From IMG/VR virus record IMGVR_UViG_3300042540_000544, positions 1 through 46,962 of that record: a DNA stretch of 46,962 nucleotides, one strand, 5' to 3'. Under the pieces are notes generated by a model. It worked only from the letters and a program-made list of their open reading frames with translations, was not told where the DNA came from and did not search any database. Position numbers and translations under genes: made by a program. Origin of the DNA: a virus. Positions 1 through 46,962 of the stretch are shown piece after piece (the first letter of the stretch is position 1; the number at the start of each line of letters is the position of its first letter).

Positions 1-31
1 CGTTGCCTGTTCGATGTTGGTATTGTAGCCA

Positions 32-679
32 TTATTTACATTCTTCTTCAGTCGCGAAGGTACAAAATTCGTCGAGACTTTTGTATATTTTCGCGTACTT
101 AGAGGTAGGAAACTTATCACGCCACTCCATCTTGACCCGCGCCCACTCTGGACCCGTCCGTACAGGTTGCGCCCGCTTCTCTTCCTTGGCGCCTGAAAAG
201 ATAAATTCGATCACGGATTTCTTGCTAGGACGACCGCCGTTCTTGCGTTTGTTCTCTATCAAAATCTTTACTTCGTCGAGCTTTTCGTGGTTCGCTTCTT
301 CGAGCAGTTCCACCAGTTGACGAAGAGATACACAAGAATCGAGCTTGCCACGGGTTATCGTAACCTTTTCGCGAACGACTGGATCGCTGTCCAAGAATTT
401 GATATCAAACCCAAGTTCGCGCATAGCGAAGGTAAGGGCGAGAATGTCGGCCTTGATTTGCGCCGTTCCCCGGTTGGGAACCGAGGGGTAAATTGCGGAA
501 TGTGTTTCTGTACGCCTGTCATTTTCTATTAGTATCGTGGTGTTGCTTATGGCGTATTCTCCAGCACCCCTGTCCACAAATACGCTTGCACCTGGGAACT
601 TGTCCTTGAGTTCGCTAATTAGCAATCTATATTCGTTTAATTCGTGCGGGGTCGGGTCCGCTAGTTTCAATTCAATCAT
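32..679 (-). CDS. hypothetical protein of about 215 aa
   Basis: I do not recognise this protein. It is a mixed alpha/beta, charged protein. The middle (RTETHSAIYPSVPNRGTAQ) is followed by an RGKLDSCVSLRQ stretch, then a basic segment (ENKRKNGGRPSKKS) that could touch nucleic acid, and a C-terminal region with conserved-looking aromatic and basic residues (TGPEWARVKMEWR). I chose the ATG at 679 (MIELKLADPTP) because it follows an A-rich stretch; a GTG at 742 would add 21 hydrophobic residues that look unlike a domain. It stands alone on the minus strand, left of the virion operon, and may have its own promoter (771-801). Function unknown; it could be regulatory. Confidence 0.7.
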   Translation of the reverse strand: MIELKLADPTPHELNEYRLLISELKDKFPGASVFVDRGAGEYAISNTTILIENDRRTETHSAIYPSVPNRGTAQIKADILALTFAMRELGFDIKFLDSDPVVREKVTITRGKLDSCVSLRQLVELLEEANHEKLDEVKILIENKRKNGGRPSKKSVIEFIFSGAKEEKRAQPVRTGPEWARVKMEWRDKFPTSKYAKIYKSLDEFCTFATEEECK

Positions 680-770
680 AATTTCGTTTTGTGCTGCAAA
701 TATAAAAGAAATCCCCAGACCGTTGTCCAGGGAAACCAACACATAAACACTAGTATTACCAAAACCGGGG

Positions 771-801
771 CGAATTTATATCCCTGCATTCTATTTTGCA
801 A
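771..801 (-). promoter_or_regulatory. possible Bacteroidota-type promoter for the 32-679 gene
   Basis: On the minus strand TTG (complement of 799-801) is followed after 20 nt by TAAATTCG (complement of 771-778), one mismatch from TAnnTTTG. It points at the 32-679 gene. The stretch overlaps the palindrome at 798-811, so both directions could share one regulator. The mismatch in the -7 box keeps confidence low. Confidence 0.4.
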
Positions 802-811
802 ATTAATTTGC
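798..811. promoter_or_regulatory. 14-bp perfect palindrome, candidate operator
   Basis: GCAAATTAATTTGC is its own reverse complement and contains the -33 TTG (808-810) of the rightward promoter. A longer version with the same arms (GCAAATTAA, 2 nt, TTAATTTGC) lies at 41256-41275, directly upstream of another promoter. A shared position next to -33 boxes suggests a repressor or activator site. Confidence 0.45.
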
Positions 812-837
812 ATTAATTAAGAAATGTCATATATTTG
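808..837 (+). promoter_or_regulatory. Bacteroidota-type promoter of a short transcript
   Basis: TTG at 808-810, a 19-nt spacer, then a consensus TATATTTG at 830-837. The start site would be near 843-844. No plus-strand gene follows; a terminator comes about 40-70 nt later, so the product is probably a small RNA. Confidence 0.75.
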
Positions 838-843
838 CCTCGC

Positions 844-916
844 AAGTTCGCGCACACCAAGTGCAGTCGGGAGACGAGAACTTTGAGGGCGGGCTGATCA
901 CCGCCCTCTGTGTTTT
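844..916 (+). ncRNA. candidate small structured RNA, about 73 nt
   Basis: The transcript between the promoter at 808-837 and the terminator at 885-916 folds on inspection. AAGTTC (844-849) pairs with GAACTT (878-883), enclosing two small hairpins, GCAC/GTGC and TCG/CGA (loop GGAGA), a three-way-junction-like shape. The terminator hairpin follows directly. There is no credible ORF on this strand. It resembles no RNA family I can name. The structure is seen in the sequence; expression is inferred. Confidence 0.55.
885..916 (+). terminator. rho-independent terminator of the small RNA
   Basis: GAGGGCGG (885-892), 8-nt loop, CCGCCCTC (901-908), then TGTGTTTT. A perfect 8-bp GC-rich stem with a modest T tract. 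It lies opposite the 3' end of the minus-strand virion operon. Confidence 0.7.
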
Positions 917-946
917 CAGAAGGTATACAATTACAGAAGGGAGAAA

Positions 947-1162
947 TTACTTGGTTGAGCGCTTTGTCTTGGACTTCTTGTAGTGCCCGTAAAGAACGAC
1001 GACAGAGACTGTACAAGCCAGTAATAGAGACGAAATACGGAAGGCCCATTCAGCCTGTTCCTGCCAAGACAACACCGCGGCAAATGTTGTTAATAAAACT
1101 GAACCAATTCCATCTGCGTATCCGTCCCCTGTCATCTCTGTGTGATTTATATCATGGTGCAT
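947..1162 (-). CDS. small membrane protein, candidate holin (71 aa)
   Basis: The protein has a weakly hydrophobic or amphipathic stretch (GIGSVLLTTFAAVLSW), a charged turn (QEQAEW), a strong transmembrane segment (ISSLLLACTVSVVVLYG) and a basic tail (HYKKSKTKRSTK). Length, one or two membrane segments and the basic C-terminus fit a phage holin. It is the last gene of the minus-strand virion block, 20 nt after the 1391-aa protein. A TATATTTG box (complement of 1171-1178) lies just upstream but has no TTG at the right distance. No endolysin was recognised nearby, so the lysis role rests on topology and position. Curiously DGIGSVLLTT nearly repeats DGVGSVLLTT of the SSB-like protein. Confidence 0.6.
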   Translation of the reverse strand: MHHDINHTEMTGDGYADGIGSVLLTTFAAVLSWQEQAEWAFRISSLLLACTVSVVVLYGHYKKSKTKRSTK

Positions 1163-1182
1163 TGCGCTTACAAATATAGTTG

Positions 1183-4100
1183 CTACTTGGTTTCGATTCC
1201 GTATTTTTTTCGTAATTGCGTCACAATTTCTTCTCTTTTGTTGTAAACCGCTTGGCGCATTTCCTTTTCGCTCATAGATTTTAAAACCAATTTTCGCATT
1301 TCCTTATTGAATTCCTCGCGGATATCTTCGATTGCCTCTTGTCTGTAATCATCTAGGCGTTCAACCTTCTTTTCTTCTGATTCTCTTTCTATCTTCGACT
1401 TGTTTTTATCAATTAACTCAGCAGTTTTTTTGTCTATAACCAAGCTCAAAGACTGCTTGAAATCATCATCCATTTCGAAAACCTCTTTTTCGGAACCAAC
1501 CTTTATTTCAGTCCAGTCCTTCGCATTCCACCGGGTGTAAGGTTTCGGAAACCATTTCTCTTTGGTAAGATTATAGTACGGGCTATTTTCAACGTGGTTA
1601 GTTCCGTCCTTCCATACGTTTTCTGGAAGAAGGGCCTTGAGAACGGGATTAGATGGCTGGACATAAACAGGCTGACCAAAATGATCATATAATTTACCTC
1701 CATTAGTATCCATGAAAATGTCAGTAAAAAAGATGTCTGAAACAATATTATCTACGACACCCTTTCTTTTTTCTTTTTGAACACCCTTCCATGCCTGGTA
1801 ATCTTTTCTAAAATTTTCAAGTATAGTTGGAGACAAAGCTGTCTCAACACCATCTAAAAGCAGTATTTCTCCAGCCTCTAAATACTTACCCTCCCCGTAT
1901 CCTTGATATACCTTTTCTATAGCTCTTTTAGGGGCCGACATTTCACTTCCTGTAAGCTGCGATGCAATAAGTCCAACAACCTTATTGATACTCAAAGTAG
2001 TTTTGTCTTCCTTTCCAAACCGCACGTCGTTTGAGACCTCACCAAGTATTTTCCCAATTGAACCAGCACCAAAACCAAGAAGGGTAAGAGAAAAGTTTAG
2101 ACCAAATATAGTCACGCTATTAGGTTCTGCACCCTCCGCCTCCATTTCCGCCTTCTGTTTACCGTCATCAGCTGATCCGTAAAACTTAATCCATGCATTG
2201 GGATTTAAAGTGATCTCATCATCCTCATCGTCATAATCAAACATAGAAGCGACAAGACCAGCCCAGGCAGCTGTTACCGCAACATTTTTCAATATGCGTG
2301 TAATCTTTTCCTCGTTAGTCATGTCCTCTACCGTTGGTTTGCCGTCGATGTATCGAATCTTTTTACCATAGGCAATACCAGTAACGGCAGGCACAATCGG
2401 AAGGGCCTTGTAAGCATATTCAGTTGACACAATACTAAGTCGAGCAAAGCCCATAACCAGGTTTCCTATAATACGCAAACTAGCTACAGCCGCGCTATCA
2501 GAATCCTTTATGGTCATCTTACTTGTAAGGAAATTAAATATTGGTGCGCCAATCGCAGTTTCAGGTTTCTGAAGGAACAGTGACTTTTTAGCCTGGTGAG
2601 CCATTTCATCAACCACCTGCTTAGGCATGGTATTGTGAATTTTGTCACGAAGTCTTCTATTAGACCAACCCTTAGGCAGTGACTCACCCATGGCTATTCT
2701 GTCGGCAGCCTCTTTAGCAACCTCTTTTTTGAGGTTATTTATCTGTTCAGGGCCAACCTGTAAAAGCTCTTTTAATTGCTGATTCCAAGCAGCAGACCCC
2801 TTCTTCATTTTAATACCTGACTCTTTATTTATCAAGTCAAGATAATTCTCCGCCTCAACATAAGTGTAGATGTCCTGCAAGGTTCCCCCCATGATTATAT
2901 CCTGAGCGCTCATCATTACCATACTTATCTCAGAAAACGCTGGCATATACTTGCGCTTTCTTTTGCCCGCGCCCATCATGTGACTCGCTGTTTTCAATGC
3001 GGCCTGTGCCGCGTAGTATCCCTTTCTTCCACCCTTAGCCTTTATAATATCGTCAAGGATTTGAGCGTATTCTTTTTTAGTAACACGAACAACCGCTCCG
3101 TGAGCCTTTTCTTCTGGCCTTTCAAGGAGTGTGGTTTCACCAAATCTTGACTCAGGCTTTTGCCATTTCGCTACCACGGTGTCCCATCCCATTGTCGCTC
3201 CCTCGGAACTCATCTTTTTAGCAAATTTAATGGCTCTCATCATCCTGGCAGGATTGTACAGGAATGTAAACGCACCGTGCTGAATGCTTGATACTATGGC
3301 GCCGACACCTGAGGCCATAACCGCTGTCTTGAATACGTCGGAAAGAGCATTTATATAGAACTGCTCAGTAAACCAACGACCAATAAGTGCCGCCGTTGTT
3401 TCGTCGTACTCGCTAAGAATGTCATTGATGTATCTATTGATTTCCTGATACAGTTCTTCCCCTGGTTGCAACTGTTGAAGTCTGTTAAAATAATTCTTCA
3501 ACTTTGCAATGTCGGCCTGAGATATACCCTTGTAACCTAACGTCTTTAAAAGAGCGTCTTCAAACTGGGTGTCTGAAACCTGTCCCTTAGCAATAGCTTT
3601 GATGACACCCTTCTTCACGCTTTCAGAATCCTTAATTCCCTGCATGATAGTGTCAATCTTAGCCTTGTTCGCCTTCATCTTGTCGTTAACCCGACCCTCA
3701 ATCATAGGCTCTATTTCCGCCTGTAGTTGAGTGGCGTATGCAGGATCAACACCAAGATTGTTCACTAGAGTCTCGGCAAGCGTTTGTATTTCCGCATTTT
3801 GATTTGTGAAGTGTTCTGTCGCAATTCGAGCAATCTCTGCATTAAGCTCTTCTTTAGTCATTGATGAGGCAGCCGCCCTTCTCTCTACATTGCCTATTGG
3901 CATTTCAAGAAGATCAGAAACCAGAGCATCAATTTCGTTCTTGATTGCCATCTTGGTCGCAGCGTCTAACTTCTCGTTAGCGTCTACGTTTGCCTTGGCA
4001 ATATTCATGGCCTTGGTCACCATCGACTCAACTTGGGCCTTGTTATTTAGAATCGTCTTGAGCCTATCCTTTGCCTTCACCTTCTCGCCACGGCTCTTGG

Positions 4101-5358
4101 CCATGACGTATTCAGGGTCGTTCTGTAGAATCGTGTCGGACAACATCTTCAGGGCCTTGTCCTTGATGTTACTTGTGCCAGCAATACCCTCGAACGCCTT
4201 AGCCAAACGCTTGGTTGCGCTTGCCTCCTTGTTCTTCTTAATGTCTGTATCGAAAGAGGCCATGTTGTCGTCAACGATTTGATCTATCGCTGTACGTTCA
4301 CCGGGCAGTACGTCCTTGATTTGATTCCACACCTTGTTCTTAATCATCTTGGCCGAGTACGCACCCTCCTCGATGTATGAGCTAATAAGGTCCCTGATGT
4401 GTGGAGTTATCTCAGCTATAATTGAATTTGACAAGGCAAGTGGGCCTGGGGTCCTCTTCTTTGCCAGAATACCCTTGATTGCGTTTACACTAGCGGTTCT
4501 TTGAGCCTTAAACTCCGGCTTGACCGTTACAACGGTGGCCGTCTTCTTAACCTTTGGCATTGCAGCCGCAACAATAGCGGTTGCCTCGGCCTGGTTAAGT
4601 TTTGCTATCTCACGCAGTTGTGTAATGGCTTCTCCAATAGTCATTCCGCCTGACGTTACCTGATTCAAGAAGTTTTCTCTTGATTCGTCCTCTTCCATTA
4701 TTCTATTGGCCAACTGCTCCGGGGTTGATTGAGCTGATAATGCGGCAACGCCTTGACCAAACGTAGTTCCCGATGTGCCTTTGGTATCGTATATCTTCTT
4801 GGCCATCTTCTTATCTCCCTTTACATAGAAATAATTAGCGGCCTTAGCCATCATAACTTGATACTGATACAATAGCCCTGGGTTAGAATCCCATTCTTTT
4901 TGAGTCGTGTTGCCATAGGCTTCTAAAAGCTCATCAAATGTTTTATCCTCACCAGATTCGTACATTTCTCTTAATTGCTGAAACTTTTCTTCAGCTAGAA
5001 CCTGCATAGCCTTTTGGTCAACCGAAATATATTCCTCGGTTTCAATACCTCTTTGCTCGGCAAGTCTTTCCCCATATTTACGCTGTTTTAGGTCCCCATA
5101 AGCCTCGCCCAGTCTTGACTTCATAAAGTCAGACATCGTACTCTTCTTTTCTTTAGTCTGCTTCTTGGTGGTCTTAGGAGCCTCAGGAGCCTTGGTCTCA
5201 AATGGGCTTCCTGGAATTTTGTTTGCATTCAAAACCCCAGAGTCTACAAGCTCTTGAAACAAGCCATCTTGCAAGGCGGTCATGAACTCGGCATAGGTAT
5301 ACTCCTTTGCCTTTCCGTCCTTGGTTTTCTTAAAGGTTATTTTACAGGGATTAGCCAT
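1183..5358 (-). CDS. large internal virion / ejection protein (1391 aa)
   Basis: A very long, mostly alpha-helical, charged protein with hydrophobic segments near residues 667-700, 957-997, 1020-1040 and 1081-1104, and an acidic patch (DYDDEDDEIT) after the third. Helical proteins with membrane-active stretches, encoded late in a podoviral virion operon, are typically cargo proteins ejected with the DNA. The start overlaps the ferritin-like gene by 8 nt, implying coupled translation. The N-terminal 70 residues form a small domain plus a Lys/Thr/Pro linker (APKTTKKQTKEKK). The C-terminus is a charged coil. No catalytic motif was found. Role inferred from position, size and composition. Confidence 0.7.
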   Translation of the reverse strand: MANPCKITFKKTKDGKAKEYTYAEFMTALQDGLFQELVDSGVLNANKIPGSPFETKAPEAPKTTKKQTKEKKSTMSDFMKSRLGEAYGDLKQRKYGERLAEQRGIETEEYISVDQKAMQVLAEEKFQQLREMYESGEDKTFDELLEAYGNTTQKEWDSNPGLLYQYQVMMAKAANYFYVKGDKKMAKKIYDTKGTSGTTFGQGVAALSAQSTPEQLANRIMEEDESRENFLNQVTSGGMTIGEAITQLREIAKLNQAEATAIVAAAMPKVKKTATVVTVKPEFKAQRTASVNAIKGILAKKRTPGPLALSNSIIAEITPHIRDLISSYIEEGAYSAKMIKNKVWNQIKDVLPGERTAIDQIVDDNMASFDTDIKKNKEASATKRLAKAFEGIAGTSNIKDKALKMLSDTILQNDPEYVMAKSRGEKVKAKDRLKTILNNKAQVESMVTKAMNIAKANVDANEKLDAATKMAIKNEIDALVSDLLEMPIGNVERRAAASSMTKEELNAEIARIATEHFTNQNAEIQTLAETLVNNLGVDPAYATQLQAEIEPMIEGRVNDKMKANKAKIDTIMQGIKDSESVKKGVIKAIAKGQVSDTQFEDALLKTLGYKGISQADIAKLKNYFNRLQQLQPGEELYQEINRYINDILSEYDETTAALIGRWFTEQFYINALSDVFKTAVMASGVGAIVSSIQHGAFTFLYNPARMMRAIKFAKKMSSEGATMGWDTVVAKWQKPESRFGETTLLERPEEKAHGAVVRVTKKEYAQILDDIIKAKGGRKGYYAAQAALKTASHMMGAGKRKRKYMPAFSEISMVMMSAQDIIMGGTLQDIYTYVEAENYLDLINKESGIKMKKGSAAWNQQLKELLQVGPEQINNLKKEVAKEAADRIAMGESLPKGWSNRRLRDKIHNTMPKQVVDEMAHQAKKSLFLQKPETAIGAPIFNFLTSKMTIKDSDSAAVASLRIIGNLVMGFARLSIVSTEYAYKALPIVPAVTGIAYGKKIRYIDGKPTVEDMTNEEKITRILKNVAVTAAWAGLVASMFDYDDEDDEITLNPNAWIKFYGSADDGKQKAEMEAEGAEPNSVTIFGLNFSLTLLGFGAGSIGKILGEVSNDVRFGKEDKTTLSINKVVGLIASQLTGSEMSAPKRAIEKVYQGYGEGKYLEAGEILLLDGVETALSPTILENFRKDYQAWKGVQKEKRKGVVDNIVSDIFFTDIFMDTNGGKLYDHFGQPVYVQPSNPVLKALLPENVWKDGTNHVENSPYYNLTKEKWFPKPYTRWNAKDWTEIKVGSEKEVFEMDDDFKQSLSLVIDKKTAELIDKNKSKIERESEEKKVERLDDYRQEAIEDIREEFNKEMRKLVLKSMSEKEMRQAVYNKREEIVTQLRKKYGIETK

Positions 5359-5857
5359 TTACGGGGAATAACTTTTCTTCCAACAACAGTGCTTTGAATT
5401 TATCAGTACCCTCTACCCCTTCGAGCAGGTTAAGTTTGTCGCTGTACTCAGCAACAGACTTGTTCTGTATCAACCGCAGTGGTTGGAGAAAGTCAAACAC
5501 GCACAGGTCAATCTCGAAAAGTTTCTTCGACGTCTCCTCGTAAGCCTCGTACAAATCGTACTCGATCTTATAAGCCTCTTCCAAAACCTCCACAATACTA
5601 GAGAAATCTAGTTGTGGACGAGCTACTGTAGGAAGTTCCGGAATCACATTCCAGTCGGTGATGTAGTCCTCAATCTTCTTTGCGTGTTCAAGTTCATCCT
5701 GCGACTCGGCAGCAAAGAACTTGGCTGCTTGGAAAAAACCAACCCCCTGACACCAGTTGCTGGCGGCACGGTAAAAGTAAAATGCGTTGTACTCATCCTT
5801 CATTCGCGGGATGAGTAGGTCAACGGCTTTCTTATCGAGTTTATTAGGTGTCATCAT
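5351..5857 (-). CDS. ferritin-like diiron protein (168 aa)
   Basis: The four-helix ferritin pattern is visible: E22 in helix A (RMKDEYNAFYFYRAASNW), an ExxH pair E55/H58 in helix B (ESQDELEHAKKI), E99 in helix C (EEAYKIEYDLYEAYEE) and Q131 in helix D. Length matches bacterial ferritins, with an FtnA-like NWCQGVGFFQAAKFF segment. Such proteins oxidise Fe(II) and store iron or protect DNA. I chose ATG 5857, which overlaps the upstream stop as ATGA; a TTG at 5863 is less likely. It is wedged by overlaps between two giant ejection proteins, which suggests it is made with the virion proteins and perhaps packaged. The family call is fairly firm; the phage role is inference. Confidence 0.8.
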   Translation of the reverse strand: MMTPNKLDKKAVDLLIPRMKDEYNAFYFYRAASNWCQGVGFFQAAKFFAAESQDELEHAKKIEDYITDWNVIPELPTVARPQLDFSSIVEVLEEAYKIEYDLYEAYEETSKKLFEIDLCVFDFLQPLRLIQNKSVAEYSDKLNLLEGVEGTDKFKALLLEEKLFPVNG

Positions 5858-8800
5858 GGACAATTCTCTGTTTTAGTCAACAATCCCTGCTCCTGTAACT
5901 GCTTAGTTATCTTCGGGAAATTGTTGTAAATGTACGAAAGTTCAGGGTCAGTCTCCAAAATGTTCTTGATCTCTGCCTTGGCTTCTTTTCCACCCTTTTC
6001 CCAAAGATCAGCTACACGCTGGGCGTTGTTCTGTAGTTTAGGTTCACTCGCCGTAGCCCCGAACTCGTCTTGAAGGATTTCATTGAGCTGTTCCTTCTGG
6101 GCAGCACTCAAATCACCGTACCAGTCCTGGTTTGAGATGTTCTCGTCAACGGCCTGCTGTGGATCCATGCCCTCAGCGATCGCCGCTTCAACTGCGTCTA
6201 CCCCATCTTCTACAGCCTGTCTGATCTGGGCTGGAGTACGCTTAACTACAGATGGTTGACCTTGTTTTGGCTTGCCGATTAAATCTTCTACAGCCTTTAC
6301 AAGTTCGGGATTAGTGCCGTCTTCTTTGGCCTTGTGATAGGCTTCGGCAACTGATTTAAAAGTTTTAGGATTTTTTTCTGTTGTACCTTCTCTTACTAAT
6401 GCTAATATATTTCCTCTACTTAATTCTTTGGCAATAGTTAATCTATGATGACCATCTACAACCACATACATTCCATCGCTACCTTTTTCAACTATAATTG
6501 GCTCTCTTTTAGCCGTATCAAATCCTTCTTTAATCATATTAAGCTGCTCGGTTTGATACCCATCTTCATTATCCCATTCCCAATGTTCTCTACTTAAAGC
6601 CGGAACGCCCTTTTCTATTTTACCTTTTCCGCTTGAAAAAGAATAATTTAAATCAGTAGCCGACACAGGTATTGTTTCTAATGTATAATTACCATTTGAT
6701 GGAGTAGCAGCACTTTCGGGCAGCTGTTTATATACATTGTTAACCTCAAATGTGTCCCCTATTTTATGTCTTGTCCATTCTTTTAATGGTTCGTCATTCT
6801 TTACTACATCTTTGCTCAAACCCTTCAACGCCTTAGCTGTCTCCTCTACGGATGCCAAGGCTGGAGTACGCTTCATCATTGATGGCTGTCCCTTGCCTCC
6901 AACAATCTTTGGAAGTCTACCCTCAGACAAATCCTTGGCAATCTCAGCAAGCTCTTGGGCCGTGAATTTGCGTGGGTTCTTGCCATCCGATCCGGTCTTG
7001 ATGTTCTCAAACGTATCAAGGTCAAACAGTGATTCCTGTCCAGACAATTCACCAAACTTCAAAGCCACATCACGGTACTCCCTTGGGATCACGATGTTCA
7101 AGTCGTAAGAAACCTCTGGACGGTCTGGGAACTTGTAAAGTCCAATTTTGAATATGTCGCTGGAAATGTTCTCCTCGTTATCCTTTAAGAAGTCAAACAA
7201 GCCCTCGGCAGTAACCTCATCCTGGGCCACGTTCAATGAACCGGCAGGAACCACAAGACCTCCGTCCTCGTAGGTTGTACCATCGAGGTTGAGCGTTGCC
7301 CCGTCCTCAGATATTGCAGCCTTGATGCGGTCGATCGTCTCCCCTACATTGCCTGCGAATTCTTTAGGTGTTCTTGGGATGCCTTGGGATGGTTGGCCAG
7401 TTGGCTTTGTTTCCACTTTAGCAAGCCCCATACCTCTTTGAGCCAATCCAGCACGGCTTACATCACCAAATCTTTCGCCTTCTTTTACTTTCTCAGTGCT
7501 TTTAGCGGCTACAAACGCATCGTTATAGAACGGTCTGTCTTTAAGTATGTGAAGAATAGGTTTGCTTCCATCTTCAGTAACTATATGCCAAGGATAAGAC
7601 TCGTGCTTGCCGATAAACTCAGGTTTTACTTTTGAGGACGTTTCTATTACAGCGTATACGTGAGAATTAGGGATGTCTCTAAGCATTCTTTCGCTAGTCG
7701 CATACGCAACTGAATCAAGAATACTCGCTTTAGAAAACGTAGTCATTTTCCTTTTAGCGCCAATAGATTCAGCGATTTCCGCTATAGCTTCCTTAGACAA
7801 TACATTTTGATTGGCTATGGCATCAATTACATCACGAACGAAATCACCTCTTCTTTCAAAAGATGAATTAGACACGTTCATAAATTTATCCTGAATATCC
7901 TTGTGGATAGATTTAGCATCGTTTCTTCCGTCGAAATTGATACCGTACTTCTTTCCAGCAATGTTTAGCGCTTTTCTAAAAGCACTTAGCGGAATCAAGC
8001 CATCATCCGCCAATATCTCCATAACCCCCATAAGGGCCTTAGCTCCTTTTACACTCGTTAGATTCTTGCTTGAATCTCCTTTTACTAAAACCAATCGACC
8101 TTTACCATCAGTTGATTTTTGTAATGATTCATTTATCAAAGAAGCCAATTGAGAAGCACTTGATTTTTTACCAGAAGCCCATACATCATTGTATAGCAAA
8201 ACAAAGTAAACACCACCTTCACCCTTCACGAGATCTTTTCCTCTGAACTTTATTTCTCCAGTTGAAAAATTATCCGGATTATGAATAACAACAGTTTCTC
8301 CGTTTATATCATCTAAACTTGCATTATGAACTACACGCCCTTCTTCTACTAATTTAGCGAAGTCTTCAGAGTCTTCCAAAAACTTCATTTCAAATCTGGC
8401 TTGAGAGCTTGTGTTTGAAAAAACAGAGTTTGTATCAGTTAAAGATATCTTGTTTTGGAATTCTTTTACATTCTTCTTCCCTACAACATCGCTAATCTTA
8501 CCGCCCTCATTCAACATTTTGTTGATCTGCTCAGCCAAACGCTTCACCTCAACTCGTGGAGAATTTGTAAGGATAGGTCTCAATCCAAACGCCTTAGCTA
8601 TATCGTTCATGAATTCGATGAACTTCTCGCGGAACGAAGGTTTGAACGTGTTGATGTCAATATCGCCAGTAGCTACACGAGCCATAGTCTCAACAACCGT
8701 TTCATCTTCAATACTCTCAGGACCTCTTCTTTGATACTCTTCAGAAGCAGCAATGTCGGCAGCAGCCTTAGCCACTGCGTTATTTCTTGCTGCCTCCGAC

Positions 8801-11800
8801 TTAAGTCCGTCTACGATTGCTCTGTATCGTTTTGGATCAGTGTTGCGGATGATGTTTACCACTGGGTGAATACCTTCGTGGAACACGATGGTCTTACCCC
8901 ACTCGCCCTTGATCTTGTCTCGGTTTAAGATAATCGTTCCATCATCAGCCACGAACATACCTTCTGAACCACGGCCTTGACTACGCTTTATACGATCGTC
9001 ATCATTATAATCGGCATCATCTTTAACCTCTACTTTTATGCCGCTCTCAGAAAGAGATTGCTCAATTAGCGGAACGGCTTCTTCACCATCGGATGTTTCA
9101 AACAGCTTGGCAAGTCGAGTCTTGCGGGTTGGCTTAGGAGTGGGTTCTTCTGTAACCTGTGGAGTTACTACTTCTTCTTGCCCTTGTGCTTGAAGAACTC
9201 CACCTGTTGCAGGCGCTTCTTCGCTTGTGACTTCGATAGGTTTGGCTGCGACAGGTTCTTGCCCGACTCCGACTTCACTTGGTACCCCTTGGATGTTTTC
9301 TTGATCATTCTCTTGAGTTTGTTGTGACGGAGGATTCCCCGCCAAGGTTTGTAAATCCTGTTCTATCTGAGCTTGTATAGACTCAATCTGAGCAACGGTC
9401 ATCATCCGGTTAGGATCAGCCTTCATTGCTGTCAATTCCTTGTACTTAGCATACAAATAATCAGAGGCAACCTTTATGGCGCCCTGAGGTGCGTTTTGAC
9501 CTTGCTCCAATCGTTGAACCGTGGTCCCCACTAATGGCTTCATGTCGCTGAAGAACGCATCAACCTCGCTAACCCCAAGAGCCTCACGCTTGGCTTGTAG
9601 TTCTTCTATCTCCAAGTCTCGTTGGTCAGATGTCTTCTCCTCTTGAGCCGCCTGATCTTCTATATCTTTTATTGCCTTCGCTCTTTCCTTGGCGGCCATC
9701 TCAGGACCCTGCTTGTCGAGTTCCTGTATTCTTTGTTGGATAGCGTCTCTTTGAGCCTGCAATGGACTTGTGCGGGTAACGGGAGCGACGTATCGCTTCT
9801 CGCTTACGTATGTTTCAGCACGACTCTTGAGTTCATCAAGAACCTTGATTGATTCACCCTTGTCGTTGTAAGCCTCTATGGAAATCTTCTTCTTATTTAA
9901 AGATGCAAGCGCCGCAGGATTTGCAAAGAGCGCGTTCGCATCTTCGGGCATCAAAAACTCCTGGGATTTATCAGCATAGGTTATAGTCAACAAATCGGGT
10001 TTACCTCCCTTCATGAAGTCAAGACCCGCGTCCCGATACTGCTTTGCCATCTGCTTATATGACTCAGATAGAATCGGGTCATTACCAAACTTAGCCGCGT
10101 TCCGCTCGGCCTCTTCAGCCCTAGCGGTATAAAATCCGTAGATGTTCAGTTTATCTCCCTTGAGACCCGCTTCCTTTCCAGACTCTCTTATTTTGTCCGC
10201 CTTGGCAACCTGCATCAACATATCGGCTGCTGTGTCCTGATCTATGTTTCCATTGGCGTAAAGCGCACCAACTACGCCGCTCGCAAACTTCGACCCTCTG
10301 TCGAATACCATCGACTGGACGTATTGTCTTCTCTGATCAGGTAGCGCACTGCTTAACTCTGACTTCTGTTGCAAAGCCACGTACCTATCAATCGCTTGTT
10401 GCTTCCTTGAGTTTGAACCAACCTGACCAGCAGCACCCAATGCAGCAACAGGACCTATCGATATAAGCGTCTGCTTCATCTTGTCCGTATCCTGCAATGC
10501 CTGCCCCAAATTAGTCCAAGGGTCTTGACCTCTTGATATGTTCTCTTCGGCGATGTTCTGAGGATATTCCTGAATGAATTCAGTACCCAATTCAATAGCG
10601 CCTCCAGCAGCCATTCTAGCGCCGGCTTTCGGTATTTTAGTCAACCATGAAGCTTTCAAGAACGGTAACGCATCAAGTGAATATGCCCACATCAAATCGT
10701 ACTGAGATTGAAGTGAACGCTCGGCAGCCTTGTTTGCCTCAGCTACGTTTCCATTTGTTCTATCGAAAGTGTCAAGGTATGATCTACCAACTATATCTAA
10801 GGTTTCAGAACCCCACCCTGCAAGACCTCCTGCAACCAATGGAATTATACCCATACCACCCGTCAATGTGGTAGCCGTGGCTGTAACCACTACAGACGGA
10901 ATCATTGATCCGGCTAATTGACCGCTCAACAATTGCAAGTTCTGTGGGTTCAACCAGTCTTTAAATTCCTCTGTCTTTGCAGCAGGCATCATGAAGTTCT
11001 GCTCCATTGATTCTCCAAGCATCTCAAATGCCTTGCTATCCAATGAACCTCCCCACCCCCTGAATACACCACCAAGAGAACTTAGGGTTGATTGATAAAA
11101 CCTGCTCAATGGGATTACAGACAAGTCAGCTGCTTCACCCATCTTGTCAAGGGCTTCCTTTTCAGCGTCTTCAAATGCCTTCGAGTATGCCTCGTTCATC
11201 TGTCTTAGCAACTCAGGATCTTCCTTGTATTCAGAAGCGTACTTTTGATACGCAGCCTTTATCTCGGCATCAGCCTTGTCTATAAGGGATTTTTTCTGAA
11301 GATCAAACTTTCTGTTGTATTTGGAGTTTATCTCATTTGACTTGCGAACGTATTCTTCAGGGCTTGGGAACTGCTTGGTGTAGTTTTCGTGATTTGACTT
11401 TTTCTCGTCCTCCAATTGTCCCCATGCAGATTCGTATGCAAGCCTGTCTATCTGACCAGACTGATACAGCTTGGTTAGCTCACTTTGCTTTGCCTCAGTA
11501 GCTGCATTGAATTGAGCGTACTGCGAATTAAGAGCCTCTGCCTTTGACTTGTACTCCGCATCTATAATGTTGAATTCGTTCTTAGCATCCTGCTCATACT
11601 GCGATTGCAGACCTATTAATTCAGACTCAACCCTTGCATAGGTGGAATCATCGAACGTAAATCCTGACTCAAAAAGTTCCTGTCTTTTTTTGTATAGTTC
11701 AGGCTCGGTTGCTTTGAGTTTTTCTAGCGCTGCTGGTCTGCGTATCTCAAAGGCTACCTGATTCTTTATCCTGTTCTTCAAAAGTCTCCACGCCTCTCCA

Positions 11801-12726
11801 TCGGTTGGAAGATTATACTTCTCGGCTATTGCGGTAGCCTCCTCATCAACCTTATCCATGTCAACGACAGTGCCTGCTGAAATCTCACCGAAACTAGTCA
11901 TTTCTGTCTTCTCAGAAGTGTAGTTCTTATATGTTTCGGGAGTTATCTTTTTCGTCAAGATGCTATCCGACAAATCATTGGCTTGCTTAGTTGCGACAGA
12001 GTGCTTGTTTCTTTGGCTCTCTAAGTCTGCCAAGTAGTTTTGATATACGATATCACGGTCCTTATTTCTTTCTTGCCAAGCCTGTTCGTTTGTTGGGTCA
12101 GAAGAAGGTGCCTCATTCATACTTCTACCAGAATACTTTCGATACAGATCAGGACGCCTTTGTATCCTAGTATAAACTACGTTCACATCTTCATCATAAA
12201 GACTCTCCAAGTCATTTACTATATCAGCACTTGATTGATAGTTATTCAGAGTTAAATTATCCTTGTCAAAGGTCTCTGTCTTTTTCTCAATTTCCTCAAG
12301 TTCTTCTGGTGTAGATTGTAACTTTATTTGAGGCTTTACAACTGTTTGCTTGAAATCCTTTTTCGCAGCCTTGATGATGGGAGTTTCGGGCATCTGTGTT
12401 GTCTCAGATGGCAACTCCTCACGTCGATATGTGATGTCTTGGTACGGCTTCTTTTCTGTAGGTTGTTTTTTAACACCCTTCATCACAGGCTCCCCACTAA
12501 CGAGGGCCTCGTTAATTACTTTCTGCCCAAAACTCGGCGCAGAAGGCTTGCCAGGCTGACCGGCAGGCGTACCAGAAGCGGGTTGCCCACCCCCTTTTTT
12601 TTTTAATTCAGAAATAAATGCATTACGGAATTGACGCAAATCATCATCGCTTGCGCCTTCGTTTGCATACTTAGTTAACTCTTCAGTTAACCTCTTCTTT
12701 TCTTCTGGTGTAAGGGTATCTGCCAT
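5854..12726 (-). CDS. giant polyvalent virion protein with zincin and ParB/Srx-like domains (2290 aa)
   Basis: Long N-terminal coiled-coil region, then hydrophobic segments around residues 603-645 and 750-765. A zinc-protease motif HEGIH lies at 1283-1287. A block of unrecognised domains spans about 1440-1770 and 1780-1940. A ParB/sulfiredoxin-like domain around 2030-2130 has the DGHHR signature at 2091-2095. Three related linkers (GQPSQGIPRTP near 1777, GQPSMMKRTPA near 1945, GQPSVVKRTPA near 2155) separate the C-terminal modules. Multi-domain polyvalent proteins are known in phages and mobile elements and are thought to be delivered into the host with the DNA. ATGA overlap links it to the ferritin-like gene. 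The virion role is inferred; the motifs are seen. Confidence 0.75.
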   Translation of the reverse strand: MADTLTPEEKKRLTEELTKYANEGASDDDLRQFRNAFISELKKKGGGQPASGTPAGQPGKPSAPSFGQKVINEALVSGEPVMKGVKKQPTEKKPYQDITYRREELPSETTQMPETPIIKAAKKDFKQTVVKPQIKLQSTPEELEEIEKKTETFDKDNLTLNNYQSSADIVNDLESLYDEDVNVVYTRIQRRPDLYRKYSGRSMNEAPSSDPTNEQAWQERNKDRDIVYQNYLADLESQRNKHSVATKQANDLSDSILTKKITPETYKNYTSEKTEMTSFGEISAGTVVDMDKVDEEATAIAEKYNLPTDGEAWRLLKNRIKNQVAFEIRRPAALEKLKATEPELYKKRQELFESGFTFDDSTYARVESELIGLQSQYEQDAKNEFNIIDAEYKSKAEALNSQYAQFNAATEAKQSELTKLYQSGQIDRLAYESAWGQLEDEKKSNHENYTKQFPSPEEYVRKSNEINSKYNRKFDLQKKSLIDKADAEIKAAYQKYASEYKEDPELLRQMNEAYSKAFEDAEKEALDKMGEAADLSVIPLSRFYQSTLSSLGGVFRGWGGSLDSKAFEMLGESMEQNFMMPAAKTEEFKDWLNPQNLQLLSGQLAGSMIPSVVVTATATTLTGGMGIIPLVAGGLAGWGSETLDIVGRSYLDTFDRTNGNVAEANKAAERSLQSQYDLMWAYSLDALPFLKASWLTKIPKAGARMAAGGAIELGTEFIQEYPQNIAEENISRGQDPWTNLGQALQDTDKMKQTLISIGPVAALGAAGQVGSNSRKQQAIDRYVALQQKSELSSALPDQRRQYVQSMVFDRGSKFASGVVGALYANGNIDQDTAADMLMQVAKADKIRESGKEAGLKGDKLNIYGFYTARAEEAERNAAKFGNDPILSESYKQMAKQYRDAGLDFMKGGKPDLLTITYADKSQEFLMPEDANALFANPAALASLNKKKISIEAYNDKGESIKVLDELKSRAETYVSEKRYVAPVTRTSPLQAQRDAIQQRIQELDKQGPEMAAKERAKAIKDIEDQAAQEEKTSDQRDLEIEELQAKREALGVSEVDAFFSDMKPLVGTTVQRLEQGQNAPQGAIKVASDYLYAKYKELTAMKADPNRMMTVAQIESIQAQIEQDLQTLAGNPPSQQTQENDQENIQGVPSEVGVGQEPVAAKPIEVTSEEAPATGGVLQAQGQEEVVTPQVTEEPTPKPTRKTRLAKLFETSDGEEAVPLIEQSLSESGIKVEVKDDADYNDDDRIKRSQGRGSEGMFVADDGTIILNRDKIKGEWGKTIVFHEGIHPVVNIIRNTDPKRYRAIVDGLKSEAARNNAVAKAAADIAASEEYQRRGPESIEDETVVETMARVATGDIDINTFKPSFREKFIEFMNDIAKAFGLRPILTNSPRVEVKRLAEQINKMLNEGGKISDVVGKKNVKEFQNKISLTDTNSVFSNTSSQARFEMKFLEDSEDFAKLVEEGRVVHNASLDDINGETVVIHNPDNFSTGEIKFRGKDLVKGEGGVYFVLLYNDVWASGKKSSASQLASLINESLQKSTDGKGRLVLVKGDSSKNLTSVKGAKALMGVMEILADDGLIPLSAFRKALNIAGKKYGINFDGRNDAKSIHKDIQDKFMNVSNSSFERRGDFVRDVIDAIANQNVLSKEAIAEIAESIGAKRKMTTFSKASILDSVAYATSERMLRDIPNSHVYAVIETSSKVKPEFIGKHESYPWHIVTEDGSKPILHILKDRPFYNDAFVAAKSTEKVKEGERFGDVSRAGLAQRGMGLAKVETKPTGQPSQGIPRTPKEFAGNVGETIDRIKAAISEDGATLNLDGTTYEDGGLVVPAGSLNVAQDEVTAEGLFDFLKDNEENISSDIFKIGLYKFPDRPEVSYDLNIVIPREYRDVALKFGELSGQESLFDLDTFENIKTGSDGKNPRKFTAQELAEIAKDLSEGRLPKIVGGKGQPSMMKRTPALASVEETAKALKGLSKDVVKNDEPLKEWTRHKIGDTFEVNNVYKQLPESAATPSNGNYTLETIPVSATDLNYSFSSGKGKIEKGVPALSREHWEWDNEDGYQTEQLNMIKEGFDTAKREPIIVEKGSDGMYVVVDGHHRLTIAKELSRGNILALVREGTTEKNPKTFKSVAEAYHKAKEDGTNPELVKAVEDLIGKPKQGQPSVVKRTPAQIRQAVEDGVDAVEAAIAEGMDPQQAVDENISNQDWYGDLSAAQKEQLNEILQDEFGATASEPKLQNNAQRVADLWEKGGKEAKAEIKNILETDPELSYIYNNFPKITKQLQEQGLLTKTENCP

Positions 12727-12727
12727 G

Positions 12728-13948
12728 TTATCCTCCGTTAGCTATTCGTGCAGCTCTCTGAGCTGGTGTTTCTTTTGTTGATGCCCCTCCTGATTTGTTT
12801 CCCCAAATCTTTTGTACAAAGTAGTCGTACATATCTGGATATCCGGCAGCATTAAACTTCCTCTTGTTTTTCTCATAGTCAATCTCCACCCTAATCTGCT
12901 TACCATCTTCATCGGTTCCGTATCCAACAGCAACTACCGTGTTTCCTGGTCTCAAATAAAAACCATCGTCAGGAATGAAATTCATTACAGGGACTCCATC
13001 ATCCGTGTAAACATAAACAGGCGGCTTTAACTTACCAAGGGATACCGCATTTACATCGTATTCTTGAGTCCACTTTGGATCCGCAACCTTTTCTGTAGCA
13101 ACAATCTCAACCTTGTCTTCTTTTTTCTCCCTGCTGTCCCTGCTGTCCCTGCTGCCGCCTCTCGATGGTGGGGGTTGAACATCCGTTTTAACACCATACT
13201 TTTTCTGACCAAGTTCAGCCACGCGTTCAGTAAACTGTTCGGGAGTTTCGTTGTCTATCTTTAAGGTTTCGTATATGTCCTTGCCTATGTCGGTGTTGGT
13301 TATATTGTCGAATATTATCGCCTTGTGTGAATCCTTGTCCCTATATATAGTTTTCGTGCGGCCCGTATCAGTGTACACCTCGTCAGGAATGGTTTCGTCT
13401 ATGAATTCATCCATCGTGTAGTTATACTTGAATGGACTTGATTCCGCCCTCATCTTGGCCCTTTGCTCCGGGGTTTTGTTGGGGTCAGTATAATCCTTAA
13501 ACCATTGAGTGGCGTGGTCTTTATTGTACGCGTTGGTCTTGTCACCATTAAAAGTCTGAGTTGCTTTTACAGAATAGTCCTCGTTGTTTTTGGCCCTTGA
13601 TGTTTCCTTAGCAACATTATTTTGAAGTTGCTTGATTTTTTTCATAATCGTAGGATCTAAAGCATCCGGGTCTAAGCCCTGAGTCTTCAGGTCGATTATG
13701 TAGTCGTTGTATTCGTTGAGGGCCTTGTTTACGTACTCGTAGTCAGACTCCCATACATCGGGCATATCCTCAAGAAACGCATTCCAGGTGGCATTCTGTT
13801 GGTCTATCTCCTGCTTCTTCTTTTCCTGACGCGCATACAAATCCTTTTGCATATTGTATACGTTCTGGAAAAACTGAGACGTGTCGAATACGACAGCTTC
13901 TCCGCCGCCCTGCTCTCCTACCCTGCCTTGACTTGCTATCTCTGCCAT
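12728..13948 (-). CDS. putative virion cargo protein (406 aa)
   Basis: Not recognised by family. N-terminal 110 residues are helical and charged (QKDLYARQEKKKQEIDQQN). The middle is mixed. A low-complexity RGGSRDSRDSREKKEDK stretch follows, encoded by a 9-bp tandem repeat (13131-13157), then a beta-rich C-terminal part (YVYTDDGVPVMNFIPDDGFYLRPGNTV). It sits between a muzzle-associated protein and the giant polyvalent protein, with 1-nt gaps, so it is likely translated with them. In crAss-like phages genes at this place encode cargo proteins; that comparison is by position only. Confidence 0.6.
   Translation of the reverse strand: MAEIASQGRVGEQGGGEAVVFDTSQFFQNVYNMQKDLYARQEKKKQEIDQQNATWNAFLEDMPDVWESDYEYVNKALNEYNDYIIDLKTQGLDPDALDPTIMKKIKQLQNNVAKETSRAKNNEDYSVKATQTFNGDKTNAYNKDHATQWFKDYTDPNKTPEQRAKMRAESSPFKYNYTMDEFIDETIPDEVYTDTGRTKTIYRDKDSHKAIIFDNITNTDIGKDIYETLKIDNETPEQFTERVAELGQKKYGVKTDVQPPPSRGGSRDSRDSREKKEDKVEIVATEKVADPKWTQEYDVNAVSLGKLKPPVYVYTDDGVPVMNFIPDDGFYLRPGNTVVAVGYGTDEDGKQIRVEIDYEKNKRKFNAAGYPDMYDYFVQKIWGNKSGGASTKETPAQRAARIANGG
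13131..13157. repeat. 9-bp tandem repeat, three copies, in frame
   Basis: CTGCTGTCC, CTGCTGTCC, CTGCTGCCG in tandem. Read on the minus strand it encodes arginine-aspartate-serine units in the linker of the 406-aa protein. Copy-number change would keep the frame. Confidence 0.75.
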
Positions 13949-13949
13949 T

Positions 13950-14849
13950 TTAATGTATATTATTAAACATACTTCCTAATGAACTTCCGGGTCTTTTAAA
14001 GTCGTACAAGCCACTTTCCGCTCTCCAGTTATTCATATCTATCCCGTTGTAAAATCCAGGTTGTTGGGGCTGTGCTGTGTTATCATAAAATGAACCCGAA
14101 TCGTCTAGTCCAAGTTTAGATTTATAATTTCCGTATGATGGACTTGAGAATTTAAACGCGCCTGATGAAGTAGACCCAGCAAATTTCGGCGCGTTTGCAA
14201 AAAGACCCGATGTTTTAAAATCAGTAGAGATTTCGCTTGGATCGGTAATACCGTAATCACCGAGGCTTTTTGTTGATCCTCCCTTACCTCCAAATTGTCC
14301 CATAGCTGCCATCATACCCATCTGTCCTAAACCCTGAACGGCACCCATAGTATTCTGAAGACCGGCCTCTCTCATTTCTCTTGCCGCTGCTGATCTCTCG
14401 TACCAATCCTGCTGCTTGTCTGCGTTTACCTTTTCTTGGTAACCAGCCATAGTTCCTAACGCTCCAGCATAGTCCTGTTGGCGTTGATTGTAGCTTTGAG
14501 CAGCCTCGAAACCTAAGTTTTGTTGAAGCGCCATGCTATCTTCGCTTTGTTTTTGTATTAACCCCACAGCATCCTGTGCATTACCAACTCGACTCATCTG
14601 GCCCAATGCCTTTGCCTGCTGCATATCAATCGCATCCTGCATAAATTGCTGGCCGGGCATGGTACGAGATACGGCCATGTTCTGATAAAGAGCAAGGGCC
14701 TTTTTAGCCTCTTCGGGTATTTGGTAATTAACCCTTGGACCAAGGTTTTTTTGCATTTCCTTAGCCTCACGGGTCTGTTGAAGGCCCTTAATGCCTTGAA
14801 AAATTGCCGACCCGGCTGATAGCCCTAATCCAATTGCTGCTAAACTCAT
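13950..14849 (-). CDS. putative internal virion / tail-associated protein (299 aa)
   Basis: N-terminus has a hydrophobic Ala/Gly-rich segment (MSLAAIGLGLSAGSAIFQG), then a Gln/Met-rich helical region (QQAKALGQMSRVGNAQDAV), a Gly/Met-rich stretch (GLGQMGMMAAMGQFGGKGG) and a Ser/Tyr/Gly-rich disordered tail. This composition is common in small ejection proteins of podoviruses. I chose ATG 14849; a TTG at 14858 is in frame but lies in the -7 box of a promoter (14856-14886). It follows the muzzle-like gene. Function is inferred from context only. Confidence 0.6.
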   Translation of the reverse strand: MSLAAIGLGLSAGSAIFQGIKGLQQTREAKEMQKNLGPRVNYQIPEEAKKALALYQNMAVSRTMPGQQFMQDAIDMQQAKALGQMSRVGNAQDAVGLIQKQSEDSMALQQNLGFEAAQSYNQRQQDYAGALGTMAGYQEKVNADKQQDWYERSAAAREMREAGLQNTMGAVQGLGQMGMMAAMGQFGGKGGSTKSLGDYGITDPSEISTDFKTSGLFANAPKFAGSTSSGAFKFSSPSYGNYKSKLGLDDSGSFYDNTAQPQQPGFYNGIDMNNWRAESGLYDFKRPGSSLGSMFNNIH

Positions 14850-14855
14850 AATTCG

Positions 14856-14886
14856 CAAATTTAAGATAAAACACCCTTAATTGCAA
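14856..14886 (-). promoter_or_regulatory. internal Bacteroidota-type promoter
   Basis: Minus strand: TTG (complement of 14884-14886), 20-nt spacer, TAAATTTG (complement of 14856-14863). It lies at the end of the 1448-aa gene and would serve the cargo and ejection genes to its left. The start site would fall on or next to ATG 14849, so the message might be leaderless. Confidence 0.5.
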
Positions 14887-17800
14887 CAGAGAAAAGAATA
14901 GATGACTGATCCGCCAGTGACGGGTCAAAGTAAAGGTTGTGAGTCAAAGCATTTGCCCTCATGTCTTCACCGTTTAACATCGCTCTATCGCTGTTGTACC
15001 AAAATCCGTTTATGCCAAAACTACTAGGCTCCTGATCAGCAAGCACGATTAATGTGTTGTCGTCCGGAATACTGTAAGTAACTGATGAAACATCCCCTGA
15101 AAATATAGTCCCGTCGTTTTGTATGATGGTTATATTTTGTGTAAACAAGTCCTGTTGGTCCCCAGGAACAACCCAGCCATTAACCGGGAAACCGTTTGGC
15201 GGATCGTAATTACTTGTTATTGTAGTACCCGTGTTAAAGAACCTTGGGTCATACAAATTCTTTCTGTAGTAAACACTGCCGTACCCCTCATAGGTATTTA
15301 TAATGTTTGATGGCATTAAGGTTTTCATGCCAAGCGGGTAACTCCTGTTTGGATCTGATGAAGCCTCAATAGAAAATATATTATCAGAAATAAGACTTAT
15401 GTCCTGGTATCTCTTGACGGCTAATGGGTTTTCATTTGATACAAACGATACCTTTTGAATGAATGGCTGACCGTGGAAATCCCAGCTTCCGTATTGGTTG
15501 TGAAGGTACATTTGATTGTTCCTGTCCCATCCAACCAGGGTCTGACCAAGGTTGCAGAACTGCTGGAAGTTGTAGTCATATGTAGACCTCCAGCGCATAT
15601 TTACGTAGTCAAACACAACGTGGTCGTATGTGAACCCGCTAGTCGTGTAGTAGTATGCGGGTATTAAGTATTCAGAAGCCAATGGTCCTAGACCATTTAT
15701 CTGAATAGCCGTGTTGTTGGTTGGTATTGAAAAGTTAGCCGAGGTAACAACGCCGGTATAAACGGCTCCGTTTTCATGAACCACAACTATTTCAAGACCG
15801 AATAGATACTCAGCATCTACACCCTGAATCAACCAAACATCAGTATTAAGAGACGGTGGATTGAAGGCGCCGACCATAGTTCCCGTGTACTGGTCACCAA
15901 GTCTGAATGCAAAGCCAACCTCCCCAACCGTTTCGTTCACGTAAGTTCTAACTACCGGTCTGTTTGTTGAATTGTACGAAGCGGCAAGTTCCTTGGTCTT
16001 TGTTCTGAACTTGTAATCCTTTTCCGTGCCGGGGTCTATCTCACTCACAACTATTTGCCCGTTAGCACCGGAGTACACAAACACCCCGGCCTTGTTATCA
16101 AAGTACATCGTTGTACCGTCGGGCAGTATCGCGTTTGCCCCCGCGTCCGAACAACCAAACAATGTCTTGTAGTCGAACCAAGACGCAAAGGTTTTACTAG
16201 AAACACGAACGGTTGAATCCGAGCCAACCTCATTGGGGTAGAATTGGATGTAGATAGAGTTCTCCTTCCTTGGCTGAAGACACTTGAGAGTTTTACCTTC
16301 GCGGCCCGACATATACGTTCTAACAACAGGACCAAACAGTGGATTCATGTCCTCGATGTTATCATTCAACAAAGAGAAAGAAGATAAACCGTTTATCTGG
16401 GTTCCTACGATAAATGAATCAGAGTGAATAGCCGTTGCCTGGCGGTGAGTCATCTTGGCGTTGGGATCCTCAACCCTTGTTCTTCCTGTCTCGTGTATGT
16501 TGCTTGGCCAGTAGTCTGAGTAGTTTGGATCCTCAATAAAATAATAAGCCTGAGCCGATTCTGCGGCCATGCCTGTCTGGTAGTTTCTCTGCTTTACATA
16601 CACATCCCCGTAGCCTAAAGCAAACGTTGCTGGTCTAGATGAAATTAAATCGTTTGATATTTGATACTCGTTCGTTTCGGCAGCAAATGGGTCTGTGTCT
16701 ATTGTGACATAAGCCATGCTAGATGTGGCGGCAAATCCAAACGCAAGTCTAGTCTGATTTGAAGACTGCTGGTAGGAAGCTGAATTAACTACTGCGCTAA
16801 CCGAGTTGGTGGTACCGTTTAAATTGTGTATTGTAACAGAATACGTATTTCCTTCTAGGAATGTATAATCCCCATTCATGTAGAAGAAATAAGGGCCATT
16901 ACCTGTTATATACACATAGTACAAAGGCGGCGCTCCGTGCGCTCTATCTTCCGTGTGTGGGTTTCTTATGTCTATGGCCTCGCTTACATCTTTCCAAGTG
17001 GATACAAACAAGTTTCCTGTATCATCCACCGAAGGTGTTGGCGTGTATATTTCTATCAGTTGACCAAACAGCTGTCCGTCAACCGAGTCTAATCCAGCCT
17101 GCGTCTCTATGAGGCTTGTGTCAAATATGTTTGTATAAACTATTTGGCGTTGCTGTTCACCTCCCACCGGATCGTATCCAACAACATCTAGTTCAAGATA
17201 CGGCAAGTAGGCAACCTGGTCGGCAGTTGTTGCCGGTCCGTCCAGTCTTCTTCTTATGAATCTTATCTTGTCTCCAATTTTAATCTCATGAGCTATTGAC
17301 GCTCCAATGTTCTGATTTACATAGTACTTATCTATGTTTATTATGTATCTGTTGTTGGTTACTGTGTCTAAATATATTGAAGAAACGTATCCGCTTCCCC
17401 CAACATTACCAATCAAACTAATGTCATTTGCGTTGGTTGTGTACTGACCAAAACTAGAAATTTCAGTTGCCGGCTTTGCTACTATCCAATACCTGTCAGC
17501 CCATACCGGAGGTATGTGGTCTATAGTAAATCTTGCATTTACCGTAAATGGATTGTCGGCATTGCTAAGTCCAGTCCTGTCCAAATCATAAAACCAGGGA
17601 ACGAATAGATTCATGGAATCTACCGTGTAAACAGTACCGTCCCTATACGCCCTGTCTCCATACACAATACCAAATTCATGGGTGGCTCCTACTTTCAGAG
17701 ATGGAGCGGAAAGCGTTTGTCTGTATGATCTTACCCTTGGATTAAAAACCCCATCTGGATTAGGACCCGCTGTAAAAGTGTATCTAACAGCATTACCTAA

Positions 17801-19207
17801 TGCAACTGCCGATGACACAGGGGTGTAGCCCAATTGAGACATGAAAGAATTACATATGATATTCATTATCGCTATGTTCCAATCCATTGGAGTAGCACCC
17901 GCCGCTAATGCTGCGTCAATATCCGCCTGAGTTATTTGATAAACAAATATACCAATTGAAGCGCTAGTTGGCGCTGGACCTTGAAGCACCAAACCGGCAG
18001 AAAACGGAAACACATCGTTTGCGTTAAAATCATCAGTGTCTGTTGTTATTGATGAAGACGCAAGGCTGTATGTAATGTCAAGATCAATTGCCGCAAATGG
18101 GTTCCAGTTTATTTCGTTTAACTGATAGCCAACCCCAACGTCAAGGATAAAAGGCTCCTCTGTGGGTTTGTCGTACCCCTCCCTGAAGTTAGTGTACACT
18201 ATCTGGCTCGTGGGGAGGTACTCTTGACAGCTTGCGGTTATCGGTAGTCGATCGTAGTTCTTAAATACGTCTACAGCCGGAGTCGTGGCAACCCCTCCGT
18301 AAAACGAAACAGTCCAAATAGTATTGTTTGGTATTACGTCTTGGTCCTTGTCTAACTGAAGAAATACCCCAAACGGAGGCTCTGTTCCAAAATCTTCCTT
18401 GTCATATTGCTGTACAGCGATATTAAACTTTCTTATGATCTGGGGACCTGTCTCAAACTGTATGTTGATTCCGTTACTGTTGTTTGGATAAAGCCAATTG
18501 GTTCCAGGTATCAATTCAGACTGCTGAGGCAATTCTAAATTAGAATACATCGACCACACTCCAGCCTCCCCGTTCTCGTAAATAGGCTGAATAATAAACT
18601 TAAACAGCTTATTGCGGAGTTTGTTATCTTGTCTTGTGGTATCTGTAAAATAGGCTACGCGAGGGGGGTCCATTGGCCACTTTATCGCATCAATTGTTTG
18701 AAGCGTAATACCACCCGTATAAAAATTATCAAGAACCTTTTGTATGTTTATCTGATATGGTGGATTGAATAAGCGCGTTCCATCGGCCTCATACATCTGA
18801 TTATCCCAGCGCCCGTCAGTCCACTTCAAGATATCATCAATGACGTTTGCGTGATAAATAGGGAATTCACGACTAAAGTTAAGAGCGGTAGCGCCAATTA
18901 AAAGATTATGCGTCTGCGTGTCAATATAGTACAGCCATATCTCATGCAATCCGGTGGCCTTAAAAACAAAGTACACAATCGCGTTTTGCTTTTGCCAAAT
19001 GGTCGCACCCATTATCTGATCCTGAATCGAAATAAAGGGGTTGTTGATTAATAACGTGCCATCAGAAGTCTCTACGGCATATGCGTTACCAGAATTGTAT
19101 CCAAGTCTACAATACGAGAAATCTCTATAATCTCCCTTAGGCACACCCTGAGGTGTGTCGTCGGTATTTATACCGCCGGTAAATGCTATGACTTCGTTAA
19201 ACTCCAT
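14861..19207 (-). CDS. muzzle-like tail protein / tail stabilisation protein (1448 aa)
   Basis: Beta-rich throughout, with few charged helices. The N-terminus (FTGGINTDDTPQGVPKGDYR) is the pattern I associate with large podoviral tail-stabilisation or crAss-like muzzle proteins, whose first domain is a beta-propeller; it continues with an NSGNAYAVETSDGTLL motif. The rest contains many Tyr/Asn/Gly strand repeats typical of tail tube extensions. The gene lies directly after the ring/adaptor genes (stop/start overlap of 1 nt at 19207), the place where the tail nozzle is encoded in podoviruses. Family call is by pattern memory, moderately sure. Confidence 0.65.
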   Translation of the reverse strand: MEFNEVIAFTGGINTDDTPQGVPKGDYRDFSYCRLGYNSGNAYAVETSDGTLLINNPFISIQDQIMGATIWQKQNAIVYFVFKATGLHEIWLYYIDTQTHNLLIGATALNFSREFPIYHANVIDDILKWTDGRWDNQMYEADGTRLFNPPYQINIQKVLDNFYTGGITLQTIDAIKWPMDPPRVAYFTDTTRQDNKLRNKLFKFIIQPIYENGEAGVWSMYSNLELPQQSELIPGTNWLYPNNSNGINIQFETGPQIIRKFNIAVQQYDKEDFGTEPPFGVFLQLDKDQDVIPNNTIWTVSFYGGVATTPAVDVFKNYDRLPITASCQEYLPTSQIVYTNFREGYDKPTEEPFILDVGVGYQLNEINWNPFAAIDLDITYSLASSSITTDTDDFNANDVFPFSAGLVLQGPAPTSASIGIFVYQITQADIDAALAAGATPMDWNIAIMNIICNSFMSQLGYTPVSSAVALGNAVRYTFTAGPNPDGVFNPRVRSYRQTLSAPSLKVGATHEFGIVYGDRAYRDGTVYTVDSMNLFVPWFYDLDRTGLSNADNPFTVNARFTIDHIPPVWADRYWIVAKPATEISSFGQYTTNANDISLIGNVGGSGYVSSIYLDTVTNNRYIINIDKYYVNQNIGASIAHEIKIGDKIRFIRRRLDGPATTADQVAYLPYLELDVVGYDPVGGEQQRQIVYTNIFDTSLIETQAGLDSVDGQLFGQLIEIYTPTPSVDDTGNLFVSTWKDVSEAIDIRNPHTEDRAHGAPPLYYVYITGNGPYFFYMNGDYTFLEGNTYSVTIHNLNGTTNSVSAVVNSASYQQSSNQTRLAFGFAATSSMAYVTIDTDPFAAETNEYQISNDLISSRPATFALGYGDVYVKQRNYQTGMAAESAQAYYFIEDPNYSDYWPSNIHETGRTRVEDPNAKMTHRQATAIHSDSFIVGTQINGLSSFSLLNDNIEDMNPLFGPVVRTYMSGREGKTLKCLQPRKENSIYIQFYPNEVGSDSTVRVSSKTFASWFDYKTLFGCSDAGANAILPDGTTMYFDNKAGVFVYSGANGQIVVSEIDPGTEKDYKFRTKTKELAASYNSTNRPVVRTYVNETVGEVGFAFRLGDQYTGTMVGAFNPPSLNTDVWLIQGVDAEYLFGLEIVVVHENGAVYTGVVTSANFSIPTNNTAIQINGLGPLASEYLIPAYYYTTSGFTYDHVVFDYVNMRWRSTYDYNFQQFCNLGQTLVGWDRNNQMYLHNQYGSWDFHGQPFIQKVSFVSNENPLAVKRYQDISLISDNIFSIEASSDPNRSYPLGMKTLMPSNIINTYEGYGSVYYRKNLYDPRFFNTGTTITSNYDPPNGFPVNGWVVPGDQQDLFTQNITIIQNDGTIFSGDVSSVTYSIPDDNTLIVLADQEPSSFGINGFWYNSDRAMLNGEDMRANALTHNLYFDPSLADQSSILFSVAIKGVLS

Positions 19208-19938
19208 TATCCTAAATTAAATTCTGATGCCTGTGCAAGTGCGTCAATCATTTCACTCAATCGTGGAGCCTTAATCAAAAGGTTTGCGCTCCATTGAGCT
19301 GCCTCGTATTGCATCTGCAATTCTTTGTACTTGGCCTTGTCCTCGCTACCTCCTTTGTGGAAACAGTATTCACTCATCAAATACAAACGAAACGGCTCGG
19401 CATACCCTGTATCAATCAAGGTGTTTTCATTTACCTCCGAACCATTTGAGAAATACTCTATAATCAATTGACCGTCGGGTATGTTTTGGTCAAATATGAT
19501 ATTGTTACCATCTATGCGGTAGTAGTTCACGTTACGCCCGCCGCCTAGCGTGTAGTTAGGTTGGTTGTAAAAGTATCCAAAGTAACCCGTTGGGAAAAAC
19601 CCATTCAATACCACGTCATCATTCTGATCGCTTTCGCATTGAAAAAACTCTTCTGGGTAAGTCAGTGAGGTGTCTGGTGTCAAAGTCCAAATGCGACGAC
19701 CTGATTTCAATCCTACCTTGGAAATCCTCATGCAGTCGCCTGGCATCGTGAATACCCGCGCACCCGTATCTATCTTGGCGTATATTGTCTTAAGGCTCAC
19801 ATTCCCATCGAGTGGAGCCTTCTCGCTCAAGTAATCAATAGCCACCTGAGTCATCCACGTAAGCTCACGACCTGCTGGGTTCTTACCCAAGCGGTACAGT
19901 GCGGATGTGGCGATATATTTTATATTCTTAATGGTCAT
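19207..19938 (-). CDS. tail ring / adaptor-like protein (243 aa)
   Basis: N-terminal helices (LYRLGKNPAGRELTWMTQVAI), a beta-rich middle (TGARVFTMPGDCMRISKVGL), and C-terminal helices (DKAKYKELQMQYEAAQWSA) resemble the fold plan of T7 gp11-like tail tubular or crAss-like ring proteins. It overlaps its neighbours by 1-4 nt and precedes the muzzle-like gene, so it probably joins portal or tail tube to the tail end. Specific family not proven. Confidence 0.6.
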   Translation of the reverse strand: MTIKNIKYIATSALYRLGKNPAGRELTWMTQVAIDYLSEKAPLDGNVSLKTIYAKIDTGARVFTMPGDCMRISKVGLKSGRRIWTLTPDTSLTYPEEFFQCESDQNDDVVLNGFFPTGYFGYFYNQPNYTLGGGRNVNYYRIDGNNIIFDQNIPDGQLIIEYFSNGSEVNENTLIDTGYAEPFRLYLMSEYCFHKGGSEDKAKYKELQMQYEAAQWSANLLIKAPRLSEMIDALAQASEFNLG

Positions 19939-20534
19939 GATCTAGCTGCGGTAGTTTGTGCGTCAATTGAATCATTGTTCAAGTCGTCTTGGAAACCTTG
20001 GGTTGCCAATACCTGCATACACATTTGGAAAAGCATCATTTCACCCGCGCCTGTTTCATCGCTTGGAATGATAAGCACATCATCATCCTCCATTTGGTAC
20101 ACGTTAGGAACCATAGTAACCGTTACATTACCCTCTGGCTTTTTGTTGAAACGCAGCTTGTCCTTGAAAAGGATGGCCGCTGAATTGTTTCCCCCACGCA
20201 ATACATTCAATGCGTTTGATTCCGCCTTGGTTTGAACTGAATATGAGTTAAACCCTGACGACTCGTCCTCAACAGTAAAGATTGCCATAGTCCCCGCGAT
20301 TGGCTGTGGACTGAGGGTTACATAGTAACCGTTGGCATCGTTGGCCGGAGTAAATATGTATGGAACCGCCATGTCGCTTGCCTCGTAAGGATCGCGTGAT
20401 ACAATGTCGGCAAGGGCTAAGTTGATTACACGAGAAATAATGGAACGAGGATACAGACGACGCAAATCTTCCGGGGTATCTCCCCCAGTCAACCTGTGCT
20501 GTATTAATTCGATGACTTGACGTTTTGTGATCAT
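19935..20534 (-). CDS. tail ring / head-tail connector-like protein (199 aa)
   Basis: Short helical N-terminus (KRQVIELIQHRLTGGDTPEDLRR), then a beta-sandwich-like body (YYVTLSPQPIAGTMAIFTVE; NVTVTMVPNVYQM) and a helical end. It overlaps the genes on both sides by 4 nt. Size, order and fold plan fit one of several ring proteins of a short tail. I do not recognise a named family. Confidence 0.55.
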   Translation of the reverse strand: MITKRQVIELIQHRLTGGDTPEDLRRLYPRSIISRVINLALADIVSRDPYEASDMAVPYIFTPANDANGYYVTLSPQPIAGTMAIFTVEDESSGFNSYSVQTKAESNALNVLRGGNNSAAILFKDKLRFNKKPEGNVTVTMVPNVYQMEDDDVLIIPSDETGAGEMMLFQMCMQVLATQGFQDDLNNDSIDAQTTAARS

Positions 20535-21286
20535 ACTTTACTTGGCATTTGAGTCTGAATGTTCCATTGGTTTTCGTTACCAATACCGATGTAAGTTTTA
20601 ATCAAATCAGTTAGGTGGTCCACGCAGCTTTCGGGATATTCAAATTCAACGCTTGCACTTGGAGTGCCAATTGGAGCTGTAGTTGCATTCGTGTGAACAG
20701 TTCCCGGTGGTAAATATACAGGGATTCCGTTCTCAATTTGATAATCAAATACAGGCTGAATTGGCTCTCGTATGTAAGTAAAGGTTATCCGTGGCATATA
20801 CGGATAAATGAAATACCTGTCATTTCGTGTAACAAGTATTGGATCGTTTTCTTCTGGGTTGTCTACCGGGCTTGTAATCGAGTTACGCATCTTAGCGTCA
20901 AACTCGTGTTGGCTTACAAACTCTACGCTTCGGTAGTTGGTATCGTATGAACATTCCTTGTTCAGTATCTCAAGAAAACTTGCTGTTGCCTGATACCAAA
21001 TGTCGACAGGAATATCCGCGTAACCTCCTCGCTCTGGTCGTCCTGCTAAAACAGGAGTGAAGGACATTGCTGGATACTGAGGCGAACCTAGGGTCTTGAT
21101 GAATGTCTGAAGGTCGCTAGTAATTTCTCGGCTGTTTTCAAAGTTGTCTACGAGCGTGTTAAGATAACGCTGGTTTACAATCTTAATCGCCCGATTGAAG
21201 TCATTGGGCGTGATGTAACCACCCCTCAGATCCTTTCCGGCTCTGAAGAGAAGCTCATCATATATTTGACCGAGGTTAGTAATCAT
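20531..21286 (-). CDS. tail ring / head-tail connector-like protein (251 aa)
   Basis: Starts with a helical region (LGQIYDELLFRAGKDLRGGY; TPNDFNRAIKIVNQRYLNTL) as in gp4/gp11-type connector proteins of podoviruses. Beta segments and a Pro-rich loop (GIPVYLPPGTVHTN) follow. Translation is coupled to the tail-fibre-like gene by a TAATG overlap at 21286. Likely structural; the exact ring position is inferred. Confidence 0.55.
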   Translation of the reverse strand: MITNLGQIYDELLFRAGKDLRGGYITPNDFNRAIKIVNQRYLNTLVDNFENSREITSDLQTFIKTLGSPQYPAMSFTPVLAGRPERGGYADIPVDIWYQATASFLEILNKECSYDTNYRSVEFVSQHEFDAKMRNSITSPVDNPEENDPILVTRNDRYFIYPYMPRITFTYIREPIQPVFDYQIENGIPVYLPPGTVHTNATTAPIGTPSASVEFEYPESCVDHLTDLIKTYIGIGNENQWNIQTQMPSKV

Positions 21287-23694
21287 TATGGGTAAATCTC
21301 GATTTTAACCTTTGTATTTGGAATAAGATTCGCAAGCGTCCCCGTCAGATCATAATTACTAATTGATATAGATCCCGCAAATATAGCGGCGCTAAATGTG
21401 GATCCTATAGCAGGAGTAAAAAATACAACGGCATTAACAAAAACATTTGACGAGGCAGATATTGTGTATTGTCCAGGGGTTCCGTCGTAAGTAATAGATA
21501 TTGTTGCTCCTGTTGTGTTTGCATATTGAGTTAAAGACACAGTTCCAGCGTTTCCTGTAATTAATCCTGCATAAACCAAAGGACCGCTTGAACTTGTAGC
21601 CTGAACCACGTTACCCGCAGTGTCAACGCCAAGCAAGTATGCTGGGGCTGGGTCAACAAAATTAGCAGCATTGTATTGCGGGAACGAAACTTGACCATTA
21701 CCGAAAAGAACTAATGGAGTTTTAGACACAGCATTGTCGGAAAGATAAAAACTCATCATAGAATCCTTAACAGTACTATCGGTCCATTGTGTTGATATTT
21801 CCCCAGCAAAAGATTCTGTACCTGTTATATCAGAAAGATATACCAGAGATGACGCTCCCAAGCCGTTCTGTCCGGATGGTGCGTATACTCTAGTTCGTTG
21901 AGTTTCATTTGACACCGTAGGACTCGTTGTTGTCTTTCTTACTGACATTGCCGTTACTGTTCCAGAAGACTCAACTAATAGCGGGGTTACGTTTCCTGAC
22001 GTTGCTACTTTAAAATTAAACGTAGTGGTGTTTATCGTTGTGTTCCCGGTTAACGCTCCGCCAAGTGCAAAGTCGTCTCCAGTGCGAGTCAAACCATTTA
22101 CACCATCAAGAGCCGCCACAGAATTTTCAACAGCGGTTATATCGGCATTAAACTGAGCGTTCGCCAACAACTGAAGGGCAAACTGAGTGTTTGCTTGGCC
22201 TAACTGGTCCTGCACGTTATTAGAAGACAGGAACGGAAGGTTAGGTGTAGCCGGAACATCTAAAGCAATCGGCAGTTCGCCCGGAGCATAATACTCTACC
22301 CAAACAGCATTTTCAGCGGTATTGACAGTACAACGATAGATTATGCCCGTGTTCGTGTTTTGCCACAACGCACCAACCTCAACACCTTGAGTTTCGTCAT
22401 CACTAGCCAAAGGAGAACCCGGCCCAGCAGGGACGAGCGAAAACAAGCGAAATTGAAAAGATCGAATAAGACTCTCAATAACAGACTCTCCTGAGTTGTT
22501 TGACACCCAATAGTAGGTATCATCATTACAACAAGCGCACTCGCAGCCAGATGAGTCGAGATTGTTTCTAATAAGCTCAACGGTAGCCCTGTAGTTTTCG
22601 AGGTCTCCACAAGATCTGTAGTTCTGAGCCTCCGCGTAATACAGAAGCACATTGTCTACAAAAACTTGGTACTTTGAAATTCGGTTACGGTGCAACTCGT
22701 TTGCGTGAGCAACGCGAAGGTTCTCAATACAAGGAGTAAGACCGCAAAGACTGCCGGCACAACTTACTTGGAACTCCCTGACCACAGACCTTGTGTAAAG
22801 GACAACCAAGCCACTCGTTTGGGTCTGCTGTATCTGCTGTGTAAGCGAAACACTATATGTCCCTGTTGCAAGAGGAGTTTCCACCCCAGGAGGCGGATAA
22901 GGAAGTGAGCTGGTAACTATGTTCCCTGGAAACGTAGGACTAAGTGTAGTCCAAGAAGGGTAATTAATCGAACAACTTAAATTTGCGACAACCTCATTTG
23001 AGCCAAGCGCCGTGGTGTTAGCCACGCCCCATGTCCCGTTGTCTCCATACTCGCAGTCGTAAGTGAAGCTAACCTCTGCGTCCACCTGTGTACACCCGGC
23101 GTATGTGTACACGCCATTGAATTGTACGTTTTCTAAATCAAACGTGGTGATTCCCGCAACAGCAATGGTGTAGTCCGAAACAGTTACTTCTGCGTTTGCA
23201 CCTACTTGGTTTAACGCCTCTACGGTTACATCCTCAAATCCCACTCCTGGATTAGCTAAGCGTATCTCGTTTCCGACCTCTAAGTATTGTGTTATCCATT
23301 GATTGGACGCTACGTTAACCAAATCAGGTGGGGTAAGCGTAATCGCAACAGGAACAGTGAACGAGTTGACTCTGAGTCTATAAACAAACGTATAAACGCC
23401 GTTTGCCACATTCCCGTTTAAATCTAGCGGTAAATCAAAATAGGCAGTAGGAACCCCATCATTGACAAAATCCCAGGCTTGAAGGTCGATAATGGGGTTG
23501 CTAACAAGATTGCCATCGACGATAATATCGCCGTTAAAGGTGACCTGCCCCAATCCCTTCAGTTCGAAATCTATTGGATCGAGACCCAACCCGATATAAT
23601 CGGTAGAGTCAACGATAACGCCTCGTGGCTGTAACGCACCAGTGCCTGGGTTGGTGTACGTTAAGTCAAACGAAAAGGATACGGTGCTAATCAT
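21286..23694 (-). CDS. tail fibre / spike-like protein (802 aa)
   Basis: N-terminal 330 residues are Thr/Val/Asn-rich beta domains resembling Ig-like or adhesin modules. A Cys-rich stretch follows (SSGCECACCNDDTYYWV, near residue 390). A short helical segment (NTQFALQLLANAQFNADI) may be a trimer coiled coil. The C-terminal 250 residues are Ser/Thr/Gly-rich strands (FALGGALTGNTTINTTTFNF) as in trimeric fibre shafts. This is the best candidate for the receptor-binding protein. Its place between capsid-associated and ring genes is a little unusual. Function inferred from composition. Confidence 0.55.
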   Translation of the reverse strand: MISTVSFSFDLTYTNPGTGALQPRGVIVDSTDYIGLGLDPIDFELKGLGQVTFNGDIIVDGNLVSNPIIDLQAWDFVNDGVPTAYFDLPLDLNGNVANGVYTFVYRLRVNSFTVPVAITLTPPDLVNVASNQWITQYLEVGNEIRLANPGVGFEDVTVEALNQVGANAEVTVSDYTIAVAGITTFDLENVQFNGVYTYAGCTQVDAEVSFTYDCEYGDNGTWGVANTTALGSNEVVANLSCSINYPSWTTLSPTFPGNIVTSSLPYPPPGVETPLATGTYSVSLTQQIQQTQTSGLVVLYTRSVVREFQVSCAGSLCGLTPCIENLRVAHANELHRNRISKYQVFVDNVLLYYAEAQNYRSCGDLENYRATVELIRNNLDSSGCECACCNDDTYYWVSNNSGESVIESLIRSFQFRLFSLVPAGPGSPLASDDETQGVEVGALWQNTNTGIIYRCTVNTAENAVWVEYYAPGELPIALDVPATPNLPFLSSNNVQDQLGQANTQFALQLLANAQFNADITAVENSVAALDGVNGLTRTGDDFALGGALTGNTTINTTTFNFKVATSGNVTPLLVESSGTVTAMSVRKTTTSPTVSNETQRTRVYAPSGQNGLGASSLVYLSDITGTESFAGEISTQWTDSTVKDSMMSFYLSDNAVSKTPLVLFGNGQVSFPQYNAANFVDPAPAYLLGVDTAGNVVQATSSSGPLVYAGLITGNAGTVSLTQYANTTGATISITYDGTPGQYTISASSNVFVNAVVFFTPAIGSTFSAAIFAGSISISNYDLTGTLANLIPNTKVKIEIYP

Positions 23695-23698
23695 CTTT

Positions 23699-24628
23699 TT
23701 ATAGTTTTCTTAATTTACCTAATAATTCTTCATTTACCTTGAGGTGGTCAATCAATGCAAATGCAGCTTCGCTACCGGTTTGCGTTGACTCAAAAAATGG
23801 TGATTTCAACCACTTTGTTCCATCGCCTCTACGGTCGCGAATATACCACATTCCGTCCTCATTTTTGATAAAATTCTCACTTATCAGTCGATTAACTAAC
23901 TCGTGGACAGACTCTCCTTCTAAAGATCTTGTTTGTTGAGGTTTAGATGAACCGATGATTTCAAATGCATTCTTTTTAAATGTCTCGCTTCCGTTCTTGA
24001 TTGCGTCATGAAGCATTACACGGGTTTCTTCTTCTGTATGAAGCGGAGACATTCCAAGACCATCTACTGTTTTTAGAATAGTCTTGTAGTCCAAATTGAA
24101 ATAAACGAGATCCTCAAGTTCACGAGCAGCTCTTGCAGAATTGATTTTACTCTTCGCTTCTGTATGCTTTTTCTCGTATTCGTATCTTACATTTTGAGAT
24201 TTAAAAACAGATTTATTACCGTCCACTATTGGACACATATAATGCATGAAAAACAAAAGATCTTTTTGATGTGGTTGAATGGTAAATCCATCTTTAATCT
24301 CTATTCGAGAACTTTGATAATTTACATTGCCATTAATAAATGTTGGGGCAATAGTGGTGTATATAAGCGTATATTCGGAATCAGTTTCTTTATCGTAAAA
24401 ATTAGCCTTTGTCTTAATTGACGAAGCTCCCGGCGCTTGAACCATCAAAATTGGATCCGAATCCGGATTATTTGTTGGAACCTTATATGTCTTTAGTTTA
24501 TAACGATCAGCTACCCTTAAAACAACGGGTCTTTTTTCGTCAAAAAAATAAGGAAATTCAGTTCTTAACTCTTGTTCTGCCCATTCTGGAATATCCACAG
24601 GCTGATTGTTGCTTAAATCAAATAACAT
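23699..24628 (-). CDS. hypothetical virion-operon protein (309 aa)
   Basis: Not recognised. The N-terminal half is beta-rich (KRPVVLRVADRYKLKTYKV; EYTLIYTTIAPTFI). The C-terminal half is helical and charged with a GESVHELVNRLISENFI segment. It begins just after the terminator that follows the major capsid gene and ends 5 nt before the fibre-like gene. A head-associated or head-tail joining role is possible from position alone. Confidence 0.55.
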   Translation of the reverse strand: MLFDLSNNQPVDIPEWAEQELRTEFPYFFDEKRPVVLRVADRYKLKTYKVPTNNPDSDPILMVQAPGASSIKTKANFYDKETDSEYTLIYTTIAPTFINGNVNYQSSRIEIKDGFTIQPHQKDLLFFMHYMCPIVDGNKSVFKSQNVRYEYEKKHTEAKSKINSARAARELEDLVYFNLDYKTILKTVDGLGMSPLHTEEETRVMLHDAIKNGSETFKKNAFEIIGSSKPQQTRSLEGESVHELVNRLISENFIKNEDGMWYIRDRRGDGTKWLKSPFFESTQTGSEAAFALIDHLKVNEELLGKLRKL

Positions 24629-24650
24629 ATCGTTTTATTTTTTGTTTGTG

Positions 24651-24678
24651 AAAAACAGGGAGAGGTTCCCCCCTCCCT
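24651..24678 (-). terminator. terminator after the major capsid gene
   Basis: On the minus strand AGGGAGGGG, GGAA loop, CCTCTCCCT (9 bp with one G-T) is followed by GTTTTT (complement of 24651-24656). It sits 18 nt past the capsid stop. Partial termination here would raise capsid mRNA relative to downstream genes. Confidence 0.75.
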
Positions 24679-24696
24679 ATTTTGAATTTACTAAGA

Positions 24697-26157
24697 TTAT
24701 GCTGTGAACAAACCGTACTTGTTAGCGTTTACAAACTTGTAAGCCACTTCAGATACGATGTGAACACCGAGCTGCCATACATCAGTCTTGTTAGCTGCTG
24801 CACGACCACCTGTCTGCCACATATTCATGAATGCACCTGGCTTATGACACAGACGGATATACTTACCCATGTTGCCAATTCCATCATCAACACCTCCATT
24901 AGTACTCAATGGGATCAAGAACGCAAGGTTTTTCCAAGTGTTATCTGTTTGACCGGCAGCATTAGAACCAACACCAAACATAGTTGGGTTGTCAAAAATG
25001 CCCATACGAACAAACGCGAAATTCTTGTTATTGAATACAAGGTTGTTGAAAGAGAAGGTCTTACTCATCAAGTCAGCGTAAGCACCCTCACCCCAGAAAG
25101 TCTTCTCCATTTGAACCTTGTTAACCTGTACGTTGAGTTGCAATGGGTTGTTGGCAATTGCACCACCTGTGAACAAGTTTTGCTCCAACAAAGACTGCAT
25201 ATAACCACTAGCCCAAACCATGTAGTTCTTTACAGAACCATCTTGTGAAGCCAAAGCGGCTTCCATTGCATACATATCAGCAACGTCAGGACCAGTTGTT
25301 CCACCAGTAGATACAACAGTAGTAGAGCCGCCATTTGTTCCAGAACCATTGTTTTGGATTGCATTAAGCAAGCCCTGAGTAGTTTGGAATGAGGTAGCTG
25401 TAATACCGGTGTTGTAACCAGTAGCGTTAGATGGAACACCAGCGAAGAAGGTGTTTACGAGTGCAACTTGGTGTTCACGCTGCAAGTAGATGATGTCGCG
25501 TGAGTTAGAGTAAGGAGTTTGAACTCCGTTCTCCAACTGTGAATACCAAAGTTGATTGTAAAGAGCCTCTGAGCTAGAAGTGGTGTCGTTACGGAAAGTT
25601 TGCAAAGGAGAGGTGTGAACCGTGTCAAATGTGAACTTAGAATCGTAAGCGCCACCATTTTCAGGAGCTGAATTACCTACATAGTACATCAAACCAGCAG
25701 GAGCAGCAGCGCCTGTTGTGATCAACGCAGCCATGGTAACTGTGTTGGCAGCAGACTTAGCTGTAATCTGGTACAAAGCACCAGTAGATGCATCCTTCCA
25801 AATATCACCAATTGCTGGCCAAGAGTAAGCAACACCACCAACAGTTGTAATGTTAGATGGATCCAAGGTTACCGTGTAAGGACCAGCACCAACTGCGGTT
25901 ACGGTGATTGGAGCCTCCATACGAGTCATCTCAAACCAACGAACACGTGGGTTCTTCGCGATTTCGCGGTTACCTACTGCGTTCATGATTTGGTTCATCG
26001 CATCGAAATACTCATCACCAAAGGGAAGATATGCTACTGCATCGAAGTCTTCCATGATAGCATCCCAGTTATTCTGGATGCCACCGAATGTCATGCCACC
26101 ATTATTCGCTGCCGATATCGACAACGGATTAATAGTGGGACTCTGTACAAATGCCAT
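24697..26157 (-). CDS. major capsid protein (486 aa)
   Basis: Lies directly after the scaffold-like gene and is followed by its own terminator, both typical of major capsid genes. Size suits an HK97-fold capsid protein of a podovirus. Sequence shows an extended N-terminal region (NPLSISAANNGGMTFGGIQN), a helix (YFDAMNQIMNAVGNREIA), a long central helix (NSRDIIYLQREHQVALVN), Gly/Thr/Ser-rich loops, and a hydrophobic C-terminus (HIVSEVAYKFVNANKYGLFT). I see no signature that proves the family; the call rests on gene order, size and expression signals. Confidence 0.75.
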   Translation of the reverse strand: MAFVQSPTINPLSISAANNGGMTFGGIQNNWDAIMEDFDAVAYLPFGDEYFDAMNQIMNAVGNREIAKNPRVRWFEMTRMEAPITVTAVGAGPYTVTLDPSNITTVGGVAYSWPAIGDIWKDASTGALYQITAKSAANTVTMAALITTGAAAPAGLMYYVGNSAPENGGAYDSKFTFDTVHTSPLQTFRNDTTSSSEALYNQLWYSQLENGVQTPYSNSRDIIYLQREHQVALVNTFFAGVPSNATGYNTGITATSFQTTQGLLNAIQNNGSGTNGGSTTVVSTGGTTGPDVADMYAMEAALASQDGSVKNYMVWASGYMQSLLEQNLFTGGAIANNPLQLNVQVNKVQMEKTFWGEGAYADLMSKTFSFNNLVFNNKNFAFVRMGIFDNPTMFGVGSNAAGQTDNTWKNLAFLIPLSTNGGVDDGIGNMGKYIRLCHKPGAFMNMWQTGGRAAANKTDVWQLGVHIVSEVAYKFVNANKYGLFTA

Positions 26158-26182
26158 TGTATTAAATTTTTTTAATGGTTAA

Positions 26183-27244
26183 TTATGATTTTAATGTCTG
26201 CGATGGGAAAGGAATGCCACGCTCCATGAGATCTCTTTGAGCAGGGCTTAATCCCTTCGTATCAGCAGACGTTTTGCCTACACGGTTCGGCGTCTTAGCC
26301 TGGCCATTGTAGACTTCTTTTACCACCTTTTTTTCGGTTTGAGCCATAAGTGACTTGGCTATTTGAACTCCTAGATCCCCAGACTGAACCTTATGAATGA
26401 GGACTTGGTTCGTTAACCATTCACGTACCGCTTGTTTACCTTCCTTTGTGGTAGTATCAAAGGCTTGACCTAAATAACCTGCATACTGCGACTTCAAAAT
26501 CGAATCGACCTCTTCGTTTGAAACTTGTAACGAAACTTCCGTATCGCCGAATTTGTAGGGGACCTCCTTTAGCTGCTTACCGTAGGACTCTGCCTCGCTA
26601 AGTGCTATAGTCTGTCTTTCCGCAATCTGTTTTTGAGTTTGGCTCTTTAGCTCTTTCGCAAAGGTAAAAGGATTTTTAACTGTTTCAACATCTTTTTTAG
26701 TCTTTTCAATGATTTCGATTGCATCGATTGCATCAGACTTTAAAAGAGCTGTAGCATAATACTCACCTTCTCCTAAGTTATATTTTTCACGAATGGCCTC
26801 CTCAATAGTTGAGTGACCTAATCGCTTGAATTTATCTGGATTCTTTACCGCCTCCGCAAGCACTAATGCCTTGAGCGGATCTTCCATAAGACTATCCGGG
26901 TTAGAGGAAACAATTTGGTTAGCTATAGATGAGCTAATGCCCTTTTTACCAAATGCAACCATAGTCTTTGCTTCCTCAATACCTCCAAACGGATCATCAG
27001 CCTCTTGCAAAAGAGCGAGTCCGTCTTCAATTTCTTTTTGCTTTTGGCTTAACTCTTCTGCAAGACCCTTGTATGAACGCAGTTGTTCATACTCACTTTT
27101 AAAAGAGTCTTCGTTTTCGTATCCATATGCAGCAAACCAAGGACTGTCCTGTGGCGCTACTTCTTCATTAACCTGTTCGGTTTCTTGATTGGTTACTTGT
27201 TCGTTCACCAATTCTTCTTGATTGTTCAATTCGTTGTTTTCCAT
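26183..27244 (-). CDS. scaffold-like capsid assembly protein (353 aa)
   Basis: Strongly acidic, Gln/Glu/Asn-rich N-terminus (NQEELVNEQVTNQETEQVNE), long charged helices, and a basic C-terminus (KTPNRVGKTSADTKGLS). This charge layout and the place between portal and capsid genes are typical of scaffolding proteins, whose basic C-terminus binds the capsid protein. No protease motif was noticed. Confidence 0.7.
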   Translation of the reverse strand: MENNELNNQEELVNEQVTNQETEQVNEEVAPQDSPWFAAYGYENEDSFKSEYEQLRSYKGLAEELSQKQKEIEDGLALLQEADDPFGGIEEAKTMVAFGKKGISSSIANQIVSSNPDSLMEDPLKALVLAEAVKNPDKFKRLGHSTIEEAIREKYNLGEGEYYATALLKSDAIDAIEIIEKTKKDVETVKNPFTFAKELKSQTQKQIAERQTIALSEAESYGKQLKEVPYKFGDTEVSLQVSNEEVDSILKSQYAGYLGQAFDTTTKEGKQAVREWLTNQVLIHKVQSGDLGVQIAKSLMAQTEKKVVKEVYNGQAKTPNRVGKTSADTKGLSPAQRDLMERGIPFPSQTLKS

Positions 27245-27249
27245 ATGTT

Positions 27250-29646
27250 TTATACTCTACCTGTTATTTCGTTTCCTAATTGAGCTTCGAGTGTTGCCTC
27301 AAGCTGTATTTGTTCTAGAATCTGTTTTCCTTTCAATAACTGAACTTGATAGTTTGCATCAGCCTTAATCCTAGCCATCTCCTGTTCCTTCATAAGTTCC
27401 ATGTTGGCCATCTCACGCTGCTTCATGATTTCAATCTCAGCAAGTTGCATTGCAGTTTGACGCTTGGCTTCTTCAGCCATCATAGCGGATTGCTGCTGTC
27501 CTTCAATGGTCTGCTGCATCATCATTTGAGCGTGTTGCTCCTCGCGTTGACGGGCCTCCGTCTCTTCGGTAGCCATAAACCAAAGTGCCTCATCCACATC
27601 CCCATTCTTCAACAGTTGAGCTACACGCTCTACACTTGAAGGACTTAACAGAACAGCGCCGTCCTTGGTTGGCATCTGAGACATCTGCATAGCACGTTGA
27701 AGAATGGCACTCTTTTCCTTCTCGTTTGGAAGAACCTTGCAGGTAATCGCTAGTTGATCTAATGACAAACCTTCGATGTCGTCCAAGGAATTAATCATGG
27801 TTTCGCCAATAATACTCTCATAAAACTCGCGAATCTTGGGGTCGTATTCAATATCTATACGTGCCTGGTGAATTATTCTCTCACCAAGTTTCTGTTTAAA
27901 CTGACGCTCCGACTCACGTAGTGGCCAGTTGGCGTGGTTACCAGCAATGTAATCGGCCTCCATTACACCAACCAATCGTTCTGCTGACTGATCAGGACTT
28001 GCAGCCATCGCATCCGGGATGCCCATCAAGTCCTTAATCATCATTTGAAGATTGGCAATTTGAGCAAGCCACTCCTGACCCTGTGGGCCAAGACCGTTAT
28101 CCATTTCTGACAATGGCTGAGACACGTACTTACCTGTTGCTGCGTTGAACTTAGTGGCAACAATCTGAATACCGTTTTGACGGTGGATGTGCATGAGGTC
28201 GAACAGGTCGTACTCTACACCTCCAATCTTGATGTTGGCGGCTTCACCAACGTCAATTCTATATCCCTTCGGTGCAGCAGCCCATACCGCCGCACGTAAC
28301 TTCAATACCGCGAACATCAAATCATCGAGCAACCCCTTCACGCTGCGTGTAGGAGACTGACCGTTGATGCGATGAATAACATACGAACTCATCGGAGACA
28401 AGCCCTTCTGCATTTGGTTGGGCTTCTTTTTCCAGTCGTAAATCTTATCTTGTCCAGTGCCGGAAATAATGTAAGCACCCTCATACCAATAGTTACAGCT
28501 AACCTCTTCGTATGTGTCGCTAGGGTTCTTTTTCTTCTCGTCTACCGGCTTGTTATTACGGATATAACTTCCGTATCCCTGCTTATTTGTGCGCTCTACA
28601 TACTGCTTGTAGTCTGTGGATAGGTACTCAAACTTCAACACATAAACCTTGAAGTCCATCCAAACCCAGCGGTTTGTAGTGGAGTCCTTACGTTCAAACG
28701 CCCATTGCGGGATTGTAGATACACTTGTCTGATAAGGAACATAAGACTTGGCCATAGCCTGTATTTGAACCTCAGTAAAACCAGCGTCAATCAACTTGTC
28801 GTAAATAGACTGCACGGTCTCGGCCTCGATATGGCCAATTGCCACAGGCTCATCCTGGTTATCCTCATTCCAAAGCATGACCATTCGAGCAGGGTCAATA
28901 TATTGAAACTTAACCTGCCCAGTCATAGGGTCATTGTAAATCTTAGCTGCGCGGAAGTGAAAGTCAATCGCATCACGGTTAAACTCCATGCGCTGACCAG
29001 CCCAATTTGAAGCTCTAAAACCAGACTCGGCTAATTTTTCCAAAGCAACCTCATACTTGCTCTTAAAAAAACCAAGACGATCCGCCATCTCTAGCATTGT
29101 CTCGTCTTTAGGAACGAAAGGCAACTTGAACTCCGGAAGACCTAACTGTCTTGCTAATGGATTCGTGTAATTCGCTTTAGCGTACAAATCATATTTTTGA
29201 CGCTTCTTTTTATTGATGATGTTTTTATCAAGAGAAACACAATCAAGTTTATAATCATTATCCGCAAGAATTGATAGAAGAACATTCGATAATTTTCTCA
29301 TGGGCGAGAAGATGTCATAGCTAACATTAGCCATTGCCTTTCTCTGCGCTTTACTTAAGCCCTTGTTTCCTGAATTTGACTCGTTCTGATTTACCCCCTT
29401 TGATCCAATAGGGGATCCATTGGTAAACCAATTCTTGTACTTCTCCTGCGACTGATTACCAGCACCGTAGTTTCTAACCTCCTGCATCTCAGGGATTTGT
29501 GTGTACGTGAAGTATGTACCACCAGAACAAAAACGAGTATAAAGCGCTCTCGCACAACGTAATCCAAACTCCGGCTTTAACTTGTCAACTTCAGGTATGT
29601 TGTCATTTGGAAACAACATACTACCAAGTATCTGTGGTAATATCAT
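27250..29646 (-). CDS. portal protein (798 aa)
   Basis: It follows TerL and precedes the scaffold, the standard place for the portal. The size matches large podoviral or crAss-like portals. A portal-like segment near residues 590-640 reads DLMGIPDAMAASPDQSAERL, followed by a helical stem region. The last 110 residues are a long Gln/Glu/Met coil (KQREMANMELMKEQEMARIK) that could form the barrel. An earlier stretch (GLLDDLMFAVLKLRAAVWAA) is the likely core helix. Start ATG at 29646 is preceded by a 63-nt gap with TAAATTTG and TACATTTG boxes but no well-placed TTG. Confidence 0.8.
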   Translation of the reverse strand: MILPQILGSMLFPNDNIPEVDKLKPEFGLRCARALYTRFCSGGTYFTYTQIPEMQEVRNYGAGNQSQEKYKNWFTNGSPIGSKGVNQNESNSGNKGLSKAQRKAMANVSYDIFSPMRKLSNVLLSILADNDYKLDCVSLDKNIINKKKRQKYDLYAKANYTNPLARQLGLPEFKLPFVPKDETMLEMADRLGFFKSKYEVALEKLAESGFRASNWAGQRMEFNRDAIDFHFRAAKIYNDPMTGQVKFQYIDPARMVMLWNEDNQDEPVAIGHIEAETVQSIYDKLIDAGFTEVQIQAMAKSYVPYQTSVSTIPQWAFERKDSTTNRWVWMDFKVYVLKFEYLSTDYKQYVERTNKQGYGSYIRNNKPVDEKKKNPSDTYEEVSCNYWYEGAYIISGTGQDKIYDWKKKPNQMQKGLSPMSSYVIHRINGQSPTRSVKGLLDDLMFAVLKLRAAVWAAAPKGYRIDVGEAANIKIGGVEYDLFDLMHIHRQNGIQIVATKFNAATGKYVSQPLSEMDNGLGPQGQEWLAQIANLQMMIKDLMGIPDAMAASPDQSAERLVGVMEADYIAGNHANWPLRESERQFKQKLGERIIHQARIDIEYDPKIREFYESIIGETMINSLDDIEGLSLDQLAITCKVLPNEKEKSAILQRAMQMSQMPTKDGAVLLSPSSVERVAQLLKNGDVDEALWFMATEETEARQREEQHAQMMMQQTIEGQQQSAMMAEEAKRQTAMQLAEIEIMKQREMANMELMKEQEMARIKADANYQVQLLKGKQILEQIQLEATLEAQLGNEITGRV

Positions 29647-29709
29647 ATCTTACAAATTTAGTTTACCAGCACAAATGTAGTAAATTTTTTATTAAATAGC
29701 TGAAAACAA

Positions 29710-32172
29710 TCATTCTACATCAAACATTGCAAAGCCCCCCTTTATCTCTATTGGCTGATATACCTCCTTGTAAAGGTCTGGCATTCTGCTTTTTATAGCC
29801 CTCATGCACCACCCTGTAGCGGCACACAAGTCATGGTTTGTCAAGTCATCTAATCCCCTCATCTGACTCCACTCTTCAATTATCTCCCATATTTTTACGT
29901 ACCTAACATTATTGTTAAAGAACGTCATAATATCTCCAGCCATTTCGTTTTTCTCTGCCTCACCCGCCCAGACACCTGGCCTTGCGTCCTGCTTTCCATC
30001 AGACCCCAAATCTTTTAAAAGGTAACCATCAAAACCATTATCCCTAAAATATTCTACAAGGGCCTCCCCATCGGGCCACTCTGGGTAAACGTAGGCCCCA
30101 AGGAATACAGCTGCCTTCAACCACTCCTCGTGGTACTCTGCCTTGTCTTCAGTCTGTCTGTTGTAAGTAAGAATCCAGTCATTGCTAACCCATTCGTTTC
30201 TTGGTTTGTTGTCTGGATCTATCTGGCTATCTCGTTTGTAGAAAACCGCCGCTGCCGCATTTGATTTCTTTTTACCTACCGTGTTTCTCTTGTGGAACTT
30301 TACCGGGTCACAGCAAAGAAAGTACTTGTTCATCACCGACGGATCGGGAGCATAAATAGGCCCACGCTCCTTTGGTGGTATATAACCCTCCTCCATTGAA
30401 ACTACGGTTCTCTTGTTTCTCTGATCTTGCGGAGGTAGATAACTCATGGTCCAGCTTCCCTTGGGGTCGTTCTCAACATATACGTCCCCTCCAAACTTAT
30501 CGCCAACCCATTTAAAATTAATCTTCGTCGTAATTGGTGTTCGTAGAAATTTAAGTTCCGATATGCGGTCACGCATTTTCTCGATGGGCATACCCATGTC
30601 CTTAGGGATCACAGCAAATGCGTGCTTCCAGGTCATTGGGAAGTTCTGCTGCAACTTGATGAGCTTCTGCCACTCACGCTTGCGCTCAAAGTAATCCGCT
30701 TGGTTTAAAAGATACGACTTGGCTCCCTTAGTAATCCACTTGCCTTCATTGGACATTACAGGTTCTTTGGGGTCGTCAATAATGCTTGCCCCATACTCGT
30801 CAATGTAACCCTCAACGGCGTAGTAACCTGGAAGGAAGAAGTTTATGAGTCCTGATGGAGTTGTTCCGTTCTCGTTGCGATCGGAGAAGTGTGAGTCATT
30901 AGCAATATCAAAGAACTGCGCTCCACCCCCTGTATCCATGTCACCTACAGTAGACGGCATGATGCAGAACCCACGAATATTTTCACCTCGCTCGATGGCA
31001 GGCTTCATCGTGTTGTACCACCACGTCGGGATGTTTTGGTCCGCTGCCTTCGCGTCCGTCTTCTTTGCTGGCTCGTCACGGTAGACAAATGCAATCTCCG
31101 CTTCACCATCCGCCGCCTTTTCCGACGACGATAATGGCGTGATGAAGCACTCCATCTGTTCAGGAATAATCCCCGCCCTTGCAGCTGATGCGATTGATCC
31201 TTCGTATTGAAAACGTAACCCCTCCTTGGCCTCGATCCTTCCCCGGTAGTGTGGTCGGAAGAAAAACGGAAGTTTACTTACGGGAGTTTGTATCTGCTTG
31301 ATAAATATCTTATTAACCGCCTGGTCTTCGTTCATCGCCTGGATGATGAAGGTTTGATCGGGCATATTGAGTGTTCCCCATGTACAGAAACAACAAGCGA
31401 TTGCAGTCTTGGCGATACGACGTCCCGATACAAAGTTGATTCCGTGTACTGTCCGTTTTCCCCTGCCTACGGTTACGTTTACGTTTGGCTCGACGTAATA
31501 CTCAAACCCTTGCTCGTTCATATCGTCAACGACACTTTTTACTTCTTGGTTTGAATACTTAGTCTTTACAATGCCGTCTTCCCGATACAGGATCTTGTGT
31601 TTGTAGAACGCATCCTCTGTGGTGTAAGCATACATGAACAGATGAAACATCTTGCGTTGGTAGTCGCGGTAGTCTGGACGGTTGTTGTTCTTGCCAAAGT
31701 TCTTTACCGTCCAAAAGTTTAGGAAGAAGTAGTTGGCTCCGTTTAAGTATACAGGTTTCCCTTTAATGAAACACCAATAACCAACATACCTACGTTTAAT
31801 CTGAAGTTTGATCCACTCAATCTCCATAGCGTAGTACTTCTGATTGGACTCTATTTCCTCGTATATGTCCTCAAGTCTTACGTCGCCCATCTCCTTGTAC
31901 TTGGACTTATTGGCTATGTGTTTCTTATTGAACACAACCTCGTAGATGAGCTTTATCTTCTCTGGAACCTCTTGGTATGAAAATTTTTGTTCCCTTGGAT
32001 CTAATCCATATCCGTCCACATACGTAAGCGCCTCCTCCCTTGTTACCTCTCGCTTTAGATGGCGAGAATACCACTCTTCAAGACGAGGAAGCGGGATACG
32101 GATTGTATCCAACTCGTCGTCGTCCTCATGGAACGAAACATATTTGTCCTCCTCATCGTATTCGTACTTCAT
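29710..32172 (-). CDS. terL: terminase large subunit (820 aa)
   Basis: Packaging ATPase-nuclease. A variant Walker A (SGRRIAKTA, about residues 248-256) and Walker B (AFVYRDEPAK, about 358-367) are visible. The C-terminal RNase H-like nuclease begins at YFLCCDP (about residue 625) and continues through LLKDLGSDGKQD to a distal acidic segment (LTNHDLCAATGW). Length is long for TerL but usual for crAss-like and related phages. It follows the possible small terminase by 11 nt. This gene anchors the window as a tailed phage. Confidence 0.9.
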   Translation of the reverse strand: MKYEYDEEDKYVSFHEDDDELDTIRIPLPRLEEWYSRHLKREVTREEALTYVDGYGLDPREQKFSYQEVPEKIKLIYEVVFNKKHIANKSKYKEMGDVRLEDIYEEIESNQKYYAMEIEWIKLQIKRRYVGYWCFIKGKPVYLNGANYFFLNFWTVKNFGKNNNRPDYRDYQRKMFHLFMYAYTTEDAFYKHKILYREDGIVKTKYSNQEVKSVVDDMNEQGFEYYVEPNVNVTVGRGKRTVHGINFVSGRRIAKTAIACCFCTWGTLNMPDQTFIIQAMNEDQAVNKIFIKQIQTPVSKLPFFFRPHYRGRIEAKEGLRFQYEGSIASAARAGIIPEQMECFITPLSSSEKAADGEAEIAFVYRDEPAKKTDAKAADQNIPTWWYNTMKPAIERGENIRGFCIMPSTVGDMDTGGGAQFFDIANDSHFSDRNENGTTPSGLINFFLPGYYAVEGYIDEYGASIIDDPKEPVMSNEGKWITKGAKSYLLNQADYFERKREWQKLIKLQQNFPMTWKHAFAVIPKDMGMPIEKMRDRISELKFLRTPITTKINFKWVGDKFGGDVYVENDPKGSWTMSYLPPQDQRNKRTVVSMEEGYIPPKERGPIYAPDPSVMNKYFLCCDPVKFHKRNTVGKKKSNAAAAVFYKRDSQIDPDNKPRNEWVSNDWILTYNRQTEDKAEYHEEWLKAAVFLGAYVYPEWPDGEALVEYFRDNGFDGYLLKDLGSDGKQDARPGVWAGEAEKNEMAGDIMTFFNNNVRYVKIWEIIEEWSQMRGLDDLTNHDLCAATGWCMRAIKSRMPDLYKEVYQPIEIKGGFAMFDVE

Positions 32173-32183
32173 GGTATAATACT

Positions 32184-32837
32184 TTATGGTATAATCTCCG
32201 GGAATATTTCTTTCTTCTCACGCCATATTCTGGAGTAGTGTTCTGGCTGTATCCCTAAATTCTCTGCGCGAACTGAAAACGTGATTGCCTTTTGTAAAGT
32301 TATACTCACTTCATCATTCATGATTCGACTACGAGCATCTACAAGTGTTTGCCTCCAACTCTCAAGACCCGCTTGAAAATTCTTGTCATCATTAGACCTG
32401 TCTACAGGTTGGGTCAAAAGCGCTCTTTGCAATGCAGATATTCGTATATCTGCTGTACTCATAATCGAGTAATCTTCCGAGCATTGCAAGCGAGTAAAGA
32501 CAATGTAGCGCTCCACCGCCCAGTCCACATTCATCATGCAGAGCTGGGCGTACCCGTTATCTGGATCCGTGTCATCAACCATGATGTTCAGTTTGTTCAA
32601 GGTATATCGTTTGCGCTGGTTGATGTCCGGATACGCATCTTTAACGGGAGTACCTGGAGCGAACATATATATGAGATAGCGTACAATCTTGTCAGCGCTA
32701 ACCCCTTCGGGAAGGTCGTCAGACCTATCGAGAATATGGGCTTGGCTGGCCAGGTCCGAGAAGCGGTATGCTACCGACTCGTCATCCGGGATGCCTTCAA
32801 TGTTGTACGATATTTTACTAAAATCTAATTTTATCAT
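32184..32837 (-). CDS. possible small terminase subunit (217 aa)
   Basis: Helical, mixed-charge protein located directly before TerL, where TerS is normally encoded. The N-terminus (FSKISYNIEGIPDDESVAYR) is not a classical helix-turn-helix. The middle has a DINQRKRYTLNKLNIMV helix and the C-terminus a long helix (ISALQRALLTQPVDR; ESWRQTLVDARSRIM). It overlaps the preceding gene by 4 nt. The TerS role is inferred by position only. Confidence 0.5.
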   Translation of the reverse strand: MIKLDFSKISYNIEGIPDDESVAYRFSDLASQAHILDRSDDLPEGVSADKIVRYLIYMFAPGTPVKDAYPDINQRKRYTLNKLNIMVDDTDPDNGYAQLCMMNVDWAVERYIVFTRLQCSEDYSIMSTADIRISALQRALLTQPVDRSNDDKNFQAGLESWRQTLVDARSRIMNDEVSITLQKAITFSVRAENLGIQPEHYSRIWREKKEIFPEIIP

Positions 32838-33637
32838 CTTTCATATGCCATTATCACGCGTGGTTGAAAACGAACATATTCTGTGGTTTTAGCAAGCGTT
32901 GGGTCAAGTTTAGTTGCGAACATGTTTCTGACACAAACAATGTCTCCTCTTTTCACATCGGTATTGGTCCAAACGTCTGGACTTGCGTACTTGGGTACTC
33001 TTGCATTAGGAACAACAACCTCAACTCGTTGGATGTCGTTATCTGGAATATAGAGGGCGCCCAACTTTCTTTCGTTACCGAGCATCTTGCCTATGATGTA
33101 ACCATTGAGGCTTACAATCTCATCACCCCTTTGAGCCGCGTAGATAGACTTCTTTGAAATGGTCAAATAAACCTTTCCGTCAATTACACAGCCTCCCTCG
33201 CCCTCTGTAATCATTTCGCGAGTAAATGTTGCATCAAACCAAACATCATCGCCTTCAACTGCATCAAACTCGCAGTCGTAGTCCCACCCTTGGTAGGACA
33301 GGTCCTTTTCAGCAATCCTAATAATCTTCCCCCGCCTAACGGCTTGTTTCCCTTGGATATCTTCCTTGTCTGGGTCAGCCTCCCTGTGGGCTTCGCCTGC
33401 CATTATCTCGTATTCTTTTAGGAGTTGTTTGTCCTTGTAGCCCGACTTCTTCAACGCCTTTACGATACCAATCATCTCATCGTCATCTACCTCAGAGATG
33501 TAGTTTTTGATTTTATTTACAATCTTGAGTGTGCCTCCATTGAACTGAATCTCGTCCTCCGTCAACGAATGAAGCTCAATGATGCAGTCTCCGTTAACAA
33601 GCCTCAACTTGCTCAAGTCTAATCCGCTCAAATTCAT
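32834..33637 (-). CDS. possible GroES-like co-chaperonin (267 aa)
   Basis: A helical N-terminal third is followed by two beta-rich stretches with a GroES-like rhythm: RRGKIIRIAEKDLSYQG with DDVWFDATF, and NGYIIGKMLG, GALYIPDND, VVVPNARVPKY, VKRGDIVCVRN. Phage co-chaperonins such as T4 gp31 work with host GroEL in capsid folding, which fits a gene upstream of the head genes. The similarity is by eye and weak; other beta-barrel proteins would look alike. Overlaps both neighbours by 4 nt. Confidence 0.4.
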   Translation of the reverse strand: MNLSGLDLSKLRLVNGDCIIELHSLTEDEIQFNGGTLKIVNKIKNYISEVDDDEMIGIVKALKKSGYKDKQLLKEYEIMAGEAHREADPDKEDIQGKQAVRRGKIIRIAEKDLSYQGWDYDCEFDAVEGDDVWFDATFTREMITEGEGGCVIDGKVYLTISKKSIYAAQRGDEIVSLNGYIIGKMLGNERKLGALYIPDNDIQRVEVVVPNARVPKYASPDVWTNTDVKRGDIVCVRNMFATKLDPTLAKTTEYVRFQPRVIMAYER

Positions 33638-33891
33638 TTGTTCGCCAATTTTTGTTCGTAAATCTCTAGCACCTGTTTCTGCTTTTCAAAGTTCTTCTTT
33701 CCAATTGGAATCTTGTTCTTAAGTTTGTTCACGCACCGGCGCAGGGAGGAGTAACTCCCAAACACCATAACCGCGTCCCAGTCGGACATCAAACCTTCTA
33801 CCTTTACTGGGTCCACCTGTTCTCTTCGAATGTAGTATTCGTATACCTCTATGATTTTTAGGTAGTTATTTTTTGTCTTTGTTCTGATCAT
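33634..33891 (-). CDS. hypothetical small protein (85 aa)
   Basis: Basic, helical protein with TKNNYLKIIEVYEYYIRRE and SSLRRCVNKLKNKI segments. I chose the ATG at 33891, which overlaps the upstream gene by 26 nt and begins MIRTKTKNN; a start at 33942 would add residues that overlap more. It could be a small terminase or DNA-binding accessory because it precedes the packaging genes, but nothing in it proves this. Confidence 0.55.
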   Translation of the reverse strand: MIRTKTKNNYLKIIEVYEYYIRREQVDPVKVEGLMSDWDAVMVFGSYSSLRRCVNKLKNKIPIGKKNFEKQKQVLEIYEQKLANK

Positions 33892-34168
33892 AATGCTCTT
33901 GCAATGTTTTAAAAAATGAGGACCTCTTGATTCGAGTCTCAACCTTTGTGTCTGAAATCTCTTTAAGGGTTTCAGCGTACCTCTTTATAGCCATCTCAAC
34001 CTGATCAAGATCTTCGGACGTTATCGCTGGATCACAATACAGCAATTTCCTGCGAGACTTGGTGGCCATAGGCGTAAAAATCCTCATAACCTCATATATT
34101 TCAATCTTCTCCTCAATCATCGTATTGAGAATCAAGATTGCTCTGTTCCAGTTTTGTTGGTTATTCAT
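33866..34168 (-). CDS. hypothetical helical protein (100 aa)
   Basis: Charged, almost fully helical protein (MEEKIEIYEV-like segment, RRKLLYCDPAITSEDLDQ, RYAETLKEISDTKVETRIKR). No family recognised. It overlaps the 71-aa leader gene by 8 nt and the next gene by 26 nt, so it is part of the first segment of the minus-strand operon. Confidence 0.6.
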   Translation of the reverse strand: MNNQQNWNRAILILNTMIEEKIEIYEVMRIFTPMATKSRRKLLYCDPAITSEDLDQVEMAIKRYAETLKEISDTKVETRIKRSSFFKTLQEHYDQNKDKK

Positions 34169-34376
34169 ATACCATAACTATGTATCGCTCGTGTACAGAG
34201 TACTCTGTAACATCTTGCAGTTCAACTCTGTCTACCTTACCTACAATACAAATTCGTTGCCCGACTTCAAAGTCACAGAAGTTGCCAACCTTAGTTATAA
34301 CAGCATCAATCTGTTTGTCGGTCTTGTTTTCTATTTCAATAAATACCCGGTGGTCGGGTGGAAATAAATTACTCAT
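34161..34376 (-). CDS. hypothetical leader protein of the virion operon (71 aa)
   Basis: Small beta-rich protein (DHRVFIEIENKTDKQIDAVI; GQRICIVGKVDRVELQD) that may fold as a small barrel. It is the first gene after the leftward divergent promoter (34381-34410). The start ATG is only 5 nt past the -7 box, so the message may be leaderless or nearly so. Role unknown. Confidence 0.6.
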   Translation of the reverse strand: MSNLFPPDHRVFIEIENKTDKQIDAVITKVGNFCDFEVGQRICIVGKVDRVELQDVTEYSVHERYIVMVYE

Positions 34377-34380
34377 GCTG

Positions 34381-34410
34381 CAAATATACAGAAAAATAAC
34401 ATAGTGTCAA
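34381..34410 (-). promoter_or_regulatory. leftward promoter of the virion operon
   Basis: Minus strand TTG (complement of 34408-34410), 19-nt spacer, consensus TATATTTG (complement of 34381-34388). It lies back to back with the rightward promoter at 34419-34448, with 8 nt between the two -33 boxes. Confidence 0.85.
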
Positions 34411-34418
34411 GTTCTTGC

Positions 34419-34448
34419 TTGAAAATAAGATTAAACAACGTAAATTTG
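34419..34448 (+). promoter_or_regulatory. rightward promoter of the replication block
   Basis: TTG at 34419-34421, 19-nt spacer, TAAATTTG at 34441-34448. The start site would fall at about 34453-34455. A second TTG at 34415-34417 has a 23-nt spacing and is less likely. Confidence 0.85.
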
Positions 34449-34452
34449 CGCT

Positions 34453-34644
34453 ATGTTTATCGTTTCTATCGCACTTACAATATTCTGTTTTGGGTTCATG
34501 ATGAAAAACTCTATTTACGGCTGTGGCAAGCGAACCTACAAGACTCGTAAGGAGGCTCAGCAACACTGTGACTATGATCAGCAAGTCTATATGTGCTGGG
34601 ACTGTGAAACGTGGCACATAAAAAATAATGAAGAAAATACTTGA
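34453..34644 (+). CDS. small Cys-rich, zinc-ribbon-like protein (63 aa or 48 aa)
   Basis: The core has YGCGKRTYKTRKEAQQHCDY then YMCWDCETWHIK, with Cys/His residues spaced like a small zinc-binding fold. Two starts are possible. ATG 34453 lies right at the predicted transcription start and adds a hydrophobic leader (MFIVSIALTIFCFGF), so it would be a leaderless, membrane-anchored form. ATG 34498 gives the soluble core only. The stop codon overlaps the -33 box of the next promoter. Function unknown; an early host-takeover or nucleic-acid role would fit. Confidence 0.6.
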   Translation: MFIVSIALTIFCFGFMMKNSIYGCGKRTYKTRKEAQQHCDYDQQVYMCWDCETWHIKNNEENT

Positions 34645-34671
34645 CAACCTTGCGTGGTTGTTTTATGTTTG
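34641..34671 (+). promoter_or_regulatory. promoter of the leader RNA and rep gene, with dyad in spacer
   Basis: TTG at 34641-34643, 20-nt spacer, TATGTTTG at 34664-34671. The spacer holds a perfect 6-bp inverted repeat ACAACC (34644-34649) / GGTTGT (34656-34661), a likely operator that would block RNA polymerase when bound. Confidence 0.8.
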
Positions 34672-34676
34672 CTGAA

Positions 34677-34786
34677 ATATTCCGCCCCCCGTTTGCTAAA
34701 GAACCACAGCAACCGGGGGTTGGAAGGTGGTTACAAATACTAACCAACTCAAAAGCTCGCAAAGTGGTTCTTGCGAGCTTTTTTTT
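34677..34786 (+). ncRNA. structured leader RNA with kissing loops, candidate attenuator
   Basis: Three hairpins follow the promoter. H1: CCCCCG/CGGGGG, a T-C mismatch, TTGCT/AGCAA (34686-34719), with loop AAAGAACCAC. H2: TGGTTA/TAACCA (34728-34746). H3: the terminator hairpin (34751-34782), with loop AGTGGTTC. The H1 loop GAACCAC (34701-34707) and the H3 loop GTGGTTC (34764-34770) are exact 7-nt complements, so they can kiss; GTGGTT at 34726-34732 in H2 can compete. It sits 5 nt before the replication initiator gene. It matches no riboswitch or RNA family I know. Confidence 0.65.
34751..34786 (+). terminator. intrinsic terminator just before the rep gene
   Basis: AAAAGCTCGCAA pairs with TTGCGAGCTTTT (10-12 bp), 8-nt loop, and T tract at 34779-34786. 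Only 5 nt separate the T tract from the ATG at 34792, so readthrough and translation of rep both depend on this hairpin. Confidence 0.85.
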
Positions 34787-34791
34787 ATCTT

Positions 34792-35451
34792 ATGAATACA
34801 GGACAAATTGTTAAAACCAGGAACGTGCCTTTCGCAATGGTTCCTACTGAATTTCTGAGAGACAAATCAGTTAGCCTAAAGGCAAAAGGATTGCTTTCTT
34901 TTTTACTTTCCCTCCCGCATGATTGGATTATTTACAAAAGCAAGTTGACTGATTATTTCCTAGATGGAAAGGATTCAATCTCTAGCGCTTGGGATGAATT
35001 AGAATTGCTTGGATACATACACTCTGTCAGAATTGTTGGTAACGACGGCTTGTCAAGAGGGTTTAATTATATCGTCTACTACGAGCCAACCGAAAGCGGT
35101 TTAACGGAAAGCGGAAAACCCGATATCCGAAAACCCGCCACTACATATATAGATAATACAAAGAAAGAAATAACATATAAATATACCTTCGAGGATTTTT
35201 GGCTTGCATACGACAAGAAGGTGGATAAGAAACAAACTCAAGTTGTATGGAACAAACTATCCCCTGAGGACCGGATACTTGCAGTAGAAGGCATGGGAAA
35301 TCACAAGAATGGTCGCGAACGTAAATACTGGAAAGACCCGATACGATATCTCCGAGATAAAAGGTGGGAAGACGAAACAACGAATACGAATATAAATGCA
35401 AAACAAACCAATTACAGCTATGACCCAAATGACCCAAGGAATAAATGGTAA
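34792..35451 (+). CDS. winged-helix replication initiator-like protein (219 aa)
   Basis: The N-terminal domain (residues 1-110) has the phage/plasmid initiator winged-helix pattern: FAMVPTEFLRD, VSLKAKGLLSFLLSLPHDW, then KSKLTDYFLDGKDSISSAWD and ELELLGYIHSVRI as the wing. The C-terminal part (FEDFWLAYDKKVDKKQTQVV; KDPIRYLRDKRWED) matches the tail commonly seen in phage replisome organisers. It probably binds the origin and loads the helicase. The start is ATG 34792, immediately after a terminator. It overlaps the primase-helicase gene by 56 nt. Confidence 0.75.
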   Translation: MNTGQIVKTRNVPFAMVPTEFLRDKSVSLKAKGLLSFLLSLPHDWIIYKSKLTDYFLDGKDSISSAWDELELLGYIHSVRIVGNDGLSRGFNYIVYYEPTESGLTESGKPDIRKPATTYIDNTKKEITYKYTFEDFWLAYDKKVDKKQTQVVWNKLSPEDRILAVEGMGNHKNGRERKYWKDPIRYLRDKRWEDETTNTNINAKQTNYSYDPNDPRNKW

Positions 35452-37366
35452 GGTATCCATCTACAAAGACTTCAATGACCTGCAAGGACACACAATTAGT
35501 GTACTGGGCGCACTTGAACGAATTCGGACTGGAAAGTCAAAGGACCTTGTACAAAAGGCGAGGGAAGCCAAGACCAAGAAAGAGGCAGATGATTTAAAAA
35601 AGAAACTTCCAGCAGTTTGCTTCAGTGGGCTTTTTAACAAACGAAAGGACTCTGAGCTTGTCGAACACTCAGGATACATCGTGCTTGATTTCGATAATGT
35701 CCCAAATATCACCCAAAAGAGAAATGAATTGTGCGCTATAAGACACATTACCGCAGTTTGGATATCACCTTCGGGAAATGGTGTAAAGGCTTTGGTGCAA
35801 ATTGAGTGGAAAACCAAACATAAAGAGCATTTTGATGCACTAATGGTGGAAATGCCCGACATCGACAAGACAGGACGTAATGTTTCCCGTTTATGCTTTG
35901 AGTCATACGATCCAGAATTGTATTATAATCCGAATGCAGAGGTCTACTCAAAGTTGCCTGTGAAAAAAGAAGATAGAAGGTTGCCAAAGCAGACTGCTAC
36001 AGAAACGATTAGCGATGACGACAAGATATTCCAAAACCTCTTGACGTGGATGACCTCCAAGGGTGACGCATTCCGTGAGGGAGAGAGGAATCATTTTGTG
36101 TTTAAGTTGGCTGCAAGTTGCTGCCGATTTGGGATGATGGAGGAGACGTGTTACAACCTGATGATGATGCACGTCACGCCCGACTCTAGCTTTAGTCAGA
36201 AGGAGTGCCGTCAAGCAATTCGCAGTGCGTACCGTGCCAACATGAATCAATGGAACACGGCTGAGTTTACCAAGGATCAGTTGGTTAGTAAGACTAACCA
36301 TGTGGAGGTAAAGATTGAATTAACTGAGCAGGACCTGGAAGAAATAAGCAAGGAAGACGTGATCTATGCCGAGGAGGTAATGGAACAGGCGTCCGAGATT
36401 TATCTCAAGGGTTATCAGGCCGCTATGCCACTTGGCGTTCCGTTGCTCGACAAACACTTTAAAAGGGTCAAGGGAGAATTAACAATTGTTTCCGGAATAG
36501 GAAACTATGGTAAGTCCTCATTCATGAAATGGGAAATGGTATTTCGCATCGTGAAGTTCGGTGAGAAAGTTGCCATCTTTACTCCCGAAGAACTGCCAGC
36601 AGAGCAATTTTACCACGACCTGGTGGAGATTTACTTCGGAAAGGACTGTACGCCAAGCAATTACAACAGGCCGAGTTACGACGCGTACATGAAGGTGTAC
36701 AAAATGATTGGCGAACACATCTTCATGGTATACCCCAAGAACGTAAGCCCAACTCCCGACTACGTGAAGGAGGTCTTCCTTAGCATGATTATCAAGCACG
36801 GGGTAGATCGTGTGGTCATCGACCCGTTCAATCAGATGGCAAATGACTACACCAAGGGCGGTGGACGCAGCGACAAGTACCTTGAAACCTTCCTTTCAGA
36901 CTGCACACGATTTGCGCGAAAGAACAATGTGTATTTTGATATCGTGGTTCACCCGCACAAGATGCGTAAGGGTGATGACGGCAACTACCCATGCCCAGAA
37001 GTATTTGACCTGGCAGATGGTGCTATGTGGAACAACAAGGCTGATAACATTATCATCTACCACCGTCCGTTTGCTCAGACCGCACCCGAAAGCCCTTTGT
37101 GTGAGTTTCACTCCAAGAAGATCCGCAGACAGAAAATAGTTGGAATCAAGGGATTCTTTGATTTTGAACTTGTAAGGTCTACTCGCAGGTTCACGTTCGA
37201 GGGCGTTGATTACCTTCATCAGGCGATCGAGGGTAAATATGTACAATCTGAAATCAAGCAGCCAACAGCGATTAAACCAAACAAGAGTTGGACGGATTCA
37301 AGGGAGGCAAAGGAATGGAATGAGGACATTCAGCACCCGAACGGGTACGCGGAGGCTTGGGAATGA
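35396..37366 (+). CDS. VirE_N/BT4734-like primase fused to DnaB-like helicase (656 aa)
   Basis: Residues about 15-185 show a BT4734/VirE_N-like domain, with the acidic strand SGYIVLDFDNV and the SPSGNGVKALVQI motif of an archaeo-eukaryotic primase-like fold. A linker domain (220-300) resembles the helical part seen in such proteins (GERNHFVFKLAASCCRFGM). The C-terminal half is a RecA-type helicase with Walker A GIGNYGKSS (367-375) and a Walker B-like VVIDPFNQM (near 480). Together these give a primase-helicase that would unwind and prime at the fork. ATGs at 35420 and 35429 are alternative starts. The domain architecture is typical of Bacteroidota elements. Confidence 0.8.
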   Translation: MQNKPITAMTQMTQGINGKVSIYKDFNDLQGHTISVLGALERIRTGKSKDLVQKAREAKTKKEADDLKKKLPAVCFSGLFNKRKDSELVEHSGYIVLDFDNVPNITQKRNELCAIRHITAVWISPSGNGVKALVQIEWKTKHKEHFDALMVEMPDIDKTGRNVSRLCFESYDPELYYNPNAEVYSKLPVKKEDRRLPKQTATETISDDDKIFQNLLTWMTSKGDAFREGERNHFVFKLAASCCRFGMMEETCYNLMMMHVTPDSSFSQKECRQAIRSAYRANMNQWNTAEFTKDQLVSKTNHVEVKIELTEQDLEEISKEDVIYAEEVMEQASEIYLKGYQAAMPLGVPLLDKHFKRVKGELTIVSGIGNYGKSSFMKWEMVFRIVKFGEKVAIFTPEELPAEQFYHDLVEIYFGKDCTPSNYNRPSYDAYMKVYKMIGEHIFMVYPKNVSPTPDYVKEVFLSMIIKHGVDRVVIDPFNQMANDYTKGGGRSDKYLETFLSDCTRFARKNNVYFDIVVHPHKMRKGDDGNYPCPEVFDLADGAMWNNKADNIIIYHRPFAQTAPESPLCEFHSKKIRRQKIVGIKGFFDFELVRSTRRFTFEGVDYLHQAIEGKYVQSEIKQPTAIKPNKSWTDSREAKEWNEDIQHPNGYAEAWE

Positions 37367-37408
37367 CGGAAAAATGACATCTAGGGTATAAATTTAACAG
37401 TTTTTTTC

Positions 37409-37439
37409 TTGCACAAAAGAAACATATATGCTACATTTG
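37409..37439 (+). promoter_or_regulatory. promoter of the SSB-like gene
   Basis: TTG at 37409-37411, 20-nt spacer, TACATTTG at 37432-37439. It leaves a 5' leader of about 26 nt before ATG 37472. The in-frame TTG at 37409 is thus a promoter element, not a start codon. Confidence 0.85.
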
Positions 37440-37471
37440 CGAAATATAACCAATTAATTAATCAAAAATCT

Positions 37472-38149
37472 ATGGGATTAAATCAAGGTGGTTCATCAAA
37501 CCGTACTTACCTCAGCATATCTGGCGGTAAGATTGCCAAGCGTGTTCCTGAAGGAACGGCTGGCTCAATTAAGTGCATGAGCAAAGACGGCACTAAAATT
37601 TGGTACGAAGAGCGTTACGCGTCTCTTTCTGGTTACATCACAGACGTGTTCAAGCGCGTTTCAGAACAAGGGTATGGCGATCAGCTGTGCGTTGTTTTGA
37701 AGGATGGAGACAGCGAGTATCAAATCCAAATGCCGTGGTCATCACGCTACTCGTCAGGTTTTTTCTTGTCAATGCCTAACATTGACGCCGGAAAGGAAAT
37801 TACACTTACCCCGTGGTCCAAGGAAGTTGATGGAAAGACGCGCACAATGCTTTACCTGCGTCACGGGCAGGAGGACATTAAGTGGGGATGGACTAAAGAC
37901 AACCCCGGTAATATGCCTGAAATGAAGCAGATTAAGGTAAAGGGGCAGGTTGTATGGGACGACTCAGAGCGCCAGGAGTTTTTTGAGAAGCACCTCAACG
38001 ACATCTTCATTCCTCAAATTAAAGCAGTAAGTTCCGTAAAAAAATTAGATTCTTATGCTGCCCCAAAACAGGGACACGTAGATGGAGTAGGCTCAGTGCT
38101 GTTAACTACAACGGATGAGGATCCGGACGATGACGGATTGCCATTCTAA
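37472..38149 (+). CDS. single-stranded DNA-binding-like protein (225 aa)
   Basis: The body is beta-rich with an OB-fold-like rhythm (KIWYEERYASLSGYITDVFK; LCVVLKDGDSEYQIQMPWSS; FFLSMPNIDAGKEITLTPW). The C-terminus is a flexible linker ending in an acidic tip, TDEDPDDDGLPF, closely resembling the DDDIPF tail by which bacterial SSBs recruit partners. It has its own promoter and lies among replication genes. It would coat ssDNA and could recruit host replisome proteins. The match is by architecture; the body is not a standard SSB sequence. Confidence 0.65.
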   Translation: MGLNQGGSSNRTYLSISGGKIAKRVPEGTAGSIKCMSKDGTKIWYEERYASLSGYITDVFKRVSEQGYGDQLCVVLKDGDSEYQIQMPWSSRYSSGFFLSMPNIDAGKEITLTPWSKEVDGKTRTMLYLRHGQEDIKWGWTKDNPGNMPEMKQIKVKGQVVWDDSERQEFFEKHLNDIFIPQIKAVSSVKKLDSYAAPKQGHVDGVGSVLLTTTDEDPDDDGLPF

Positions 38150-38163
38150 TCTTAACCAAAGGT

Positions 38164-38197
38164 CGTGGCGGGTAATAAACGAAGCCCGCCACGGCTT
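38164..38197 (+). terminator. GC-rich hairpin after the SSB-like gene
   Basis: CGTGGCGGG (38164-38172), 12-nt loop, CCCGCCACG (38185-38193), then GCTTT. The stem is strong (9 bp) but the T tract is weak, so partial termination is likely. The next gene has no promoter of its own, so readthrough is needed. Confidence 0.55.
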
Positions 38198-38212
38198 TAA
38201 ACAAACGAACAA

Positions 38213-38698
38213 ATGAGATACACATTCAAAGACCTAGTAAACATGGTCCCGTCACCTCGTCGGGCTGAATTCACAAAAGTTTATGAGTACCTTCATAAAA
38301 TAGAAGATCCTCAAGAAAACGAAATAATGAAAAAGGTAAGCAAGCACTTTGAGGTTCGTGCTTCCGACATTAAAAGCCAGAAGCGTTTTGCCGATGTAGT
38401 TTTAGCCCGCCAGGTATACATGACCGCCGTAAAGGTTTGCTCAACTAAGAGCCTTGCGGAAGTTGCAAGAACGGTAAACAAAGACCACTCAACTGTATGT
38501 CACGCACTGAAAACAGTTAAAGGAGACTACGCATACAACGCAGTGCGCCGCAAAAAAATACGTCACTTCATTGCTGACTTAGATCAAACTAAACAAGAAC
38601 TTTTATTAGATTTTTTCGATGAACGGAACCCCGATATACTTGCCGCCTACACCGTCGACATTGACCGAGTTACAACACCTTCGGAATCTGAGGCATAA
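38213..38698 (+). CDS. protein with DnaA domain IV-like DNA-binding module (161 aa)
   Basis: Residues about 35-105 match the C-terminal DNA-binding domain of DnaA: IMKKVSKHFEVRASDIKSQK, an ARQVYMTAVKVCSTKSLAEV helix pair, and the signature KDHSTVCHALKTV. There is no AAA+ ATPase, so it should bind DnaA-box-like sites but not act as a full initiator. It lies in the replication block. It could mark the phage origin, compete with host DnaA, or regulate transcription. The family call is solid; the role is inference. Confidence 0.85.
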   Translation: MRYTFKDLVNMVPSPRRAEFTKVYEYLHKIEDPQENEIMKKVSKHFEVRASDIKSQKRFADVVLARQVYMTAVKVCSTKSLAEVARTVNKDHSTVCHALKTVKGDYAYNAVRRKKIRHFIADLDQTKQELLLDFFDERNPDILAAYTVDIDRVTTPSESEA

Positions 38699-38891
38699 GC
38701 TTCTCACTGACGACATGGAATATCCAAAGGCTGGAACATATAAGCCAATGAGCAAATACAACCGAGAACAGAAGCTAATGCGTTTAATCAACGTAAGATT
38801 GTACGAGCTAACTGGAAATGATATGTACCTTTGGATCAGTGGACATTTTAATGAACTAAAAAAAATAGAAGATGGGCAGAATAGAGATTAA
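38619..38891 (+). CDS. hypothetical protein (90 aa)
   Basis: The C-terminal two-thirds looks like a compact helical domain (YNREQKLMRLINVRLYELTG; YLWISGHFNELKKIE). Starting at ATG 38619 it overlaps the DnaA-like gene by 80 nt; an internal ATG at 38715 would give 58 residues and avoid the overlap. It overlaps the next gene by 20 nt. No family recognised. Confidence 0.55.
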   Translation: MNGTPIYLPPTPSTLTELQHLRNLRHKLLTDDMEYPKAGTYKPMSKYNREQKLMRLINVRLYELTGNDMYLWISGHFNELKKIEDGQNRD

Positions 38892-39150
38892 AGATGCGCG
38901 TCGTACAATTGACGGTAAAAAGGTAAACGCCTTTCGCGTAAAAACTATTGGTGAGAACAACGAGACTCTTCAGACATCTGAAGTACTCAATACAATCGAT
39001 AGCGTTAAGAAACACATCCGAGCAATGGCTATGGCATGGAATAGCGAAGGAGGTTGCGACGTTATTGATTGTACGTACAGAGGAAAGTTTGAGGGCAAAA
39101 TAATTGACCTTGACGAGTACGACAAATTAAAAATAGAAACCATCGACTGA
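38872..39150 (+). CDS. small DUF1508-like protein (92 aa)
   Basis: Reading IEIKDARRTIDGKKVNAFRV then KTIGENNETLQTSEVLNT and VKKHIRAMAMAWN, it recalls the YegP/DUF1508 repeat (a beta-hairpin plus helix with residues like NGE...SE.Y). The resemblance is by eye only. Its stop overlaps the next start (TGATG at 39148-39152), suggesting coupling. Function unknown. Confidence 0.55.
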   Translation: MGRIEIKDARRTIDGKKVNAFRVKTIGENNETLQTSEVLNTIDSVKKHIRAMAMAWNSEGGCDVIDCTYRGKFEGKIIDLDEYDKLKIETID

Positions 39151-39293
39151 TGTCTGTTATCGAATCAATAATATACGAGAGATATTGTTGGGTCGAAAAC
39201 GGCAACAAAAAAGTAATGTATATTTGTGTGCCGGCAACATTAGTCATTATGGGTAAAATTAACGAAAAAACACAATTCATATTTTGGAACTAA
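39150..39293 (+). CDS. small hypothetical protein (47 aa)
   Basis: Begins at the ATG that overlaps the upstream TGA and reads MSVIESIIYERYCWVENGNK through YICVPATLVIMGKINEKTQF to a stop at 39291. The spacing and overlap with both neighbours support a real gene. Middle residues are hydrophobic (MYICVPATLVIMG), so a membrane association is possible. Function unknown. Confidence 0.45.
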   Translation: MSVIESIIYERYCWVENGNKKVMYICVPATLVIMGKINEKTQFIFWN

Positions 39294-39313
39294 AAAAATC
39301 ATTCCCAGCCTAT

Positions 39314-39523
39314 ATGTTGGAGCTTCACAACATAACCCTCACAGCATTTTTGATAGCATTTAGCATTGCTATAGGTGTATCAATATGGATGAAGGACTAC
39401 GTAAGTGCATTGGCTTGCTTTCTTACCGTGGCTAGTATTCTACCGATTAAATACTACGCATGGAAAAAACAAAAGGTGACTCCTGAAAACAAGCAGAAAG
39501 TCATCGTAATCAAACGAAAATGA
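39314..39523 (+). CDS. small two-helix membrane protein (69 aa)
   Basis: Two transmembrane segments, ITLTAFLIAFSIAIGVSIWM and YVSALACFLTVASILPIKYY, and a basic tail (KKQKVTPENKQKVIVIKRK). I chose ATG 39314; a TTG at 39284 is in frame but lies inside the preceding gene. Two-helix hydrophobic proteins of this size can be holins or superinfection-exclusion factors, but its place in the early block makes a lysis role doubtful. Confidence 0.6.
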   Translation: MLELHNITLTAFLIAFSIAIGVSIWMKDYVSALACFLTVASILPIKYYAWKKQKVTPENKQKVIVIKRK

Positions 39524-39621
39524 ACAACTTAAAAAGTTTGTTGATACATTTGCTGATGTTGCGTGTTTTCGCGCAAGTTCAGTTTGTTTTATTCATTTCG
39601 TTTGTGAAAACCGTCTCCTAA
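39520..39621 (+). CDS. possible tiny hydrophobic peptide (33 aa)
   Basis: ATG at 39520 overlaps the upstream stop as ATGA. The peptide is hydrophobic (LLIHLLMLRVFAQVQFVLFI) with a short charged start. Its stop codon lies inside the terminator stem at 39607-39635, which makes it uncertain. It may be a coupled accessory of the two-helix membrane protein. Confidence 0.3.
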   Translation: MNNLKSLLIHLLMLRVFAQVQFVLFISFVKTVS

Positions 39622-39635
39622 TCGAGGCGGTTTTT
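39607..39635 (+). terminator. intrinsic terminator
   Basis: AAAACCGTCTC (39607-39617) pairs with GAGGCGGTTTT (39624-39634) over 11 bp with one G-T, 6-nt loop, T run to 39635. It ends the replication transcript just before the next promoter. Confidence 0.85.
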
Positions 39636-39663
39636 GCTTTTGTATTGATACTGAGTATATTTG
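39634..39663 (+). promoter_or_regulatory. promoter of the metallophosphoesterase gene
   Basis: TTG at 39634-39636, 19-nt spacer, TATATTTG at 39656-39663. It overlaps the end of the preceding terminator. The -7 box is within a small palindrome ATTTGCAAAT (39659-39668). The start ATG is at 39680. Confidence 0.85.
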
Positions 39664-39679
39664 CAAATAACTATTCTAA

Positions 39680-40699
39680 ATGAAAAACAACGTCCAAAAT
39701 TACCTCAATGTTTTAAAAGACCCAAGCGATTTAAGTCAAAACAAAAGGCTTGAGTTAGAATACGAAAACGTAAAATCCGATATAAGCCTAGAGTCTTTCA
39801 AACGCGCATTCATGGCGTGGAAAAAAAACAACTCATCAAAGCATGTAAAGAAGGCTAAGGTCAATCCAAACAAGGTGGTGGGTGCGTTTGAGCAAATCAT
39901 TAACGACTTAGTTCCCGATAACAACCCGCTAGGTCTTCCAGACTCAAAGGAAAAGCAATACAATCCATATAAATTTCCGGTAAACCACAATGATATCCTT
40001 TTTCTTACCGACATTCACGTACCATATCACAACATTCCTGCGCTCACAACAGCGCTTAAATACGGACTCGAAAACGAAGTCAACACCATCTACATCAACG
40101 GAGACCTTATCGACTTCTACGCCATTAGCCGTTTTCAAAAAGATCCTCGCAAGCGCGACCTGGCGTCGGAAATTTACATGGCGCGGGAATTCCTCTACAC
40201 GCTGCGGAAACTGTTCCCTACACAAGCAATATACTTCAAAGCAGGAAACCACGACATCCGATGGGACCACTATCTGATCAATAACGCATCAGACCTTGTC
40301 GGCATTGAGGAGTTTTCGTTAGAATCTATCTTACATCTCAAGCAGCTCAACATCACGTTCATTCCAGACAAGCAGCTAGTGCGAATGGGTAAGCTAGTAG
40401 CACTACACGGACACGAGTTTGGATCAAGTATGTTCAGCCCGGTAAACATTGCCCGTGGACTCTATCTTCGCGCAAAGGACAACGCTATCTGCGGACACCA
40501 CCACCAGACCTCGGAGCATACCGAACCCAACATCAACGGAAAGGTTACAACCTGCTGGTCGGTAGCCTGCCTGTGTGAACTTCACCCGGACTATATGCCG
40601 ATTAACAAATTTACACACGGCTTCGCCCACGTGAAAGTATTTGATAATGAAGAGTTTGAGGTTACAAACTACCGTATCGTAAACGGCAAGATTAAATAA
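39680..40699 (+). CDS. calcineurin-like metallophosphoesterase (339 aa)
   Basis: All metal-binding motifs are present: DIH (111-113), GDLID (141-145), GNHD (189-192), an HGHEF segment near 245 and GHHHQ (272-276). The N-terminal 100 residues are basic and may bind nucleic acid (FKRAFMAWKKNN; SSKHVKKAKVNP). The family hydrolyses phosphomono- or diesters, including protein phosphates, cyclic nucleotides, or DNA ends as in SbcD. It has its own promoter and a terminator on both sides. The substrate cannot be told from sequence; a nuclease or signal-degrading role are both open. Confidence 0.85.
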   Translation: MKNNVQNYLNVLKDPSDLSQNKRLELEYENVKSDISLESFKRAFMAWKKNNSSKHVKKAKVNPNKVVGAFEQIINDLVPDNNPLGLPDSKEKQYNPYKFPVNHNDILFLTDIHVPYHNIPALTTALKYGLENEVNTIYINGDLIDFYAISRFQKDPRKRDLASEIYMAREFLYTLRKLFPTQAIYFKAGNHDIRWDHYLINNASDLVGIEEFSLESILHLKQLNITFIPDKQLVRMGKLVALHGHEFGSSMFSPVNIARGLYLRAKDNAICGHHHQTSEHTEPNINGKVTTCWSVACLCELHPDYMPINKFTHGFAHVKVFDNEEFEVTNYRIVNGKIK

Positions 40700-40728
40700 C
40701 GGGCGGTAACATTTTCTGCCTGTTTTTT
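40700..40728 (+). terminator. intrinsic terminator after the metallophosphoesterase
   Basis: CGGGCGG (40700-40706) pairs with CTGCCTG (40716-40722) over 7 bp with two G-T pairs; the T6 run is at 40723-40728. Moderate stem strength. Confidence 0.6.
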
Positions 40729-40765
40729 GTTACGGGGGTCTAAGAATTTTTCCTTATTTTGCTGT

Positions 40766-41008
40766 ATGGAAAACTTGATCGTAAAAGAAAGAAGGTTGGG
40801 AAAGGAAAAGGCTCGCGGCCTTTACCATGAACATGGTTTAATCGAAATTGATCCAAGGCTTCCCGCAAAAGAATATCTAGAAGTTTTAATACACGAGTTT
40901 TTACATCACGAATTCAAGCATTGGGAGGAGGAGTATGTTAAAGACTACGGGATAAAAATATCGGAATTCTTGTGGTCTCTAGGCTACAGAAAAGTAAATT
41001 TGGAATGA
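40766..41008 (+). CDS. small HExxH zinc metallopeptidase-like protein (80 aa)
   Basis: Contains LIHEFLHHEFKHWEEEYV: HEFLH is the zincin HExxH motif, with acidic residues downstream that could supply the third ligand. It resembles short SprT- or ImmA-like zincins. I chose ATG 40766. A near-consensus -7 (TATTTTG) ends 5 nt upstream with no good TTG, so its promoter is uncertain. It could cleave a host regulator, or be a metal-binding protein without activity. Confidence 0.65.
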   Translation: MENLIVKERRLGKEKARGLYHEHGLIEIDPRLPAKEYLEVLIHEFLHHEFKHWEEEYVKDYGIKISEFLWSLGYRKVNLE

Positions 41009-41009
41009 T

Positions 41010-41264
41010 ATGATGAGAGTCCTGCTTCCTATAGTGGTTGATACCGACGAAAAAAGAATTGCGGATTTGGTTGGTGCGACTCCCGACAAGTACGAGTGTG
41101 AGCCAGCCATCTTCTACAAGATAGACAATGTACGTCCTTATCAGAACTATAAAAACCTCTGCATGATAAGTTCCGGTGGCGACGACTTTATCGTTGGTCT
41201 TTCTATGGAGCAGGTGGACGAAATCATTATGAGCGACGTCAGCTTTATGTTTAGCGCAAATTAA
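41010..41264 (+). CDS. hypothetical protein (84 aa)
   Basis: Alpha/beta protein with MRVLLPIVVDTDEKRIADLV at the start and EQVDEIIMSDVSFMF near the end. No family recognised. It starts 1 nt after the zincin stop, so the two are probably co-translated. The stop codon lies within the inverted repeat at 41256-41275. Confidence 0.6.
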   Translation: MMRVLLPIVVDTDEKRIADLVGATPDKYECEPAIFYKIDNVRPYQNYKNLCMISSGGDDFIVGLSMEQVDEIIMSDVSFMFSAN

Positions 41265-41275
41265 TGTTAATTTGC
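41256..41275. promoter_or_regulatory. 20-bp inverted repeat, candidate operator
   Basis: GCAAATTAA (41256-41264), TG, TTAATTTGC (41267-41275): perfect 9-bp arms directly before the -33 TTG of the next promoter. The arms equal those of the palindrome at 798-811, which also overlaps a -33 box. A shared regulator is likely. Confidence 0.5.
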
Positions 41276-41305
41276 TTGACTTATTCCACGCGTGTATTAT
41301 ATTTG
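41276..41305 (+). promoter_or_regulatory. promoter of the 41323 gene cluster
   Basis: TTG at 41276-41278, 19-nt spacer, TATATTTG at 41298-41305. It drives the run of small overlapping genes and probably the tRNA-like elements downstream. Confidence 0.85.
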
Positions 41306-41322
41306 CCACATAAATAAACGAA

Positions 41323-41796
41323 ATGAACGATCTAGAAAGAAAAAAACGACTGATTGTGACGGCCTTGGGCGCACAACAAATCTACGCGCAGTGTCACGAC
41401 GAGTGCGTTGACTTAAAATTCTTCAAGCATGACCTGAAGATGCACTCCAAAAACCTTATCACCAAGCTAGAGCGTGAGCTTATGCCCATCTTTGGTATAC
41501 TTGGCAACGTAGAGGGTGGAGACGCATACTTAAATGCTATCGAATCTATGGAAATCACGCTTCAAAACCTTGCAACCCTTCCTGTAGAGTATTGGGCGCT
41601 AGTAAATCAAGGAATTTCGGACATAAAACGACAAATAGATGAAAAAAACCAAGCAAGCGCTGAAGGAACACCTGATGCAGAAGCTAACGGAGTGGAGACC
41701 ACAGATGGATCAGGAGACCATCAGGATAGTAGTGAACGTCAACCTGAACAAGTTGAAGTCAATGAAGATGGAGGACATAGAGAGCCTATTCATTAA
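41323..41796 (+). CDS. hypothetical protein with acidic tail (157 aa)
   Basis: The first 108 residues are a helical domain (LERKKRLIVTALGAQQIYAQ; KLERELMPIFGILGNVEGGD). The last 50 are low-complexity, acidic and Gly/Gln-rich (SAEGTPDAEANGVETTDGSG) and overlap the next ORF by 158 nt in another frame, which may force the odd composition. Unknown function. Confidence 0.6.
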   Translation: MNDLERKKRLIVTALGAQQIYAQCHDECVDLKFFKHDLKMHSKNLITKLERELMPIFGILGNVEGGDAYLNAIESMEITLQNLATLPVEYWALVNQGISDIKRQIDEKNQASAEGTPDAEANGVETTDGSGDHQDSSERQPEQVEVNEDGGHREPIH

Positions 41797-41896
41797 GTGT
41801 AAAAATGATCTTTCCCCCTTCACCAATCCCAGTTACGACTCCCCTTGGAGACGGATACATCCTCTACATAACGCAGGGGGGGATGCTGGAGAATGA
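41639..41896 (+). CDS. hypothetical protein overlapping two genes (85 aa)
   Basis: ATG 41639 follows an A-rich stretch. The first 58 residues look like a natural helical protein (MKKTKQALKEHLMQKLTEWR; NLNKLKSMKMEDIESLFIKC). The C-terminal 27 residues overlap the following gene and look less natural. It lies in the +1 frame relative to the 41323 gene. An unusually long overlap on both sides; the gene could be shorter or absent. Confidence 0.45.
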   Translation: MKKTKQALKEHLMQKLTEWRPQMDQETIRIVVNVNLNKLKSMKMEDIESLFIKCKNDLSPFTNPSYDSPWRRIHPLHNAGGDAGE

Positions 41897-41996
41897 TGAG
41901 ATAACGGTCGTGCTGTCAAACGGCGGCGAAATCAGGCACTTTACAAGCGATCAGGTGCGTGTGTGGAAAAACTCAACCTACGGAATACATGAATAA
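41805..41996 (+). CDS. hypothetical small protein (63 aa)
   Basis: Beta-rich (GDGYILYITQGGMLENDEIT; VVLSNGGEIRHFTSDQVRVW) with a Pro-rich start. It fits a small beta-barrel. Translation is overlapped by the next gene at 41989. No family recognised. Confidence 0.55.
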   Translation: MIFPPSPIPVTTPLGDGYILYITQGGMLENDEITVVLSNGGEIRHFTSDQVRVWKNSTYGIHE

Positions 41997-42177
41997 TTAC
42001 GTGATAACGATATGGGACGGCGAGAAGATCGTCCACAACGCAAAAGCAAAGGCCAAGAGTCCTGAATCAGCCAAAACTAAGGTTTTGAACGACTGCTACA
42101 AGCTCGATAAAATGATGGGAACTGAACATAAATGGTTAAGCTACAGATGGGACATACAAGCGACAATAAGCCGATAA
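41989..42177 (+). CDS. hypothetical small protein (62 aa)
   Basis: Starts at ATG 41989 inside the end of the previous gene. Reads MNNYVITIWDGEKIVHNAKA then SPESAKTKVLNDCYKLDKMM. A beta-hairpin plus helix plan. A larger reading from 41959 would add only 10 residues of unlikely sequence. Overlaps the next gene by 46 nt. Confidence 0.55.
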   Translation: MNNYVITIWDGEKIVHNAKAKAKSPESAKTKVLNDCYKLDKMMGTEHKWLSYRWDIQATISR

Positions 42178-42359
42178 AATACGCATCGGACATACTTAAC
42201 GAAGTGGTTATGGACATGATTATGCGTGAAAAGAAGGGTTTTTCTGAGTATAATCACACAATGGACCGGACGGACCTGACTAAGGAGCAGTGGATCCAAC
42301 ACGCATACGAGGAGGCGCTTGATCTGGCGTTGTATCTCAAGAAGATTATGAAGGTTTAG
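42132..42359 (+). CDS. small helical protein, weakly MazG-like (75 aa)
   Basis: The segment YNHTMDRTDLTKEQWIQHAY followed by EEALDLALYLKKIMKV resembles the helix with acidic EExxD pattern of all-alpha NTP pyrophosphohydrolases (MazG/dUTPase-like), though it is very short and has only that one acidic helix. It may be a remnant or a different helical protein. A start at 42147 is possible. The stop codon lies at the edge of a hairpin (42359-42384). Confidence 0.5.
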   Translation: MVKLQMGHTSDNKPIKYASDILNEVVMDMIMREKKGFSEYNHTMDRTDLTKEQWIQHAYEEALDLALYLKKIMKV

Positions 42360-42384
42360 TCACAAATATTTGAAAAATTGTGAC
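42359..42384 (+). other. hairpin between gene and tRNA-like element
   Basis: GTCACAA (42359-42365), 12-nt A/T-rich loop, TTGTGAC (42378-42384): perfect 7-bp stem directly before the first tRNA-like element. It may be an RNA-processing site that frees the tRNA-like RNA. No T tract follows, so it is not a typical terminator. Confidence 0.4.
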
Positions 42385-42387
42385 AAT

Positions 42388-42512
42388 AGTCAGGTGGCGG
42401 AATGGTAGACGCTAATATGGTATGTAACTGGATACGAATATACTTTGCCATATTAATACAATCCAGCAGATAGTATCTGAAGTATATGCAGGTTCGAATC
42501 CTGTCCTGACTA
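42388..42512 (+). tRNA. tRNA-Leu-like RNA with enlarged anticodon region and pseudoknot
   Basis: Canonical parts: acceptor AGTCAGG/CCTGACT (42388-42394 with 42505-42511), T8G9, D-stem GCG/CGC with a tRNA-Leu-type D loop GAATGGTAGA, T-arm GCAGG/CCTGT with TTCGAAT loop, discriminator A. Between D and T arms, instead of a 17-nt anticodon arm and variable arm, lie about 75 nt. TAATATGG (42413-42420) pairs with CCATATTA (42448-42455) around a 27-nt loop. CTGGAT (42428-42433) in that loop pairs with ATCCAG (42461-42466) beyond it, an H-type pseudoknot. CAGAT/ATCTG (42467-42479) is a hairpin in the variable-arm position. No anticodon can be assigned; CCA is not encoded. Confidence 0.6.
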
Positions 42513-42528
42513 CAAAAAAAATAAAAAA

Positions 42529-42786
42529 ATGAGACAAACAGGTAGAACATCGAGAATTGTCAACTTTGTAGTTGAACAATTATTTAGTGTCGGAAGATGC
42601 ATCGCAGCCGACCACATAGTTTTTGAATATGACAAAACAACACAAACACATATTAAGTATTTCATAGAAAGAGTTGAACGTAGAATCTCCATTGATTCGC
42701 ATGGCGGAATGAAAGTTAATTCAGAAATAATAAAAGTTAATGATGTATACATGGTTGACTTTAAACTATCACCTATTGAATCTTAA
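42529..42786 (+). CDS. hypothetical protein between the tRNA-like elements (85 aa)
   Basis: Mixed alpha/beta small protein (RQTGRTSRIVNFVVEQLFSV; HIKYFIERVERRISIDSHGG). A conserved-looking RQTGRT start recalls several phage proteins of unknown function. It begins 16 nt after the first tRNA-like element and ends 8 nt before the second, so all three are probably one transcript. Function unknown. Confidence 0.6.
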   Translation: MRQTGRTSRIVNFVVEQLFSVGRCIAADHIVFEYDKTTQTHIKYFIERVERRISIDSHGGMKVNSEIIKVNDVYMVDFKLSPIES

Positions 42787-42794
42787 AATATTAT

Positions 42795-42890
42795 AGTCAG
42801 GTGGCGGAATTGGTAGACGCTAAGCGTAGTAAGGGTGTAGAAACGACGTATAAATTTTCACCCATACAGGTTCGAGTCCTGTCCTGGCTA
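42795..42890 (+). tRNA. tRNA-Leu-like RNA without a normal anticodon arm
   Basis: Acceptor AGTCAGG/CCTGGCT (one G-T), D-stem GCG/CGC with Leu-type loop GAATTGGTAGA, and T-arm ACAGG/CCTGT with TTCGAGT loop are clear. The 45 nt between D and T arms do not form a 5-bp anticodon stem with 7-nt loop. The best pairing is GGGTG (42833-42837) with CACCC (42859-42863), leaving a 21-nt loop. D-arm and acceptor share the sequence of the first element (AGTCAGGTGGCGGAAT), so the two are related. No anticodon assignable; CCA not encoded. Confidence 0.55.
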
Positions 42891-42898
42891 CAAAACAA

Positions 42899-43192
42899 AT
42901 GAATATGAAAAATAAAACAACCTACACAATCTTTGCCTATGCACCAGGCACGGAGGTTTATGCCATCTCGATATGGCACGATCACGGAGATCCAACCGAT
43001 CACCTAGCAATTTACAAGGCCCGTGTAGCTTCATGGCACTACGACACGGGAGATAAAGACGTCGTTTACTGGCTAGAAAGCATGGAAGGTAAGGAATGGG
43101 GGGACTCTGTTGAGGGCCAGTACGTGTCACAGTCATTTGACGATTTATTGTTTGACGTTAAAAAACTTTGGAAGCATGAAGAAGAAATATAA
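42899..43192 (+). CDS. hypothetical protein (97 aa)
   Basis: Beta-rich with many aromatics (TYTIFAYAPGTEVYAISIWH; ARVASWHYDTGDKDVVYWLE) and an acidic C-terminus. It starts 8 nt after the second tRNA-like element; MNMK or MK starts are possible. Overlaps the next small gene by 17 nt. Not recognised. Confidence 0.6.
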   Translation: MNMKNKTTYTIFAYAPGTEVYAISIWHDHGDPTDHLAIYKARVASWHYDTGDKDVVYWLESMEGKEWGDSVEGQYVSQSFDDLLFDVKKLWKHEEEI

Positions 43193-43292
43193 CTTCCGCA
43201 AGGACATCGAACACCTCATCCCGTATTTAGTTATGATCGCCGTTGGCGTGTTAACCTTTTATATCATTCAAGTATGTGCAAATCTGATGTGA
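43176..43292 (+). CDS. tiny single-span membrane protein (38 aa)
   Basis: Basic start MKKKYNFRKDIEHL then one membrane helix (IPYLVMIAVGVLTFYIIQVC). Overlaps the previous gene by 17 nt and the next by 19 nt. First of three overlapping tiny membrane genes at the end of the plus-strand block. Confidence 0.5.
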   Translation: MKKKYNFRKDIEHLIPYLVMIAVGVLTFYIIQVCANLM

Positions 43293-43414
43293 GGCGCGGT
43301 ATGAGAAAGATCTGGTGGGAAATTAACAAGCCCCACTGGTACACCGTAGTCGTCTACTACTTAATTCTAACAATACTTTATTTTATACTCGTATGGAAAC
43401 TTACATTATCCTAG
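43274..43414 (+). CDS. tiny single-span membrane protein (46 aa)
   Basis: Reads MCKSDVRRGMRKIWWEINKP then a membrane helix (YTVVVYYLILTILYFILVWK). An inner ATG at 43301 gives 37 aa. It overlaps both neighbours, which supports that it is translated. Function unknown. Confidence 0.5.
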   Translation: MCKSDVRRGMRKIWWEINKPHWYTVVVYYLILTILYFILVWKLTLS

Positions 43415-43488
43415 GGCTTGCAGCTCTGATCCTGTACGTGGGTGTTTACGCCTTAGTTCGTATAATAGAAAAAACCGACCATCACTGA
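43393..43488 (+). CDS. tiny single-span membrane protein (31 aa)
   Basis: METYIILGLAALILYVGVYA followed by LVRIIEKTDHH: one membrane helix with a short charged tail. The start overlaps the previous gene by 22 nt. The stop is inside the hairpin 43475-43492. Last plus-strand gene before the convergent basic cassette. Confidence 0.45.
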   Translation: METYIILGLAALILYVGVYALVRIIEKTDHH

Positions 43489-43492
43489 TCGG
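43469..43492 (-). terminator. terminator of the leftward basic-protein operon
   Basis: On the minus strand CCGATC, 6-nt loop, GGTCGG (6 bp, one G-T; complement of 43475-43492) is followed by TTTTTT (complement of 43469-43474). In the plus direction only 4 bp pair well, so it mainly ends the minus-strand transcript. Confidence 0.7.
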
Positions 43493-43537
43493 CTTTAACC
43501 GTAATTATAACGGGCCGTCTACACAACCCGTGCATCT

Positions 43538-43801
43538 TTAGCAGTCCCACTTGCGGAGAGCCAACGCCTTCCTTGTGGGCTTGCCGTTAGGCTTCTTCAT
43601 AGGACCAGGCATACCACCCATTCTAGCACAGAAGGACTTCCGCCTGGCAGCGCTCTTGGGAGACTTCTTTGCTTGCTTGGCTGAAACTGGTGGCTTCAAT
43701 GTACCTCCTGTTTCGCGTTTGTACGCAGCACGACCCTTGGCGTTCAATCCGCCCTTTGGGTTCTTGCCTTCCTTACGCTGCCAAGCAGCTGTTCGTGCCA
43801 T
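43538..43801 (-). CDS. DUF6321-like basic protein (87 aa)
   Basis: The reading MARTAAWQRKEGKNPKGGLN, RETGGTLKPPVS, SFCARMGGMPGPMKK and PTRKALALRKWDC matches, from memory, the DUF6321 family found in phages of aquatic bacteria and large viruses. It has conserved Cys residues and many Lys/Arg. It is the last gene of the basic cassette. Role unknown; nucleic-acid binding is plausible. Confidence 0.75.
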   Translation of the reverse strand: MARTAAWQRKEGKNPKGGLNAKGRAAYKRETGGTLKPPVSAKQAKKSPKSAARRKSFCARMGGMPGPMKKPNGKPTRKALALRKWDC

Positions 43802-43802
43802 G

Positions 43803-43961
43803 TTATTTATTTTTCTTTTTAGCCGTCAACTTGGACTTGATGAAGTCCTTCAACTTAGGAGCGCCTTTGCTTCCGGGCTTCCTCATCTTCTCGCCTGATC
43901 CAGCAGCTATGCGCTTGCGTTTGGCGTTGATATTTGCGTATAGTCCTGCCTTTGCTTTCAT
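43803..43961 (-). CDS. DUF5872-like basic peptide (52 aa)
   Basis: Reads MKAKAGLYANINAKRKRIAA, then GSGEKMRKPGSKGAPKL and a Lys-rich tail. The GLYANINAKRKRI...MRKPGSKGAP pattern fits a small domain I recall as DUF5872. About one third of residues are Lys or Arg. Its ATG overlaps the previous stop (ATGA). Function unknown. Confidence 0.6.
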   Translation of the reverse strand: MKAKAGLYANINAKRKRIAAGSGEKMRKPGSKGAPKLKDFIKSKLTAKKKNK

Positions 43962-44077
43962 CCCTGTCCTCGTGAAGGTTTAACATTCTTATCCTTCGGG
44001 GATTTGCGCTTGGAGGATTTACCCTCCTTGCGCTTCCCGAATACCGTTTTTAGTCCGTTGCCTAGTGATTTGGCCAT
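43958..44077 (-). CDS. very small basic protein (39 aa)
   Basis: MAKSLGNGLKTVFGKRKEGK followed by a Ser/Lys-rich tail; 13 of 39 residues are Lys or Arg. Start overlaps the upstream stop by 1 nt, stop overlaps the downstream ATG (ATGA). Its tight packing between coupled genes supports that it is real. Confidence 0.55.
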   Translation of the reverse strand: MAKSLGNGLKTVFGKRKEGKSSKRKSPKDKNVKPSRGQG

Positions 44078-44550
44078 TACATTTTTCCGTATTTTCCGCG
44101 CATTTTTGGAATTTGTTTCTTAGCAGCGGCAGATTTAGCAGCAGAAGATTTAGCAGCAGCTGGAGCAGCAGAACCAACCGACTTGCTAGTTTCTTTTGAC
44201 GAATTTTTCTTAGGTGCTGATTCGTTATTTAACTTAGACTTGTTTTCTGGTCTCTTAGACAGTCTAGTAGCTTGACGCAATGCCTTGTTAGCGGATACTG
44301 TTTTTCGCTTTATAATGGTATCGCTCCCAAATCTTGCATAAGGATCTTTTTTGGCTACTCTGTCCGTTCTTTTTTCACCAACTCTTTTGTAAACAGTTTT
44401 GGTGTAAGTCTTCCCGGCATCAGTCGTATCAAAACGAATTGTTTTATCACCTCTTTGAGGTGTCTTACTTAATGGATCCTTTCTAAACTTGTCATAAGAC
44501 TTATGTCTAGGGTCAGGAGAGTTTTGAGGAGTCGTTTTTTTAATAGCCAT
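44077..44550 (-). CDS. basic low-complexity protein with histone H1-like tail (157 aa)
   Basis: The first half has Lys/Thr/Arg-rich strands (GKTYTKTVYKRVGEKRTDRV). The C-terminal 40 residues (SAAPAAAKSSAAKSAAAKKQ) resemble histone H1 or bacterial HU-like basic tails. No enzyme motif. It could neutralise DNA charge in the capsid or bind host DNA. Second half composition is very unlike the replication genes. Confidence 0.6.
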   Translation of the reverse strand: MAIKKTTPQNSPDPRHKSYDKFRKDPLSKTPQRGDKTIRFDTTDAGKTYTKTVYKRVGEKRTDRVAKKDPYARFGSDTIIKRKTVSANKALRQATRLSKRPENKSKLNNESAPKKNSSKETSKSVGSAAPAAAKSSAAKSAAAKKQIPKMRGKYGKM

Positions 44551-44593
44551 TTTATTTACCTTTTTTACTGTTTTACCAATTATGCATTGGCCA

Positions 44594-45013
44594 TTAGTTA
44601 GTTCTTCCCTTTTTTATGCTCTTTTGCAGTTTTTTTGCGTAGCCATAATTAACTTCTTTCGCAGAACTTACAAAGTTGTCACCTGATGTGTATGCATACT
44701 TGTTAGAACCTTTAACCAAACCCTTCGCCTTGTTAAGAAGGCCGCCCTTAGATGTTTTTTCTTTAACTGTCGTTAGGTTTTTATTTTGACCACCTCTGTA
44801 CACAGTCTCTTTCTTACTTTTAGTTCTGATGCCATCAGGATACTTATTTCTGGTAACTTCTTTTTTAGTGGTCACCACGCCCTTATCAGTTGGAATTTCG
44901 CGAAGCACAGTGCGTTTCTTACCAGTAATACCTTTCGACTTGATAACGGTCTTTGTACCACCACCAAGCGTTCTGCGGGTGCGGGTACTATCGTTTTTTG
45001 GAGAACTAGCCAT
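44594..45013 (-). CDS. basic Thr/Lys-rich protein (139 aa)
   Basis: Begins MASSPKNDSTRTRRTLGGGT, then repeated short units of the kind KTVIKSKG, KKRTVLREIP, KKEVTRNKY and KKETVYRGG. The same beta-like K-T-V units occur in the proteins at 44077 and 45332, suggesting paralogy. A Gly/Lys middle and a mildly conserved end (DNFVSSAKEVNYGYAKKLQK) follow. No family recognised. Confidence 0.55.
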   Translation of the reverse strand: MASSPKNDSTRTRRTLGGGTKTVIKSKGITGKKRTVLREIPTDKGVVTTKKEVTRNKYPDGIRTKSKKETVYRGGQNKNLTTVKEKTSKGGLLNKAKGLVKGSNKYAYTSGDNFVSSAKEVNYGYAKKLQKSIKKGRTN

Positions 45014-45038
45014 TTTATTGGATTGTTTGATATTAAAA

Positions 45039-45332
45039 TTATTTACCTTTTTTTACTGTCTTCACAGTTTTTTGTCTTCCTGGAGTAATCATATTTTCTA
45101 TTCGCTGCTTCTTCTTCTGAAGCTGTCCAAGTTTACCCTGGGCAAGGCTTGATTCAGAAACACCAGTAATTCTACTAGCAGCCTTATTCAGGTACTCTTG
45201 CTTGTTTAACTCCTTCTGACTAGATTCCAACTTTGATATTCTTGTGTTTACCTTGTTGAGCTTAGACTGATTTCTCTCTTGTCGAGTTTTCAGTCTCAAA
45301 GGATTCTTTGGGCCGGCTGATGGTTTTTTCAT
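45039..45332 (-). CDS. basic coiled-coil-like protein (97 aa)
   Basis: Starts MKKPSAGPKNPLRLKTRQER and has helical charged segments (NQSKLNKVNTRISKLESSQK; GKLGQLQKKKQRIENM). It ends in a Lys/Thr-rich tail. The 45332 stop/start overlap is 1 nt. Probably binds DNA or another member of the cassette; not recognised. Confidence 0.55.
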   Translation of the reverse strand: MKKPSAGPKNPLRLKTRQERNQSKLNKVNTRISKLESSQKELNKQEYLNKAASRITGVSESSLAQGKLGQLQKKKQRIENMITPGRQKTVKTVKKGK

Positions 45333-45691
45333 TATTTTTTGAGTTTTTTCTTTTGGAAATTGTATGCACGGGCCTGGGATGCAGGACCCATATTGGCGTA
45401 AGTAAATGTTTCTCCTGGCTTTTTAACCTCAACCGAACGATCCGTTTTGCCGCCCGATTTTACCGTTTTTTTGGTTAAAGAATTCCCACCAACTCCGTAA
45501 TTTTTAGTCTTTTCTACCGTTCTCTTACCGCCATATTTAGTCACCTCACGAGTCTTGGTAGTATCGCCCTTGCGAATAGTCTTCGTTTTCACCTTTGCCT
45601 TGTCACTCTTACTAACTCCAGGAGGGCCAATATATGTTTTTGATTTGGTAACCTCACGACCTAGCAGGTTCTTTTTTACTTTTTCTGGCAT
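45332..45691 (-). CDS. basic Thr/Lys-rich protein (119 aa)
   Basis: Many K-T-x-x-K units (KTIRKGDTTKTREVTKYGG; KRTVEKTKNYGVGGNSLTKK). A short tail (ETFTYANMGPASQARAYNF) might be a small helix. It shares the unit pattern with the 44594 protein and is probably a divergent copy. Function unknown. Confidence 0.55.
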   Translation of the reverse strand: MPEKVKKNLLGREVTKSKTYIGPPGVSKSDKAKVKTKTIRKGDTTKTREVTKYGGKRTVEKTKNYGVGGNSLTKKTVKSGGKTDRSVEVKKPGETFTYANMGPASQARAYNFQKKKLKK

Positions 45692-45695
45692 ATCC

Positions 45696-46220
45696 TTAGA
45701 TTGTTATTTTCTGAGTTTTTCTAGTCTTAAAAATTTTACCCAACACACCCTTCTTAGCAGGCTTAGGAGCCGGTCTAGCAGACGAAACTCGTGGAACATT
45801 GTTGTCATTGTAATCCTGGCGCGATGGACGCATCTCATTCGCCTTCTCCTTCTCCTTACGGGTCATCGGACGGGCAGGAGCCTTGGCACGAACCTTAGCC
45901 AAATTGCGCTGATGACGAGCTAACTTACGACTCCCCTCCTTCAACACAACATTCTTCTCACCACCCGAAGAAGGCTTTGTGTTCTTAGCCTTCTGAACAG
46001 TGCCCGTACTTGGACCACCGCCGGCGTAAGCACCACACTTACCCTCCTTCGCTGTCTTGGCTGTACAAACCTCAACATTGTCATTGCTTTTGCTACCGCC
46101 ACGAGTCGCTTGTCTAGCGTCACGACGCTCTTGACGTGCCTGACGCTTACCAGGGTCCCCACTGCTCTTTCCGAACATATTTGCAGTGTACTGGCGTGAT
46201 GCCATTGATTTGCTCTTCAT
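45696..46220 (-). CDS. first gene of the basic cassette, Arg/Lys-rich protein (174 aa)
   Basis: N-terminus MKSKSMASRQYTANMFGKSS, then Arg-rich KRQARQERRDARQATRGG, a short Cys-containing segment (VCTAKTAKEGKCGAYAGGG), and more basic low-complexity sequence ending GVLGKIFKTRKTQKITI. A second ATG at 46205 is possible. It is directly behind the promoter at 46234-46263. Likely nucleic-acid binding or structural. Confidence 0.6.
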   Translation of the reverse strand: MKSKSMASRQYTANMFGKSSGDPGKRQARQERRDARQATRGGSKSNDNVEVCTAKTAKEGKCGAYAGGGPSTGTVQKAKNTKPSSGGEKNVVLKEGSRKLARHQRNLAKVRAKAPARPMTRKEKEKANEMRPSRQDYNDNNVPRVSSARPAPKPAKKGVLGKIFKTRKTQKITI

Positions 46221-46233
46221 AGCCTTTTTTTTA

Positions 46234-46263
46234 CAAATATATGCAAGATCATCTATTATCCAA
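46234..46263 (-). promoter_or_regulatory. promoter of the basic-protein operon
   Basis: Minus strand TTG (complement of 46261-46263), 19-nt spacer, TATATTTG (complement of 46234-46241). The gene start at 46220 lies about 13 nt past the -7 box. Three TAGACATT repeats lie directly upstream (46269-46298). A DnaA-box-like TTATCCAAA (46256-46264) overlaps the -33 end. Confidence 0.85.
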
Positions 46264-46268
46264 AAAAT

Positions 46269-46298
46269 TAGACATTCCTAGACATTTTTAGACATTTT
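46269..46298. repeat. three tandem 10-bp TAGACATT repeats
   Basis: TAGACATTCC, TAGACATTTT, TAGACATTTT, each exactly one helical turn apart. They lie just upstream of the -33 box of the 46234-46263 promoter. The phasing on one face of DNA suggests a cooperative regulator or initiator site. Confidence 0.8.
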
Positions 46299-46461
46299 AT
46301 TGACCAATTGTGGTTGGGGTCACCCCTCCCACCGCCACCGCCGCGACCCCTTCCCGAAGTCGATTTGGCAACAGGGGTACCCTCCAATCGGCTGATTTGC
46401 AGTCAGTTACACCTACTTAGCTATGTCGCTGATAGTCAGCAAGATAACGTGGGGAGCAGGC

Positions 46462-46481
46462 CGTGGAACATACGTGGAACA
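46462..46481. repeat. CGTGGAACA direct repeats
   Basis: CGTGGAACA at 46462-46470 and 46473-46481 (11-bp period), preceded by a third CGTGG at 46448-46452. Together they look like an iterated protein-binding site. Confidence 0.6.
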
Positions 46482-46497
46482 ATGCGGGCTGTAGAGA

Positions 46498-46557
46498 TAG
46501 TGTACACCATACACTTACTACACGTGCTAGGACTTAGTGTACATCATACACTTACTA
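46498..46557. repeat. two 23-bp repeats with internal dyads
   Basis: Copies at 46498-46520 and 46535-46557 differ in one base. Each contains AGTGTA, 5 nt, TACACT, a perfect 6-bp dyad. The repeat period is 37 bp. This looks like a dimeric-protein binding site in two copies. Confidence 0.75.
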
Positions 46558-46608
46558 TGCCGACGACAGGCACCCAATGACCACGCAACACACACCCAAC
46601 AACCCGCA

Positions 46609-46631
46609 CCCGATAGCCTGCCCGATAGCCT
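46609..46631. repeat. CCCGATAGCCT direct repeat
   Basis: CCCGATAGCCT at 46609-46619 and 46621-46631, a 12-bp period. It lies in a C/A-rich, G-poor strand stretch. Confidence 0.65.
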
Positions 46632-46879
46632 TAAACTTGTCTCCGCTCGGTGGAGAAAGTAGACTAACCCATTGAGAATCAGCTTGTTTGCATAAAAGCA
46701 CCAACGTGTTAGTTATCAGCACGTTAGATTCCGCTCATTCACGCAGTCAATGCAGGCCAAATAACCCGCTCGACATGGTCATGCAAGCCAATAGAAACCG
46801 CCTAGAACCCGCGCCAATACTGCGATACAGGCAATGCTTGGAATTTCTGCTTCGGGCAACCCTAGATTGTGAGAGCCAA

Positions 46880-46899
46880 TGTGCGAGCGTGTGCGAGTG
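46880..46899. repeat. TGTGCGAG 10-bp direct repeat
   Basis: TGTGCGAGCG and TGTGCGAGTG in tandem at 46880-46899, again one helical turn apart. Confidence 0.6.
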
Positions 46900-46962
46900 G
46901 TTTATTTGCTCTTTGCCTATCTCTGTGCTGTTTGTGTGTTATCTAGTGGAATCTGTGGTGAA

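Follow-up and report, generated by a model that had tools for sequence, protein, structure and literature searches.

The window, as we call the whole 46,962-nt stretch of DNA analysed here, comes from an IMG/VR record that may be a fragment of a virus genome, and it carries a replication initiator gene, rep, with a short leader element in front of it. The parts of the element, an upstream promoter and the two genes that follow are as follows.

34441..34448, plus strand: second forward promoter with the TAnnTTTG-type box TAAATTTG, from a motif scan; also listed as TTGAAA-16-TAAATT
34641..34671, plus strand: leader promoter, with TTGACA at 34641-34646, a 17-nt spacer and TATGTT inside the TATGTTTG box at 34664-34671
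34644..34661, no strand assigned: dyad ACAACC-TTGCGT-GGTTGT in the promoter spacer, present in one copy only within the window
34676..34786, plus strand: predicted leader RNA of ~111 nt, from the positions of promoter and terminator
34680..34725, plus strand: hairpin H1 with 16 pairs, from the predicted fold and covariation
34701..34707, plus strand: kissing segment GAACCAC in the H1 loop, 7 pairs with 34764-34770
34726..34749, plus strand: hairpin H2, a variable spacer hairpin, from the predicted fold
34751..34782, plus strand: terminator hairpin T with a 12-bp stem and the 8-nt loop AGTGGTTC, from the predicted fold
34764..34770, plus strand: kissing segment GTGGTTC in the terminator loop, the exact complement of GAACCAC
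34779..34786, plus strand: T tract of the terminator, eight T
34792..35451, plus strand: replication initiator gene (rep), 219 aa, starting MNTGQIVK; phrog_270 replication initiation protein, E 2e-18
35396..37366, plus strand: primase/helicase gene, PF08800 and PriCT_1; phrog_18375 DNA primase/helicase

The gene downstream of the leader had been called a replication initiator in a preliminary description of this DNA, and the match to phrog_270 agrees with this; a weaker match is to phrog_186, a DnaD-like helicase loader (E 1e-10). The start of the primase/helicase gene overlaps the end of rep, which places the two genes in one operon. A TerL-like large terminase is encoded at 29710-32172. The nearest annotated phages in terms of terminase and primase have Flavobacterium, Cellulophaga and Maribacter as hosts, and thus a Bacteroidetes host is probable for the window as well. 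Further downstream than the replication genes, positions 38213-38698 (plus strand) encode a 161-aa protein limited to the C-terminal DNA-binding domain of DnaA (PF08299, E 2.5e-18). A 125-nt Rfam tRNA match at 42388-42512 (plus strand, 37 bits), not called by ARAGORN, looks like a tRNA carrying a long insert or variable arm; ARAGORN called a 97-nt tRNA-Leu(taa) at 42795-42891.

The consensus promoter with a dyad in its spacer, as initially described, is present, but its -10 element is better read as a Bacteroidetes TAnnTTTG -7 box, TATGTTTG at 34664-34671. In flavobacteria this box occupies positions -12 to -5 (PMC9723704), so that a start near 34676 and an RNA of ~111 nt are predicted. The spacer dyad is a possible operator; in the relative L014 it reads ACAAAC..GTTTGT, i.e., both of its sides are altered. 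The predicted fold of the leader consists of three hairpins (-45.1 kcal/mol, z = -5.5), in accord with the three-hairpin leader of about 110 nt proposed earlier, and the T tract indeed ends 5 nt before the initiator ATG (34786 and 34792). The stable GC-containing hairpin (12-bp stem, 8-nt loop) and the eight T have the sequence properties of an intrinsic terminator, at which most transcripts would be expected to stop. The second forward promoter (TAAATTTG, 34441) serves a 63-aa ORF at 34453-34644, and transcripts starting there would continue into the leader and its terminator. It forms part of a divergent pair at 34376-34450, the other member being TATATTTG at 34388 on the minus strand, which faces the leftward genes. 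It was the only minus-strand TAnnTTTG box that a consensus scan of 34300-35000 returned, the stretch 34400-35000 having none.

Homologous leaders in IMG/VR

The preliminary description had drawn attention to the exact 7-nt complementarity between the H1 loop and the terminator loop, which we find at 34701-34707 and 34764-34770. No other terminator loop in the window, scanned on both strands, is complementary to the loop of an upstream hairpin, and none arose in shuffled sequence. When the terminator loop alone was shuffled, a 7-nt match with the upstream region arose in 1.4% of trials (p ~0.014), and the match in this one leader is therefore moderately improbable, suggestive rather than decisive. 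Taken by itself, it might still be put down to a chance match of two 7-nt loops at an ordinary constitutive terminator. It is the homologues, through covariation and permutation, that make the match decisive: together with the matched loop switches described below, they refute the chance explanation, to which we give next to no weight.

Homologues were collected by searching IMG/VR with Rep proteins and one DNA pattern. The 79 distinct upstream regions obtained comprise 70 leaders, 7 Rep genes without a leader and 2 chance matches of the pattern in bacterial genomes (L246 and L247), which were left out of the leader set. All 70 leaders, assigned partly by means of a hand-made list, have a terminator that ends just 5' of the Rep ATG and a matched loop pair. 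The hand-made list supplied about 20 leaders that a simple stem finder had overlooked through choosing wrong outer stems; most of these had already been detected by an earlier independent finder. In the ~70 leaders, the H1 loop and the terminator segment are complementary over 6-8 nt, and the leaders fall into about a dozen classes that share no overall similarity in sequence. A TAnnTT[TC]G box is found 5' of H1 in 65 of the 70 distinct leaders versus 9% of random 130-nt stretches. In the seven loci without a leader (L046, L051, L067, L072, L074, L269 and L277, out of 79), coding sequence apparently reaches Rep, and some of these Rep genes are closely related to those of leader carriers. Thus, L067, L072 and L074 have a Rep close to that of the leader-bearing L047 type and yet are leaderless, with upstream coding sequence that appears to abut the gene.

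All carriers found are uncultivated contigs. The Rep of L300, used as a query, gave no further locus, the cellular genomes searched contained no carrier, and the plasmid search returned nothing but distant relatives of Rep. The nearest isolate phages gave no nucleotide match to the window. PDS1, C1_85S2P and AS73P1 were rejected as carriers because their Rep genes lie inside operons with no room for a leader, as was Panino, in which the annotated initiator adjoins its upstream gene. Six Bacteroidetes-phage records yielded one A/T-rich match only, with a scanner that also missed the window's own element, which makes its negatives weak; this match, in Tenacibaculum phage JQ and outside a leader context, was taken as chance.

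In every leader-bearing contig found, loci having been retrieved through Rep, the initiator gene directly follows the element. This bears on the view that the element yields a stable small RNA of the phage, or one that self-assembles in the manner of the phi29 pRNA, with a function unrelated to rep; the kiss would protect or oligomerise the molecule, and the position before rep would be incidental. Such an RNA would be compact and protected by its terminator, and pairing of loops between molecules is known from head-to-tail RNA assembly (pRNA AACC/GGUU, PMC7357161). The element, however, always stands before the same initiator, even in L045 (~2768-2960), where the same leader type precedes a Rep that is homologous in its C-terminal half but has had its N-terminal domain swapped for an unrelated one. 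Nor is a packaging motor of the phi29 type expected, since the window has an ordinary large terminase, and the window holds no second copy of the element, a point tempered by retrieval through Rep, which would miss copies elsewhere. We consider this view improbable. The domain replacement in L045 implies that leader and initiator domains recombine separately.

Covariation and loop types

In the class to which the window belongs, the seven pairs of the kiss helix are paired in 100% of cells (n=31 sequences). Three of these pairs are altered on both sides (in 15, 15 and 1 sequences) and none on one side only. The loop types of this class are GAACCAC/GTGGTTC, GAGCAAC/GTTGCTC and GAGTCAC/GTGACTC. 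In the same 31 sequences, the H1 stem is paired in 95.8% of cells with 7 pairs altered on both sides, and the T stem in 98.3% with 4 such pairs. H2 is paired in just 67-75% of cells, and several leader classes are without it. The suggestion of a competing GTGGTT in H2 was not borne out: apart from this poor pairing and the absence of H2 from several classes, H2 is essentially unchanged in L017, L018 and L037, whose two kissing loops are now GAGCAAC/GTTGCTC. The preliminary description had named a lack of conservation of the hairpins or of the loop complementarity in homologues as grounds for refutation; its idea has otherwise survived this test.

Leaders of distant Rep relatives have no overall sequence in common with the window and nonetheless retain the same plan: a promoter box is followed by a hairpin that bears loop x, a linker, a terminator whose loop is x', the T tract and the ATG. 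Examples of loop pairs from these relatives are as follows.

L059: GTGGCTT/AAGCCAC
L047: GGGAAAC/GTTTCCC
L073: GTAGTATG/CATACTAC
L052: GTCGCAG/CTGCGAC
L053: GTGCAG/CTGCAC
L160: GTGGAGT/ACTCCAC
L167: TGCGAC/GTCGCA
L281: TCCGTACA/TGTACGGA
L300: GATAAGGG/CCCTTATC

The leader's own terminator is the unique best partner of the H1 loop in 24 of 24 loop types from about a dozen classes. The summed best match of the 24 types is 166, and random re-pairings reach 108 at most (0 of 100,000 permutations), the test having been made on hairpin loops only, hand-picked from predicted structures with a possible bias. It was repeated in this form since a first, crude control, which set upstream regions against loops taken from other classes, gave a distribution with a long tail. 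A MAFFT alignment of class 2 that misplaced the loops was set aside. In the L047 and L167 types, the terminator-side segment is not apical and is flanked by an inner hairpin and the 3' arm, and thus it is complementarity that is kept rather than a single loop geometry. The terminator arm of L053 and L176 contains an AGTA/GAAA internal loop, resembling a sarcin-ricin motif, that separates its outer stem from the kissing loop. The covariation and the 24-type permutation bear out the loop-loop pairing proposed from the single sequence; that it is real and kept by selection is well supported by these comparisons.

The comparison of classes also speaks to the idea of a leader that senses a ligand or a protein, be it a riboswitch or autoregulation by Rep binding, with the kiss as no more than one part of the receptor fold. 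A compact fold of three hairpins, two of them in loop-loop contact ahead of a terminator, would suit such a role, and Rep matches phage families of HTH-type DNA-binding proteins. What persists between classes, however, is limited to the terminator and the two complementary segments, and no common unpaired core of the kind that a riboswitch would have was seen. The leader class even changes among close Rep relatives (L073 and L076 have Rep sequences 95.8% identical over 450 nt and leaders of different classes), and there is no Rfam riboswitch match. A sensing role of this kind appears very improbable.

Matched loop switches between close relatives

The loop types differ even between phages that are otherwise nearly identical. 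L167 and L195 share 97.0% identity over 5.8 kb and differ at 5.3% of fourfold sites, and within ~180 nt 5' of the ATG their sole differences are GCG->CTC in H1 and CGC->GAG in T, so that 6 of 12-14 kiss bases differ and 0 elsewhere in the leader. In the leaders of L011 and L045 (97.3% identity over 2.9 kb), the changes are confined to 2+2 loop positions and a single position 3' of the terminator stem. L280, L281 and L282 carry three loop types despite flanks that are mostly 95-97% identical, and L101 and L152, 95.7% identical, differ in loop type as well. Among Rep 5' ends at least 90% identical, 28 of 48 pairs, which are non-independent, differ in loop type. The close pairs were selected from many, and the strength of the switching argument is qualitative.

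That new loop types arise through concerted matched changes is well supported by these pairs. Recombination cannot easily produce two separate matched 3-nt changes with identical intervening sequence. The loops appear to evolve faster than neutral sites while staying matched, similarly to antisense-RNA incompatibility loops, and a rate above that of synonymous sites, without loss of complementarity, points to positive selection favouring novel matched types. Compensatory change combined with unusual mutation could mimic such diversification.

The switches speak against a cis-only attenuator, in which the kiss between H1 and T inside one nascent RNA would set the efficiency of termination, by stabilising or delaying the terminator, with no role in trans. 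Both partners are always on the same short transcript, and their 6-8 bp would contribute about -6 to -11 kcal/mol as a duplex alone. In classes without H2, an A/T-rich linker of 15-20 nt is just long enough for a stacked rod, and the terminator-arm internal loops are conserved in some classes (AGTA/GAAA in L053 and L176), as in a designed fold. A structural helix, however, should not outpace neutral sites as the kiss does in L167 and L195, and type changes among close relatives hit two to three pairs at once. A purely structural kiss would explain the conservation but not the fast matched change, whereas a type-specific interaction in trans would explain both; the concerted switches between near-identical phages thus favour a type-specific trans component, which the preliminary description had put forward as just one of its options.

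Geometry was considered by a rough length estimate, with helix lengths entered by hand. A stacked rod of H1, kiss and T would measure 76-98 A overall and 92-98 A in classes 1 and 7, and the linker with H2 folded would reach ~30-80 A, too short for the rod in these two classes. The folded H2 and, in L280-L282, a 12-nt linker would therefore hinder a stacked kiss in cis. For two molecules lying next to each other, with H1 paired to T' and H1' to T, short linkers would suffice, and the kiss would fit such a pair more easily than a single molecule. The argument is suggestive, as kissing complexes bend and H2 may open, in which case the linker would suffice for a kiss in cis by the same estimate. 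The high effective concentration of the loops within one molecule could also let the cis kiss form first and mask an action in trans. We regard action in cis only as possible, though on the unlikely side.

A possible type-specific attenuator acting in trans

The reading that we prefer, and hold to be an evenly balanced proposition, is that the self-complementary RNA running from promoter to terminator is an attenuator that represses rep in trans in a type-specific manner; the trans action, its sign and termination are what we infer in this reading. The attenuator would stand before the phage replication operon as an RNA bearing two mutually complementary loops, one in H1 and one in T. Short terminated RNAs would build up in proportion to the number of phage genome copies and would pair with leaders of their own type, whether on nascent or on read-through transcripts, through H1-T' and H1'-T kisses. 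Kissing would hold the terminator closed and rep off, and the outcome would be copy-number feedback within a phage and mutual exclusion between phages sharing a loop type. New matched loops would let phages escape the RNA of a resident, which would account for the diversification. The kiss might instead delay the terminator, giving the opposite sign.

Plasmids and satellite P4 provide the classic cases in which RNA controls replication initiation, and the closest comparisons come from there. The P4 CI RNA is a small untranslated leader RNA that acts in trans, pairs with the transcript of its own replication operon and terminates transcription before the replication genes (reviewed in PMC4825925). 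Our leader shares with CI and its seqA-seqB-seqC sites the same-strand complementarity to its own operon transcript and the position upstream of rep and primase, and in both sequence complementarity would define the type. P4, on the other hand, is a satellite with lysogeny, whereas no phage integrase was found in 28 contigs of the phages described here; the CI RNA is processed from a longer transcript, whereas our leader is predicted to extend unprocessed from promoter to terminator; and CI pairs with separate target sites, whereas here the target is the leader's own terminator loop within one 111-nt unit.

The kissing loops of ColE1 RNAI/RNAII are 7 nt long. Loop complementarity and type switching recall plasmid antisense control (ColE1 RNAI/RNAII, IncK/IncB RNAI, pT181, pIP501), where loop-loop kissing governs initiation or rep; kissing may set the specificity in trans here as well. 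In IncK plasmids single loop bases set incompatibility (PMC10724649), and altered loops of plasmid antisense RNAs create new compatibility groups (PMC9458437, PMC10724649). The plasmid antisense regulator, however, is encoded on the opposite strand, whereas both partners here lie on the same RNA strand. The leader would work like P4 CI and plasmid antisense control but departs from them in strand or layout. The phi29 pRNA also has two distinct, mutually complementary loops on one RNA, which pair between molecules (PMC7357161), but its loops pair over 4 bp, and it belongs to a packaging motor rather than to a terminator leader before rep. Amino-acid operon attenuators (the Trp, Phe and Thr leaders of Rfam) are short leaders from promoter to terminator before an operon; they scored 20-23 bits, far under their gathering thresholds of 41-55 bits, and, unlike them, our leader precedes rep and has a loop-loop kiss in place of alternative hairpins.

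In accord with the preliminary description, no described family with this layout was found. No Rfam 15 family covers the element at the gathering threshold, nor at E up to 10, the best sub-threshold score being 22.9 bits versus a gathering threshold of 55. Literature searches, largely of papers available outside subscription, returned no description of such a leader layout, nothing alike for Bacteroidetes phages and no terminator-leader family with two self-complementary loops.

Immunity-type control is usual in lysogeny. The 28 contigs without an integrase give no sign of lysogeny, which counts against the trans reading, as do the seven leaderless Rep genes; the setting would instead be copy-number feedback and competition in lytic co-infection. 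We propose, tentatively and with slightly less than even confidence, that virulent Bacteroidetes phages use a same-strand self-complementary attenuator as a type-specific quorum and exclusion signal, in which terminated leaders would dimerise through double kissing with leaders of their own loop type and close the terminator before rep, and matched loops would diversify under frequency-dependent selection, giving free-living phages RNA incompatibility types.

Even if the kiss acts in cis only, these leaders constitute a widespread RNA family that is united almost only by complementarity, of a kind apt to be overlooked by sequence-based searches. The 24 natural loop types also offer a series of kissing terminators, putatively orthogonal, that is ready for use. 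Should the trans reading be true, these phages would carry fast-diversifying RNA incompatibility types, and phage-phage competition at the level of replication would become directly testable from sequence.
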